Of a stretch of 47,084 nucleotides of DNA, positions 1-47,084 are shown one piece after another. The stretch lies in NCBI GenBank assembly GCA_035541015.1, contig DATLFM010000008.1, positions 1-47,084 on the forward strand. Reading direction: 5' to 3'. The stretch's first letter is position 1, and the number at the start of each line of letters is the position of its first letter. A program made the position numbers and the translations under genes. The DNA comes from Candidatus Thermoplasmatota archaeon. Lineage in GTDB: Archaea > Thermoplasmatota > SW-10-69-26 > JACQPN01 > JAIVGT01. The notes under the pieces were generated by a model. It searched no databases. It was given only the letters and a program-made list of their open reading frames with translations, and was not told the origin of the DNA.

Positions 1-233
1 AGCGAGAACACGAGGATCGCGACGAGCGCGGCAACGACGCCGGCCACGGCGCCGCGAAGCGCCCCGCCGCGCACGACGATGCCGCAGGCAAGGCCGGCGA
101 GGAACGACCCGAGGATCGCGCCGAGGATGGGGATCGGAAGCAGCAGGAGCAGGAAGAAGAGCGCAAGCGTGGCGCCAAGCGCGCAGGCCGTCGCAAACGA
201 GCCTTCCGGGCGGTCCATGGCTTCGTGCCTCAT
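1..233 (-). CDS. Small hydrophobic membrane protein, 3' end outside window
   Basis: Partial gene read from the minus strand; the C-terminus lies beyond base 1. The visible 77 residues start MRHEAMDRPE and run into two hydrophobic stretches, roughly residues 14-45 and 55-77, separated by a short Gly/Arg-containing turn (VVRGGALRG). This resembles small archaeal DUF5518-like membrane proteins rich in Gly and Ala. The ATG at 233 overlaps the stop of the upstream CorA-like gene in an ATGA arrangement, so translation is probably coupled. A second in-frame ATG at 218 is an alternative start. No function can be assigned. Confidence 0.6.
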   Translation of the reverse strand, partial: MRHEAMDRPEGSFATACALGATLALFFLLLLLPIPILGAILGSFLAGLACGIVVRGGALRGAVAGVVAALVAILVFS

Positions 234-1366
234 TCGACGTCCGGGATCCAGCCGCGGCGCCGGACCCAGTACCACGCGACGCCCGTCGACACGACCGTGC
301 TTGCCAGCATGAGGCCCCAGTACGCGTCGTTGCCGTAGGGCCAGCCGCCGGGCATGGCGCCGATGGCCGTCGCAAGCGTGTTGGGCACGAGCACGGCCGT
401 GCCAAGGAGCGTGAGCACCCCCACGAAGAGGGCAAGCTTGTTGTTGAGCTTCTGCAATTGGTTGTTGTAGATCGACTGGAGGACCTCGAGGCCCGAAGCG
501 AGCACCTCGCTCATGTGCTCGGAGAGCGAGATCTGGCGCGTGATGTCGTCGGCAAGGATGCCCACGCGCCCGAGGATCTGGTCGTCGTCGCTGATGAGCT
601 CCGCGTCCCCGTAGCGCAGGTTCTGGATCACGTCGAGGCTTGCCCACAGCGTGTCGAGGTACGCGATGAGCGCGCTTTTCATCTCGTACACCTGGCGGCC
701 GAGGTCGGACGCCTTGCCCTCGGGGTTGAGGAGGAAGGCGGCCAGGCGCTCGCCGGCGTCCTCGAGCGTGCGCAGGCCGTCGAAGTTGCGGTCGTTGTTC
801 TCGTTGAGGATGCGGATGAGAAGGAGCGTGAGCTTGTCCTGCATGGGCGCGTCGTGCGGGATCTTGCGCATGAAGGTGTCCGCGTAGCGCGCGAACTTGG
901 CCATGCGCACCACCTTGCCGCGCTCGTGGACCGTGAGCACGAGGCCCTTGCGGACGAAGACGAGGAGCGGAAACACCTCCACCTGCATGCCGCGCACGCG
1001 CACGACCGGCAAACGCAGGCCAAGCTCGCTGTCGAGGTCCTCGTAGGCGGAGGGGCCCGCGCGGCATAGCAGGCTCACAAGCGAGCTTGAGAACCCAAGC
1101 AGCGAGGCCACGAACTCGCCGTCGCCGGCAAGCTCGTCCACGCCGAAGTTCACCCAGCTCACGTTCGCCTTTGCGATCGTGGTCAGGAAGTCCGCGGGCG
1201 TCTGCGCGGTGAGGCGGACGGCCTTTCCGGTGTGGAGGATGGAGACGCAGATGCCCGGCGGAAGATCGGCCGCCGAGGAGGACTTGGCCTCGCCTTGGCC
1301 CGGCGCGCCCGATTCCGGCGGAAGCGCGGGGAGGGAGCCCTGCGGCGTGGCGTCCGCGCCCGACAT
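230..1366 (-). CDS. CorA-like divalent-cation channel family protein
   Basis: Predicted 378-residue inner-membrane protein of the CorA/ZntB superfamily. It has a long soluble N-terminal region (about 1-300, alpha/beta then helical) followed by two C-terminal membrane helices (about 313-340 and 348-370) and a short basic tail. The loop after the first helix reads AIGAMPGGW where classical CorA has the Gly-Met-Asn selectivity motif, so ion choice may differ from Mg2+. A TTG at 1384 would add six residues. I prefer the ATG at 1366 because a TATA-like ACATATAG is centred 27 nt upstream, as for a leaderless transcript. The stop overlaps the next gene by 4 nt. The family call is fairly secure; the substrate is unknown. 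Confidence 0.75.
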   Translation of the reverse strand: MSGADATPQGSLPALPPESGAPGQGEAKSSSAADLPPGICVSILHTGKAVRLTAQTPADFLTTIAKANVSWVNFGVDELAGDGEFVASLLGFSSSLVSLLCRAGPSAYEDLDSELGLRLPVVRVRGMQVEVFPLLVFVRKGLVLTVHERGKVVRMAKFARYADTFMRKIPHDAPMQDKLTLLLIRILNENNDRNFDGLRTLEDAGERLAAFLLNPEGKASDLGRQVYEMKSALIAYLDTLWASLDVIQNLRYGDAELISDDDQILGRVGILADDITRQISLSEHMSEVLASGLEVLQSIYNNQLQKLNNKLALFVGVLTLLGTAVLVPNTLATAIGAMPGGWPYGNDAYWGLMLASTVVSTGVAWYWVRRRGWIPDVE

Positions 1367-1388
1367 GCGGCTTGGATTCGACAAAGCC

Positions 1389-1396
1389 CTATATGT
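1389..1396 (-). promoter_or_regulatory. TATA box of the CorA-like gene
   Basis: On the minus strand the sequence reads ACATATAG. It is the only AT-rich stretch in this GC-rich spacer and is centred about 27 nt from the ATG at 1366. This matches archaeal TATA/TSS geometry for leaderless transcription and argues for the ATG over the TTG at 1384. Confidence 0.55.
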
Positions 1397-1423
1397 ACGG
1401 TCCGGAAGCGGCGCGCCGCCGGC

Positions 1424-1945
1424 TCATTCGTCCGTGACCGCAAGCTCGCGGATCCGGTCGAGGCCGCGGACCTCCTCGACGACGGCGACGACCTCCTTGG
1501 GCACAAGCTCGCGCCACGGGCCGCCGCCGAGCATGCGCTCGCGCACGAGCGTCCCGCTGTACCGGGCTCGCTCGTAGAAAGGCGCCTCCTGCACCTGGTA
1601 CCCCGCCTCCGCGAACAGGCGGCGGGGCAGCGCGTTGTTCGAGAAGAACACCTCAAAGGGCGGCACGAGCGCGGCCACGTGCGACACCCACAGCGCGTTG
1701 CGCCCCACGTCCACGATCGGGACGACGACGTAATTCCGGATGCCCGCCGCGTCGAGGCTCGCCTGGATCATGAGGTGGCGCTCGCCGGCCGTGAACGGGT
1801 TGTCGGGCGTGTGGCTCTCCTGCGCCGAGCCGATGCCCACGATGACGACCTCGAAGTCGCTTGCGATGGCGCGGACGACCTCGAGGTGCCCCAGGTGGAA
1901 GGGCTGGAAGCGCCCGATGAAGAGCGCGCGGCGGCGCGAGACCAT
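1424..1945 (-). CDS. nadM: Nicotinamide-nucleotide adenylyltransferase, archaeal type
   Basis: A 173-residue cytoplasmic nucleotidyltransferase that adenylates NMN (and usually nicotinate mononucleotide) to make NAD. The N-terminus MVSRRRALFIGRFQPFHLGH contains the GRFQPxHxGH nucleotide-binding signature near residues 11-20. Near the C-terminus YSGTLVRERM matches the SGTxxRxRM phosphate-binding motif. Length fits archaeal NadM (about 170-180). An upstream in-frame start would add 47 low-complexity Ser/Arg/Ala residues that do not belong to the family, so I use the ATG at 1945. It ends 57 nt before the CorA-like start on the same strand, but the neighbours do not suggest a shared pathway. Confidence 0.93.
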   Translation of the reverse strand: MVSRRRALFIGRFQPFHLGHLEVVRAIASDFEVVIVGIGSAQESHTPDNPFTAGERHLMIQASLDAAGIRNYVVVPIVDVGRNALWVSHVAALVPPFEVFFSNNALPRRLFAEAGYQVQEAPFYERARYSGTLVRERMLGGGPWRELVPKEVVAVVEEVRGLDRIRELAVTDE

Positions 1946-2087
1946 CGCAGCGCAACCGCGGACACGACGGAAGAACCTTGCGGGCCAGCCGCCGCGCGGA
2001 AGGCTGAAACGAGACGAGCTAGGCCTGGAGGGTGCCGCGCTTCCCGAGGCGGCCGCAGCCGCCGAGGGAAAAGCGGAACGCGACAAG

Positions 2088-2810
2088 CTACGCTTGGAGC
2101 GTTCCGCGCTTTCCGCACGAGGGGCACACGACGGGGGCGGGAAGCGACGCGTACCGCGCGAGGAAACGCCGGCCGCAGCCCGGGCAGTCGAGGGCCCGCT
2201 CCAAGTAGGCCGGTTCGGGCAGTCGCGGACGCGCGGCGGCCGGAAGCGGGGGCGCAGCCGAGGCGTGCGGCAACGGCGCCTGCGCCCACGGCGGAGGCGG
2301 CGACGGGGCGGGCATTTGCGCGTACGGCGCGCCGGCGACGGGCGGGGCCTGCGGTGCGCCAGGCGGCGGAGACCATGGCGCGTAGGCGGGTTGCGTCTCC
2401 GGCTGCGAGGGCTTGGCCGGAGAGCGGAGAAACGTGCCGGTGACGGCGCCGGCGAAGCTTGCCATCATGAGCGAGAGGCCAAACACGAGAAGGAAGCTCG
2501 GATCGATGCCCGTGCTCGGGAAGACGAGTCGGCGAAGCCCCAGGCCGGCGGCGTCGAAGCTCGAGACGAAGACGGTGAGAAGGCCAAAGGAAAGGAGCCC
2601 CGCGGTGAAGCCGTTGCGGAATCCTGCCTCGAGGCCGCCGCGCGCGATCGCGCCGGCCAGGCCCCCGCCCACCGCAAGGGCCAGGATGACGTGCACGCCG
2701 TTGGGGTCGCGCGTGGCCGTCGCGAGGAAAAGCGCTCCGACGGTTCCCGCGGCCGCGCCCGCGAGCACGCCGAAGGTCGCTTGCCGGGAGGAAACGGACG
2801 GCGTGGCCAT
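2088..2810 (-). CDS. Membrane protein with C-terminal zinc ribbon
   Basis: A 240-residue protein in three parts. Residues about 10-130 are a Gly/Ala-rich block with four probable membrane helices, similar in style to DUF5518-like proteins. Residues about 130-200 form a Pro/Ala-rich linker. Residues about 205-240 form a zinc ribbon with two CPxCG knuckles (CPGCG and CPSCG), presumably cytoplasmic. The start is 12 nt after the stop of the lipoprotein gene upstream, so the two are probably co-transcribed. The zinc ribbon could bind protein or nucleic acid; nothing in the sequence decides the role. Confidence 0.7.
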   Translation of the reverse strand: MATPSVSSRQATFGVLAGAAAGTVGALFLATATRDPNGVHVILALAVGGGLAGAIARGGLEAGFRNGFTAGLLSFGLLTVFVSSFDAAGLGLRRLVFPSTGIDPSFLLVFGLSLMMASFAGAVTGTFLRSPAKPSQPETQPAYAPWSPPPGAPQAPPVAGAPYAQMPAPSPPPPWAQAPLPHASAAPPLPAAARPRLPEPAYLERALDCPGCGRRFLARYASLPAPVVCPSCGKRGTLQA

Positions 2811-2822
2811 CGTCGCACCCGT

Positions 2823-3596
2823 TCAGCCAAAGACGCTGTGCAGCGCGAAGTCGCCCTCGACATCGTAGTCGACCGAGAACGCAAGGGCGCCCTCGTTGGC
2901 CCAAAGCAGCGACGCGCCGCCGTCGTCCTCCGACGTGAAGCTGCCCGCGTACTCGGCGTAGCGGCCCTCGTGGAAGTTCACGGTCTGCCCGTTGCGGTGC
3001 ACGTGCACGTTGAAGTAGGCCTGCGAACCGTCCGAGGTCTTCCACGCGAAGTCGAACGACCGGCCCGCTTGCATCTCGAGGTTGACCTCGGCAAAAAGGC
3101 CCGGCCGCACCGGAAGGGAGCCCGCAAGCCAGTTCGTCGCGACGTCGCCCACGCCCACGCGGGCCTGGAGACGGTAGGCCTCCTGCACCGCGCGCTCCGT
3201 GCGGACAAGCAGCGTCCAGGACCCCGGCGCCGGGTCGAGCACGCGGACGTGCGCGCCCGTGGGGCCAAGCGGCGCGCTTGCGCTCGTGGACGCGCCGGCG
3301 GGGTCGACGAGCACAAGAGCAAGGCGCGCGACCGGGAGGTTCCACGCAAGGTTCACGACGAGGCTTGTGGCGCCGGGCGGGACCTCGATCGCGTGCGCGC
3401 TCTCCCCCGGCGCGGCGGGGAGGCCGGAGACGACCCCCGTGAAGTTGTGGCGCGCGACGGCGCGGGGGACCTCGACTTGCGTTTCGCCGGGCGGCTCCCG
3501 CGCGTCGGCTCCCTGGGAGGGCGGCGGGGTCGTTTCCAGGCAGCCTGCAACAAGGAGCGTCGCCAAGGCAAGGGCCGCGACGGCGTGAGGTCGCAT
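2823..3596 (-). CDS. Secreted lipoprotein of unknown function
   Basis: A 257-residue exported protein. The N-terminus has a short basic/hydrophobic signal ending in the lipobox LVAGC (Cys19), followed by a Pro/Ser/Thr linker, so it is probably lipid-anchored on the outer face of the membrane. The rest is beta-rich with two apparent domains. The first (about 45-150) looks like a bacterial pre-peptidase C-terminal type sandwich (hydrophobic strands, then GSWTLLV near 145). The second (about 165-257) contains a His-bearing motif, FNVHVHRNGQ. The ATG at 3596 is chosen because the upstream extension is Pro/Cys-rich and would block the signal peptide. It is divergent from the gene at 3713. Confidence 0.65.
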   Translation of the reverse strand: MRPHAVAALALATLLVAGCLETTPPPSQGADAREPPGETQVEVPRAVARHNFTGVVSGLPAAPGESAHAIEVPPGATSLVVNLAWNLPVARLALVLVDPAGASTSASAPLGPTGAHVRVLDPAPGSWTLLVRTERAVQEAYRLQARVGVGDVATNWLAGSLPVRPGLFAEVNLEMQAGRSFDFAWKTSDGSQAYFNVHVHRNGQTVNFHEGRYAEYAGSFTSEDDGGASLLWANEGALAFSVDYDVEGDFALHSVFG

Positions 3597-3712
3597 CGGA
3601 GCCGGCGAGCGCGCAGGGCAAAGAAGAACCTTCCGAGGGGGGCCGCAAGGGTAGAGGGGCGTAGGGGTCCCGACCCACGCTTCATACCCGGGGACGAACA
3701 AAAGGGAGGGCG

Positions 3713-4057
3713 ATGCGTTGGGCTGACCTCACACTCGTCGCCTCCCCCGAGCAGGTGCAGAACTGCCTGCAGTCCCTGCTCGCCGAGGAAGGATTCACCG
3801 TCGAGTGGAACGGGACGCGGGCGTCGGTCCGTCGAATCGACGACGGCCAAGGGTGGGGCCTCGGGTTCTCCACGCCCGGCTTTGAGCTCTCGATCCACAC
3901 GAGCCCCGGCATGTTCACGGTCGTGCGGATGGCGCCGGTGCAAAGCCCGCTGCCCATCCTCGGACGCGCCGCGCCGCCGCCGCGCCAGATCCTCGACGCG
4001 CTTGCCATGCGCTTGGCCGTGCAGGGCATCCTTCGCGGCGTCACGTTTCGGCCTTAA
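3713..4057 (+). CDS. Small cytoplasmic protein of unknown function
   Basis: A 114-residue soluble protein without a signal peptide, membrane segment or recognisable motif. The pattern of a short helix, then alternating strands (GFTVEWNG, ASVRRID, GLGFSTPGFELSIHTS), then a C-terminal helix suggests a compact alpha/beta fold. The ATG is preceded by a purine-rich GGGAGGGCG and by a weak TATA-like TTCATAC about 29 nt upstream. It is followed at 67 nt by another unknown gene on the same strand, so the pair may be co-expressed. I do not recognise it. Confidence 0.55.
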   Translation: MRWADLTLVASPEQVQNCLQSLLAEEGFTVEWNGTRASVRRIDDGQGWGLGFSTPGFELSIHTSPGMFTVVRMAPVQSPLPILGRAAPPPRQILDALAMRLAVQGILRGVTFRP

Positions 4058-4123
4058 GGCTTCCCCTTTTCCCAATTTTCGAAATGCACGCCGCACTTCA
4101 CGCCGTCCCCGCATCGAGGCTCG

Positions 4124-4621
4124 ATGGCAAACGCCGCGCCGCTTCGAACGGTCGCCGAGAAGAGCGAGCGCTGGTCCCAGACGTGGACGAACGAGCGCCC
4201 CGCCGCGCCCGACCCGCTGCTGCCGCTGTTCCTCGACGCAATCGCGCAGACCGTGCAGCGCTACTTCAGCGAGGCGGCCGTCGAAGGCGCGCTCCGTTCC
4301 ATCGGCTACCGCATGCTCGCGCAGCTCGAGAGCGAGGGCGTGGCCGCGCGGGGAACGTGGCGCGAGTCCCTCTGCGCCGTCGTGGACGCGCTCGCCTGCC
4401 GCGGCGCGGCGCGCGAGGTGACGCTGCGGCTCTTCGACGACGGCTTCGAGCTTCGCGCCGCCGACCTTTCCACGCCGGTCCCCTCGGCCTCGGGCGCCAA
4501 ACTGTCGCCCCTGTGCGCGCTGCCGCTTGCCGCCGTGAGCCGCGCCGGCGGGACGATCGGCGAGGTCCACTGCGCCCTCGACGCGGGGGGCGTTTTCATT
4601 CTACGTGCGGCCGTGTCCTAG
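4124..4621 (+). CDS. Soluble protein of unknown function
   Basis: A 165-residue protein without signal or membrane segment. An amphipathic helical first half (about 28-100, with AIAQTVQRYFSEAAVEGALR) is followed by a strand-rich second half ending GGVFILRAAVS. Helical then beta order and size are loosely like V4R or heme-NO-binding-associated domains, but no diagnostic residue is visible, so no function is given. The gene ends two bases before a perfect 22-bp inverted repeat (4623-4644). Confidence 0.5.
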   Translation: MANAAPLRTVAEKSERWSQTWTNERPAAPDPLLPLFLDAIAQTVQRYFSEAAVEGALRSIGYRMLAQLESEGVAARGTWRESLCAVVDALACRGAAREVTLRLFDDGFELRAADLSTPVPSASGAKLSPLCALPLAAVSRAGGTIGEVHCALDAGGVFILRAAVS

Positions 4622-4622
4622 A

Positions 4623-4644
4623 TTACTGCGCAGTTGCGCAGTAA
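4623..4644. promoter_or_regulatory. Perfect inverted repeat, candidate operator
   Basis: Two 10-nt arms, TTACTGCGCA and TGCGCAGTAA, flank a GT spacer with no mismatch. The right arm merges into GTAAAATCG, the best TATA-like sequence upstream of the regulator gene at 4771. Overlap with the TATA region suits a repressor site, perhaps for autoregulation by the winged-helix protein downstream. A termination hairpin for the gene ending at 4621 is the alternative, but there is no T-run after the right arm. Confidence 0.5.
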
Positions 4645-4770
4645 AATCGAACAGGTCTTCGGGAAAACCTAGAAGTACCCCCGGCCGCACGCTCGCGGGG
4701 CAAACGTCCGTCCAGCGATCGGGCGAGAAGCTTGACGCCGGTCGACGGAAGCGGCTGCATCGGGAGAGGC

Positions 4771-6501
4771 ATGAGCGCGAAACGTCGAGCCGGGGGCACG
4801 ATTCTCCTCGTCGGCATCCTCCTTTCCGCGCCCCCCGTCCAAGCCTACGCCACGACCGGCGTGGACGAGGAAGGCGCGCGCGCAAGCGTGGTGGTGAACG
4901 AGCACCTCGCCGCGCAAAGCCCCCTTCCCCTTGACCTCCAATGGGACTCGCGGGACTACGTCGCGCCCGTCGACGCGCCCTCTGTCTCCACGGCGACCGT
5001 GTCCGAGCCGGTGCAGGCGCTCCTGCCGCGGACCATCACGACGCCGGCGCTCGACCCGCTCCTCGAACGGCTGCCGGACCGCGTGACCGTCGCGCCCGAC
5101 CTCGCGCACGCGCGAGCCGCCTACGCGTCCGCCTCGACCGTCGCGACGGGCGCGATGCGCACGCTGGCCGACGCGTTCGAGAACAAGGGGACGCGCGCCG
5201 TCGAGGACACGTACCGAATGATCTACCACTACTGCGACGTGGACGACACGTTCTGCCCACGCCCCCAGGGCGGAGACGCCAACTTCGGCGGGTGCAAGCA
5301 GCAATCCGACCTCTACTGGCGCTGCGAGCGCTCGTGCGAGCTTGAGGAAGGCACCCGATCCCTCGAAGGGTGCACGGGCTCGCTTGGCGGCGTCCCGAGC
5401 AAGAACGGAGGGCTTCCATTCCTCGCCTTCGTGGGGGGCGTCCTTGGAAGCGCGATGCGCGCGTTCAAGCCCACGCTTCTCTCGGCCGCCGGGTCGCTCG
5501 ATTCCCTCGGACGCCTGCTCGAACGCGACCTTCCCCGGCACACGCAACGCGTGCCGACGGCCGACGCGCCGCAGGCGACCGTCGAGTCGCCCCTGCCGGA
5601 CGAGGCGCCCTCGGCCGCCGTCGCCGCGCCCGCAACGCTTCCGGGCTTGCAAGTGCGCGCGCGCGTGGAGCGCCTCTCCTTCGAGCACCGGGGGCCCGGA
5701 GGCGACGCCTCCTCCGGCCCCGCGCCGGAACGCGAGCGCGCCGGGGGCAATGCGCGCGCGATCCACGACGCCGCAAACGCGGCGTCCTCCGACGCGCGCG
5801 CGGCCGCCGCAACCGCCGCGCATGGAAGCGGCGTGCCTTCCTTGGCCGTGGGTCCCTCTTCGCCGGCAGGCGCGGAGGTCGCGTTGGCCCGCGGCGGCGC
5901 GGCGCGCCAGGCGCCCGCGCCCGCGGGCCTGCTTTGGCTTGCCGCCGGCGCGCTTGCCGTGGCGCTGCTTGCGGGCCTGCACCGGCTCCGCTCGCAGCAG
6001 GAGCTTCTGGACCAGACGGTCCGAAGCCGCATGCTCGAAGCCTTGGCCGATCCGCGCGGGCGCACGGCCGGCGAGCTTGCAGCCGTGACCGGCGTGTGCC
6101 GCACGACGGCGCGGTACCATCTGCGCCTCCTGCGCGCGCAGGGCATCGTCGCCGTGCAGCGCGTGGGCAAGCGCGTCGTGTTCGTGGCGCCGGGGGGCTC
6201 CTCCCCCGACGACGTCCGCGCCGCGCGCGCGCTGTCCAACGACGCGGCGCGCCGCGTGCTTTCGATCCTCGCCCGCAATCCTTCGGCTTCGCTGCGGCAC
6301 GTGGCGGCCCAGTGCGGCCTTGCGCCCTCGGGCGCGCACTGGCACGTCCGGGAGCTCGAGCGGCACGGCCTCCTCGCGCGTCGGCGCGAGGGTCGCGGCG
6401 CGACCTACCTTCTCAGCGAGGCGGCGTGGCGCCACGTGGATCCGGCAGCCGCTCTCCGGCCCTCACCGCGATCGGAAGCCGGTTCTCCGGCGGCGGAATG
6501 A
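4771..6501 (+). CDS. Membrane-anchored tandem winged-helix regulator (copy 1)
   Basis: A 576-residue one-pass protein with four parts. There is a signal peptide (1-25, ending VQAYA). An external region of about 360 residues follows, with a Cys-rich segment (YCDVDDTFC, then six further Cys near 170-210) and a low-complexity Ala/Pro stretch. One membrane helix lies at about 387-406. Two cytoplasmic winged helices sit at about 415-472 (recognition helix CRTTARYHLRLL) and 485-548 (SGAHWHVRELERHGLL). The design suggests a one-component sensor that reads an external signal and acts at DNA. The ATG at 4771 follows GGGAGAGG; a TTG at 4732 would put 13 residues before the signal peptide. The 3' end overlaps the convergent DUF1684 gene by 89 nt. 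It is a paralogue of the genes at 11759, 15643 and 30571. Confidence 0.75.
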   Translation: MSAKRRAGGTILLVGILLSAPPVQAYATTGVDEEGARASVVVNEHLAAQSPLPLDLQWDSRDYVAPVDAPSVSTATVSEPVQALLPRTITTPALDPLLERLPDRVTVAPDLAHARAAYASASTVATGAMRTLADAFENKGTRAVEDTYRMIYHYCDVDDTFCPRPQGGDANFGGCKQQSDLYWRCERSCELEEGTRSLEGCTGSLGGVPSKNGGLPFLAFVGGVLGSAMRAFKPTLLSAAGSLDSLGRLLERDLPRHTQRVPTADAPQATVESPLPDEAPSAAVAAPATLPGLQVRARVERLSFEHRGPGGDASSGPAPERERAGGNARAIHDAANAASSDARAAAATAAHGSGVPSLAVGPSSPAGAEVALARGGAARQAPAPAGLLWLAAGALAVALLAGLHRLRSQQELLDQTVRSRMLEALADPRGRTAGELAAVTGVCRTTARYHLRLLRAQGIVAVQRVGKRVVFVAPGGSSPDDVRAARALSNDAARRVLSILARNPSASLRHVAAQCGLAPSGAHWHVRELERHGLLARRREGRGATYLLSEAAWRHVDPAAALRPSPRSEAGSPAAE

Positions 6502-6976
6502 CGCACGACCACGAATCGTCGTAGACGCAGTACGGGTGGTAGGCCTCGTTGAAGTCGATCGAAAGCGTCGGGCCGGACGGGACGTCCGGGTCGAGGTAGC
6601 GGCCGCCTCCGTAGCTCTCCTTGCCGCTTGTCGCGTCCTGGAAGGGAACAAAGAGGTACGGCTCGTCGCTCTGGCCTTCCTCGGGCACGAACCCCGCAAG
6701 CGACAGCGCGCGGCCGCGAAGCTCGAAACGCAGCACGCACGCGCGCTCGTAGTCGCGAACGTCCCCGCCGCTTGCAACGACGCGGACCCGCTGCGGCGAC
6801 GGGAGGCGCTCGACGCGCGCGGTCACGCGGTACGCCTCGTCGATCGGGAAGTAGGCGAGGCCGCGAAAGGCCGCGCGCGCGTGCGGCGGGACGGGCGAGT
6901 CCGGGTCGTTCCGGAAGCGATCGTCCTTCGCCGCGCGCGCGGCTTCCATCGAAGCGCGGTAGGCCGCAGCGTCCAC
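6413..6976 (-). CDS. DUF1684 family protein
   Basis: A 187-residue soluble protein of the DUF1684 family, whose biochemical role is not established. Family hallmarks are visible: an N-terminal helix (YRASMEAARAAKDDRFR), the central beta region, SIDFNEAYHPYCVYDDSWSC, and the C-terminal PPENRLPIAVRAGER. The start is GTG at 6976; the next candidate, ATG at 6949, would cut the conserved N-terminal helix. It begins 39 nt after the subtilase gene ends on the same strand. Its last 89 nt overlap the convergent regulator gene. Because the overlap includes conserved DUF1684 C-terminal motifs, this gene is real and the regulator's tail is probably the flexible one. Confidence 0.8.
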   Translation of the reverse strand: MDAAAYRASMEAARAAKDDRFRNDPDSPVPPHARAAFRGLAYFPIDEAYRVTARVERLPSPQRVRVVASGGDVRDYERACVLRFELRGRALSLAGFVPEEGQSDEPYLFVPFQDATSGKESYGGGRYLDPDVPSGPTLSIDFNEAYHPYCVYDDSWSCVIPPPENRLPIAVRAGERLPDPRGATPPR

Positions 6977-7015
6977 GGGAGCCCAAGCGCATCGTTTGCA
7001 CTTAGGCGTGCCGCC

Positions 7016-8437
7016 CTAGGGCCGCCAGCACAGCTTGGGGTCGTCGGGGTCGCCGCAGCACTCCCACAGCGGGGACGGGACGTCGCACGGGTGGAGGCCC
7101 GGTCGCGGGACGTCGCGCTTCCACACGGCGTCGCGGATCGCAAGGCTCGCGCCGCGGAAGGCGTCCTCGGCCACGCGGTCGGGCGAAGCGTCGAGCCCAA
7201 GGAGCACTCGCCACGCGCGGTCGCCGCTTGCGCCGTTCACGATGCCGTAGCCCTCGAAGAGGAAGTCGAGGGGCGTGGGCGGCTGCGTGCCGTCGGGTTC
7301 GACGGGCACCGTGCCGCCGGGCCACGGCGGCAGCGCCACGCCCGTGGCCCCCACGGGCGATTGGCAGGCCCACGAGCCCGCGTAGCCGTTGCCGTCCCGC
7401 AACGCAAGGCGCATGCATTCGTAGAAGTCGCGCGCGAGGGGCACGTCGCGGCCTTGGGAGTCGGCAGGCGTGTGCGCGGCGGTCCGAAGCAGGGCCGCGG
7501 CAAGCTCGTCGCGCGTAAGAGCACCGTCGGCAAGGGGGCCGCTTCCCGCGGGCGCGCCCTGCGCAAGGATCGCGCCCTTGGGGCCCTCGGAGGTGTCTCC
7601 GACGGCCGCGCGGGCGGAGGCGACAAGACGCCCGGCCTGGCCGGAGACGACCGGCGCGGCGTAGCTCGTGCCGCCCCCTCGGGGGCTTGGCGCGGCGACG
7701 TCGACGGGGATGCTGTGCCAATAGTAGTCGCGCTGGGTGTCGTCGTTCACGGCGCCCACCGCGATCACCCAGGACGGCCCCGAGAACGGGCTCGTGTAGG
7801 TGAGCGAGCGGTCCGGCAGGAGGGCCGTGTTCGTGACGCCGTTTCCGGCGGCCACGACGACGATCTTGCCTCGCGCGGTCGCCTCGCGCGTGAGCGAGTC
7901 CATGCCGGGGACGGGCGCGTTGGCGATGGTCCCCCAGGAGATCGAGATGACGTCGATCCAAGGCTGCTCGAGGGCCCACGCGACGCCCTGGGTCGGCGAG
8001 GACACCTCGACGTGGACGATGAGCACATTGGGCGACTGGGCGGCGGCGATGGCCGACACGCCGCTTCCGTGGCCGCAGTCGTCCCACACGGGCGTCTGCG
8101 CCGAGTTCGCGCACGAAAGCGCGCTCGTGTGCTCGCCAAGGCTGATGGCGCCCACGACGCGCGTGCCCGGAACGTAGTAGAGCTGGTTTCGGACGGCGCC
8201 CGTGGCAAGCTTGTCGAGCGGCAGCGCGGACGACGGGTAGCCCGTGACGTACGTGGACGGATGCGCGTTGAGCGTGGTGTCGTTGTAGACGGCGAGGTTG
8301 GGGCGGATGCCCGTGTCCACGATGGCCACCACCGAGAAGGATCGGGACGACGGCGTCGAACCCGAACCCTCGACGGGCAGCACGGCGGCTCCATTGGCAA
8401 GCACGACGGCAAACACGAGGCACGCAGCAAGGCGCAT
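7016..8437 (-). CDS. Secreted subtilisin-like serine protease (S8), copy 1
   Basis: A 473-residue extracellular protease. A signal peptide (about 1-25) is followed almost at once by the S8 catalytic domain, with little room for a propeptide. The triad is visible: Asp in AIVDTGIRPN (about 41), His in DDCGHGSGVSA (about 120), and Ser in GGGTSYAAPVVSG (about 262). The oxyanion Asn is in VVVAAGNG. The His motif has GHGSG where most subtilases have GHGTH. The C-terminal region (about 330-473) is Cys-containing and Pro-rich, perhaps a disulphide-stabilised extension. The start is ATG at 8437. A 20-bp element shared with two other exported-protein genes lies 33 nt upstream. Confidence 0.9.
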   Translation of the reverse strand: MRLAACLVFAVVLANGAAVLPVEGSGSTPSSRSFSVVAIVDTGIRPNLAVYNDTTLNAHPSTYVTGYPSSALPLDKLATGAVRNQLYYVPGTRVVGAISLGEHTSALSCANSAQTPVWDDCGHGSGVSAIAAAQSPNVLIVHVEVSSPTQGVAWALEQPWIDVISISWGTIANAPVPGMDSLTREATARGKIVVVAAGNGVTNTALLPDRSLTYTSPFSGPSWVIAVGAVNDDTQRDYYWHSIPVDVAAPSPRGGGTSYAAPVVSGQAGRLVASARAAVGDTSEGPKGAILAQGAPAGSGPLADGALTRDELAAALLRTAAHTPADSQGRDVPLARDFYECMRLALRDGNGYAGSWACQSPVGATGVALPPWPGGTVPVEPDGTQPPTPLDFLFEGYGIVNGASGDRAWRVLLGLDASPDRVAEDAFRGASLAIRDAVWKRDVPRPGLHPCDVPSPLWECCGDPDDPKLCWRP

Positions 8438-8470
8438 GACGCGCCGACCGGCGAGCCGCGGCTTGAGCGT

Positions 8471-8490
8471 TGACCCCGCTTGCCGAACGC
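8471..8490 (-). promoter_or_regulatory. Shared 20-bp upstream element, copy 1
   Basis: On the plus strand it reads TGACCCCGCTTGCCGAACGC, 33 nt upstream of the subtilase ATG at 8437. It is identical over all 20 bases to the copy at 15060-15079 and differs at one base from that at 11267-11286. It is not palindromic. Read along the gene it lies just upstream of a weak CTCAAGC where a TATA box would be expected, suggesting an activator site. Confidence 0.7.
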
Positions 8491-8510
8491 GAACACGGCT
8501 TCGCGAGAGC

Positions 8511-11234
8511 CTAGACCGGGTGCGACTGCAGGACGGTGACCCGCTTGCTCATGTAGGGCACGAGCACGAGCATGCAAAGGTGACGCACCAGGATGCACAC
8601 GCTCACGAAATCGAGCACGTCGCAAACGAGGCTCACCACGCGGTAGAGCCGTCCGCCCACGTGCGTGTAGCTGTTGACGACCGCGCACGTGATCTCGGCG
8701 CGCGAGTTGGTGCTCTCCGCGGCCGACGGCGTTGCGAATTCGCGCGGGGCCCACCCCTCGTCGGGTACGAACCCTTCCGGATCGTCGGGATCGAAGGGGA
8801 GGCTCGCGGCGCTTGACGCCACGACTTCGACGTCGTCGACAAACCAGCCCTCGTGCTGCGTGGCCCGCGTGACGGAATCGAACTGGAAGACGATCTGGAT
8901 CGTGGAGCCGGCGTAGTGCGAGAGGTCCTTGACGCGCGCGTTCCACTGCTTCTGGGGCCCGGTTTCCTCGTGAAGCGGCGCCGGCAGGAACGCGCCGTCC
9001 ACGACAAGCCACACGCGCTTCACGTCCACGGGCGGCCGTCCTTCGGGCGACTCGCGCGTGTAGTGCCAGCTTTGCCACCGCAGGAGAAGCGGCGCCTCCA
9101 GGGGAAGCCTCCAGGGTTCGAGGAAGAACCATCCGGACTCGACCCACGTGTTGTCTGCGTACGGCCCGCCGACGGAACCCGGACACGAGCCCCAATGCGC
9201 CTGGTTGAAAGCGAGGCTTCGTTCCGACTTGTGGGCCCGGCAGTCGGTCACGTGCCACTGCGCGCCGCCGAAGTGTCCAGGCTCGCGGGATTCGAAGTCC
9301 TCGCGGTGGAGGACGGGCGCGGCCGTCCACAGAAACGCGGTCGCGTCGGCGTGCGGCAGGTCCACGCGCGCGCCGGTCGCCCACGGCGTCGGGCCGTGGA
9401 GGCGCGTGCAATCGGAAACGTCGATCGCGGCCCGCTCGTCGTTCGAGCACGATCCGGAGGCGTCGCGGAAACGATCGTAGCCTCCGGCGTCGACGAGAAG
9501 ACCGGAGGCGTATCCCTCCGCCGCGCCGTTTGCCAACGCCCCGGGCGCGCCGTACTCGTCGTCGCCTGCGAGGTCCAGGAGAAGCCCGCGTCCAAGCCCG
9601 ATTCCCGCCCCGTTGGCTCCCTCGCCGTGCGTGTCCTGGCTCACGCCGTAGGCGTCGTTGCCCGCGAGGTCGAAAAGGGCTCCCGATCCGGCTGCGGAGC
9701 CGCCGCCGTTTGCGCCCTGGCCGTCGTGGAGACGGTCGTGGACGACGTACGCGTCGTTGCCCGCAGCGTCCCACAGGTTGCCCATTGCGCCCTCGCCGTT
9801 GGCGCCTCCGTTTGTCCCAAGGGCCCCCGCGAGGTAATGGTCGTCGCCGGCAAGGTCCAGCAGGAAGCCCCCGCCGCCGTATTGACCTCCTCCGTTGGCG
9901 CCCCCGCGCAGGGACGTGTAACTGTCGGACCCCGCCGCGTCCACGAGAAGCCCAACGCCGCCGCGGAAGGCGCCTCCGTTGGCGCCTCCGGCTCGCGCGT
10001 ACCAGTCGTCGCGCGGGTCGGAAGCGTACTGCATGGCGTAGGTCGTAAGCGAGGTTTGGTACACGTCGTTGCCGCCGCGGTCGAGCAGGAATCCGGAGGC
10101 AAGATCGCTGCCGCCGCCGTTTGCGCCGTAGCCTCCCGCGTCGTACGTGTCGTGCCCCCCCGAGTCCCAAAGGAATCCTGCGCCAAGCTCGTGTGCGCCG
10201 CCGTTGACGCCGCCGCTGAGCGGCTGCATCGTCCCGTCGTAGAAATAGTAATATCCGTCGAGCGGACGGTAGCGGTCGTTTCCTCCAAGGTCAAGGAGGG
10301 CCCCGGCAAACGTGTAGCACGTGCCGTAGTTCCATGACGGCGCACACATCTGGCGAGTCCCGCCCGTGAACCCGTGGTAGACGTCGTTTCCGCCCGCGTC
10401 CACGAGGAGGTACGGCACGAGCTCGTAGCCGTAGTCGTTGTCGCAGGAGGCGAGGTCGATCCAGACCGGCCACCGCTCCAGGGGGAGTCCCGCGGCGCCC
10501 GGCGCCGCGGGGCACGAGTGACCCGAGAGCGCGACGGAGAGAGCCTCGCGCACCTCGACGTCCTGCAACGCCCGCTCCAACGCGAGGACCGCGCCCGCCA
10601 GCCGCGCCTGAGCCTCCACGACCGGAATCAATCGGGCCCTCTGCGCAGGGTCGGGCGTGCCCTCGGGCGCAAGCGCCCGGTCGCTCTCCGCGAACATGGC
10701 GCGCGCGGCGGCGTGCATGTCATGGAAGGAGTTCACGACGCCAAGCAGCTTCCCTACAAGTGGCCTGGGCAGCGCGTCCAGAAAGCGAAGGTAGGAACGG
10801 TACGCGTCGTCGCAGGAGCGTCCATCCTGATCGAGGAAGGCGCACGAGGCCTGCTCGAGGCTCGCGTAATCGGCGGCAGCCTGGAGCGGCGGAAGGACGA
10901 CGTCCCCGGCGAGGCTGCGCAAGAGCTCGGCCACGTCGGCCAAGCGGGCCTGGGCGAGGAGAACGTCGGCGTCCACCGACGGCGCGCCGCTTCGGAGAAG
11001 GTCGTAGACGCGCGGGCTGCGGGAGCGAAGCTCGGCAAGCGCCACGTCCAACGCGCAGGACGGCCCCGCGTGGGGGTCGCAGGACGGGATGCGACCTTCG
11101 GCCTTGCCCGCCGCCGGCACGGCCTCTGCGCCTCCCGAGGTCCGATGCAGGATCGGCTCGAGCGCGTGGGCGGCCGGGGACGCGAACATCAGCGAGCTGA
11201 CGACTGCAAACGCGAGGAACGTTCGGACCCGCAT
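8511..11234 (-). CDS. Large secreted Gly/Asp repeat protein with MAM-like domain
   Basis: A 907-residue exported protein. Signal peptide about 1-24. Residues 50-270 are helical with paired Cys. Between 277 and 590 are ten repeats of the form hhDxxGxDxY (for example LLDLAGDDEY), each followed by a Gly/Asn-rich linker often containing GANGGG. They look like a calcium-binding or solenoid beta structure, distantly reminiscent of RTX repeats but longer in period. Residues about 645-805 form a jelly-roll domain of the MAM/immune-inhibitor-A type (ending EGWFVDDVEV). The tail (about 860-907) has a hydrophobic Cys-rich stretch that could be a membrane anchor. The start is ATG at 11234. It lies upstream of the subtilase on the same strand, with the same regulatory element. 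Function unknown; probably a cell-surface structural or adhesive protein. Confidence 0.75.
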   Translation of the reverse strand: MRVRTFLAFAVVSSLMFASPAAHALEPILHRTSGGAEAVPAAGKAEGRIPSCDPHAGPSCALDVALAELRSRSPRVYDLLRSGAPSVDADVLLAQARLADVAELLRSLAGDVVLPPLQAAADYASLEQASCAFLDQDGRSCDDAYRSYLRFLDALPRPLVGKLLGVVNSFHDMHAAARAMFAESDRALAPEGTPDPAQRARLIPVVEAQARLAGAVLALERALQDVEVREALSVALSGHSCPAAPGAAGLPLERWPVWIDLASCDNDYGYELVPYLLVDAGGNDVYHGFTGGTRQMCAPSWNYGTCYTFAGALLDLGGNDRYRPLDGYYYFYDGTMQPLSGGVNGGAHELGAGFLWDSGGHDTYDAGGYGANGGGSDLASGFLLDRGGNDVYQTSLTTYAMQYASDPRDDWYARAGGANGGAFRGGVGLLVDAAGSDSYTSLRGGANGGGQYGGGGFLLDLAGDDHYLAGALGTNGGANGEGAMGNLWDAAGNDAYVVHDRLHDGQGANGGGSAAGSGALFDLAGNDAYGVSQDTHGEGANGAGIGLGRGLLLDLAGDDEYGAPGALANGAAEGYASGLLVDAGGYDRFRDASGSCSNDERAAIDVSDCTRLHGPTPWATGARVDLPHADATAFLWTAAPVLHREDFESREPGHFGGAQWHVTDCRAHKSERSLAFNQAHWGSCPGSVGGPYADNTWVESGWFFLEPWRLPLEAPLLLRWQSWHYTRESPEGRPPVDVKRVWLVVDGAFLPAPLHEETGPQKQWNARVKDLSHYAGSTIQIVFQFDSVTRATQHEGWFVDDVEVVASSAASLPFDPDDPEGFVPDEGWAPREFATPSAAESTNSRAEITCAVVNSYTHVGGRLYRVVSLVCDVLDFVSVCILVRHLCMLVLVPYMSKRVTVLQSHPV

Positions 11235-11266
11235 GCGCTCCCTTCCGGAGGCGTTGCCAAAGCTTG

Positions 11267-11286
11267 TGACCCCGCTTCCCGAACGC
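11267..11286 (-). promoter_or_regulatory. Shared 20-bp upstream element, copy 2
   Basis: It reads TGACCCCGCTTCCCGAACGC on the plus strand, with one change (G to C at position 12) from the other two copies. It lies 32 nt upstream of the ATG at 11234, nearly the same spacing as copy 1. Along the gene it is followed by CAAGCTTTGG in the expected TATA position. Confidence 0.7.
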
Positions 11287-11354
11287 CTGTTCGGGCAGCG
11301 GACAACAACGTTAAGATACTACGCGCGGGCACGAAGGGGGCGGGAGAGGTCACT

Positions 11355-11750
11355 TTGGGCAAGAAGCGTTCCATGTCGGGGCAACTTGCGCGGTGCGGCA
11401 CGGCCGCGGCGCTTGCCGTCGGAATGATCGTCGTCGCCATCCCGTCGCCGGCGCAGGCGATGGGCGGCCAGGGACCCATTATGATGAACTGCCAGGGCTT
11501 CGACAACGCGACGCGGGACGCCTTCCTGCTCGCGTGCTGCCAAGTTCCCGAAATGAGCATGATCAGCAACGAGCCCGAGTGCCGGGGCAAGGCGCACGTG
11601 GGGCAGTGCAAGGTGTACGTCGTCGTTTCCAACGGCTTCCTCTGCGTGGACGTTCGCTACAGCGGCGTCAATCCGTTCGGCGGGCCCGTGTGCGCGCGCG
11701 GCGACTGCTACGACGATCGCAGCGACTGCGAGTCCCAGGCGCCCTACTGA
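11355..11750 (+). CDS. Small Cys-rich secreted protein
   Basis: A 131-residue exported protein. The N-terminus MGKKRSMSGQLARCG plus a hydrophobic core ending in PAQA makes a good signal peptide. I choose the TTG at 11355 because GGAGAGGT lies just upstream and the KKR gives the positive n-region; ATG at 11373 is the alternative. The mature part of about 97 residues has nine Cys (including LACCQ), suggesting disulphide bonding outside the cell. No family is recognised. The stop is 8 nt before the start of a membrane-anchored winged-helix regulator, so the two are almost certainly co-translated. It could be a ligand or partner for that regulator, which is inference from the pairing. Confidence 0.65.
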   Translation: MGKKRSMSGQLARCGTAAALAVGMIVVAIPSPAQAMGGQGPIMMNCQGFDNATRDAFLLACCQVPEMSMISNEPECRGKAHVGQCKVYVVVSNGFLCVDVRYSGVNPFGGPVCARGDCYDDRSDCESQAPY

Positions 11751-11758
11751 GGAACCCC

Positions 11759-12982
11759 ATGCGACACGCGAGGCTTCTGCGATCGGGCGCCCTTCTGGGG
11801 GCCGCCACGCTTGCGCTCCTGGCGCTGGCGGTCACCGCCGCCGCTGGCCCTTGCGACGATCTGCGCGTGAAGGTCGGCTCGCTTGCGTACGTGGACCGCT
11901 CGCAGGACTGCCACGCCGCCGTCGACGCGGTCCGCAATCCGCCCATCCCCCCCGCGCCCGACGCGCCCGAACGCGATCTCCCGGTCGGCGAGCCGGAGAA
12001 CCCGGGCCTGGAGGACGCGGGCGTGGAGGACAAGCTTCCGACCGTCGAGGAAGAGGATCCGCCCGTCTCGGCGCCCGGCGCCGGCGCCGGCGTCGCCCTC
12101 TTCCCGGAGGGTTTGCCCGAAGCTTCCGACCCCACCGGGGACCCGCTTGCGCTCGCTTGCGTCTGGGTCGTGCGGGAGGAGGAATCCGAAGCGCACTGCC
12201 AGGAGGCGCGCCTACCCGAGCCCCCGGAGGCCCCCAGCGCATGGGCGCCCCTTGAGTCCGCCGATCCGTTCGCCGGTCCCCAAGCCGCCGACGAGTCCGA
12301 CGCCGCCCCTGAGCCCGAGGCGTCTTCCGCGTCGGCTGCCGCCTTCGAGGCGTCCGCCTTGGCACCGGCCGGCCACGCGCCCGCTCGCGAGCTCTCCGTC
12401 GCCGTGACGCCGTCCCGACCCGCGCGGGACGAGACCCCGGTCGACCAGCCCCATTCGCTGCCGTTGGCCGTCGCGACCGCCCTCTCGCTGCTCGCCGTCG
12501 GCGTTGGCCTGTATCACCGGCTCCGCCGCGCGCCCATCCTCAGCGCGACCCGCGCGCAAATCTTGGACATCGTGCGGGCCCGCCCCGGTCTTACGCTCAC
12601 GGAGCTGGGCCGGCGCACGGGCGTCACCCGGCGCACGGCCGCCTACCACGCGCGCGTGCTGGCCGCCGAAGGCGCCGTCGTGCTGGAAGGCTTCGGCAAC
12701 CAGACGCTCGTGTACGCAAACGGCGCCGTGCCTTGCGACCTTCGCCGTCCCGCCGCCGTGCTCCAGGACGACCGCCCGCGCCGGTTCCTCGAGGCCCTGC
12801 TGCGAAAGCCCACCGCCTCGCTGCGGGAGGTCGCCCGCGAGGCGAACCTTCCCGTCGCCACGGCGCACGGATGCGCCGCGCGGCTCGAGCGCGAGGGCCT
12901 CCTCGAGACGCGGCGCGGGGCGGCGACCCGCTTTGAGCTTTCGCAGCGGGCGCGGTCGCTTCTGGGGCAAGCATCGACGTAG
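11759..12982 (+). CDS. Membrane-anchored tandem winged-helix regulator (copy 2)
   Basis: A 407-residue one-pass protein. Signal peptide about 1-29. The external region of about 200 residues is Pro/Glu/Asp/Ala-rich with four Cys. A membrane helix lies at about 234-255, then two cytoplasmic winged helices at about 262-322 (GVTRRTAAYHARVLAAEG) and 338-400 (LPVATAHGCAARLEREGLL). The DNA-binding half is closely similar to the copy at 15643, with shared FGNxTLV, PRRxL, ASLR and TxHGC motifs. The ATG at 11759 follows GAGGA and lies 8 nt after the small secreted protein gene, forming a two-gene operon. The low-complexity outer domain may act as a spacer or a protease-sensitive stalk. Confidence 0.75.
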   Translation: MRHARLLRSGALLGAATLALLALAVTAAAGPCDDLRVKVGSLAYVDRSQDCHAAVDAVRNPPIPPAPDAPERDLPVGEPENPGLEDAGVEDKLPTVEEEDPPVSAPGAGAGVALFPEGLPEASDPTGDPLALACVWVVREEESEAHCQEARLPEPPEAPSAWAPLESADPFAGPQAADESDAAPEPEASSASAAAFEASALAPAGHAPARELSVAVTPSRPARDETPVDQPHSLPLAVATALSLLAVGVGLYHRLRRAPILSATRAQILDIVRARPGLTLTELGRRTGVTRRTAAYHARVLAAEGAVVLEGFGNQTLVYANGAVPCDLRRPAAVLQDDRPRRFLEALLRKPTASLREVAREANLPVATAHGCAARLEREGLLETRRGAATRFELSQRARSLLGQAST

Positions 12983-13132
12983 GAACGAGGACGGGGGGCC
13001 GTGGGCCCCGCCAAGCGCCGTCCACAGGCCCCTCCACCCGGCGTGGATACGACCTCGCGAAACCGGGGGCGCGTGGACGACGACTGTTGGGAAAGTTTCT
13101 TGCTCTACAAGAGGCCCTGCGGAGAGGCTCCC

Positions 13133-14596
13133 ATGGTCCGCGCCCTCGTCCTCGCTTGCGTGCTTGCCGCTTCCGCGCTTGGCGGTTGCCTGGGCTCGAT
13201 CGAGGAGCCGTTGGCCCCCTCGCACGACGCTCCCGTCGCGGCGCCGCCTGCGCGCACGCACGTGCTCGAGGGCGCCGTCGAGCCGGCGGAGTTCCTCGCG
13301 CCGACCTTCCGACTCCTTGGCAGCGTCGCCCGCGGCGGCGCCGTGCTCGCGTTGGGGGAGCCAAGCGTCTGGGCGCACCTCGACGGCACGTTGTACGTGA
13401 CGTTCCCCGGGTGCGAGGATCCCCTGTGGGCCGCCCGCTTCTTCGCCGGTTGCGAGCACGGCCCCGTGTACCGAAGCGACGACGGCGGCGAACGCTTCGT
13501 GCGCCTGAATTCCGCGCCCGGCGGGCGCCTTACGGCGGATTCGCCCGCGGCAAATGGGGACGCGGACGTCGCCGTGGACGCGGCGGGAACCGTCTACGCG
13601 AGCAATCTTGGAGCGCGCGGGATCCAGGTGTTCCGCTCGGACGACCGCGGCCAGACGTGGAGCTATCTTGGCAACGCGACGCCCGCACGCCACTGGGCCG
13701 ACCGCCAGTGGATGGCCGCCGGTGCCCCCGGGCACCTCATCGTGGCATGGATGGGTGGAGCGCAAAGCAGCCATCGGGCGGTCGCCGTGAACACCACCTT
13801 CGACGGCGGCGAGAGCTGGACGGGCACGACCTATCTTGGCGACCGGATCGGTTGGCTGGGAAGCGTGCAGTTCGACCCGTCCGGCACGAAAGCGTTCGTT
13901 CCCTTCACGGAAGGCCTGGACGCCGACCTCACGCGCTTGGCAGGCCAGCGGGACATGAGCCTTCGGGTCGCGCGCACGCTCGACGGCGGGCGCTCGTGGG
14001 ACGTCGTGGACACGGGAGTCGTCGTCCGCACGACGGCGACGGGCCTCCACTGGTCGGGCGTGCACATGGCCCCCTCACTTGACGTCACGGGCGACGGCAC
14101 GATCGTGCTGGCCTGGTCGCAGGACGAGCCCGACCCGACGGGCGCCACAAGCGTGGGCGCCAAGGTGCGGTACGTCACGAGCCGCGACGATGGCGTCAAC
14201 TGGAGCCCACCTGCGGTCGCAAGCGACCGCGCGTCGGCGATCATGCCCTGGGTGACCGGCGGTGCCGGCGATCGCTTCGCCATCGTCTACTACGTCACCG
14301 ACTCGCCGCTTGACACCGACTACGGCGGCACGGTCTGGGACGTCGTCGCCACCTACGTGGACGGCGCGTCCATGCACCACGCGATCGTGGAGGCCGCGGT
14401 GCACGTCGGCGGCATCTGCTCGCGCGGAGGCCTTTGCCTCCTCACGGCTTCCGACCGCTCGCTTCTCGACTTCTTCGAAGCCGACCTTCTGCCCGACGGG
14501 CGCCTGTTTGTGACCTACGCGAAGGACACGCAGAAGCTCATCGAGATCCGCGTGGCCGTGCAGGACGGCGGCACGGGCCTCTTGGCGCGTCCCTAG
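13133..14596 (+). CDS. Lipoprotein with BNR/Asp-box beta-propeller
   Basis: A 487-residue exported lipoprotein: hydrophobic signal with lipobox ALGGC (Cys19), then a linker and a propeller. At least five Asp-box type motifs (S/T-x-D-x-G-x-x-W/F) are visible: SDDGGERF, SDDRGQTW, TFDGGESW, TLDGGRSW and SRDDGVNW. They place it in the sialidase/BNR superfamily fold. The sialidase catalytic residues cannot be confirmed by eye, so glycan binding or scaffolding is as likely as hydrolysis. The ATG at 13133 is preceded by GGAGAGG; an upstream in-frame extension lacks a signal peptide. It follows the regulator gene by 150 nt and may have its own promoter. Confidence 0.8.
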   Translation: MVRALVLACVLAASALGGCLGSIEEPLAPSHDAPVAAPPARTHVLEGAVEPAEFLAPTFRLLGSVARGGAVLALGEPSVWAHLDGTLYVTFPGCEDPLWAARFFAGCEHGPVYRSDDGGERFVRLNSAPGGRLTADSPAANGDADVAVDAAGTVYASNLGARGIQVFRSDDRGQTWSYLGNATPARHWADRQWMAAGAPGHLIVAWMGGAQSSHRAVAVNTTFDGGESWTGTTYLGDRIGWLGSVQFDPSGTKAFVPFTEGLDADLTRLAGQRDMSLRVARTLDGGRSWDVVDTGVVVRTTATGLHWSGVHMAPSLDVTGDGTIVLAWSQDEPDPTGATSVGAKVRYVTSRDDGVNWSPPAVASDRASAIMPWVTGGAGDRFAIVYYVTDSPLDTDYGGTVWDVVATYVDGASMHHAIVEAAVHVGGICSRGGLCLLTASDRSLLDFFEADLLPDGRLFVTYAKDTQKLIEIRVAVQDGGTGLLARP

Positions 14597-14735
14597 GCGG
14601 GCCGCGCGGAAGGCCCAAATGCCTTCGGGACTCGCGCGCGAGCCTTGCGACAAGCATCGGCGCAGGAGAAGGAGACGGCGGGCCGGGGAAAGAGGGCGCG
14701 GGGGTTGGGGCCCGCCGTAGATTGCGAAGTCGGCG

Positions 14736-14996
14736 CTAGCGCGCAAGATGCAGCTGGTTTGCGTCGTAGTGGCACGTGCCCAGCACGGCAACCGAGCAGA
14801 TTTCGCAGCGCTCGACGCCCTTGCCCGTCTTGGGGTCGGGTGTCGTCGTGCACTGGTGCTCGCAGTTTTGGGCTACGGTCGCGCTCGAGCACTTGTCGGC
14901 CGACGCCGGGACGGCGAAGGTCACGGCCGAGAGGGCAAGCGCCAGCGCGACAAGCGCGACGCGCCCGCCGAAGGTGCGTTTTGGTGTGGAGGTCAT
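14736..14996 (-). CDS. Very small Cys-rich secreted protein
   Basis: An 86-residue exported protein. The signal peptide (about 1-33) has a KR n-region and ends PASA. The mature part of about 52 residues carries six Cys (KCSS, NCEHQC, RCEIC, TCHY), an even number, suggesting three disulphides or a metal knuckle (CEHQC, CEIC). No family is recognised. ATG at 14996 follows GGAGAGAAACC. A perfect copy of the shared 20-bp element lies 63 nt upstream. Convergent with the propeller lipoprotein gene. Confidence 0.6.
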   Translation of the reverse strand: MTSTPKRTFGGRVALVALALALSAVTFAVPASADKCSSATVAQNCEHQCTTTPDPKTGKGVERCEICSVAVLGTCHYDANQLHLAR

Positions 14997-15059
14997 GGTT
15001 TCTCTCCGGCACCCGGTTCGGGGCGCCGGGGGGTCGTTTGCGCGGGAGGCTTTCTCTCT

Positions 15060-15079
15060 TGACCCCGCTTGCCGAACGC
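15060..15079 (-). promoter_or_regulatory. Shared 20-bp upstream element, copy 3
   Basis: Identical in all 20 bases, and in the preceding T, to the copy at 8471-8490. It lies 63 nt upstream of the small Cys-rich secreted protein gene starting at 14996. The greater distance fits a longer leader, since the purine-rich AGAGAAAGCC that could be the TATA element follows it directly and a ribosome binding site is present. Confidence 0.7.
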
Positions 15080-15139
15080 CGGCCGCGGAGGGTTCTCACC
15101 TCCGCGCCACGCCCTAGGTCGTTTGTGTCGTCCGCCCCG

Positions 15140-15523
15140 TCATTGGAGCCAGGAAGCGCAGAGATCGTAGTTCGGCCACGAGCCGACGCACACGGCGCGG
15201 CCTCGCTCGGGGTCCTGGACGACGCACCAAGCGCTCTCGGGCCCTTCGAAATGCGCGCACGCGCCCGCGCCGCCCCACAGTTTGATCTCAAGCAGGCACG
15301 ACTCTCTCACCCACGGCCGGTCGTTGTTGACGCACACGCCCACGCAGGAATCAGGCCCACCGAGGGCGTCGGAGCAAACCTGGACCTCGTGGTAGGAAGC
15401 GGCCGGGTGGGACCCTGCCAGAAGTAGAACCAGAAGCGCGATCGTCGACGCGAGCACCAAGCGCCCGCGCCAAAGGCGGGCGTGGGCGTGCGCAGGCTTG
15501 CCGAACCGGAAACTTGTGGGCAT
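15140..15523 (-). CDS. Small Cys-rich secreted protein
   Basis: A 127-residue exported protein. The N-terminus MPTSFRFGKPAHAHARLWRG is basic, followed by a strong hydrophobic core (about 22-40) and PAASY as probable cleavage region. The mature part has nine Cys (VCSD, SCVGVCV, SCLL, ACAH, WCVV, VCVG, LCAS) and many Trp. No family is recognised. The ATG at 15523 is preferred; an upstream start at 15610 would add 29 residues with no signal-like features. Divergent from the winged-helix regulator at 15643, sharing a 119-bp promoter region. Confidence 0.6.
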   Translation of the reverse strand: MPTSFRFGKPAHAHARLWRGRLVLASTIALLVLLLAGSHPAASYHEVQVCSDALGGPDSCVGVCVNNDRPWVRESCLLEIKLWGGAGACAHFEGPESAWCVVQDPERGRAVCVGSWPNYDLCASWLQ

Positions 15524-15611
15524 GCGACCCGGCGGGGCGCCCGCGCAGAAAAGCCTTCTCTGCACTGGCCGGACGGCCCCGGTGCGGGGCATGACACGAC
15601 CTCGCGACAAG

Positions 15612-15618
15612 GATTAAG
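15612..15618 (+). promoter_or_regulatory. TATA box of regulator copy 3
   Basis: GATTAAG is the most AT-rich stretch of the 15524-15642 spacer. Its centre is 27-28 nt upstream of the GTG at 15643, giving leaderless geometry and supporting that start. Confidence 0.5.
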
Positions 15619-15642
15619 CCCGCCGGCGGACACCCCAAGGAC

Positions 15643-16836
15643 GTGGGGAGAGGCGGGGCGCGGGCAGCGCGCTGGGTGCTGACGGCCGCGACGCTTGCAG
15701 CGCTCGCCAGCCCCTGCGCGGCCTGGGCACAGTTGCACCGGGAAACGAACGAGGCAGGCCACTCGCAGGCGACCGCAAGCACGCAAGGGATCGACGCGCA
15801 AATCGGCGCGGATCAAATCGAAATTCACCACAAGGCGCGAGTCGCCAACGCGGTTCCGCCGGCAAGCGTTTCTAGGCTTGAAGCGGAGGCCGACACGCGA
15901 TCCCTCGATCTCCCGGTTGTCCGCATCCCCTTGCCGCCGGCGCCTGCCGTGGCTTGTCCGCACGCTTGGGAACCGGCGATTCAGGAGTTGTCGTGGGTTT
16001 GCCCCGTCGACCTTGGGCTTGGTTCGGAGTTCCAAGGGAGCCCTCCGCGGATCGCCGTGCGGTTGCAGGCCCAAGGCGTCGCCGTGGGCTCTCCGCCGCG
16101 CGGCCTCGTCGATCCGGCGCGTACCGCCCCGGAGGCCCCCGCCACGATGGCGGACGCGTCGGCGCAGCCGCCCGTCGCATGGCAGGCCCTCGTCGATGCG
16201 CTTGCGACAAGCCGCGCCGCCGCGTCGGCCCCGTCGCAACCGACCGAAGACCCCGCCCTCGCGCCGCGCGCGCCAAGCCCACCGTTCCAGGAGCGGGGCG
16301 CGTGGCGGGATCCGTCCCCGCCCTCGCCCGGCCTGTGGACGGTCGGGATGGCCGCGACGCTTGCGCTCGCGCTTGCGGGCCTCTACCAGCGCATCCGCTC
16401 GCACGACCTCCTGGAGGGCAGCGCGACGCGGCGGGCGATCTTCGAGGCTGTGGGCCGGCGCCCCGGCGTCACGCTTTCCGCGCTGGCGCGCGAGGCGGGC
16501 GTCACCCGCGCGACTGTGACCTACCACGTGCATCGCATGGCTTCCGAGGGCTTGGTCGGAATCGAAGTCTTTGGCAACCGCACGCTCGTGTGGCAAGCCG
16601 GCGCCGAGCCTGCGCTCCGACGCCGCGCGGCCGCCATCCTGCGCGAGGAGGCGCCCCGACGCGTGCTTGCGATCCTCTCGGTCCGCCCGGACGCCTCGCT
16701 TCGGTCCGTGGCGCAGGAAGCGGGCATGCCGCTTTCCACCGTGCATGGATGCGTTTGGCGCCTCCGGCGGGAAGGCTTGCTCACGGGAGGTCCCGCCGAC
16801 GGCCTCGCCCCAAGCGGCAGCGCTTCCAGACGGTGA
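15643..16836 (+). CDS. Membrane-anchored tandem winged-helix regulator (copy 3)
   Basis: A 397-residue one-pass protein. Signal peptide about 1-29 (ends AAWAQ); external region about 30-229, Pro/Ala-rich with two Cys (VACPH, WVCPV); membrane helix about 230-251. Winged helices lie at about 258-318 (GVTRATVTYHVHRMASEG) and 330-385 (MPLSTVHGCVWRLRREGLL). It is closest in sequence to the copy at 11759. GTG at 15643 is chosen from the TATA spacing. Divergent from a small Cys-rich secreted protein gene; followed by a cluster of inverted repeats. Predicted to be a membrane-bound transcription regulator with an outside sensor region. Confidence 0.75.
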   Translation: MGRGGARAARWVLTAATLAALASPCAAWAQLHRETNEAGHSQATASTQGIDAQIGADQIEIHHKARVANAVPPASVSRLEAEADTRSLDLPVVRIPLPPAPAVACPHAWEPAIQELSWVCPVDLGLGSEFQGSPPRIAVRLQAQGVAVGSPPRGLVDPARTAPEAPATMADASAQPPVAWQALVDALATSRAAASAPSQPTEDPALAPRAPSPPFQERGAWRDPSPPSPGLWTVGMAATLALALAGLYQRIRSHDLLEGSATRRAIFEAVGRRPGVTLSALAREAGVTRATVTYHVHRMASEGLVGIEVFGNRTLVWQAGAEPALRRRAAAILREEAPRRVLAILSVRPDASLRSVAQEAGMPLSTVHGCVWRLRREGLLTGGPADGLAPSGSASRR

Positions 16837-16856
16837 CGGCAGCGTCCCCGTTCCCG

Positions 16857-16986
16857 TCGGAACTCCCTCCGCGCTTCAGGACTCCGCCGGCTCCGCGGAA
16901 CCTCGCTCCGCTCGGTTCCAAGTCGCCGTCGGAGTTTTTCGTTTCACTCAAAACTCCGCCGGCTTGGTGGAACGCTCCGCGTTCCA
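16857..16986. repeat. Cluster of inverted and direct repeats between convergent genes
   Basis: Three hairpins lie in tandem: GGAACC/GGTTCC at 16897-16919; GGAGTTTT/AAAACTCC at 16931-16957 (perfect 8-nt arms); and TGGAACGC/GCGTTCCA at 16968-16986 (perfect 8-nt arms, 3-nt loop). A direct repeat ACTCCGCCGGCT-N4-GGAAC occurs at 16881-16901 and 16953-16973. The cluster fills the space between two convergent genes, so a bidirectional termination or mRNA 3'-end structure is plausible; a small repeat-family element is the alternative. Confidence 0.6.
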
Positions 16987-17020
16987 CGGCGCCGGCAAGT
17001 TCCTCGCGCCCCCCGCGCGC

Positions 17021-18772
17021 TCAGAACATTGCCGGCTCTTCGTACTCCCCGAACACCTTCACCATGGCGGCGCGGATCTCGCCGAGCGTGGCGTAGGCGC
17101 GAACGGCTTCGAGGATGGGCGGAACGAGATTGCCCTCCTTCTCGCACGCGCGCGTGAGCCGCTCGAGGGACTCGTCCACGCGTCGCGCGTCGCGCGTGCG
17201 GCGAAGCTCCAGCAGGCGCGCCCGTTGCCGGACCTCGGATTCGTCGGAGACCTTGAGGATCGGAAGCGCGTCCTTCTCCTCGGTCTCGGTGTGCTTGTTC
17301 ACGCCCACCACGACGCGTGTCCCCGCCTCGACCTCCTTCTGGTAGCGGTAGGACGCGGCGGCGATCTCGCGCTGGAACCAGCCCTTCTCGATGGCCGGGA
17401 TGACGCCGCCCTGGGCCTCGATGCGGTCGAAGTAGTCCTCCGCCTGGCGCTCCATCTCGTCCGTGAGCCACTCGACGTAGTAGGAGCCCCCCAAGGGGTC
17501 GGCCGTGTTGGCGACGCCCGACTCGTGGGCGAGGATCTGCTGCGTGCGGAGCGCGATGCGGACGGCCTTCTCCGTGGGAAGCGCAAGCGCCTCGTCGAAG
17601 GAGTTCGTGTGGAGCGACTGCGTGCCGCCGAGCACGGCCGCGAGCGCCTGGATCGTGGTGCGCACGATGTTGATCTCGGGCTGCTGGGCCGTGCACGAGC
17701 ATCCGGCCGTCTGCGTGTGGAAGCGAAGGAGCCACGAGCGCGGGTTCTTCGCCCGGGCCTCCTCCCGCATGAACCGGGCCCAGATGCGGCGCGCGGCCCG
17801 GAACTTCGCGACTTCCTCGAAGAGGTCGTTGTGCGCGTTGAAGAAGAACGACAGGCGCGGCGCGAAGTCGTCGACGGCAAGCCCTCGTTCGATGCCCCAC
17901 TTCACGTACTCCATGCCGTTGCGCAGCGTGAACGCTAGCTCCTGCACGGCCGTGGAGCCGGCTTCCCGGATGTGGTAGCCGGAGATCGAGACCGTGTTCC
18001 ACCGCGGGACGTTGCGGCTTCCAAACTCGAAGGTGTCGATCACAAGCCGCATGGCCGGCTTGGGCGGGAAGATGAACATCTTCTGCGCGATGTACTCCTT
18101 CAGGATGTCGTTCTGGATGGTGCCGCCCACGCTTGCCATGGGGAATCCGTGGCGCTCGGCGGCGGCAAGGTACATGGCCCAGATCATCGCCGCCGGGCCG
18201 TTGATCGTCATGGACGTCGTGACCTCGTCGAGGGGAAGCCCCTCCAGGAGGTCCTCCATGTCGCGCAGGCTCGACACGGCGACGCCCGTCTTCCCCACCT
18301 CGCCGCGCGAGCGGGAATCGTCGCTGTCGTAGCCGTGGAGCGTCGGGAAGTCGAAGGCGACCGAGAGTCCGGTTTGGCCGTGCGCGAGGAGGTACTTGAA
18401 CCGCTCGTTCGTCTCCTCGACGGAGCCAAAGCCCGCGAACTGCCGCATCGTCCAGACGCGGCCCCGGTACATGTTGGGGTGGATGCCGCGCGTGAAGGGG
18501 TACTCACCCGGCCAGCCAAGCTTCCGGTCGTACGAGAAGCCACGCAGGTGCTCGGGCGTGGCCACGACCGGCGGCTCGACCTCGGAGAGCGTGCGGAAGT
18601 TGGCGGCGCGCTCGGGCGACTTCGCAAGGTGGGGCGCAAGGACGCGCTTCTCCCAGTCGGAAAGGCGTTTGCCTGCCGCAGGGGTCGCGCGGGGGGGCGA
18701 CTTCGCCGTGGCGGGCGCGCGCCGCGCGGTCTTCGTCTTGGCGTGCTTGCGGCCGCTGCGGCGGCGAGCCAT
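17021..18772 (-). CDS. mcmA1: Methylmalonyl-CoA mutase, large (catalytic) subunit
   Basis: A 583-residue cytoplasmic enzyme that, with a B12-binding small subunit, interconverts methylmalonyl-CoA and succinyl-CoA. Family motifs are clear: the TIM-barrel start [20 protein letters not shown] (about 92-111), [48 protein letters not shown], and the C-terminal PLGGSYYVE. The C-terminal cobalamin domain is absent, as in two-subunit archaeal and bacterial enzymes; the small subunit gene is not in the window. About 35 residues at the N-terminus are an unusual Arg/Lys/Ala-rich extension. The ATG at 18772 is placed by a TATA box 27 nt upstream. Confidence 0.95.
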
Positions 18773-18794
18773 GCGGCGCCATACCCGCCCCGCG

Positions 18795-18802
18795 ATTAAA
18801 TA
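18795..18802 (-). promoter_or_regulatory. TATA box between mcmA1 and the propeller gene
   Basis: ATTAAATA on the plus strand (TATTTAAT on the minus strand) is centred about 26.5 nt upstream of the mutase ATG at 18772. The near-symmetric box could also serve the divergent gene at 18851, giving a leader of about 26 nt. Confidence 0.6.
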
Positions 18803-18850
18803 CCTTGGCGATGCGCGGGGCCTCCGTTCAGCGTCGCGACCAAAAGCGTC

Positions 18851-20566
18851 ATGGCCCTGCTCGCGAAGGAGCCGCGCATGGCGGGTCGGCACGGCGCGTG
18901 CGCAACGGGGCGGATCGTGGCCTCGCCTTTGGCGGCCTGGACGGCGCTTGTGCTCCTGGCGCCCGTCGTGGCCTCGATGCCGCTGCCCGAGCTGCCCTCG
19001 CTTGTCCTCGATCCGACGCCGTCGCCGCGCGGTTTGGACGCTGACCAGGACGTTTCGTATTCGGTGACCTTCGATTGCCCCGCGCCGCTTCCGGTCGTGC
19101 CAAGCGGCTGCCCCATGCGCGTGCACGATCCGGCGTGGGGCTGGCTTCATGGCAACCCCGGCTTCGTGGCCGACCCGCAGGACCCCAATCGGATGGCGTT
19201 TGCGATCATCCACGGGAGCCGCGAGGACGGTCCCACGCCCATCGCCCGAGGCTCCAGCATCCCCCACTCGACCTTCACCACCTTCAACGGCGGCGCGTCG
19301 TGGCAGGACCAGTACTACGGTTCGCCGAAGGCCGACCGCGGGGACCGGCATCTTGGCGTGGACATCCACGCGACGCTCGATGGCGACCGCAACCTCGTCC
19401 TCTCGCCACTGTACGCGTACGCGGACGGCGGCGGTTGGCGCTACTACCTGCTGACGTTCCTGTTCGGCCCGGAGGAGCGGCGGCTGGACTACGGCAACCC
19501 GACGGGGCACTTCGAGCCGGAGAAGGGCGCCGTGATGGGGGCTCCAGCGCTCGTGTACGTGCCCCAGATCGCGTCCACCGTGCTGCTGTGGCACGAACGG
19601 GCGAGCCCCGAGGCGCCGCTTATGCTCAAAGGCGCCGTCTCCCGCGACGGCTCGCTTGGCGAGTGGACGGCCTTCAACGGTTCCGTCGGCCCTTGCCGCG
19701 ACGCCTCGCTTCCAGCAAGCCTCGCCGGCCTCCTCTACGTCGCTTGCGTCGGAACGGGCGAGGGCGACGCGCCCGAGGGACGCATCGACGTTCTCGGGCT
19801 CGACCCGCAGACCGGCGCGCTGCGATCGCGGACGGCCACGCCCCTCTCGGGCGGACGACCGGTCCTTGCCGCCATGGGCGAGGACCGGCTCGCCGTCGTC
19901 ACCGTGGACGTGCCCTCGCCGGGAAGCGCGCGCGTCGAGCTTGCAACGGGGCCGCCGGAAGGCCCCTGGCGGGGGCCGCACGCGATCGAGGGACTGAACG
20001 ACCCCTCGCGCAGGCTCACGGTCGCCCGCGTGCAGGCGATCCTCCACCGCGCCGAGACCGACACGATCCATTTTGTCTTCCTCGACGGCACGGACGACGC
20101 GCGCGGGGGGCCTCCCAACCCAAACGGCGCCCCGGTCACGCTCACCGCGCCCATGTGGCGCAAGGCGTTCGTCGTGGCGGAGCCGACGGGCCGCGTGCTG
20201 TTCCGGGTCGATCTTGGCGTCTCCGACAAGGGGGAGAACTCGTTCCCCACCGATTGGGGCGGCGACCAGCGGTTCTTCGGCGACACGCGGGACACGCTTG
20301 CCGACTTCGGCGGGACGGAGTACCTCGCCTTTGGCGACTACGGAGTCATCGTCATGGCGCGCGTGATCGAGCACGACCAGCGTCCGTTCGCGATCGCGCT
20401 GTCGAGCGCGCCGCCGGCCGCCGAAGCCCTGCCCGCGGCGGAAGCCGTCGTGAGCACCGTGCACGCGGGTGCCGGGGTCGTCGCCGGCACGGTGGCAAGC
20501 GTGGCCATTTGGCGGCTGGCGGCTCAGCGCCAGGCGGCGGGCGCGGGCCGGCGCCGCCGGCCCTGA
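18851..20566 (+). CDS. Secreted propeller-like protein with C-terminal anchor (paralogue A)
   Basis: A 571-residue exported protein. Signal sequence about 15-43; predicted beta-propeller body about 60-515; C-terminal hydrophobic helix about 537-560 with a basic tail, so it is likely tethered to the membrane facing outward. It shares an N-terminal block with the proteins at 22482 and 24350: FDCP, then CPMRV, a Gly-Asn-Pro, DPQDPN and DGPTP followed by SxxxHxTFT. An Asp-box-like FNGGASW is present. Function unknown; possibly a surface binding or sensing protein. The ATG at 18851 is used; ATG at 18878 is a second option. It ends 56 nt before the hydrolase gene on the same strand. Confidence 0.7.
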
Positions 20567-20622
20567 TCCATCCAGCGTCGTCACCATAACCTTCATGTGC
20601 TTCCGAGGGGAGCACGCCGCGC

Positions 20623-22485
20623 ATGTCGACGGGTGGGAAGGCGCCCTGGCGCGCGGTTGCGGCACTCCTGGTTCTCCTGGCCGCTCCGGTCCTTTCCGGC
20701 TGCCTTGGAACCGAGTTGAAGGACTCCCTCGAGTTTTTCGTCTACGAGCCCCTGCCGCCCAAGCCCGAGCCCATCGCCGAGAACCTCACCTCAAGCGGCC
20801 TCTCGGCCCGCCTGGAGAACGTCACGGTCGGGTGGCTCAATCTCACGATCCCGTCCTTTGACGCGACGCCGCTTGCGCTCGACCTCTGGCGTCCCGAGAT
20901 CGACCGGCCCGTGCCCACGATCCTGATCGTTTCGCCCTACTTCGAGGATTCGAAGGACCCCGAGAACAACAACACGCCCCGAGGCGGGCTCTACGCGCAG
21001 ACGCTGCGCTACTTCGCGCCGCGCGGCTACGCCGTCGCGCTCGCCGACCTTCGCGGAACGCGCCTCTCCGGCGGATGCCTCGATCTTGGCGGCCCCGGCG
21101 AGCAGGGCGACGCGGCCGCGCTCGTCGAGTATCTTGCCACGCAACCCTGGAGCAACGGCAAGGTCGGCATGATCGGCGGAAGCTACGACGGTTGGACGCA
21201 GCAGATGGCCGCCGTCTCGAAGTCGCCGTACCTCGCCGCGATCGTCCCCATCGCGCCCATCGCCGACGTGTACCACGGCGTGGGCAAGGGCGGCGCCAAG
21301 TTCGCCGGGTGGACGCCGGGCATGTCGATGGGCTACAGCTTCAACTACGGCCTTGGCATCCCCTCGCCGCTGCAGATCGTTTCGAACCCGACGAGCGTCC
21401 TTGGCGTGAATTGGGCGCAGTTCCTCACGGGCCACGAGGGCCAACACCTGCCCTCGCAGACGTGCGCCGTCGAGAACCAGGTGTGGGCCAACGACCCCTC
21501 GGGCGACTACAACGGCTGGTTCACGGTCCGCGACCTGCGCGAGCGCGCGAAGGACGCCACGGCGGCCATGTTCTACACGCACGGCTTCTACGACATCAAC
21601 GCGCGGCCCGACCACATCGACCCGTGGTACGCGGGCTACGGCGGGCCCAAGCGCGCCTTCCTCTATCAGGCGGACCACTTCATGGGGACCGATGCGCCCG
21701 GCACGGGCCGCACGGACTGGTGGGAGGAGGTCCACCGCTGGTTCGACTTCCATCTCCTTGCGATCCCCAATGGCGCCGATGCGACCTACAACCTCATCGA
21801 GGTGCAGGACAACCTCGGCCGCTGGCGGCACGAGACCGCCTGGCCGCCGGCGGACGCCACGCCCGTCGCCTTCCACCTTGGCGACCGCACGCTCTCCCGC
21901 GAGCCTGCCGCGGCCGGCACGGCGATCTTCCGCGAGGACCCCTTCGAGGACGCCGGCGAGATCGGGACGCGAAGCTCGCGCGTCATGGACGGCGCGGGGC
22001 CGGCACGGCTTGTTTTCGCCTCCGAGCCCCTTGCCGAGGCCGTGCACTACGCGGGCCGGCCCGTCGCGTCGGTGCTCGTTTCGTCGGACAAGGCCAACAC
22101 GAACGTGGTGGCGCGCCTGTACGACATCCACCCGGACGGCTCGTGGGTGCTCGTCAACAAGGGCGTGCACACGATCCGCCACCGCGACGGGCTCGACAAG
22201 CCCAGCCACGGCACGCCGGGTACCCCGTACAAGGTGCCCGTGTCCATGCAGCCCGAGGACTACGTGTTCCGGGCGGGCCACGCGATCGGCCTTGCGATCT
22301 CCGCGAGCGACGCGTCGTACGTGCTGCCCACGGGCGCGATGCCGCAGAACACGATTCACTATGGCGGCGCGGAAGGAAGCGCGCTCCTCCTTCCCGCGGT
22401 CGAGCGGACGGACTTCACGATGCGAACCTGGGGTTCCGCACAACCCACGTGGCTTGGACCTAAGCCGGGGGAGGCGTTCCCGTGA
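20623..22485 (+). CDS. S15/CocE-family lipoprotein hydrolase (X-Pro dipeptidyl-peptidase-like)
   Basis: A 620-residue lipoprotein of the alpha/beta-hydrolase S15 family. Signal with lipobox VLSGC (Cys27). The catalytic domain (about 60-380) shows the nucleophile in GGSYDGW (about 189), the acid in [11 protein letters not shown] (about 322) and the catalytic His in ADHFMGT (about 351). The C-terminal domain (about 390-610) is the jelly-roll typical of X-Pro dipeptidyl-peptidases and CocE esterases. It probably acts outside the cell on proline-containing peptides or esters; the exact substrate is not readable. The ATG at 20623 is preceded by CCATAACC about 35 nt upstream, a possible own promoter. 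Its stop overlaps the next gene by 4 nt (GTGA). Confidence 0.85.
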
Positions 22486-24353
22486 AGCGTTTCCTTCCCG
22501 CCGCCTTGCTTCTTCCCCTGCTGCTGGCCGCGGCTCCCGAGGCCATGGCTCACGCCGGCCACCTTCACATCCTGGAGGAGCCCTCGAAGCTCACGCCGCT
22601 CTCCGTCCGTCACGGCGCCCTCGACGCGGCAGCCGAGCTCGCAGGAGGCGTCGTTCCGCAACGGGGCGACCCGCGGCTTGCGCCCGTCACGGCCGGTTCC
22701 TACTCGATTCAATTCCAATGCCCGCCGCCGGTCCTGGATTTCTCGGACCCGCCCTGTCCCCTGCGGATCATCGACGTGGACGATCTTCTGGGCAACCCCA
22801 CGGTCGCCGTAAGCCCGCTCAATCCCAACGACATCATCCTCTCGAGCCTCCACGGGACCCTGCAGGACGGCCCCACGGCCCGCTCCCGCGGTCGGCAGAC
22901 GCACACCACCTTCACCCACTCGGCCGTCCCCATCTCGACCTCGCTTGGAGGCGTGCTCTCGGCGGGGCAGGACTGGCAGGACCAGCCGTACTTCCCGCCC
23001 GACGAGATCGACGACGGCCGCGGCGCCGTGTACGGCGAGGACGTCCACGCCATCATGAACGAGATCGGCAACATCTACATCGCCTCGCTGTACTCGAAGA
23101 AGACGGGCGCCGATTGGCAGTACTACATCGCGAACTGGAAGTTCGATCCCGACCTTGGCATCGCACTCAACTACGCCTTCCCAAACGGCGTCTTCACCTC
23201 CACCGTGCCCGGCCGCGCCATCGACCGCGTGTGGCTTGCGGCGCTGCCCGCCTCCGCGAACGTGGCGCTGTTCTGGGAGGAGCGGGAGCCCGCGCTTGAC
23301 GTGCCGACCGAGCCGCCCGCGGACGAGCCGCCGTCGGGCAACGAGTCCTCCAACCAGAGCGCGCCCCCGCCGCGAGACCGTCGCGCCACGTTCCTCGACG
23401 AGGTTCGCGGGCCGCGCTTCCTCGTTGGCGCCATCACGCCCAACGACCTCGTCTCCGGCTGGAAGCTTCTCAACGCGAGCCTCGCGGTGGGCCCCTGCGC
23501 GAGCATGAGCAACGCCGCCTCCTACGCGGACAAGGTCTACGTGGCCTGCACGCTTGCCGGGCCCGCCCCCGGCTTCCCGCACGGCAAGGAGGGCGACGTC
23601 GTCGTGTACGAGATCGACCCCGTGCGCGGCGTCCGTCGCGCGCTCACGAAGGCGCCCGTTCCCGACGGGCAGCTCACGCTCTCCGTGAGCCAGACGGGCC
23701 GCATGGCGATCGCCTCCGTGCAGACGCGAGACGGGACCGTCGCCGCCCAGCTTGCGACGGGCCCCGTCGAAGGCAGCTTCGGTCGCGCGTACGAGTTCGC
23801 CGAGCGCATCCGAGACCCGCTTCTTCCAGCGGCCAACGCGCGCGTGAACTCCATGCTCTACCGGTCCGTGACGAACACGATCCACCTGCTCTGGATCGAG
23901 GAGTCCGGCGACGGCGAGGCCGCGCGCAAGACCGCCCACTGGCGCAAGGCGCTTGTCGTCCTGGATCCCTTGGCCACGCCGCTTGTCAACCTCGATCTCG
24001 ACGTCCGCGACCGGGGCGAGGTGTTCCGTTTCGACGACCCGCCGCGCAACACGGGCGCCTACGCGGACACGCGCGACAGCCTGATCGAGGTGGAAGGCCG
24101 CGAATTCATGGTCTTCACGGACTACTCGATCTTCGTCTTCGCCGAGATCCTCGAGCTCGACGAGCGCGAGGACGCGATCGTCTTCCACGAGACGCCGCCC
24201 GTCCCCGAGGCCGTGCCGGTGGCCGAGGTCGCCCCGGCGCTCGTGAACGTGGGTGCCGGCGTCGTGGCCGCGGCCGTCTCGGCCGAAGCCCTGCGCCGCC
24301 TGTTGGCCGCGCGCCTTGCCGCCGGCGCGGGGCCCGGGAGGCGACGGCGATGA
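22482..24353 (+). CDS. Secreted propeller-like protein with C-terminal anchor (paralogue B)
   Basis: A 623-residue exported protein. Signal peptide [10 protein letters not shown] onward, about 1-23; body about 65-575; C-terminal hydrophobic helix about 588-610, then an Arg-rich tail. It shares with paralogue A the block FQCP, PPCPLRI, LGNP, SPLNPND and DGPTA, then HTTFT. A Pro/Glu/Ser/Asn insert (about 268-305) with NESSNQS is a likely exposed and glycosylatable loop. Function unknown. The start is GTG at 22482, overlapping the hydrolase stop as GTGA; its own stop overlaps the next ATG as ATGA. This indicates tight translational coupling. Confidence 0.72.
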   Translation: MKRFLPAALLLPLLLAAAPEAMAHAGHLHILEEPSKLTPLSVRHGALDAAAELAGGVVPQRGDPRLAPVTAGSYSIQFQCPPPVLDFSDPPCPLRIIDVDDLLGNPTVAVSPLNPNDIILSSLHGTLQDGPTARSRGRQTHTTFTHSAVPISTSLGGVLSAGQDWQDQPYFPPDEIDDGRGAVYGEDVHAIMNEIGNIYIASLYSKKTGADWQYYIANWKFDPDLGIALNYAFPNGVFTSTVPGRAIDRVWLAALPASANVALFWEEREPALDVPTEPPADEPPSGNESSNQSAPPPRDRRATFLDEVRGPRFLVGAITPNDLVSGWKLLNASLAVGPCASMSNAASYADKVYVACTLAGPAPGFPHGKEGDVVVYEIDPVRGVRRALTKAPVPDGQLTLSVSQTGRMAIASVQTRDGTVAAQLATGPVEGSFGRAYEFAERIRDPLLPAANARVNSMLYRSVTNTIHLLWIEESGDGEAARKTAHWRKALVVLDPLATPLVNLDLDVRDRGEVFRFDDPPRNTGAYADTRDSLIEVEGREFMVFTDYSIFVFAEILELDEREDAIVFHETPPVPEAVPVAEVAPALVNVGAGVVAAAVSAEALRRLLAARLAAGAGPGRRRR

Positions 24354-26032
24354 AGGCGATCCTCCTTGCCGTCCTGGCGCTCGCGCCCGCGGCCGCCGCC
24401 TTGCCCGCGCCCCTGCCACTTTCCCTCGATTCGGCCCCGGAGACGGGCGCCGCGCACGGCTTCCCGCCCAGCGGGGAAGTGGACGAGACGTCCCGCGGGT
24501 ACCGTCTCGACTTCGACTGCCCAAGCTCGGGCCCGTTTGCGCCGCCCTGCCCCACGCGCGTGGCCGACGGCGCGCACGTCTTTGGGGCGCCCGCGCTTGC
24601 CGTGAACCCCTCAAACCCGCGGCACGTCGCGATCGCCGCGCTTGCCGGCACGCTTGCCGGAAGCCCCACGCCGGCCAGCCGCGCCGGCACGCCCCACGCG
24701 CTCCTCGTTTCCGAAGACGGCGGGCTCACCTTCGCTACGACGCCCATCCCCGCGCCCCAAGACGATCTTCTGGGCGAGGAGGTGGCCCTTGTCGCCGACG
24801 ACGAGGGGAACCTCGTGCTCGCCGCGCTGTGGTCCCGCCGCGGAGAGACCGGCCCCACGGTGCTTGGCGTCTGGAAGCTTGGCCCGTTCCCGGGAACCGC
24901 CGCCCTGGCAAGTCCCCCGGCGATCCTCGCCCCATGGACCGAGGGGGCCGTCCTCTCCCGCATCTCCCTGTCCCTCGACGACGGGACGGTCTTCCTCGCC
25001 TGGCAGGAGCACGGCCTTGCCCGGGACGCGCGCTCCGCCCACGGGCCCTCCGGATTCGTCGACGTCGCATGGTCGACGGCCGATCCGGCCGCCCCCTGGC
25101 AGCGGCTTTCGGACGAGCACGTCATGGGCCCCTGCGCGGCCGCGAGCAACGCGCACCCGCACCGCGGGCTCCTGTTCGTCGCCTGCACGGCGCAGCCGGG
25201 CCTCGAGGGCGAGCGGCTCGAGATCGGCGACATCGCCATCCTCGCGCTCGATCCCGCCGCCGGCAACACGAGCTACCGCGGACGACTGCCCTTCGCAGGC
25301 GACCTCTTCCTCCTCCCCGCCGACAACGACCGCCTGGGCCTCCTTGCCTTCGAGCAGCGCGCGGGCGACCGCGTCCGCGCCGTCTTCACGGTGAGCAAGG
25401 ACGGCAGCACCTGGTCGAGCGCGCGCGACTTCGGCCGCGCGCTGCGCGAGCCCACCGACCCGCCCGCGCGCGAGGCGCGCATCCTCGCCGTCACGCGGCA
25501 GGCCACGAGCGACACGTACCACGTGATCTACCAGGAGATCCCCGTCGCCAACCAGAGCGACCCCAACCAGGGGACGCCGCTTGCCGAGCTTGCGCCGCGC
25601 GTGCGCAAGCAGCTCTTCGCCTTTGCCGGGTCGGGCGAGCTTGCGTACCGCCGCGACCTAGCCGTGGACCTTCCCGAGAACCGCATGCGCCGCGACCCCG
25701 TTCACGGCGCGTTCAACGAGAGCTTCGCGCAGGACCGCGCGGACGCCATCGTCCTCTTCGGCTCGCGCGAATTCGTCGCGTACTCCGACGCGGGCTCGCT
25801 CGTCGTGGGGGAGCTTCGCGAGACCGTCTCGGTTCCCCTGGGACCCTCGCCCGTTCCGCTTACGCCCTCGAAGACCGAAACCGCCATCACGCAGCCGCCC
25901 AAGCGCGAGTTCACGCTTCCGTTCCTCCTCGTCGGCGGCGCGCTTGGCGCTGCCATCGTGGCCCGCGTGCTCGTGGGCCGCGTCAAGGTGACGACGAAGG
26001 AACTTCCAGCTCCAGGAGAGAAGAAGCCATGA
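24350..26032 (+). CDS. Secreted propeller-like protein with C-terminal anchor (paralogue C)
   Basis: A 560-residue exported protein. Signal peptide about 1-18; body about 40-500; C-terminal membrane helix about 523-545 (FLLVGGALGAAIVARVL) with a Lys-rich tail. It has the shared N-terminal block in a shorter form (FDCP, PPCPTRV, NPSNPRH, SPTPASRAGTPH) and an Asp-box-like SEDGGLTF. It is closest to paralogue B, next to which it probably arose by duplication. ATG at 24350 overlaps the upstream stop; its TGA at 26030-26032 overlaps the ATG of the LonB-like gene. Function unknown. Confidence 0.72.
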   Translation: MKAILLAVLALAPAAAALPAPLPLSLDSAPETGAAHGFPPSGEVDETSRGYRLDFDCPSSGPFAPPCPTRVADGAHVFGAPALAVNPSNPRHVAIAALAGTLAGSPTPASRAGTPHALLVSEDGGLTFATTPIPAPQDDLLGEEVALVADDEGNLVLAALWSRRGETGPTVLGVWKLGPFPGTAALASPPAILAPWTEGAVLSRISLSLDDGTVFLAWQEHGLARDARSAHGPSGFVDVAWSTADPAAPWQRLSDEHVMGPCAAASNAHPHRGLLFVACTAQPGLEGERLEIGDIAILALDPAAGNTSYRGRLPFAGDLFLLPADNDRLGLLAFEQRAGDRVRAVFTVSKDGSTWSSARDFGRALREPTDPPAREARILAVTRQATSDTYHVIYQEIPVANQSDPNQGTPLAELAPRVRKQLFAFAGSGELAYRRDLAVDLPENRMRRDPVHGAFNESFAQDRADAIVLFGSREFVAYSDAGSLVVGELRETVSVPLGPSPVPLTPSKTETAITQPPKREFTLPFLLVGGALGAAIVARVLVGRVKVTTKELPAPGEKKP

Positions 26033-27981
26033 CGTCCAGCCGCCCGTCCGAGCCCATCGAAACGAGAACGCCCGACCAGTGGATCCGCGACGAAGGCGTC
26101 GAGACGACGGCCTCCGTCGAAGTGCCCGCGCGCCTCATCGACCAGGTCATCGGGCAGGACCAGGCCGTGGAAGTCGCGATCAAGGCGGCCACGCAGAAGC
26201 GCCACCTCCTGCTCATCGGCGACCCCGGCACGGGCAAGTCCATGATCGCAAAGGCGATGACCGAGCTTCTCCCCAGCGAGAAGCAGGACGACCTCCTCGT
26301 CAGCGCCAACCCCAAGGACCCCAACGAGCCCATCGTGAAGGCCGTGCCCGGAGGCGAGGGGCGCCCCTACATCGCCAAGATCCGCCGCTCCGCGCGGTTC
26401 AAGATCTGGGGGCTTCGCGTCGTCGAGTGGGCGCTCGCCTTTGGCATCCTCGCCTTCGGCCTCGTCTTCTTCGTGCTCAAGGACGACTACATGGCCGTGC
26501 TCATCGCGGTGATCGGCGCGCTCTTCTTTGCCATGATCGTCATGCAGTTCCGCGTCAAGGAGGACAACCTCGTCCCGAAGCTTCTCCTTGAGAACGGAGC
26601 AAAGGCCCGCCCGGCGCCCTACGTCGACGCCACGGGCTCGCACGCCGGCGCGCTCTTTGGCGACGTCCGCCACGACCCCTTCCAGTCCGGCGGCCTCGAG
26701 ACGCCTACGCACCAGCGCGTCGAGGTCGGCGCCATCCACCGAGCGCACAAGGGCATCCTGTTCCTCGACGAGATCAACGTCCTGCGCCTCGAGAGCCAGC
26801 AGGCCCTCCTCACGGCCATGCAGGACCGCCAATATCCCATCGTGGGACAAAGCGAGCGGAGCTCGGGCGCCATGGTGCGCACGACGCCCCTTCCCTGCGA
26901 CTTCATCCTCGTGGCCGCAGGCAACCTCGACGCCGTGCGCGTCGCCGAGCCCGGCAGCAACACGGGCATGCACCCGGCGCTGCGCTCGCGCATCCGCGGG
27001 TACGGCTACGAGGTCTACGTGGCAAGCTCCATGGACGACACGAGCGAGAACCGCCGAAAGCTCGTCCGCTTCGTAGCCCAGGAGGTCGTCCGCGACGGCC
27101 GCATCCCCCACTTCGAGGCCGGCGCCGTGGCGCTTGTCATCCGCGAGGCGCAGCGCCGCGCGGGCCGCTCCGGCAAGCTCACGCTACGCCTGCGCGAGCT
27201 TGGCGGCCTCGTCCGCACGGCCGGCGACATCGCGCGCGAGCAGAGCGCCGCGGCCGTCACGGCCGAGCACGTTCGCGCCGCCAAGCGCACCTCACGCTCG
27301 CTCGAGCAGCAGATCGTCGAGCGCGCGCTCGACAAGCAGCGCGCAAGCGACGCCGTGCGCGTCGAGGGCAGCGTGATCGGCGCGGCCGCGGCCCTGGGCT
27401 TCATGGGCGGCGGCGACGTCGGCGAGCCCGCCGGCGTGGTCGTCCCCTGCGAGGCCGCCGTCACGCCCGCGCGCGACCGCAACGCGGGCACCTTCGTCGC
27501 CAACCGCACGCTCCAGGCGGCAAGCCCCACGGCCGCCGAGAACGTCGAGGCCATCGTGAAGACGCTTCGCGGCGAAGCCGTGAAGGACCTCGACGTCCAC
27601 GTGCAGGCCATCGCCACGGGCGAGGGCATCGAGGCCGAGGGCATCGGCCTTGCCGCCGCCGTCGCGGCGATCTCCGCCGTCGAGCGCGTCCCCGTCGACC
27701 AGCGCTACGCCATGGTGGGCACTCTCACCGTGACGGGGGCGCTGCGCTCCGTCGCGGGCGTCACGCAGATGATCGAGGCCGCCGCCGACGCCGGCTACGC
27801 CGGCGTGCTCGTGCCCGAGAACTCGCGCAAGGACGTGCTCCTCGACGAGGCCGACGCCCGCGTCGAGATCCTCTTTGCCGAGAGCCTCACGGACGTGCTC
27901 TTCGAGGTGCTCGACGCGCCCGAGGAGAAGCGCCGCGAGATCTGCGGGCGCCTGGCCGGAGCGATCGTCGTCAAGCGCTGA
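26029..27981 (+). CDS. lonB: LonB-like membrane AAA+ protein with inactive protease domain
   Basis: A 650-residue homologue of archaeal LonB. Walker A GDPGTGKS is at 64-71, Walker B ILFLDE at 243-248. Two membrane helices inserted in the ATPase domain (about 130-150 and 154-173) are the LonB hallmark, and GMHPALRSRIRGYGYEV (313-329) is conserved. The protease domain (about 440-650) aligns without gaps, but the catalytic Ser of the usual GDSAS motif is Gly538 (EAEGIG) and the catalytic Lys of GGVTxK is Met581 (AGVTQM). It should hydrolyse ATP at the membrane but not cleave peptide bonds by the Lon mechanism. ATG at 26029 overlaps the propeller gene stop (ATGA) and follows AGGAGAG. The 3' end overlaps the convergent methyltransferase by 11 nt. 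Confidence 0.9.
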   Translation: MTSSRPSEPIETRTPDQWIRDEGVETTASVEVPARLIDQVIGQDQAVEVAIKAATQKRHLLLIGDPGTGKSMIAKAMTELLPSEKQDDLLVSANPKDPNEPIVKAVPGGEGRPYIAKIRRSARFKIWGLRVVEWALAFGILAFGLVFFVLKDDYMAVLIAVIGALFFAMIVMQFRVKEDNLVPKLLLENGAKARPAPYVDATGSHAGALFGDVRHDPFQSGGLETPTHQRVEVGAIHRAHKGILFLDEINVLRLESQQALLTAMQDRQYPIVGQSERSSGAMVRTTPLPCDFILVAAGNLDAVRVAEPGSNTGMHPALRSRIRGYGYEVYVASSMDDTSENRRKLVRFVAQEVVRDGRIPHFEAGAVALVIREAQRRAGRSGKLTLRLRELGGLVRTAGDIAREQSAAAVTAEHVRAAKRTSRSLEQQIVERALDKQRASDAVRVEGSVIGAAAALGFMGGGDVGEPAGVVVPCEAAVTPARDRNAGTFVANRTLQAASPTAAENVEAIVKTLRGEAVKDLDVHVQAIATGEGIEAEGIGLAAAVAAISAVERVPVDQRYAMVGTLTVTGALRSVAGVTQMIEAAADAGYAGVLVPENSRKDVLLDEADARVEILFAESLTDVLFEVLDAPEEKRREICGRLAGAIVVKR

Positions 27982-28588
27982 CGCGCCCGGTCGCCACGAG
28001 AAGGTTGAGCCGCAGCGGCCCCCGCGCCACGCGCACGACGACGTCGGCCAGCCCCGCGGCGCGCATGGCCCCGCCAAGATCGTGGACCGACAGGAAGCCC
28101 ACGTGCGAGGGCTCGAAGGCGCGCGCAAGGCCGTTCACGACGCGGTTTCCAAGCCCGTGCGAGGCGAAGTCCTCGACCACGACAAGCCCGCCGGGCGCGA
28201 CGACCCGGCGCATCTCGGCCACGCCAAGGGGCCACGGGTCCCAATGGTGGAGCGAGTTCGTGGTGAACGCGAGCGCAAACGCCCCGTCGCGGAAGGGAAG
28301 GCGCGTCGCGTCGGCGGCCGCGGCGGGAAGCCCCTTGCCGCGCGCGACGGCGGCCATGGGAAGCGCAAGGTCGGCCACCACGGAAAGCGCCGCGCCCCGC
28401 TCGCGCAGAAGCCGCGCGAGCTCGCCCGTCCCGCCGCCTGCGTCGAGGCATCGCTTGCCGCGCACGTCGATGCCCTCGAGCGTGGCCTCGTGCGTGCGGC
28501 GGAAGAATCGCCGCAGCATCGGGCGGTCGTACGACGCGGCGACGCGGGAGAACTGGTCGACGTTTGCGTGCGCGTGTTTTAGGGTCAT
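27971..28588 (-). CDS. Class I SAM-dependent methyltransferase
   Basis: A 205-residue cytoplasmic methyltransferase with a UbiE/Methyltransf_11-like Rossmann domain. Motif I is LDAGGGTGELARLL (about 48-61), an acidic residue ends the second strand (VVADLALP), motif II-like DATRLPFRDGAFA lies at about 94-106, and VAPGGLVVVEDF at about 130. The N-terminus MTLKHAHANVDQFSRVAASYD matches the usual pre-motif region. The substrate is not readable. The ATG at 28588 lies in one copy of a tandem 17-bp repeat, whose other copy creates a six-codon leader (MTLKVL) ending in ATGA over this start. It lies 22 nt downstream of csaA on the same strand. Confidence 0.8.
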   Translation of the reverse strand: MTLKHAHANVDQFSRVAASYDRPMLRRFFRRTHEATLEGIDVRGKRCLDAGGGTGELARLLRERGAALSVVADLALPMAAVARGKGLPAAAADATRLPFRDGAFALAFTTNSLHHWDPWPLGVAEMRRVVAPGGLVVVEDFASHGLGNRVVNGLARAFEPSHVGFLSVHDLGGAMRAAGLADVVVRVARGPLRLNLLVATGRVSA

Positions 28589-28609
28589 AAAACTTTTAGG
28601 GTCATAAAA
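28577..28609 (-). repeat. Tandem AT-rich repeat containing duplicated start codon
   Basis: TTTTAGGGTCATAAAA occurs twice, at 28577-28592 and 28594-28609, separated by one C. On the minus strand each copy contains ATGACCCTAAAA, so the methyltransferase start region (M-T-L-K) is duplicated. The upstream copy opens a frame of six codons that stops on TGA overlapping the real ATG. Confidence 0.75.
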
Positions 28610-28610
28610 A

Positions 28611-28943
28611 TCAGGCGATCCTCGATCCAAGCGTGGCCTCCGCGTCCGGCTGGAGGAGCACGACGCGCCCGTCTTGCTCCACCGCCCCGAGCACGAGGAC
28701 CTCGCTCTCGACGCCCGCCACGTTGCGGGGCGGGAAGTTGACGACGGCGACGACCTGCCGGCCGACGAGCTCTTCCGGCTTGTACCACGGGCGCACGGCG
28801 GCGCTGCTCGTCTTCACGCCAAGCGGGCCAAAGTCGATGCGCAGCGCATAGCTGGGCTTTCGCGCCTTCTCGCTGACGCGCGCTTCGAGGACGCGGCCCA
28901 CTCGAATGTCGATCTTCTGGAAGTCGGCGACTTCGATCGGCAT
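28611..28943 (-). CDS. csaA: CsaA-type tRNA-binding-domain protein
   Basis: A 110-residue protein of the CsaA family, an OB-fold EMAP-II/MetRS-C-like domain. In bacteria CsaA is described as a chaperone with export-related activity. Conserved family stretches cover nearly the full length: DFQKIDIRVGRVLEA, EKARKPSYALRIDFGPLG, KTSSAAVRPWY, ELVGRQVVAVVNFPPRNV, and SEVLVLGA near the end. Length equals that of CsaA if the ATG at 28943 is used; a TTG nine codons upstream is less likely. It precedes the methyltransferase gene by 22 nt and may form an operon with it. Confidence 0.88.
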   Translation of the reverse strand: MPIEVADFQKIDIRVGRVLEARVSEKARKPSYALRIDFGPLGVKTSSAAVRPWYKPEELVGRQVVAVVNFPPRNVAGVESEVLVLGAVEQDGRVVLLQPDAEATLGSRIA

Positions 28944-29081
28944 CGCGCGGGCACGGACGTTCGTCGTCAAGAACGTTGGGTCGGACGTCCGGGAGCGTTT
29001 CCCGTTTGCGGCGGCGCGTGCGCGGGCACCGGCGTGCCGCCGCCGCGCGCGTCCGCCGCGGCTTTGTCCCTCGGTGCGCGG

Positions 29082-30407
29082 TCAGACCTCGGTGCCCACC
29101 ACCGGACCGTTTCGGCTGGCGCCGACGCACAGGGATGCCGTCTCGCAATCCACTCGCTGGAAGCCCGCGGCAAGGCACAGGATCGCGTCTCCGCACCGCG
29201 CGGTCCGATCGGAACTCACCGCGATGCAGACGATGGCCACACCGTCGCACGCGGCGTCGCCGCCGCGCGCGATGGCAAGGCCCAATCCCGAACCAAAGCA
29301 GGGACGCGATGTGGCGGATCCTTGGCCCGAAACGGCGATCTCTCCTTGCGCCGCAGACCCCGTGCGCACGTCCGTTAGGACCCCGCCGCCCACGCAGGGA
29401 ACCTGCGCGTCGACGTCGACGCCTCCGAAATCGTCGACGTCTCGGATTCGGTAGGAGCCTCCGACCGGGTCCCAACCGGCGATCGGGAAGCCGGCGCCCC
29501 CGGCCTCTGCGTCAATCGACCTGCCGTAGGTCGTGATCCGCCCCACCGGCGTCGTGCGGAGGTTTCCGTCGGGGAGAGGCTCGACGACGATGAACGGGTC
29601 GCTCCACCAACCGAGGCACGCGCCAGCCGCGCATGCGGCGGGACCCGTGGCGTGGAGGGGATCCGGAACGAGGAGCGGCTCCATGGGGGACGAGCGCACC
29701 GGAGCGGGACGATCGTCGCGGAACCTGAGCTCGAGGACGCTTCCGGCACCGGGGGCAAGGACGCGGACCGCTTCCTCGATGCCGGGAATGGGGATCGGTG
29801 CCACGACGTCTCCAAACGACGGGCGGGCTTCGTCGTGGGGCCCGCCCAGCCGCGACCAGGCGTAGCCGACGTACCGCCGGTCAGCCGGTCCCTCTCGTTC
29901 GGACACGAACCAGCGCAGCTCGCGGATGGTGGCGCCGTCGTTGTGCCCTTGCTCGCCTTCCACGATGGGGCAGTTCGCGTTGACGATGAGCGTCCGCGGC
30001 GTTACGAACAGGCGACTACCGTATTCGAGGGCGCCCGGCGCGCCCATGAACCGGTCTTCGTTGCAGTCCCTCCAGACGCCGTAATGCGCAAAGATGCGGT
30101 AGACGGCGGCGATCGTTCCCACGCCCGGGACCGCCGTCGGAGGCACGGCCTCCTGCAGGACGTGCGCGTCGAGGTATGCGCGCCGCATCGACGTCGTCGC
30201 GCTCGTCCAAAGGCCCACTCGGTCCTCCGGCTGGTTGGGCTCGGGGTACGCGCCGTTGCCCCATCCGGCGGAGGCCACGATGGCCTGGCGGTACGGAACA
30301 TACGTTTCCGCGGGGTCCCCCGAGGCCCCCGGCGCCATGCTGGCAAGCGCCATCGACACGACAATCGCGATCCGAAGCACGGCGACCCGGGATCCGGTCT
30401 TCTCCAA
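29082..30407 (-). CDS. Secreted protein of unknown function with Cys-rich C-terminus
   Basis: A 441-residue exported protein: basic N-terminus MEKTGSRVAVLR, hydrophobic core, probable cleavage near GASG (about 30). The body (about 35-340) has few distinctive motifs; it is Trp/Tyr/Pro-rich with three Cys pairs. The last 100 residues are Gly/Ala/Cys-rich with seven Cys (PCFG, ACDG, VCIA, RCGD, LCLA, DCET, LCVG), probably disulphide-bonded. The start is TTG at 30407, preceded by GGTGTGAC; GTG at 30383 is an alternative. Divergent from a membrane-anchored winged-helix regulator at 30571 with a shared promoter region. No family recognised. Confidence 0.6.
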   Translation of the reverse strand: MEKTGSRVAVLRIAIVVSMALASMAPGASGDPAETYVPYRQAIVASAGWGNGAYPEPNQPEDRVGLWTSATTSMRRAYLDAHVLQEAVPPTAVPGVGTIAAVYRIFAHYGVWRDCNEDRFMGAPGALEYGSRLFVTPRTLIVNANCPIVEGEQGHNDGATIRELRWFVSEREGPADRRYVGYAWSRLGGPHDEARPSFGDVVAPIPIPGIEEAVRVLAPGAGSVLELRFRDDRPAPVRSSPMEPLLVPDPLHATGPAACAAGACLGWWSDPFIVVEPLPDGNLRTTPVGRITTYGRSIDAEAGGAGFPIAGWDPVGGSYRIRDVDDFGGVDVDAQVPCVGGGVLTDVRTGSAAQGEIAVSGQGSATSRPCFGSGLGLAIARGGDAACDGVAIVCIAVSSDRTARCGDAILCLAAGFQRVDCETASLCVGASRNGPVVGTEV

Positions 30408-30537
30408 GCGTCACACCGACCCGCGGGCTCCCCTTCGCGAGGCTTGAATTCCTTCCGTCGCCGGCCGAATCCGTCTGCTCTCCCGTCTTAACGCTTCTCC
30501 TCGCCCGACCGAATTGAGCGCGGCTTGTCATAGAACG

Positions 30538-30543
30538 TTTAAG
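30538..30543 (+). promoter_or_regulatory. TATA-like box of regulator copy 4
   Basis: TTTAAG, within CGTTTAAGCTT, is centred about 30 nt before the ATG at 30571, allowing a leader of only a few bases. It is the clearest AT-rich box in the 30408-30570 divergent spacer. Confidence 0.45.
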
Positions 30544-30570
30544 CTTGGCGCGGAGCGAAGGAAGATCGGA

Positions 30571-31764
30571 ATGCAACGGTCCGTTCTCGCCGCGTCGGTA
30601 TTCTTGGCCCTCCTGGCCGCGCTGCCGGGGATTGCGTCGGCTGCCGGAGCCGATCTCAAATGGCACGAAGCCGACGCTGCGGCCAAGGCCGCCGCCGGGC
30701 CTTTCGTCGCGCGCCCGCCCGGCCTCGCGGCGGCGGTCGCGGCCTCCAACGAGCCCTTCGCGGGGGCAAACGGGGTCGGCGCAAGCCGGGCGCAATGGCC
30801 GGTCGCCCACGAGGTCGTCCAAGTGGACGTCCGCTCCGTGCTGGCTCCGCTGCCCGACGAAGCGGCTCCCCTTCTCGACCAGGACCTTTCCGCGCTGCGG
30901 GAGCTCCCGCTCGTCGACGTGCAGTCGCCGCCGACCTTGCGGCATCTCGCGCGCCTGCTCGTGGACGATGCGCACGCGCCGGTCGCCTCCGCGCTTCCTT
31001 CCTTCGACGAGTCCGCGGGGTCGGACGCTCGTGACCTCGACGCGGCGGTCGCTGCGGACGGCGAGCGGACGGAGCATGGCTCCGTGCAGGCGCGGCCGCA
31101 CGGCCACGCTCTCGCCCGCGCGCCGGAGGCCTCTGCGAACGCCTTCCCATCGACCGTCGCGGACTTCCGCGGGGACACGATCTCCTTGCTCACGGGCGCG
31201 GGCGCGCTCCTCTTGGCCGCGGTCGCGGTCTACTCGCGTCTTCGCCGCGAAGCGGTCGCGCAGCAGGAGATGCGCGCGCGGGTGCTCGAGCTCGTGGGCG
31301 AAACTCCGGCCGCGCGTGCTTCCCCGATCGCCCGCGCCTTGGGCGTCCACCCGACGACCGTTGCCTACCACCTGCGGACGCTCGAGCGCCACGGCTTCGT
31401 GGTCGCAAAGGCGACGCCCCGCGGCCGCGTCTACTTCGCGGCGGGCGCGGCCGATTCGGCGACGACGATGGACCAGGCGCAGGCCGCGGCGCTTGGCGAC
31501 TCCACCGTCGAGTTTGCCCGCTTCGTCGGCGACCGGCGCGGCATCACGCAGGTGCAGGCGGCGCGCGAGCTTGGCCTTGCCCCGTCGACGGTTTGCGAGC
31601 GCGTCGGGACGCTTCGCCGGATCGGATGGATCGAATCCAGCGCCGAAGGCGGGCTTCGCGCGACGCCGCGCGGGTTGCTCGCGCTGGCCAGGATCCTTAC
31701 GCCGGCAGCTCCTGCGGCCCGCGCACCTTCTCGCCGGGAATCTTTACCGGATATTCGCCCGTGA
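30571..31764 (+). CDS. Membrane-anchored tandem winged-helix regulator (copy 4)
   Basis: A 397-residue one-pass protein. Signal peptide 1-24 (ends IASA); external region about 25-203, acidic and Ala-rich, no Cys; membrane helix about 204-224. First winged helix about 234-292 (GVHPTTVAYHLRTLERHGFV), second about 305-368 (LAPSTVCERVGTLRRIGWI). It is the most divergent of the four copies but has the same architecture. The ATG at 30571 is about 30 nt after TTTAAG, a TATA-like box; an upstream GTG would spoil the signal peptide. The last 68 nt overlap the convergent purF gene. Confidence 0.75.
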   Translation: MQRSVLAASVFLALLAALPGIASAAGADLKWHEADAAAKAAAGPFVARPPGLAAAVAASNEPFAGANGVGASRAQWPVAHEVVQVDVRSVLAPLPDEAAPLLDQDLSALRELPLVDVQSPPTLRHLARLLVDDAHAPVASALPSFDESAGSDARDLDAAVAADGERTEHGSVQARPHGHALARAPEASANAFPSTVADFRGDTISLLTGAGALLLAAVAVYSRLRREAVAQQEMRARVLELVGETPAARASPIARALGVHPTTVAYHLRTLERHGFVVAKATPRGRVYFAAGAADSATTMDQAQAAALGDSTVEFARFVGDRRGITQVQAARELGLAPSTVCERVGTLRRIGWIESSAEGGLRATPRGLLALARILTPAAPAARAPSRRESLPDIRP

Positions 31765-33106
31765 GGCATCCCAGGCAAAGGTCGCGTTTTTGGATGCCGA
31801 TGGCCTCGACGAGGCCTTTCTCGGAGAGGTAGGCGAGGCTGTCGGCGCCGATCATCGCGGCGATCTCGGGGATCGACTTTGACGAGGCGACGAGCTCCTC
31901 GCGCGTGGGCATGTCGATGCCAAGGTAGCAGGGCGACTTGATGGGCGGGCTTCCGATGCGAACGTGGACCTCGCGCGCGCCGGCGTCGCGCAGCATCTGC
32001 ACGATGCGGCGCATGGTCGTGCCGCGCACGATCGAGTCGTCGACGAGCACGACGCGCTTTCCCTTCACGACGCTTGGCACGGCGTTGAGCTTGAGCTTCA
32101 CGCCCACCTGGCGGTGCTCCTGGCCGGGCATGATGAAGGTGCGGTGCACGTAGCGGTTCTTCATGAGGCCCTCGGCAAACGGGATGCCCGCGGCCTGGGC
32201 AAAGCCGAGCGCGTGCGTGCGTCCCGAGTCGGGCACGGCCGTGACGATGTCGGCCGAGACGGGCGCCTCCTTGGCGAGGATCTCGCCCAAGCGCATGCGC
32301 ACGTCGTACACGTGGCGCCCGTCGATCACGGAGTCCGCGCGCGCGAAGTACACGTACTCGAACTGGCAGTGCGCCTTCTCCTTGGAGGCCGCGGGCGCGT
32401 GGCTCTTCACGCCGGCCGTGCCGATCTCGAGGATCTCGCCCGGGGCAAGGTCCCGGACGAACGTGGCGCCAAGGATGTCGAGCGCGACGCTCTCGGAGGC
32501 CGCGACGAAGCCGCCGCCGGGAAGCTCGCCGTAGCAGAGGGGCTTGATGCCCAGCGGGTCGCGGACGGCGTACACCGTGTCCCCGATCATGAGCGCAAGC
32601 GAGTAGGAGCCCGTCCATTCGCCCATCGTGCGGCGGATGGCGCGGACGGGGTCCTTCGTCTCGGCAAGCGCGTTGGCGAGCATGCGCACGGCGACCTCGG
32701 AGTCGGTCGTGGAGAGGAAGGCCCAACCCTTGGCCTGCAGGCTCTCGCGCAGCTCGCGCGAGTTCGCGATGTCGCCGTTGTGGCCAAGGCTGATGTCACC
32801 AAAGGCCGAAGAGACGAGGACGGGCTGCGCGTTCTCGATCACGGATCCGCCCGTCGTGCTGTAGCGCACGTGCCCGATGCCCCGGGATCCCGTGAGGCGG
32901 GCGAGCACCTCGGGCGAGAAGACGTTCTCCACAAGCCCCATGCCGCGGTGCGCGCGGGTGGCGCCCGCGTCGTGGACGACGATGCCGGCCGACTCCTGGC
33001 CGCGGTGCTGCAGCGCCATGAGCGCATAGTACAGAAGGGGCGCGGCGTGGCCGGCGGGCAGCACGACGCCCGCGACCCCGCACTTTTCCTTGCGCTCCAT
33101 TTCCAT
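31697..33106 (-). CDS. purF: Amidophosphoribosyltransferase
   Basis: A 469-residue cytoplasmic enzyme catalysing the first committed step of purine synthesis, PRPP plus glutamine to phosphoribosylamine. It has a short propeptide (MEMERKEK) before the glutaminase nucleophile Cys9 in KCGVAGV. Glutaminase motifs HRGQES, GIGHVRYST and LGHNGDIAN follow. The PRTase site is VVLVDDSIVRGTT (about 350) and the C-terminus carries CLTGEYP. Length and layout are normal. The ATG at 33106 has a TATTTG box centred 27 nt upstream. The last 68 nt overlap the convergent regulator gene. No other purine gene is adjacent. Confidence 0.97.
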   Translation of the reverse strand: MEMERKEKCGVAGVVLPAGHAAPLLYYALMALQHRGQESAGIVVHDAGATRAHRGMGLVENVFSPEVLARLTGSRGIGHVRYSTTGGSVIENAQPVLVSSAFGDISLGHNGDIANSRELRESLQAKGWAFLSTTDSEVAVRMLANALAETKDPVRAIRRTMGEWTGSYSLALMIGDTVYAVRDPLGIKPLCYGELPGGGFVAASESVALDILGATFVRDLAPGEILEIGTAGVKSHAPAASKEKAHCQFEYVYFARADSVIDGRHVYDVRMRLGEILAKEAPVSADIVTAVPDSGRTHALGFAQAAGIPFAEGLMKNRYVHRTFIMPGQEHRQVGVKLKLNAVPSVVKGKRVVLVDDSIVRGTTMRRIVQMLRDAGAREVHVRIGSPPIKSPCYLGIDMPTREELVASSKSIPEIAAMIGADSLAYLSEKGLVEAIGIQKRDLCLGCLTGEYPVKIPGEKVRGPQELPA

Positions 33107-33130
33107 GGGGCGACCTAGGAGGGAAGATCC

Positions 33131-33136
33131 TATTTG
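33131..33136 (-). promoter_or_regulatory. TATA box of purF
   Basis: TATTTG on the plus strand (CAAATA on the minus strand) is centred 27.5 nt upstream of the ATG at 33106, consistent with leaderless transcription. Confidence 0.5.
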
Positions 33137-33203
33137 AGCGTTTGGGGCGAAACGAGCCCGCTTGCCAGCGGGCGCTTTTCGGAATCGAGGGCAAACGTCC
33201 CGA

Positions 33204-33209
33204 TTTTAT
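33204..33209 (+). promoter_or_regulatory. TATA box of small membrane protein gene
   Basis: TTTTAT is centred about 27 nt upstream of GTG 33234. It supports that GTG as a leaderless start rather than the earlier in-frame ATG at 33162. Confidence 0.5.
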
Positions 33210-33233
33210 CCCGGCCGCTTCAATACTGCTCCC

Positions 33234-33707
33234 GTGAAGCCTAGCGTCGCGGCCCTGCTGCTCGCCTTGACGGCGGTCGGCCTGCTGCTGCTGCTCGAGT
33301 CCTTCCACGCGCCCACCGAGCTCGACGTGACGCGCGACCCCGCCCGCGCGGCGGTGGGCTTCGCCTACCTTGCGCTGTGCGGGACGTTCGCGGGCGCGCC
33401 TGCGCTTCTCGTCCGCCAGTTCGCGGCGCGTCGCCCCCTCCTGACGGCAGGACTCGCCTTCTGCCTGTGGTCCGTCCTTCTCATCGGCATGATCCTCGTG
33501 GGCCTGCTCTCGCGCGCCACCTTCGGCGCGGCAAGCCCCGTGGGCGGCAGCGGGGCCACCATGGGGGGCCTCGTGGTCCTTTGCTTCGCGGCGGCGGGTT
33601 TCCTCCTCTTCTCGGACCACCTCTGGGCCGGCGGCACGAGCCGCTCCCTGGGCCGGTCGATGGAGCGGGGACGCGAGGCGATGCGCGCCCGCCGACGACG
33701 CGGCTGA
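33234..33707 (+). CDS. Small four-helix membrane protein
   Basis: A 157-residue hydrophobic protein with four predicted membrane helices at about 3-22, 42-60, 68-92 and 103-125, then a basic Arg-rich tail (about 130-157) likely in the cytoplasm. No functional motif is recognised. GTG at 33234 is chosen because the TATA box is 27 nt upstream and the first helix begins directly; an earlier ATG at 33162 would add 24 polar residues. Divergent from purF and followed at 81 nt by the metzincin gene. Confidence 0.6.
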   Translation: MKPSVAALLLALTAVGLLLLLESFHAPTELDVTRDPARAAVGFAYLALCGTFAGAPALLVRQFAARRPLLTAGLAFCLWSVLLIGMILVGLLSRATFGAASPVGGSGATMGGLVVLCFAAAGFLLFSDHLWAGGTSRSLGRSMERGREAMRARRRRG

Positions 33708-33788
33708 GCCACCCGACCGTTGTTTCAAATACGGATTGCGCAAAACATTCTTGAGCCCCCTGGCTGTCGCTCGGGTGGAGGCCTAGCC

Positions 33789-35219
33789 ATGGGAGTCGGT
33801 CGGAAGGTCGGTGTCGCGCTCGCAGCCTTGCTTGCCGCGGGGCCCCTGGCCGCCGCAAACTTCGACGACGACCTCTACCACGAGGTCATCCTGTTCTACT
33901 GGGACACGCACGTCCTGGACGTGCTCATCGTCCCACCGGCCGCCGCCGACGTGCTTCCGCGGCTCCACGCGATCGAGAAGTCGATCGACGCCTGGGAAGA
34001 CGGGATTCTCCAGTTGGGCGCGCCGTGGCTTGCCTCGAACCTCGAAATCCACCGCTACACGGTCGGCGTGGACGTGCCGACGGTCGCCGCGGTCGCGGAC
34101 CCGGAGATCGTCGTCCTCTCGGCCGAATACAACCCCGTTCTTCTCCTTGGCATCGGCGTCTCGTGGGACTACCTCGCTTGCCAGGGCATCGATCCGCTTC
34201 TGCAGGCGCTCTCGGCCGCTTCGGCGGCGTCCTCGCCGCCTGCCGACGGGCCTCTTGCGGGCGCCGCCCGGGCCGCTCCGACGCTTCCGCCCGATTGGCA
34301 CCAGCACCCCGGCTCGGGCTGGGCCATGAAGGTCACGACCTGCCGCGACGCGACGGAGAACATCTGTTTTGTCCTCAACACGAACTTCGCCGTCAACGAG
34401 TTCGGACAGCACCGCATGTTCGACTTGAACGCGCACGAGTTCGGGCACTGCCTTGGCATCGGCCACACGGGCGACGCGGGCGACTTCCGATCCACCACGT
34501 TCCCCTGGTACGACATCATGAGCTACAAGTTCACGCCCGACCAGGTCCACTGCGTGAGCACGCTCAACGTGCGCTCCGTCGAGGGCACCTTCGCCCGCAC
34601 GCTGGGCCGGCCGCCCTCCGAGTGGAAGGTGTACCGCGACTACGTCCACATGCATCCGAACGAGTACGACCAGGTCGATTGCCTCAATCCGGACGGAAGC
34701 TCGACGCACGTGCGCCCGACCTCGGCGGGCTCAAGGCGCACGGTGAGCGAAAGCTTCGGCGGATCGTCCGTGCCGGCGGGTTGGACGCTGTCGGGCCTCT
34801 GGCGCGTCGGGAGCGACTGCGGGGGCGGGGCGGGGGGCTCGAGCGCGTTGCAGTACAACCTCGCGAGCAGCTGCCAGTACGCCACCGGCGGGCGTACGTG
34901 GGGTCGCGCCGTGGCGCCGGCGGTCAACCTTACGAACTCGACCGCGCCGACCCTCAACTTCACGACCCGCTACGTCAAGGAAAGCGCTTCGGGCGTCTAC
35001 GACGTCATGCGCGTGGAGGTCCGCACGCCGAGCACGCACTGGGCAAGCCTGTGGCAGCGGGACGCGCGCAGCCTCAACGAGCCGAACCCCGTGACGGTCT
35101 CCTTGAGCCTCGCAAGCTTCCGCGGCGAGGGCACGCAGGTTCGGTTCATGTTCGACTCCATGGACGGGACGGGCAACAACTTCCTCGGCTGGGTCGTCGA
35201 CAACGTCGTCGTCCAGTAG
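33789..35219 (+). CDS. Secreted metzincin-like zinc metalloprotease
   Basis: A 476-residue exported protease. Signal peptide 1-23. Catalytic domain about 25-300, with the zinc motif [11 protein letters not shown] (about 217-227, HExxHxxGxxH) and a Met-turn DIMSY near 243, placing it among the metzincins. The C-terminal part (about 315-476) is a MAM/jelly-roll domain ending [11 protein letters not shown], as in immune-inhibitor-A-type and related secreted proteases, and like that of the repeat protein at 8511. No clear propeptide Cys switch is seen. The ATG at 33789 is chosen over an upstream start because it begins the signal peptide directly. Probably an extracellular protein-degrading enzyme. 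Confidence 0.85.
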
Positions 35220-35254
35220 GCGCCCGGCTCGTCCGCCAGGGACCCGGCACAAAC

Positions 35255-35270
35255 CGATACGTTTGTATCG
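35255..35270. promoter_or_regulatory. Inverted repeat upstream of heat-shock promoter
   Basis: Perfect 6-nt arms CGATAC and GTATCG flank GTTT. The repeat is 20 bp upstream of the TATA box of the hsp20-thermosome operon. Its position upstream rather than over the TATA suggests a site for an activating heat-shock regulator; a repressor is not excluded. Confidence 0.5.
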
Positions 35271-35290
35271 AAGCGCAGGCCAGAGTTAGT

Positions 35291-35298
35291 TTTATATA
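35291..35298 (+). promoter_or_regulatory. TATA box of hsp20-thermosome operon
   Basis: TTTATATA is the best TATA box in the window. A start site 25-27 nt downstream, near 35320, would leave a leader of about 15 nt that still contains GGAGGTG in front of the TTG start. Confidence 0.7.
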
Positions 35299-35334
35299 GA
35301 AGCTTTCCTTTACCCGCTTCCCGGAGGTGTCACG

Positions 35335-35916
35335 TTGGCCGACTTTCCCGACGAGAAGCGCAAGCGCGAGGCGCGGGAGCCTCACGACCCCTTCGGCCTC
35401 GGAGGCTTTCCGTTCGCCTTTGGCGACCTCGACCGCGAGTTCGAGCGCATGCGCCACATGATGGACCGCATGCTCCGGGAGATGACCGATCAGATGGGCA
35501 AGGTCGGCCGCCTGCCCGACAAGCAGCCGTTTGTCTACGGCTTTAGCCTCCGCGTGGGCCCCGATGGGCGCCCGCAATTCCAGGAGTTTGGCGACACCAA
35601 GCTCACGAAGTTCCACACCGCCCCGGACGTGGGCGACGCCCGCGAGCCCCTGGCCGACGTGATCGAGCACGACAAGAGCGTCTCCATCACGGTCGAGATC
35701 CCGGGCGTGCCCAAGGAGGACATCCGCCTCCAAGTGACCCCCGACCGCGCCATCGTGCGCGTGGACGCGGGCCGCAAGTACTTCAAGGAAATCCATCTCC
35801 CCTGCCGCGTCGTGCCCACGACGGCCGACGCGACCTTCAACAACGGCGTCCTCGACATCACGATCGAGCGCGAGGAGCCGAAGAAGGACGAGGGGACACC
35901 CGTTCGAGTGAAGTAA
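35335..35916 (+). CDS. hsp20: Hsp20/alpha-crystallin small heat-shock protein
   Basis: A 193-residue ATP-independent holdase. The N-terminal region (about 1-90) is charged, with [18 protein letters not shown], and is longer than in many archaeal Hsp20s. The alpha-crystallin domain spans about 103-185, including [23 protein letters not shown] and the conserved strand end [11 protein letters not shown]. The C-terminal I-x-I motif is not obvious. The start is TTG at 35335, five bases after the strong ribosome site GGAGGTG; no ATG is available at the family N-terminus. It is 19 nt upstream of the thermosome gene, forming a heat-shock operon. Confidence 0.93.
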
Positions 35917-35935
35917 CGTTTCGGAGGAATGCACC

Positions 35936-37567
35936 ATGATGGGCAACCAACCCGTGATCATCCTGAAGGAAGGCACGAAGCGCGAGCGCGGACGCGGCGC
36001 GCAGAGCAACAACATCCTGGCCGCAAAGGCCGTCGCGGAGGCCGTCCGCACGACCCTTGGCCCCAAGGGCATGGACAAGATGCTCGTGGACTCGATGGGC
36101 GACGTCGTCATCACGAACGACGGCGCGACGATCCTCAAGGAGATCGACGTCGAGCACCCCACGGCGAAGATGATCATCGAAGTGAGCAAGACGCAGGAGC
36201 AGGAGTGCGGCGACGGAACGACCTCCGCCGTCGTGCTGGCCGGCGAGCTCCTGAAGAAGGCCGAGGACCTCATCGAGGACGTCCACCCCACGCTCATCAC
36301 CCAGGGCTACCGCCTGGCAAGCGACAAGGCCGTCGAGACGCTCGAGGGCCTGGCCCAGTCCGTCGACATCAAGGACACGAAGACGCTCGAGCGCATCGCC
36401 CGCACCTCGCTTGCGAGCAAGGGCAGCGCTCCTTTCGCCGAGCTTCTCGCCCAGATCGCGGTGAAGGCCGTCGCGGCCGTCTCCGACGAGAGCGGCGGAA
36501 AGTGGACGGTCGACAAGGACAACATCAAGATCGAGAAGAAGAAGGGCGGCTCCGTGTCGGACACGGAGCTCATCCAGGGCGTCGTACTCGACAAGGAGCG
36601 CGTCCACACGCGCATGCCAAAGGCCGTCGAGAGCCCGAAGATCGCCCTCGTCTCCGCGGCCCTTGAGATCAAGAAGACCGAGGTCGAGGCCAAGATCGAG
36701 ATCACGGACCCCTCGCAGCTCCAGGCGTTCCTGGACGAGGAGGAGCACACGATCCGCCGCCTCGTGGACCAGGTCAAGGGAAGCGGCGCAAACGTGCTCT
36801 TCTGCCAGAAGTCGATCGACGATCTTGCGGCCCACTACCTCGCCAAGGAGGGCATCTACGCCGTGAAGAACGTGAGCGAGAAGGACATGAACAAGCTCGC
36901 GCGCGCCACCGGCGGCAAGGTCGTCACGAACCTCAAGGACCTCACCCGCGAGGACCTGGGCAAGGCCGGCACGGTCGAGGAGCGCAAGATCGGCGAGGAC
37001 GCCCTCACGTTTGTCTCCGGCGCCAAGGGCGCCAAGGCCGTGACGATCCTCGTCCGCGGCGGCAGCGAGCACGTCATCGACGAGGTCGAGCGCAACCTCG
37101 ACGACGCGATCGGCGTGGTCGCGACGGCCATCCGCTACGGCAAGATCGTGGCCGGGGCCGGCGCGCCCGAGATCGAGGTCGCGCTCGCGCTCCGCAAGTA
37201 CGCCGCCTCCGTCGGCGGCCGCGAGCAGCTGGCCATCGAGGCCTTCGCCGACGCGGTGGAGATCATCCCCCGCACGCTTGCCGAGAACGCCGGCCTTGAC
37301 GCCATCAACGTGCTCGTCGACCTCCGCTCGGCCCACGAGAAGGGCCAGAAGTTCGCCGGCATCGACCTCGACTCCGGCAAGGTCGTCGACTCGTGGAAGG
37401 CAAACGTCCTCGAGCCCGTCCGCGTGAAGACCCAGGCCGTCCAGAGCGCGACCGAGGTCGCCACGATGATCCTGCGCATCGACGACATCATCGCGGCCAA
37501 GCACTTCGAGCCCGGCAAGGGCGGCGAGGCCGGCGGCCACGGCGGCCCCGGCGGAATGGACTTCTAG
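35936..37567 (+). CDS. ths: Thermosome subunit (group II chaperonin)
   Basis: A 543-residue cytosolic ATP-dependent folding chaperone subunit. Motifs of the family are complete: [38 protein letters not shown] and [10 protein letters not shown] near the N-terminus, [17 protein letters not shown] (ATP site), and [11 protein letters not shown] in the equatorial domain, ending with a Gly-rich [11 protein letters not shown] tail. Normal length. Two ATGs (35936 and 35939) are possible; GGAGGA lies upstream. Co-transcribed with hsp20 and followed by an intrinsic-type terminator hairpin. Whether the complex is homo- or hetero-oligomeric cannot be told here. Confidence 0.98.
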
Positions 37568-37585
37568 GGGGCAATTTCGGCCCGC

Positions 37586-37606
37586 GGCGGGGCGAGACGC
37601 CCCGCC
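37586..37606 (+). terminator. Terminator hairpin after thermosome gene
   Basis: Perfect 9-nt arms GGCGGGGCG and CGCCCCGCC with an AGA loop, 18 nt after the stop, followed by the T-rich CGTCTTCCTTTTCTG. This fits transcription termination of the hsp20-thermosome operon. Confidence 0.65.
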
Positions 37607-37701
37607 CGTCTTCCTTTTCTGTGATCCATCGCTCGAGCGCCGGCTCGCCACCGCGCCCCGTCCCAAACGGCCCATGCCGACCGCGCGACAACCGTGCGGC
37701 C

Positions 37702-38559
37702 ATGGCCCCGGAGCAGACCCGCCCGCCCCAAACGCAGGAACGGCAGCCCGGCCGCGAGAGCGAGATGCGGCCGCGCCCGCGCTACCGCGGAGCGGGCTAC
37801 CGTGCGGCGGGCAAGCTTGCGGGCAAGGCCGCCGTCGTGACGGGCGGGGATTCGGGCATCGGCCGCGCCGTTTGCACCCTCTTTGCCAAGGAGGGAGCCG
37901 ACGTGGCGATCGCGTACCTCGAGGAGCACAACGACGCCAAGGAGACGGCCCGCGCGGTCGAGAAGGAGGGCCGCCGCGCGCTCCTGCTGCCCGGCGACGT
38001 CGGCGACGAGGGCGTCTGCCAAGCGCACGTCGAGCGGACGGTGCACGAGTTGGGTCGCCTGGACGTCGTCGTGAACAACGCGGCCGAGCAACACCGCCAC
38101 GAGACGCTCGAAGAGATCACGGCCGCCGAGATCGACCGGACGTTCCGCACGAACATGTACTCCTATTTCTTCCTCACGAAGCACGCGCTTGCGCACTTGC
38201 GCGAGGGTTCGTCGGTCATCAACACCACCTCCGTCGTGGCCTACAAGGGCAACCCGAAGCTCCTTGCGTACTCGGCGACCAAGGGCGCCATCGTCACCTT
38301 CACGCGATCCCTGTCGGGCCTCCTCGTCGAGCGCGGCATCCGCGTGAACGCCGTGGCGCCGGGCCCCATCTGGACGCCGCTGATCCCCGCCACCTTCCCT
38401 GCCGAGGACGTGGCGACCTTCGGCTCCAACTACCCCATGAGCCGTCCCGGGGAGCCGGACGAGGTGGCGCCATGCTACGTCTTTTTGGCAAGCGACGACG
38501 CCTCGTACATCACCGGTCAGGTGCTGCATCCAAACGGCGGCGCGATCGTGAACGGTTGA
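37702..38559 (+). CDS. Short-chain dehydrogenase/reductase, stress-type
   Basis: A 285-residue NAD(P)-dependent oxidoreductase of the classical SDR family, most like the general-stress/glucose-ribitol dehydrogenase group (YhdF-like). The N-terminus has the family extension with QPGRESEMRPRPRY. The cofactor site is VVTGGDSGIGRAV (about 46-58), NNAA is at about 130, Ser in NTTSV near 175, and the catalytic YSATK near 190. The C-terminal DASYITGQVLHPNGG is typical. The true substrate is not predictable. The ATG at 37702 matches the family N-terminus. Its position behind the heat-shock operon, but after a terminator, suggests separate expression. Confidence 0.92.
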   Translation: MAPEQTRPPQTQERQPGRESEMRPRPRYRGAGYRAAGKLAGKAAVVTGGDSGIGRAVCTLFAKEGADVAIAYLEEHNDAKETARAVEKEGRRALLLPGDVGDEGVCQAHVERTVHELGRLDVVVNNAAEQHRHETLEEITAAEIDRTFRTNMYSYFFLTKHALAHLREGSSVINTTSVVAYKGNPKLLAYSATKGAIVTFTRSLSGLLVERGIRVNAVAPGPIWTPLIPATFPAEDVATFGSNYPMSRPGEPDEVAPCYVFLASDDASYITGQVLHPNGGAIVNG

Positions 38560-38589
38560 GCCCGCCGGCCGCGCCGCCGGACGGGACGC

Positions 38590-39195
38590 TCAAAGGCCGA
38601 CGCCGCCGCGCGAGGTCGCCGCGCCCACTTCCTCGGAGCCTCCGGGGATGGCCCAGCAGACCTTTTTGAGCGCGGCGACGTACTGGCTCAAGTTCTTGCA
38701 GAACTCGCCCGTCTGCGCGCCGACGTCCTCGCAGTACAGGAAGAAGCCGGATTCCCACGTCTCGTCCGCGTAGCCGAAGCATTCCCCGATCTTGCCCGCG
38801 ACGGTGCGCGCCGCAGCGGTGCACGTGCGAGCGTCCTGCGCGCACTTGGCAAGCTTGCTGCATTCGGCCGACGCGGAGCTTCCCGCGTCGCTGTCGTAGG
38901 CCCACAGCAGGACGACGATCACGCTGTTGGCGGCGCACTTGAACAGGCACTCGGCCGTGTCGACGCCGCCGCCGTTGTAGGGATCGTAGTAGTCGACGGC
39001 GCAGTACGATTCGCTGGAGCCGCCGTAGCACTTCTTGCGTCCCTTGATGTTCTTGCACTCGTCGGCGTCGACCTCGGGCGACAGGAGGGTTGCCGAGGCT
39101 GCCGGCACCGCGACTGCCTGGGCGGCCAGGACCGCCATCGCGACGAAGCCCACGATCCTCCACCGGCCTGCTTCCGGGTTCCTGCGTCCCCGCAT
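38590..39195 (-). CDS. Secreted Cys-rich protein of unknown function
   Basis: A 201-residue exported protein. The N-terminus has MRGRRNPEAGRWR, then a hydrophobic core ending PAASA (about 35). The mature part has 11 Cys spread over its whole length (ECKN, KCYG, YCAV, ECLFKCA, ECSKLAKC, TCTA, ECFG, YCED, FCKN, VCWA), consistent with a disulphide-rich extracellular fold; the middle is helical. No family recognised. The ATG at 39195 is preceded by GGTGAGA. A looser match to the shared upstream element (GCTTGCTCGCACGCC, 39266-39280) lies 70 nt upstream. Confidence 0.6.
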   Translation of the reverse strand: MRGRRNPEAGRWRIVGFVAMAVLAAQAVAVPAASATLLSPEVDADECKNIKGRKKCYGGSSESYCAVDYYDPYNGGGVDTAECLFKCAANSVIVVLLWAYDSDAGSSASAECSKLAKCAQDARTCTAAARTVAGKIGECFGYADETWESGFFLYCEDVGAQTGEFCKNLSQYVAALKKVCWAIPGGSEEVGAATSRGGVGL

Positions 39196-39323
39196 GGTCT
39201 CACCGGCGACCCTCCACGCGGCCGCCGGCAAGAAGGAGGCGGCGCAGGGGGCAAGCTTTGTTCCAGCTTGCTCGCACGCCCCGCGGACGCGCGCACGGGG
39301 CGCGCGCCCGAGGGTGCCGGATC

Positions 39324-41276
39324 CTAGCCCCGAAGCGCGGCGGCGACCGCCGCGTCCCGAAGCAACTCGACCGGCGGAAGCGCGGGCCCGCCGCCCGAGG
39401 GGGCGCCCATGGCGAAGTGGAAACCGCCCACCACCACGAAGTCGACGTCGTAGGCGTAGCCGCCGGCGTCCTCGATCCACGGCACGAGCGCGCACTCGTT
39501 GCCAAGCTCGGTGGCCGTGTTCCAGTTGTAGTAGTAGTCGTGTCCGCCCTGCGGGTTCTCGCGCAGCCGCTTGAAGCCACCGTACCAGCCCCAGTACGAC
39601 GTCCATCCGAAGCAGAAGATGCCAAGCTCGAGCTTCGGGTTGGGATCCCCGACGCGGGACTCGGCCTGCACGATCACCGGTTGCATGGGCCAAAGGGCCG
39701 CCTTCGTGGGGAACAGGGGCGCAATCTCGCCGTCCACGCGGAGGCGATCGCCCCGGCCGCCGACGCCGTCGAACACGATGCGGACGACGGGGTCCGGCAG
39801 GTTGTCGACGAGCACCCACGCGGCGCGGCCCGACGCAAAGCCGTCGGCGTCGATGCAGCGCACGGACAGGCGGTGCCAGCGCTCGGCCACGGTAGCGGTT
39901 TCAAGCGCGCCTTCGAAGGCCCCGCCGGCGACCTCGGCAAGCGGTGACGCGACGCCTGCGCGGTTCAGCACGTAGTCGGCGGCGACGACGGGCGCGACGC
40001 CGGCTGCCGTCGTGGCCCGGACGGTGACAAGTCCGGAAACGCGCGCCTCGTTGGCCGGCGCGGCAAGCACGCAGGTCGGGGGGGTGAAGTCGCACCGGGA
40101 CGGCAGGCTTTCGGTTCCCTGCTCGACCGCGACGGCAAGGTCGATCGCCGCGCGGGCCTGAACGAGGCCGTAGCCGAACGTCTCGTCCCATCCGGCCGGG
40201 CCAAGGTCGGTGGCCGTGAGTCGGAGCACGTGCCGGATCTGGCAGGCGGAGAGCGAGGGCGCGTGGCCCCAAACGAGGGCCGCAAGGCCCGAGGCGTGCG
40301 GCGTGGCCATGCTCGTTCCGCTGCACGTGGAGTACTTCTGGCCGCCGCCACCGCACCCGCTCGTGGGGAGGTCCGGAGCGGCCGTGGAAACGATCTGGTA
40401 GCCGGGCGCCGCGATCTCCACCGGGCCGCCGAGCGAGGTGAAGAAGCAGGCTTGGTCCGTCTGGTCCGTGCAGCCGACGGCGACGACGTGCGGCGAGGCG
40501 GCAGGCCAGCCCACGCACTCGATGCACTGGCCGTAGTAGCCCGAGTTGCCAGCCGCGGCGATGAGGAGAACGCCCTTGCCGGCCGCGTAGGCGACCGCGT
40601 CCTCGACGATCTGCGAGAAGCCGCCGCCCAGGCTCATGCTGACGACATCCGCGCCCGCGTCGGCGCACCAGCGGATGCCCGAGGCAACCCATCCCCACGT
40701 GCCCCAGCCCTGGGAGGACAACACCTTCGAGACGTAGAGGGGCGCGTTTGCGGCTCCGGCCACGCCGACGCCGTTGTGGATGCGGGCGAGCGCGGTGCCG
40801 GCGACATGCGTGCCGTGACCGTGGTCGTCGTCGGGGAGGTCGTCGTTGTTGACCTCGTCGCGCCCGGCGACGTACGAGCCCGCGAGGTCCTCGTGGGTCC
40901 AGCGCGTGCCCGTGTCCACGATGCAGACGGACTTCGTCGTGGCAAGGCCGAGGTCCCACGCCTCGGGCAGGCCGATGCGCGCGGGCCCGTACTGCTGCGC
41001 GAATCGGGGGTCGTTCGGGGTGAAGTACGCTTCGTACGTGCCTTCGACCTCGGCGTAGCGCACCGCGGGGATCCCGCGGGCCAAGGCAAGCGCCTGCGAG
41101 GCCGACGGGACATCCACCACGGCAAAGCGCAGCACGGGATCGGCCTGGACGACGCGCCCGTTCAGGAGGAGCCCCCCCACGACCGTCCCCGCGGGGAGGT
41201 CGTCGAAGGCCACGACAACGCGGCCTGGGTCCTGCGCCACGGCGGGCGGGACGACCAGGAGTGCGGGAAGGAGCAA
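39324..41276 (-). CDS. Secreted subtilisin-like serine protease (S8), copy 2
   Basis: An extracellular protease of at least 650 residues. An inhibitor-I9-like propeptide (about 15-80) precedes the S8 domain: Asp in CIVDTGTRWTHED (about 118), His in DDDHGHGTHVAG (about 150), Ser in CSGTSMATPHASG (about 322), oxyanion Asn in AAAGNSG. The C-terminal 250 residues include a beta-sandwich and a Trp/Tyr-rich segment (WTSYWGWYGGF). The first conventional start, TTG at 41276, gives a signal lacking a positive n-region. The frame stays open upstream and an ATC at 41321, eight bases after GGAGG, would give ISNPRTARALLATAALLLPA, a better signal. The true start is therefore uncertain. It is not close to copy 1 in sequence. 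Confidence 0.88.
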   Translation of the reverse strand: MLLPALLVVPPAVAQDPGRVVVAFDDLPAGTVVGGLLLNGRVVQADPVLRFAVVDVPSASQALALARGIPAVRYAEVEGTYEAYFTPNDPRFAQQYGPARIGLPEAWDLGLATTKSVCIVDTGTRWTHEDLAGSYVAGRDEVNNDDLPDDDHGHGTHVAGTALARIHNGVGVAGAANAPLYVSKVLSSQGWGTWGWVASGIRWCADAGADVVSMSLGGGFSQIVEDAVAYAAGKGVLLIAAAGNSGYYGQCIECVGWPAASPHVVAVGCTDQTDQACFFTSLGGPVEIAAPGYQIVSTAAPDLPTSGCGGGGQKYSTCSGTSMATPHASGLAALVWGHAPSLSACQIRHVLRLTATDLGPAGWDETFGYGLVQARAAIDLAVAVEQGTESLPSRCDFTPPTCVLAAPANEARVSGLVTVRATTAAGVAPVVAADYVLNRAGVASPLAEVAGGAFEGALETATVAERWHRLSVRCIDADGFASGRAAWVLVDNLPDPVVRIVFDGVGGRGDRLRVDGEIAPLFPTKAALWPMQPVIVQAESRVGDPNPKLELGIFCFGWTSYWGWYGGFKRLRENPQGGHDYYYNWNTATELGNECALVPWIEDAGGYAYDVDFVVVGGFHFAMGAPSGGGPALPPVELLRDAAVAAALRG

Positions 41277-41382
41277 AGCGGCGGTCGCAAGCAGGGCGCG
41301 GGCCGTGCGCGGGTTCGAGATGGAATCAGCCTCCGGGTCCGCCGATCCGGAGGGACCTTCTTGAATCGTTTCCTCGCTTTTT

Positions 41383-42858
41383 TCAACGCGCGCCCGCCGG
41401 GTCGGGGAGCCCGTACTCCTTCCACCGCGCGTCCACCCTGCCCTTCGTCTCCTCGTCCATCTCGATCACGGGCGGCCACTCGCGGGTGTAACCCTCCTCG
41501 GGCCACTTCTTCGTCGCGTCGATGCCAAGCTTGCCGCCGAGGTCGCGGATGGGCGCGGCGTGGTCGAGCGTGTCCGTTGGCATCCGGTCGAGAAGCAACG
41601 TGTCGCGGCCCGGGTCGTAGCGGCCGGGGAACGCCCATAGGATCTCGCGAAGGTCGTGCACGTTCACGTCGTCGTCGACGACGACGATGATCTTCGTGAA
41701 CATGAGCTGCCCCATGCCCCACAGGCCGGCCATGACCTTGCGGGCATGGCCCGGATAGCGCTTCTTGATGGAGACGATCATGAGGTTGTGGAACACGCTC
41801 TCCACGGGCAGGTTCATGTCCACGATCTCGGGGAGCTGCAAGCGGATGAGGGGCAGGAACATGCGCTCGATGGCCTTGCCGATGTGGCCGTCCTCCATCG
41901 GCGGCTTGCCGACGATGGTGGCCGGGTAGATCGGGTCGCGCCGGTGCGTGAGCGCCGTGACGTGGAAGACCGGAAAGTCGTCGGGCATGCTGTAGTAGCC
42001 CGTGTGGTCGCCAAACGGTCCTTCGCGGACGCGCTCGCCCGGCTCCACGTATCCTTCGAGGACGATCTCCGCGTTGGCGGGAACCTCGAGGTCGACCGTC
42101 TTGCACTTGACAAGCGGCACGCGGGCTCCGCGCAGGTAGCCCGCGAAGAGGAACTCGTCGATCCCGTCGGGCGCCGGCAGGATGCCCGCGAGCATCGTGG
42201 CTGGGTCTGCGCCGATGGCCACGGCCACGGCCAAACGCTCGCCGCGCGCCTCGGCCTTCTGGTAGTGGATGGCGCCGCCCTTGTGGGTCTGCCAGTGCAT
42301 GGCCGTGCGGCGCTCGTCGAGCACCTGCATGCGGTACGTTCCCACGTTGCGCTTGCCCGTTTCCGGATCCCTTGTGATGACAAGCGGAAGCGTGACGTAG
42401 CGCCCGCCGTCGAGCGGCCAGGTCTTGAGGATCGGAAGCTCCGACAGCCGAACGTCGGCGCCTTGCTTCACAACGGCTTGACAATCGCCCCAGCGCACGC
42501 CCTTCGGGGGAAAGACGACGAGGTCCTTCATCTTCATGAACGCCTCGAAGCCCTCCCGCAACGAGTGCGGCACCTCGGGCTGCGCGAAGGCGGCAAGCGA
42601 CGCGCCGATGGCGCGGGGATCGCGATCACCCACGGCCAGCCGAACGCGCGCGGGCGTCCCGTAGAGGTTCATCGCGACGGGGATCGTAGAGCCGATCGGG
42701 TTTTCGAAGAGGACCGCCGGTCCGCCGCCTCGCCGCTTGGCCAGCCGGTCGGCGATCTCGCCCATTTCGAGGACGGGATCCACGGGCGCCCGGACGCGGA
42801 CGAGCTCGCCTCGCTTGTCGAGGTCGGCGAGGAATTCGCGCAGGTCCGCGTAGCCCAT
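41383..42858 (-). CDS. ubiD: UbiD-family decarboxylase
   Basis: A 491-residue cytoplasmic enzyme of the UbiD family, which uses prenylated FMN made by UbiX. It begins MGYADLREFLADLDKRGEL, typical for UbiD. It contains NLYGT, RMQVLD, the QTHKGG region, the E-x-P-FGDHTGYYS metal/cofactor loop (EGPFGDHTGYYSMP, about 275-288) and the VVDDDVNVHD motif. The substrate could be a quinone precursor or another aromatic or alpha,beta-unsaturated acid. The UbiE-like gene 2 kb away hints at quinone synthesis, which is inference. ATG at 42858 is 27 nt from a TATA box; ATG at 42864 is the alternative. No ubiX here. Confidence 0.93.
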   Translation of the reverse strand: MGYADLREFLADLDKRGELVRVRAPVDPVLEMGEIADRLAKRRGGGPAVLFENPIGSTIPVAMNLYGTPARVRLAVGDRDPRAIGASLAAFAQPEVPHSLREGFEAFMKMKDLVVFPPKGVRWGDCQAVVKQGADVRLSELPILKTWPLDGGRYVTLPLVITRDPETGKRNVGTYRMQVLDERRTAMHWQTHKGGAIHYQKAEARGERLAVAVAIGADPATMLAGILPAPDGIDEFLFAGYLRGARVPLVKCKTVDLEVPANAEIVLEGYVEPGERVREGPFGDHTGYYSMPDDFPVFHVTALTHRRDPIYPATIVGKPPMEDGHIGKAIERMFLPLIRLQLPEIVDMNLPVESVFHNLMIVSIKKRYPGHARKVMAGLWGMGQLMFTKIIVVVDDDVNVHDLREILWAFPGRYDPGRDTLLLDRMPTDTLDHAAPIRDLGGKLGIDATKKWPEEGYTREWPPVIEMDEETKGRVDARWKEYGLPDPAGAR

Positions 42859-42882
42859 TGCCATGGGCACGCGCAAGCAGCG

Positions 42883-42888
42883 AATAAA
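42883..42888 (-). promoter_or_regulatory. TATA box of ubiD
   Basis: AATAAA on the plus strand (TTTATT on the minus strand) is centred about 27.5 nt upstream of the ATG at 42858, favouring that ATG and a leaderless transcript. The box overlaps the last codons of the upstream gene's spacer. Confidence 0.5.
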
Positions 42889-42890
42889 GG

Positions 42891-44339
42891 TTACTCGGGG
42901 GCGAACGTGGCGTCGAAGGAGTAGGAAAGCACCTTGTCCAAGCCAAGGCCGTCGCCTCCCTCGCGCATCCACGCGGCAAGGCCGATGGAAAGGACGCTTC
43001 CCGCTCCCGATGGTTCCACCTCGAACGTCGCATGCAGCGGCAACGTCGCCTCGTAATCGTTGGCGGAAGGAAGCCCGGCGGGGACCGTGTGCCGTGAGAC
43101 GGCCGACGGGCTGTTGTCCGCAAGCGCTTGCAGACAACCGGGCGCCGTCCCGGGGAGCTTGATCGGGGAAAGCCGGAGTTCGTCCCGTTGGCCGGAGGTG
43201 TGTTGAAGGGCGACAGCGGCGATACCGCGCACGACGACGGTCCCGGCCGTGGGGATGGGAACTTGGAGCACGGCCTTCTCGAGGATCGCGCACGCCGACG
43301 TGAGAGGCGAACTCTCCTTCGTCTGGCGAGCGACGACGTCCTGCGGACGATCGCACTGCCACGCGCCGTCGATGCGCTTGAGAACGTATCCGGCCGGGCA
43401 AGGTTCCCCGATGCCGGCTGCCGTGACGGAGCCGGGTGCGACGCTCGATGCGGTAACGTCCGCAAGGCCGGACCCGTCCCCCGAGAAGGTCCCGACAAAC
43501 GACCCGTCCGCCGCGCCCGTGAACGTCCCGGTGAAGGACCCGTCCGCGGCGCCGGCAAACGTGCCCGCAAACGATCCGTCCGCAGCCCCCGTGAACGTAC
43601 CCGCGAACGAGCCGTCGAACGCGCCCGCGAAGGAATTGCCCGCGTTGGGGAACGCTAGGGTTTCGCCGTACGTGCCCGCCAATCGCGGGCCCGGGAGCGT
43701 TCCCGACGCGATCGCGGAAGCGTCCAATCCCGAGAGACCGCTACCGTCTCCCACAAACGCGTTTTGCGGGTTCGTGAACGAAAGTTGCGCCACGTAGGTT
43801 CCCGGCAGCAGACCGGCGGCAAGCGCGCTTGCGCACCCGTCCAAGACGGTTCCTCCGTCTCCCGGAAGCTGCAACGGCACGCAGGTCGCGACGGCCAATC
43901 CGTTCCACGTCAGCACGCCGTCCCCGTCGGCAGAAAGGCCGTACCCATTCAAGAGCAGCGGGTGGGCTTGCATGTCGAGAGGACCGAACATGACGTCACC
44001 CCACGTGTCAAGCCAAGCGTCCGTCAGGCCTCCGCCCTTTGGCGGGTGAACGTCGCAGCGCTGCGAGGCCGCCTCGGGGGTCGCGTGACCGCAAGGCATC
44101 GCACCGTATTCCACACACGGCAAGCTCGTTTCCCTCCCCGCCCCGATGGCGGCGCTGCAGATTCCCGCCGATGCGGCCGGCCCATCGGGATTGGCGTCCG
44201 CGCAAGCGTATCCGAAAAGCGGTCCGACCGTTTCGGAGACGCATTCGGGTTGGCCGGCGACGTGCGTCCCGGCTCCGAGGGTCGCGGCAGTCAACACAAG
44301 GCAGGCAAGGGTCGAAGCTCGGATGCTGCGGGCGTGCAC
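42891..44339 (-). CDS. Secreted tail-fibre-like protein with 12-residue repeats
   Basis: A 482-residue exported protein. Signal peptide about 1-28. The N-terminal third carries Cys pairs. The middle reads like phage-tail-fibre or adhesin stalks: GDGSGLSGLDASAIASGTLP, then PRLAGTYGETLAFPNAGNSFAG, then four ADGSFxGTFxGA repeats (about 244-292) and a second DGSGLADVTASSVAPGSV. The C-terminal part (about 300-482) is a Cys-containing globular head. It is probably a trimeric or fibrous surface protein; binding target unknown. The start is GTG at 44339, preceded by GGGAGG. No phage genes surround it, so a cellular surface role is more likely than a prophage. Confidence 0.65.
   Translation of the reverse strand: MHARSIRASTLACLVLTAATLGAGTHVAGQPECVSETVGPLFGYACADANPDGPAASAGICSAAIGAGRETSLPCVEYGAMPCGHATPEAASQRCDVHPPKGGGLTDAWLDTWGDVMFGPLDMQAHPLLLNGYGLSADGDGVLTWNGLAVATCVPLQLPGDGGTVLDGCASALAAGLLPGTYVAQLSFTNPQNAFVGDGSGLSGLDASAIASGTLPGPRLAGTYGETLAFPNAGNSFAGAFDGSFAGTFTGAADGSFAGTFAGAADGSFTGTFTGAADGSFVGTFSGDGSGLADVTASSVAPGSVTAAGIGEPCPAGYVLKRIDGAWQCDRPQDVVARQTKESSPLTSACAILEKAVLQVPIPTAGTVVVRGIAAVALQHTSGQRDELRLSPIKLPGTAPGCLQALADNSPSAVSRHTVPAGLPSANDYEATLPLHATFEVEPSGAGSVLSIGLAAWMREGGDGLGLDKVLSYSFDATFAPE
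43501..43608 (-). repeat. 36-bp tandem repeat within the fibre-like gene
   Basis: Three full 36-bp units (43501-43536, 43537-43572, 43573-43608) plus partial flanking units encode ADGSFxGTFxGA. Units differ mainly at third codon positions, so the repeat is under protein-level selection and is not very recent. Copy number may vary between strains. Confidence 0.8.
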
Positions 44340-44418
44340 GGATTGGCCTCCCTTTTGCCCGATCGGGCGCCCCCGAGAAGAGCAGTGGTTGCATCAATGT
44401 ATTGCCGGTCACCCTCAT

Positions 44419-44425
44419 GCTTATG
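44419..44425 (+). promoter_or_regulatory. TATA box of zinc-ribbon membrane protein gene
   Basis: GCTTATG is centred 27 nt upstream of GTG 44449, supporting leaderless initiation at that codon. Confidence 0.45.
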
Positions 44426-44448
44426 ACCCGTCGGAGCTTCGGAGGCGC

Positions 44449-44928
44449 GTGACTTCCACGCTTCGCGCCTGCCTGCGCTGCGGTTCGGCCGACGTGAACA
44501 TGCCTTCCGTGGGGGCCGGCGACGCCTTCATTCCAGGGACCGAGGACGTCATGGGCACCGTCGTCTGCGGCCGATGCGGCTACAAGGCCATGCCCCTCTC
44601 GTTCGACACGGAGGAGGCCCTTCTCGCCTACCGGGGGGAACGCGAGCGCGAGGGATGGGAGGAGTGGAAGGTCCCGGCGGGCGGCGGAATGACGGCGCTG
44701 CCACGCGCCGACGCCCTGCCCGAACACGCCCGTTTCGTGTCGGCCGTCCTCATGGTCGGCGGCCTGTTCCTCCTGGCCCTGGGCGCGCTTGTGATGTTCA
44801 CCGGAACGCGCGGGTTTGCCGGGTGGACGCTTGGCGTCCCGCCCGTGCTTCTCGGGTTGGCGCTGGCCGTGATCGGCTACCACATCCACAAGAACCGCGA
44901 CGCGCCCGACGTGCGGGAAATGGTGTGA
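44449..44928 (+). CDS. Zinc-ribbon protein with two membrane helices
   Basis: A 159-residue protein. The N-terminal zinc ribbon has two knuckles, CLRCGS (about 8-13) and CGRCGY (about 40-45). A charged helix (about 55-75, RGEREREGWEEWK) follows, then two membrane helices (about 96-117 and 123-145) and a short polar C-terminus. The ribbon is presumably cytoplasmic. Function unknown; the mix of ribbon and membrane helices recalls the protein at 2088 but in reverse order. GTG at 44449 follows GGAGG and sits 27 nt after a TATA-like box. Confidence 0.65.
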   Translation: MTSTLRACLRCGSADVNMPSVGAGDAFIPGTEDVMGTVVCGRCGYKAMPLSFDTEEALLAYRGEREREGWEEWKVPAGGGMTALPRADALPEHARFVSAVLMVGGLFLLALGALVMFTGTRGFAGWTLGVPPVLLGLALAVIGYHIHKNRDAPDVREMV

Positions 44929-44949
44929 GGCGTTCGAGGGGCCTCACCC

Positions 44950-45630
44950 TCAGACCGCCCGCGCCACGTACGCCACGACCGCCCCCCGCTGCAGCGGCAC
45001 GCTCTCCGCCTCGAACCCCGCCTGCTCCATGCGACCGCAGAGAGCCTCCGGGGAAGGGAAGTCCGCCAGAGACCCCGCGAGATAACGATATGCGGCCGCA
45101 TCCCCGCCGACAAGACCGCCAAGCAGTGGAACGAGGCGTCCGAAGTAGAGCCCATGGATGGGGCCGTACAGGGCGCCGCGCGGCTTTGCGATCTCCAAGC
45201 TCACAAGGCGCCCGCCGGGGCGCAGCACGCGCCGCATCTCCGCGAAGAAACCGGGCAGGTCCTCCAGGTTGCGCAGGACAAAGCCGTTGACCGCACCGTC
45301 GAAGCTTGCGTCGCGGAACGGGAGGCGCTCGCCGTCGGCCATGGCCACGTCGGCGCCGCGCACGTCGCGCCGGCATCGTCGGGCCATGGCGCGCGCGGGG
45401 TCCACGGCGACCACGCGCGCCGTCGGTTGCTGCCACAGCACCGCTTCCGCGAGGCGGCCGGTTCCGCAGCCGACGTCGAGCACGCGATCGCCCACGCGGG
45501 GCGCAAGCAGAGACACCGAGAGCCGTCGCCATTTCGCGTCGGCGCCGGCGGTGAGGACGGCGTTGGCAAGGTCGTAGCGCGGGGCGATGCGGTCGAACAT
45601 CGCGGTGACGGCGCTCTTCTTCTCACCCAT
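44950..45630 (-). CDS. ubiE: UbiE/MenG-type C-methyltransferase
   Basis: A 226-residue SAM-dependent methyltransferase of the UbiE/COQ5 family. It starts MGEKKSAVTAMFDRIAPRYDLAN, the family opening. Motif I is VLDVGCGTGRLAEAV (about 50-64), motif II-like MADGERLPFRDASFDG lies at about 97-112, followed by FVLRNLEDL and RVLRPGGRLVSLEIAKP. In quinone pathways these enzymes methylate the ring of demethylmenaquinone or its analogue. The ATG at 45630 overlaps the stop of the aspartokinase-like gene by 8 nt, so the two are co-transcribed. The presence of UbiD nearby is compatible with quinone synthesis. Confidence 0.88.
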   Translation of the reverse strand: MGEKKSAVTAMFDRIAPRYDLANAVLTAGADAKWRRLSVSLLAPRVGDRVLDVGCGTGRLAEAVLWQQPTARVVAVDPARAMARRCRRDVRGADVAMADGERLPFRDASFDGAVNGFVLRNLEDLPGFFAEMRRVLRPGGRLVSLEIAKPRGALYGPIHGLYFGRLVPLLGGLVGGDAAAYRYLAGSLADFPSPEALCGRMEQAGFEAESVPLQRGAVVAYVARAV

Positions 45631-46270
45631 CGGCGCGCTCCGGATACACAAACCGAACGGAAAGCCCGGCGGGCAGCTCCGCGACGGCCTTTGCCTGCAG
45701 GAAGTCCCCATTGACCGGCGCGTTCCACGGTAACGGCCTGCCGCGCGAGCCCTTGACGACGACCAGCTCCTGCGCGGCGAGCGCGCGCGCGACGAGCACG
45801 GCCGTGAGGTCGCTTCCGCCCCGGCCCATCGTCGTGAGGCGGCCCTTGCCGTCCTTGCCCACGAAGCCGGGCAGGACGGGCGTGACCGCTTTCGCAAGGA
45901 GGGGCTCCAAGGCCGCGCGCAGGCGGTCGAACGTTTCGCCGCGAGGCGAGGCGTCCCCATGTTTGGAGTCCGTGAGGATCGGCCAGGCCGGATCGTCGGG
46001 CAGGAGAAGGTGCGAATCGATCCCGGCGCCTTGCAGCGCGGCATGCATCGCGCGGGCGCTTTCCACCTCCCCCCAGGCCAGGAGCTCGTCCATGTCGCGC
46101 GCGGAAAGGCCGTCCACGAAAGCAGTTGCGAGGATGCCGTCGGTCACGCCCGCCATGGCCGACACGACCACGGCCTGCGGCCTTGGCGGCCCTTCGGTCA
46201 GAAGGCGCGCGGCGTGCGCGTACCGTTGCGGCGAGTCGAGGTACGATCCCCCGATTTTGGCGACGCGCAT
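45623..46270 (-). CDS. Short aspartokinase-like amino acid kinase
   Basis: A 215-residue protein covering only the amino-acid-kinase fold. Visible motifs are the N-terminal KIGGS (about 5-9), VVVSAMAGVTDGIL (about 38-51), VLPGFVGKDGKGRLTTMGRGGSDLTA near 140-165, and VVVKGSRG where aspartokinases usually have a TDVDG segment. The ACT regulatory domains are missing and it is about half the usual length. It could be an aspartate-kinase-related enzyme of altered substrate or a feedback-insensitive form. The ATG at 46270 has a TATA box 27 nt upstream; an earlier TTG-type start would add 30 hydrophobic residues. Coupled to ubiE by an 8-nt overlap. Confidence 0.7.
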   Translation of the reverse strand: MRVAKIGGSYLDSPQRYAHAARLLTEGPPRPQAVVVSAMAGVTDGILATAFVDGLSARDMDELLAWGEVESARAMHAALQGAGIDSHLLLPDDPAWPILTDSKHGDASPRGETFDRLRAALEPLLAKAVTPVLPGFVGKDGKGRLTTMGRGGSDLTAVLVARALAAQELVVVKGSRGRPLPWNAPVNGDFLQAKAVAELPAGLSVRFVYPERADG

Positions 46271-46294
46271 CGCGGCGGCAGAAAAGCAGCGGGG

Positions 46295-46300
46295 GATAAG
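46295..46300 (-). promoter_or_regulatory. TATA box of the aspartokinase-like gene
   Basis: CTTATC on the minus strand is centred about 27 nt upstream of the ATG at 46270. It supports this start and a leaderless transcript. Confidence 0.45.
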
Positions 46301-46321
46301 GCTTGCGAATCCAAAGAATAC

Positions 46322-46352
46322 AAATATGATACCAAATATACACCTTGTATAT
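46322..46352 (+). promoter_or_regulatory. vapBC promoter and operator
   Basis: AAATAT (46322-46327) is centred 26.5 nt before the ATG at 46351. A perfect inverted repeat, ATATAC-N5-GTATAT (46336-46352), covers the predicted start site and the start codon. This is where an autoregulating antitoxin or toxin-antitoxin complex would be expected to bind. Confidence 0.55.
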
Positions 46353-46626
46353 GCCAACAACAGTTCGGGTGGAAGAGGACGTCAAAAAGCAGCTCGATCG
46401 GCTGCAAGGCCTCGTCCTTTCCGAGACCGGGGAGCGGATCAGCCAGAGCGAACTGCTCGCCCGCCTCCTTCGCCAAGCGGAGAAGGACCCGACGGCGGTC
46501 TTGCAGAAACGCGCGGCGTGGGCCCCGCCCTCGCCCGAGCAAGTCGAGCGTTGGCTTGCAAGCCTGCCCGACGAGGGCCCCGAGACGGACGCAAGCCGTG
46601 TCGACGAGACGCTCTACGGAGAGTAG
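46351..46626 (+). CDS. vapB: VapB-type antitoxin
   Basis: A 91-residue antitoxin. The N-terminus MPTTVRVEEDVKKQLDRLQ is the strand-helix start of a ribbon-helix-helix DNA-binding domain, continued by the second helix SQSELLARLLRQAE (about 33-46). The C-terminal half (about 50-91) is Pro/Glu-rich and would wrap around the toxin. ATG at 46351 is favoured over TTG 46345 by the TATA spacing. It is 7 nt upstream of the PIN toxin gene. An inverted repeat over the start codon is a probable autoregulatory site. Confidence 0.82.
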   Translation: MPTTVRVEEDVKKQLDRLQGLVLSETGERISQSELLARLLRQAEKDPTAVLQKRAAWAPPSPEQVERWLASLPDEGPETDASRVDETLYGE

Positions 46627-46633
46627 AGCGCGC

Positions 46634-47062
46634 ATGCGGTCGCTCTTTGTCGACACGGGCCCATTTGTAGCCCTCGCCTCGCCGCGCGACCGGTTCCACG
46701 AGCGGGCCGGCGAGCTCCTTCGCAGGATCGCCGCTCGCGAGTGGAGCTACGTTACGACGTCGGACTTCGTCCTCGCCGAGACGCTCAATTTCGTCCAGCG
46801 CAAGATCCGGCGAAAGGACGCGATGGACCGCGTGATGGAGCTTGCCTTCGGCAGCTCGCGCCAACCTCCGATCGTGCGCGACGTCCAGCGCGTCCACGCG
46901 GGACGGTTCGCCTCCGCAACCCACGCGATGTCCGCCGGCTTCGACCGCGGCCTTTCGTTCACGGACTGGACGACGATCGTCGTGATGCGCGAGGCCGGAA
47001 TCTCCGAGGTCGCCACGTTCGAAGGCGGATTCGGGGGCGTCGTCGGCGTGGCGGAAGTGTGA
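46634..47062 (+). CDS. vapC: VapC-type PIN-domain toxin
   Basis: A 142-residue PIN-domain ribonuclease. Acidic active-site residues are visible: Asp7 in FVDTGPF, Glu49 in LAETLN, Asp112 in FTDWTTIV, and a fourth acidic position near TFEGGF where Glu replaces the usual Asp. VapC toxins cleave specific RNAs, commonly tRNA or rRNA; the target here is unknown. Encoded 7 nt after vapB in a typical toxin-antitoxin pair. The ATG at 46634 starts directly with the PIN first strand (RSLFVDTG). Complete within the window. Confidence 0.88.
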   Translation: MRSLFVDTGPFVALASPRDRFHERAGELLRRIAAREWSYVTTSDFVLAETLNFVQRKIRRKDAMDRVMELAFGSSRQPPIVRDVQRVHAGRFASATHAMSAGFDRGLSFTDWTTIVVMREAGISEVATFEGGFGGVVGVAEV

Positions 47063-47084
47063 GCGGGTCCACGTCGCCAAGGTA

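Follow-up and report, generated by a model that had tools for sequence, protein, structure and literature searches.

Loss of the Ser–Lys dyad abolishes proteolysis by Lon, and the ATPase of AAA+ proteases can run without it. LonB (MEROPS S16, TIGR00764; TonLonB 3k1j, AfLonB 1z0w) may stand in for FtsH, which archaea reportedly lack (PMC4864567). Haloferax volcanii cannot do without it (PMC9263693). Several described proteins combine or separate the two activities in other ways. LonC is a Lon relative in which the protease is alive and ATP-powered unfolding has been lost (PMC3391209), and a methanogen protein, Lon-like-Ms, is reported to be active although a Tyr aligns with its catalytic Ser (PMC4864567). 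BrxL of BREX systems carries an inactive Lon protease (P) domain behind its AAA+ domain, but it is a DNA-acting MCM-type ATPase with a DNA-binding N-terminus and without the LonB membrane hairpin (PMC12839542). RadA/Sms (5lkm) has a Lon-like C-terminal domain in a soluble ATPase of another type that serves DNA repair. In plants, FtsHi1-5 are membrane-bound AAA+ protease paralogs that have kept their ATPase, have lost their protease site and exist beside active paralogs; together with FtsH12 they form a heteromeric membrane motor complex, with a reported role in protein import into chloroplasts (PMC8197885). The open-access literature searched yielded no account of a pseudoprotease clade within LonB, which does not by itself prove that none exists; non-peptidase homologs in MEROPS S16 are mentioned, and such a branch is not described, in the excerpted text of PMC9569914.

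Here we describe a LonB homolog without the dyad, hereafter pseudo-LonB, encoded in a 47,084-nucleotide stretch of archaeal DNA (the window) that is contig C8 of a 2.2-Mb genome (G000; 114 contigs, 96% complete). A sequence-only reading of this DNA had proposed a LonB homolog with intact ATPase motifs and both catalytic residues replaced, and our analysis bears this out. The open reading frame (Table 1) scores 695.9 bits against the archaeal LonB model TIGR00764 (NCBIfam; cut-off 516.6) and contains the AAA, LonB lid and Lon_C domains of Pfam in the order of a full-length LonB, with the membrane insertion lying between the two Walker motifs. Both of these motifs, the two membrane helices (near residues 128-150 and 152-177 by hydropathy) and the putative arginine-finger region are present as that reading had stated, its residue numbers are right, and VRHDPFQSGG, sensor-1 N299 and the sensor-2 region are likewise intact. 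The ATPase motifs are complete at the sequence level in all seven full-length pseudo-LonBs that we identified (motif inspection). An AlphaFold model built from a two-sequence alignment is poor (mean pLDDT of 39), with a long helix hairpin visible, and we therefore judged the active site by alignment to the crystallized P-domain sequence of AfLonB.

Table 1. Coordinates in the window of the pseudo-LonB gene, its functional regions and the genes upstream.
Feature	Position	Strand	Basis
Further paralog of the exported partner (571 aa), possibly starting farther downstream	18851..20566	+	
S15-family X-Pro dipeptidyl-peptidase/CocE-like hydrolase, 620 aa; lipobox-like LSGC after signal sequence	20623..22485	+	Pfam
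Paralog of the exported partner, 623 aa; 4-nt overlap with next gene	22482..24353	+	
Exported partner, 560 aa: signal peptide, all-beta (model) ectodomain, C-terminal membrane helix 525-543, short basic tail	24350..26032	+	
Pseudo-LonB, 650 aa: membrane hairpin inserted in the AAA+ module, inactive Lon protease domain	26029..27981	+	Open ORF, domain matches, dyad loss
Walker A GDPGTGKS, residues 64-71, intact	26218..26241	+	Motif inspection
Two predicted membrane segments, about residues 128-177	26410..26559	+	Hydropathy; long helix hairpin in otherwise poor structure model
Walker B ILFLDEIN, residues 243-250, intact	26755..26778	+	Motif inspection
MHPALRSRIRGYGY, residues 314-327, including arginine-finger candidates, intact	26968..27009	+	Motif inspection
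Inactive Lon protease (P) domain, residues 440-630	27346..27918	+	Domain match, alignment to AfLonB P domain
Gly538 codon, catalytic Ser position	27640..27642	+	Alignment
Met581 codon, catalytic Lys position	27769..27771	+	Alignment

A phmmer comparison with the A. fulgidus LonB P domain (1z0e) aligned the whole domain with one single-residue gap distant from the site, placing EGVEGDSASIS opposite EGIEAEGIGLA and GGVTQKIEAA opposite AGVTQMIEAA. E537-G538 thus occupy the place of the D-S pair and M581 that of the Lys, in exact register. The Ser–Lys spacing characteristic of Lon, 42 residues (PMC9569914), is kept in all 39 aligned proteins, comprising seven pseudo-LonBs and 32 complete LonBs. 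Every complete LonB has the S/K dyad, and the corresponding residues in the pseudo-LonBs are GM, GM, GR, PM, AA, AM and SM, the last being the G151 protein, which retains Ser with Met at the Lys position. Because all seven full-length proteins, from six genomes, lack the dyad, chance or a sequencing effect is excluded. Positions at least 95% conserved among complete LonBs are kept at 92% in the AAA+ part of pseudo-LonB and at 48% in the P domain, with the losses concentrated at the Ser loop (527-542), along the stretch toward the Lys (562-581) and at 491-503. Pseudo-LonB is a LonB by descent that no longer passes the activity-based definition of the protease. Automatic annotation calls for caution here, as the TIGR00764 equivalog labels all pseudo-LonBs 'ATP-dependent protease LonB'.

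To place pseudo-LonB within its family, we began the search with 60 relatives and widened it to 390 genomes from the phylum, plus 80 genomes from a related class. Six of the 390 draft genomes, two of them less than 80% complete, encode seven full-length pseudo-LonBs and one damaged copy (one each in G000, G062, G076 and G151, two in G003, and one full-length and one damaged in G213), a count that may overlook much more diverged members since the window protein was the query. The seven form a single clade apart from their hosts' own LonB (support 100/100), with deep branches that span five families (f1, f3, f31, f32 and f39). Because the same clade is recovered from the AAA+ columns alone (support 100/99), it is not an artifact of shared active-site loss. 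Scores against TIGR00764 do not overlap, running from 632 to 716 bits for pseudo-LonB relatives and from 868 to 933 for complete LonBs in the genomes tested. Pseudo-LonB is therefore a lineage present in several genomes and not a one-off, in strong agreement with the pseudoprotease branch that had been anticipated. The damaged copy belongs to a second exported-protein/pseudo-LonB pair of G213 (G213:C140; L069:5340-7184). Its sequence is disrupted between Walker A and the hairpin, either by an internal deletion that changes the frame or by faulty assembly. A TGA recorded in the G003:C3 match, considered as an in-frame stop, is the ordinary stop codon of the gene.

The precedent of Lon-like-Ms means that alignment alone gives no absolute proof of inactivity, and the Ser kept in G151 could likewise be read as a sign that pseudo-LonB still cleaves peptides, through other residues or a Lys-less Ser mechanism. 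We consider this very improbable. The surroundings of the site (E535, D537, S538, S540, S542 and K581) are mostly lost, and no Ser or Lys shared by at least six of the seven proteins has been gained elsewhere in the P domain, S549 and K511 occurring equally in complete LonBs. Across the clade, no new Ser, Lys, Thr, Cys, His or Asp appears in the P domain relative to complete LonBs; the sole novelty is E475. That the gene is instead a duplicate decaying into a pseudogene, as the damaged G213 copy might suggest, is already contradicted and can carry hardly any weight against seven full-length open frames on deep branches and a conserved operon position. It also conflicts with the conservation of the dead domain. 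When G000 is compared with G003, identity is 72.8% without gaps for the dead P domains and 73.8% for the living ones, and the AAA+ b part is 85.1% identical in pseudo-LonB and 85.2% in complete LonB. Because identity matches in this genome pair, the dead domain is under equal constraint; a domain without any use should diverge more quickly or disappear, so equal conservation points to continuing selection. We used matched identity and did not rely on per-domain dN/dS, because the codon bias of DNA with 70% G+C depresses synonymous estimates.

The gene neighborhood sets pseudo-LonB further apart from archaeal LonB, which it resembles in domain order, hairpin, lid and P-domain sequence but from which it differs in the lost dyad and its surroundings, its deep separate clade and a constant exported partner upstream. 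Pseudo-lonB ends a compact same-strand run in which the genes for the hydrolase, a paralog of the partner, the partner and pseudo-lonB itself overlap by 4 nt each, so that the stop of the partner gene overlaps the pseudo-lonB start. A partner gene lies directly upstream in seven of seven loci (offsets of -4, +1, -4, -4, +6, +2 and +4 nt) and also adjoins the damaged eighth copy, and none of the complete lonBs that we examined has a partner relative directly upstream. Built into a profile, the seven partner sequences match seven of the 390 genomes, namely the six with pseudo-LonB and one with a weak partial match (Fisher p = 1.5e-12 with genomes treated as independent, a value that overstates independence because the six genomes are related). 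As read from gene order, the pairing indicates functional linkage rather than physical contact.

Members of the partner family combine a signal sequence with an ectodomain whose four invariant Cys lie in CP...CP and GPC...C contexts (57, 67, 262 and 279 in the protein encoded directly upstream of pseudo-lonB in the window) and with one C-terminal membrane helix, after which comes a short, mostly basic tail. The family has no match in Pfam, no significant sequence match in the PDB and no member in the phages searched. A structure model of the partner is all-beta (pTM 0.61, mean pLDDT 56), and the best Foldseek hits are mostly sialidase, GH43, GH117 and neuraminidase propellers at TM scores of just 0.2-0.4, with isolated Asp-box-like motifs in the sequence; a beta-propeller is our best current guess for the fold. 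Directly 3' of the G003:C13 pseudo-lonB are genes for a 1,677-aa FG-GAP/PQQ-repeat protein and an exported BNR-repeat protein (L038:7968-13001 and 13003-14547), which extend the theme of surface propellers.

We propose that pseudo-LonB is a membrane-anchored AAA+ motor that uses its protease ring as a scaffold and is dedicated to the surface protein encoded upstream, a reading that we hold to be probable by a modest measure. With the dyad gone, peptide cleavage by the Lon mechanism is not expected. The retained AAA+ ring, pore and membrane hairpin make ATP hydrolysis and pulling of proteins from the cytoplasmic membrane face most likely, and an ATP-driven unfoldase at that face is predicted from the hairpin and from the Walker, sensor, arginine-finger and pore regions, all of them intact. 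The protease ring may act as a hexamer-stabilizing scaffold or as an exit chamber. The membrane protein to which pseudo-LonB is constantly and tightly coupled has both an outside domain and a cytoplasmic tail, which makes it the likeliest client. The two proteins are probably made by coupled translation, and the motor would engage the short tail of the partner and remodel, assemble or extract it without destruction. The unfoldase or chaperone anchored in the membrane that the sequence-only reading had put forward is a candidate function that fits the intact ATPase and the gene neighborhood.

By analogy, our best reading is that pseudo-LonB works most like plant FtsHi, although FtsH belongs to a different family, one of zinc proteases, and pseudo-LonB is linked instead to an exported surface protein. 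The resemblance to other systems is more distant. Pseudo-LonB matches the BrxL model TIGR02653 and RadA/Sms weakly, and LonC presents the reverse case. A broader proposal, which we advance tentatively and regard as close to evenly balanced, is that archaea have a two-gene system in which LonB has turned into a non-proteolytic membrane motor devoted to the assembly or extraction of one family of C-terminally anchored surface proteins, an independent counterpart of FtsHi. If true, this would be a pseudoprotease that arose from LonB, has a defined candidate client and was invented by archaea independently of the plant proteins. In this conserved branch, cutting and motor activity have become separated in nature, and a candidate client can be named; because the cutting site is lost and the motor is kept, the role of the LonB motor beyond proteolysis becomes testable.

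Two other functions have to be weighed against a motor dedicated to its neighbor. Pseudo-LonB could mix into hexamers of complete LonB and tune proteolysis or substrate choice, as FtsHi does with FtsH12. A second, catalytically complete lonB, for which the sequence-only reading had advised a search, is present in this genome on contig C97 (VEGDSAS, GGVTAK; 898 bits). Complete LonB is kept in all four pseudo-LonB genomes that are at least 90% complete, and the AAA+ b parts of the two proteins are about 70% identical, which together with the plant precedent would suit mixed hexamers. However, complete LonB is encoded on a contig other than that of pseudo-lonB in G000, G003, G062 and G076, and it was not found in G151 or G213, genomes that are just 79% and 74% complete. 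Nothing found here points to the regulatory partner of a true LonB that the earlier reading had offered, the constant gene partner being an exported membrane protein and not lonB, and we regard this role as unlikely. Somewhat less likely still is a sensor–effector pair, in which the ectodomain would bind an extracellular ligand and the AAA+ protein, as cytoplasmic responder, would change its ATPase state without the partner being a client. Such a relay is compatible with the single membrane pass of the partner and with its conserved pairing, as well as with the S15 hydrolase, which recurs next to the pair in three of the eight loci (the window, 20623-22485; G003:C3, L037; G213:C97, L048:6494-8653), but domain searches found a signaling domain in neither protein. 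This alternative differs from the motor–client reading mainly in causal direction, which sequence cannot settle; assembly, extraction and signal relay would look the same at that level.

The survey also returned other LonB-related proteins. The third Lon_C match in G000, an exported open reading frame (L002:1318-3261, contig C110), has a lone Lon_C domain (GGPSAG...GGLAPK) without an AAA+ domain. A Thorarchaeota match (L034:5986-7446, JAGSHN010000004.1; matching residues 193-433), considered as a member of the pseudo-LonB clade, proved to be a different, AAA-only relative: a LonB-like AAA+ ATPase of about 490 aa that lacks a protease domain and carries a cysteine-rich, zinc-finger-like insertion. 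Short matches of similar extent turn up across many genomes of the phylum, where the open frames measure about 490-700 aa; proteins of this type are possibly a second, independent protease-less relative of LonB.
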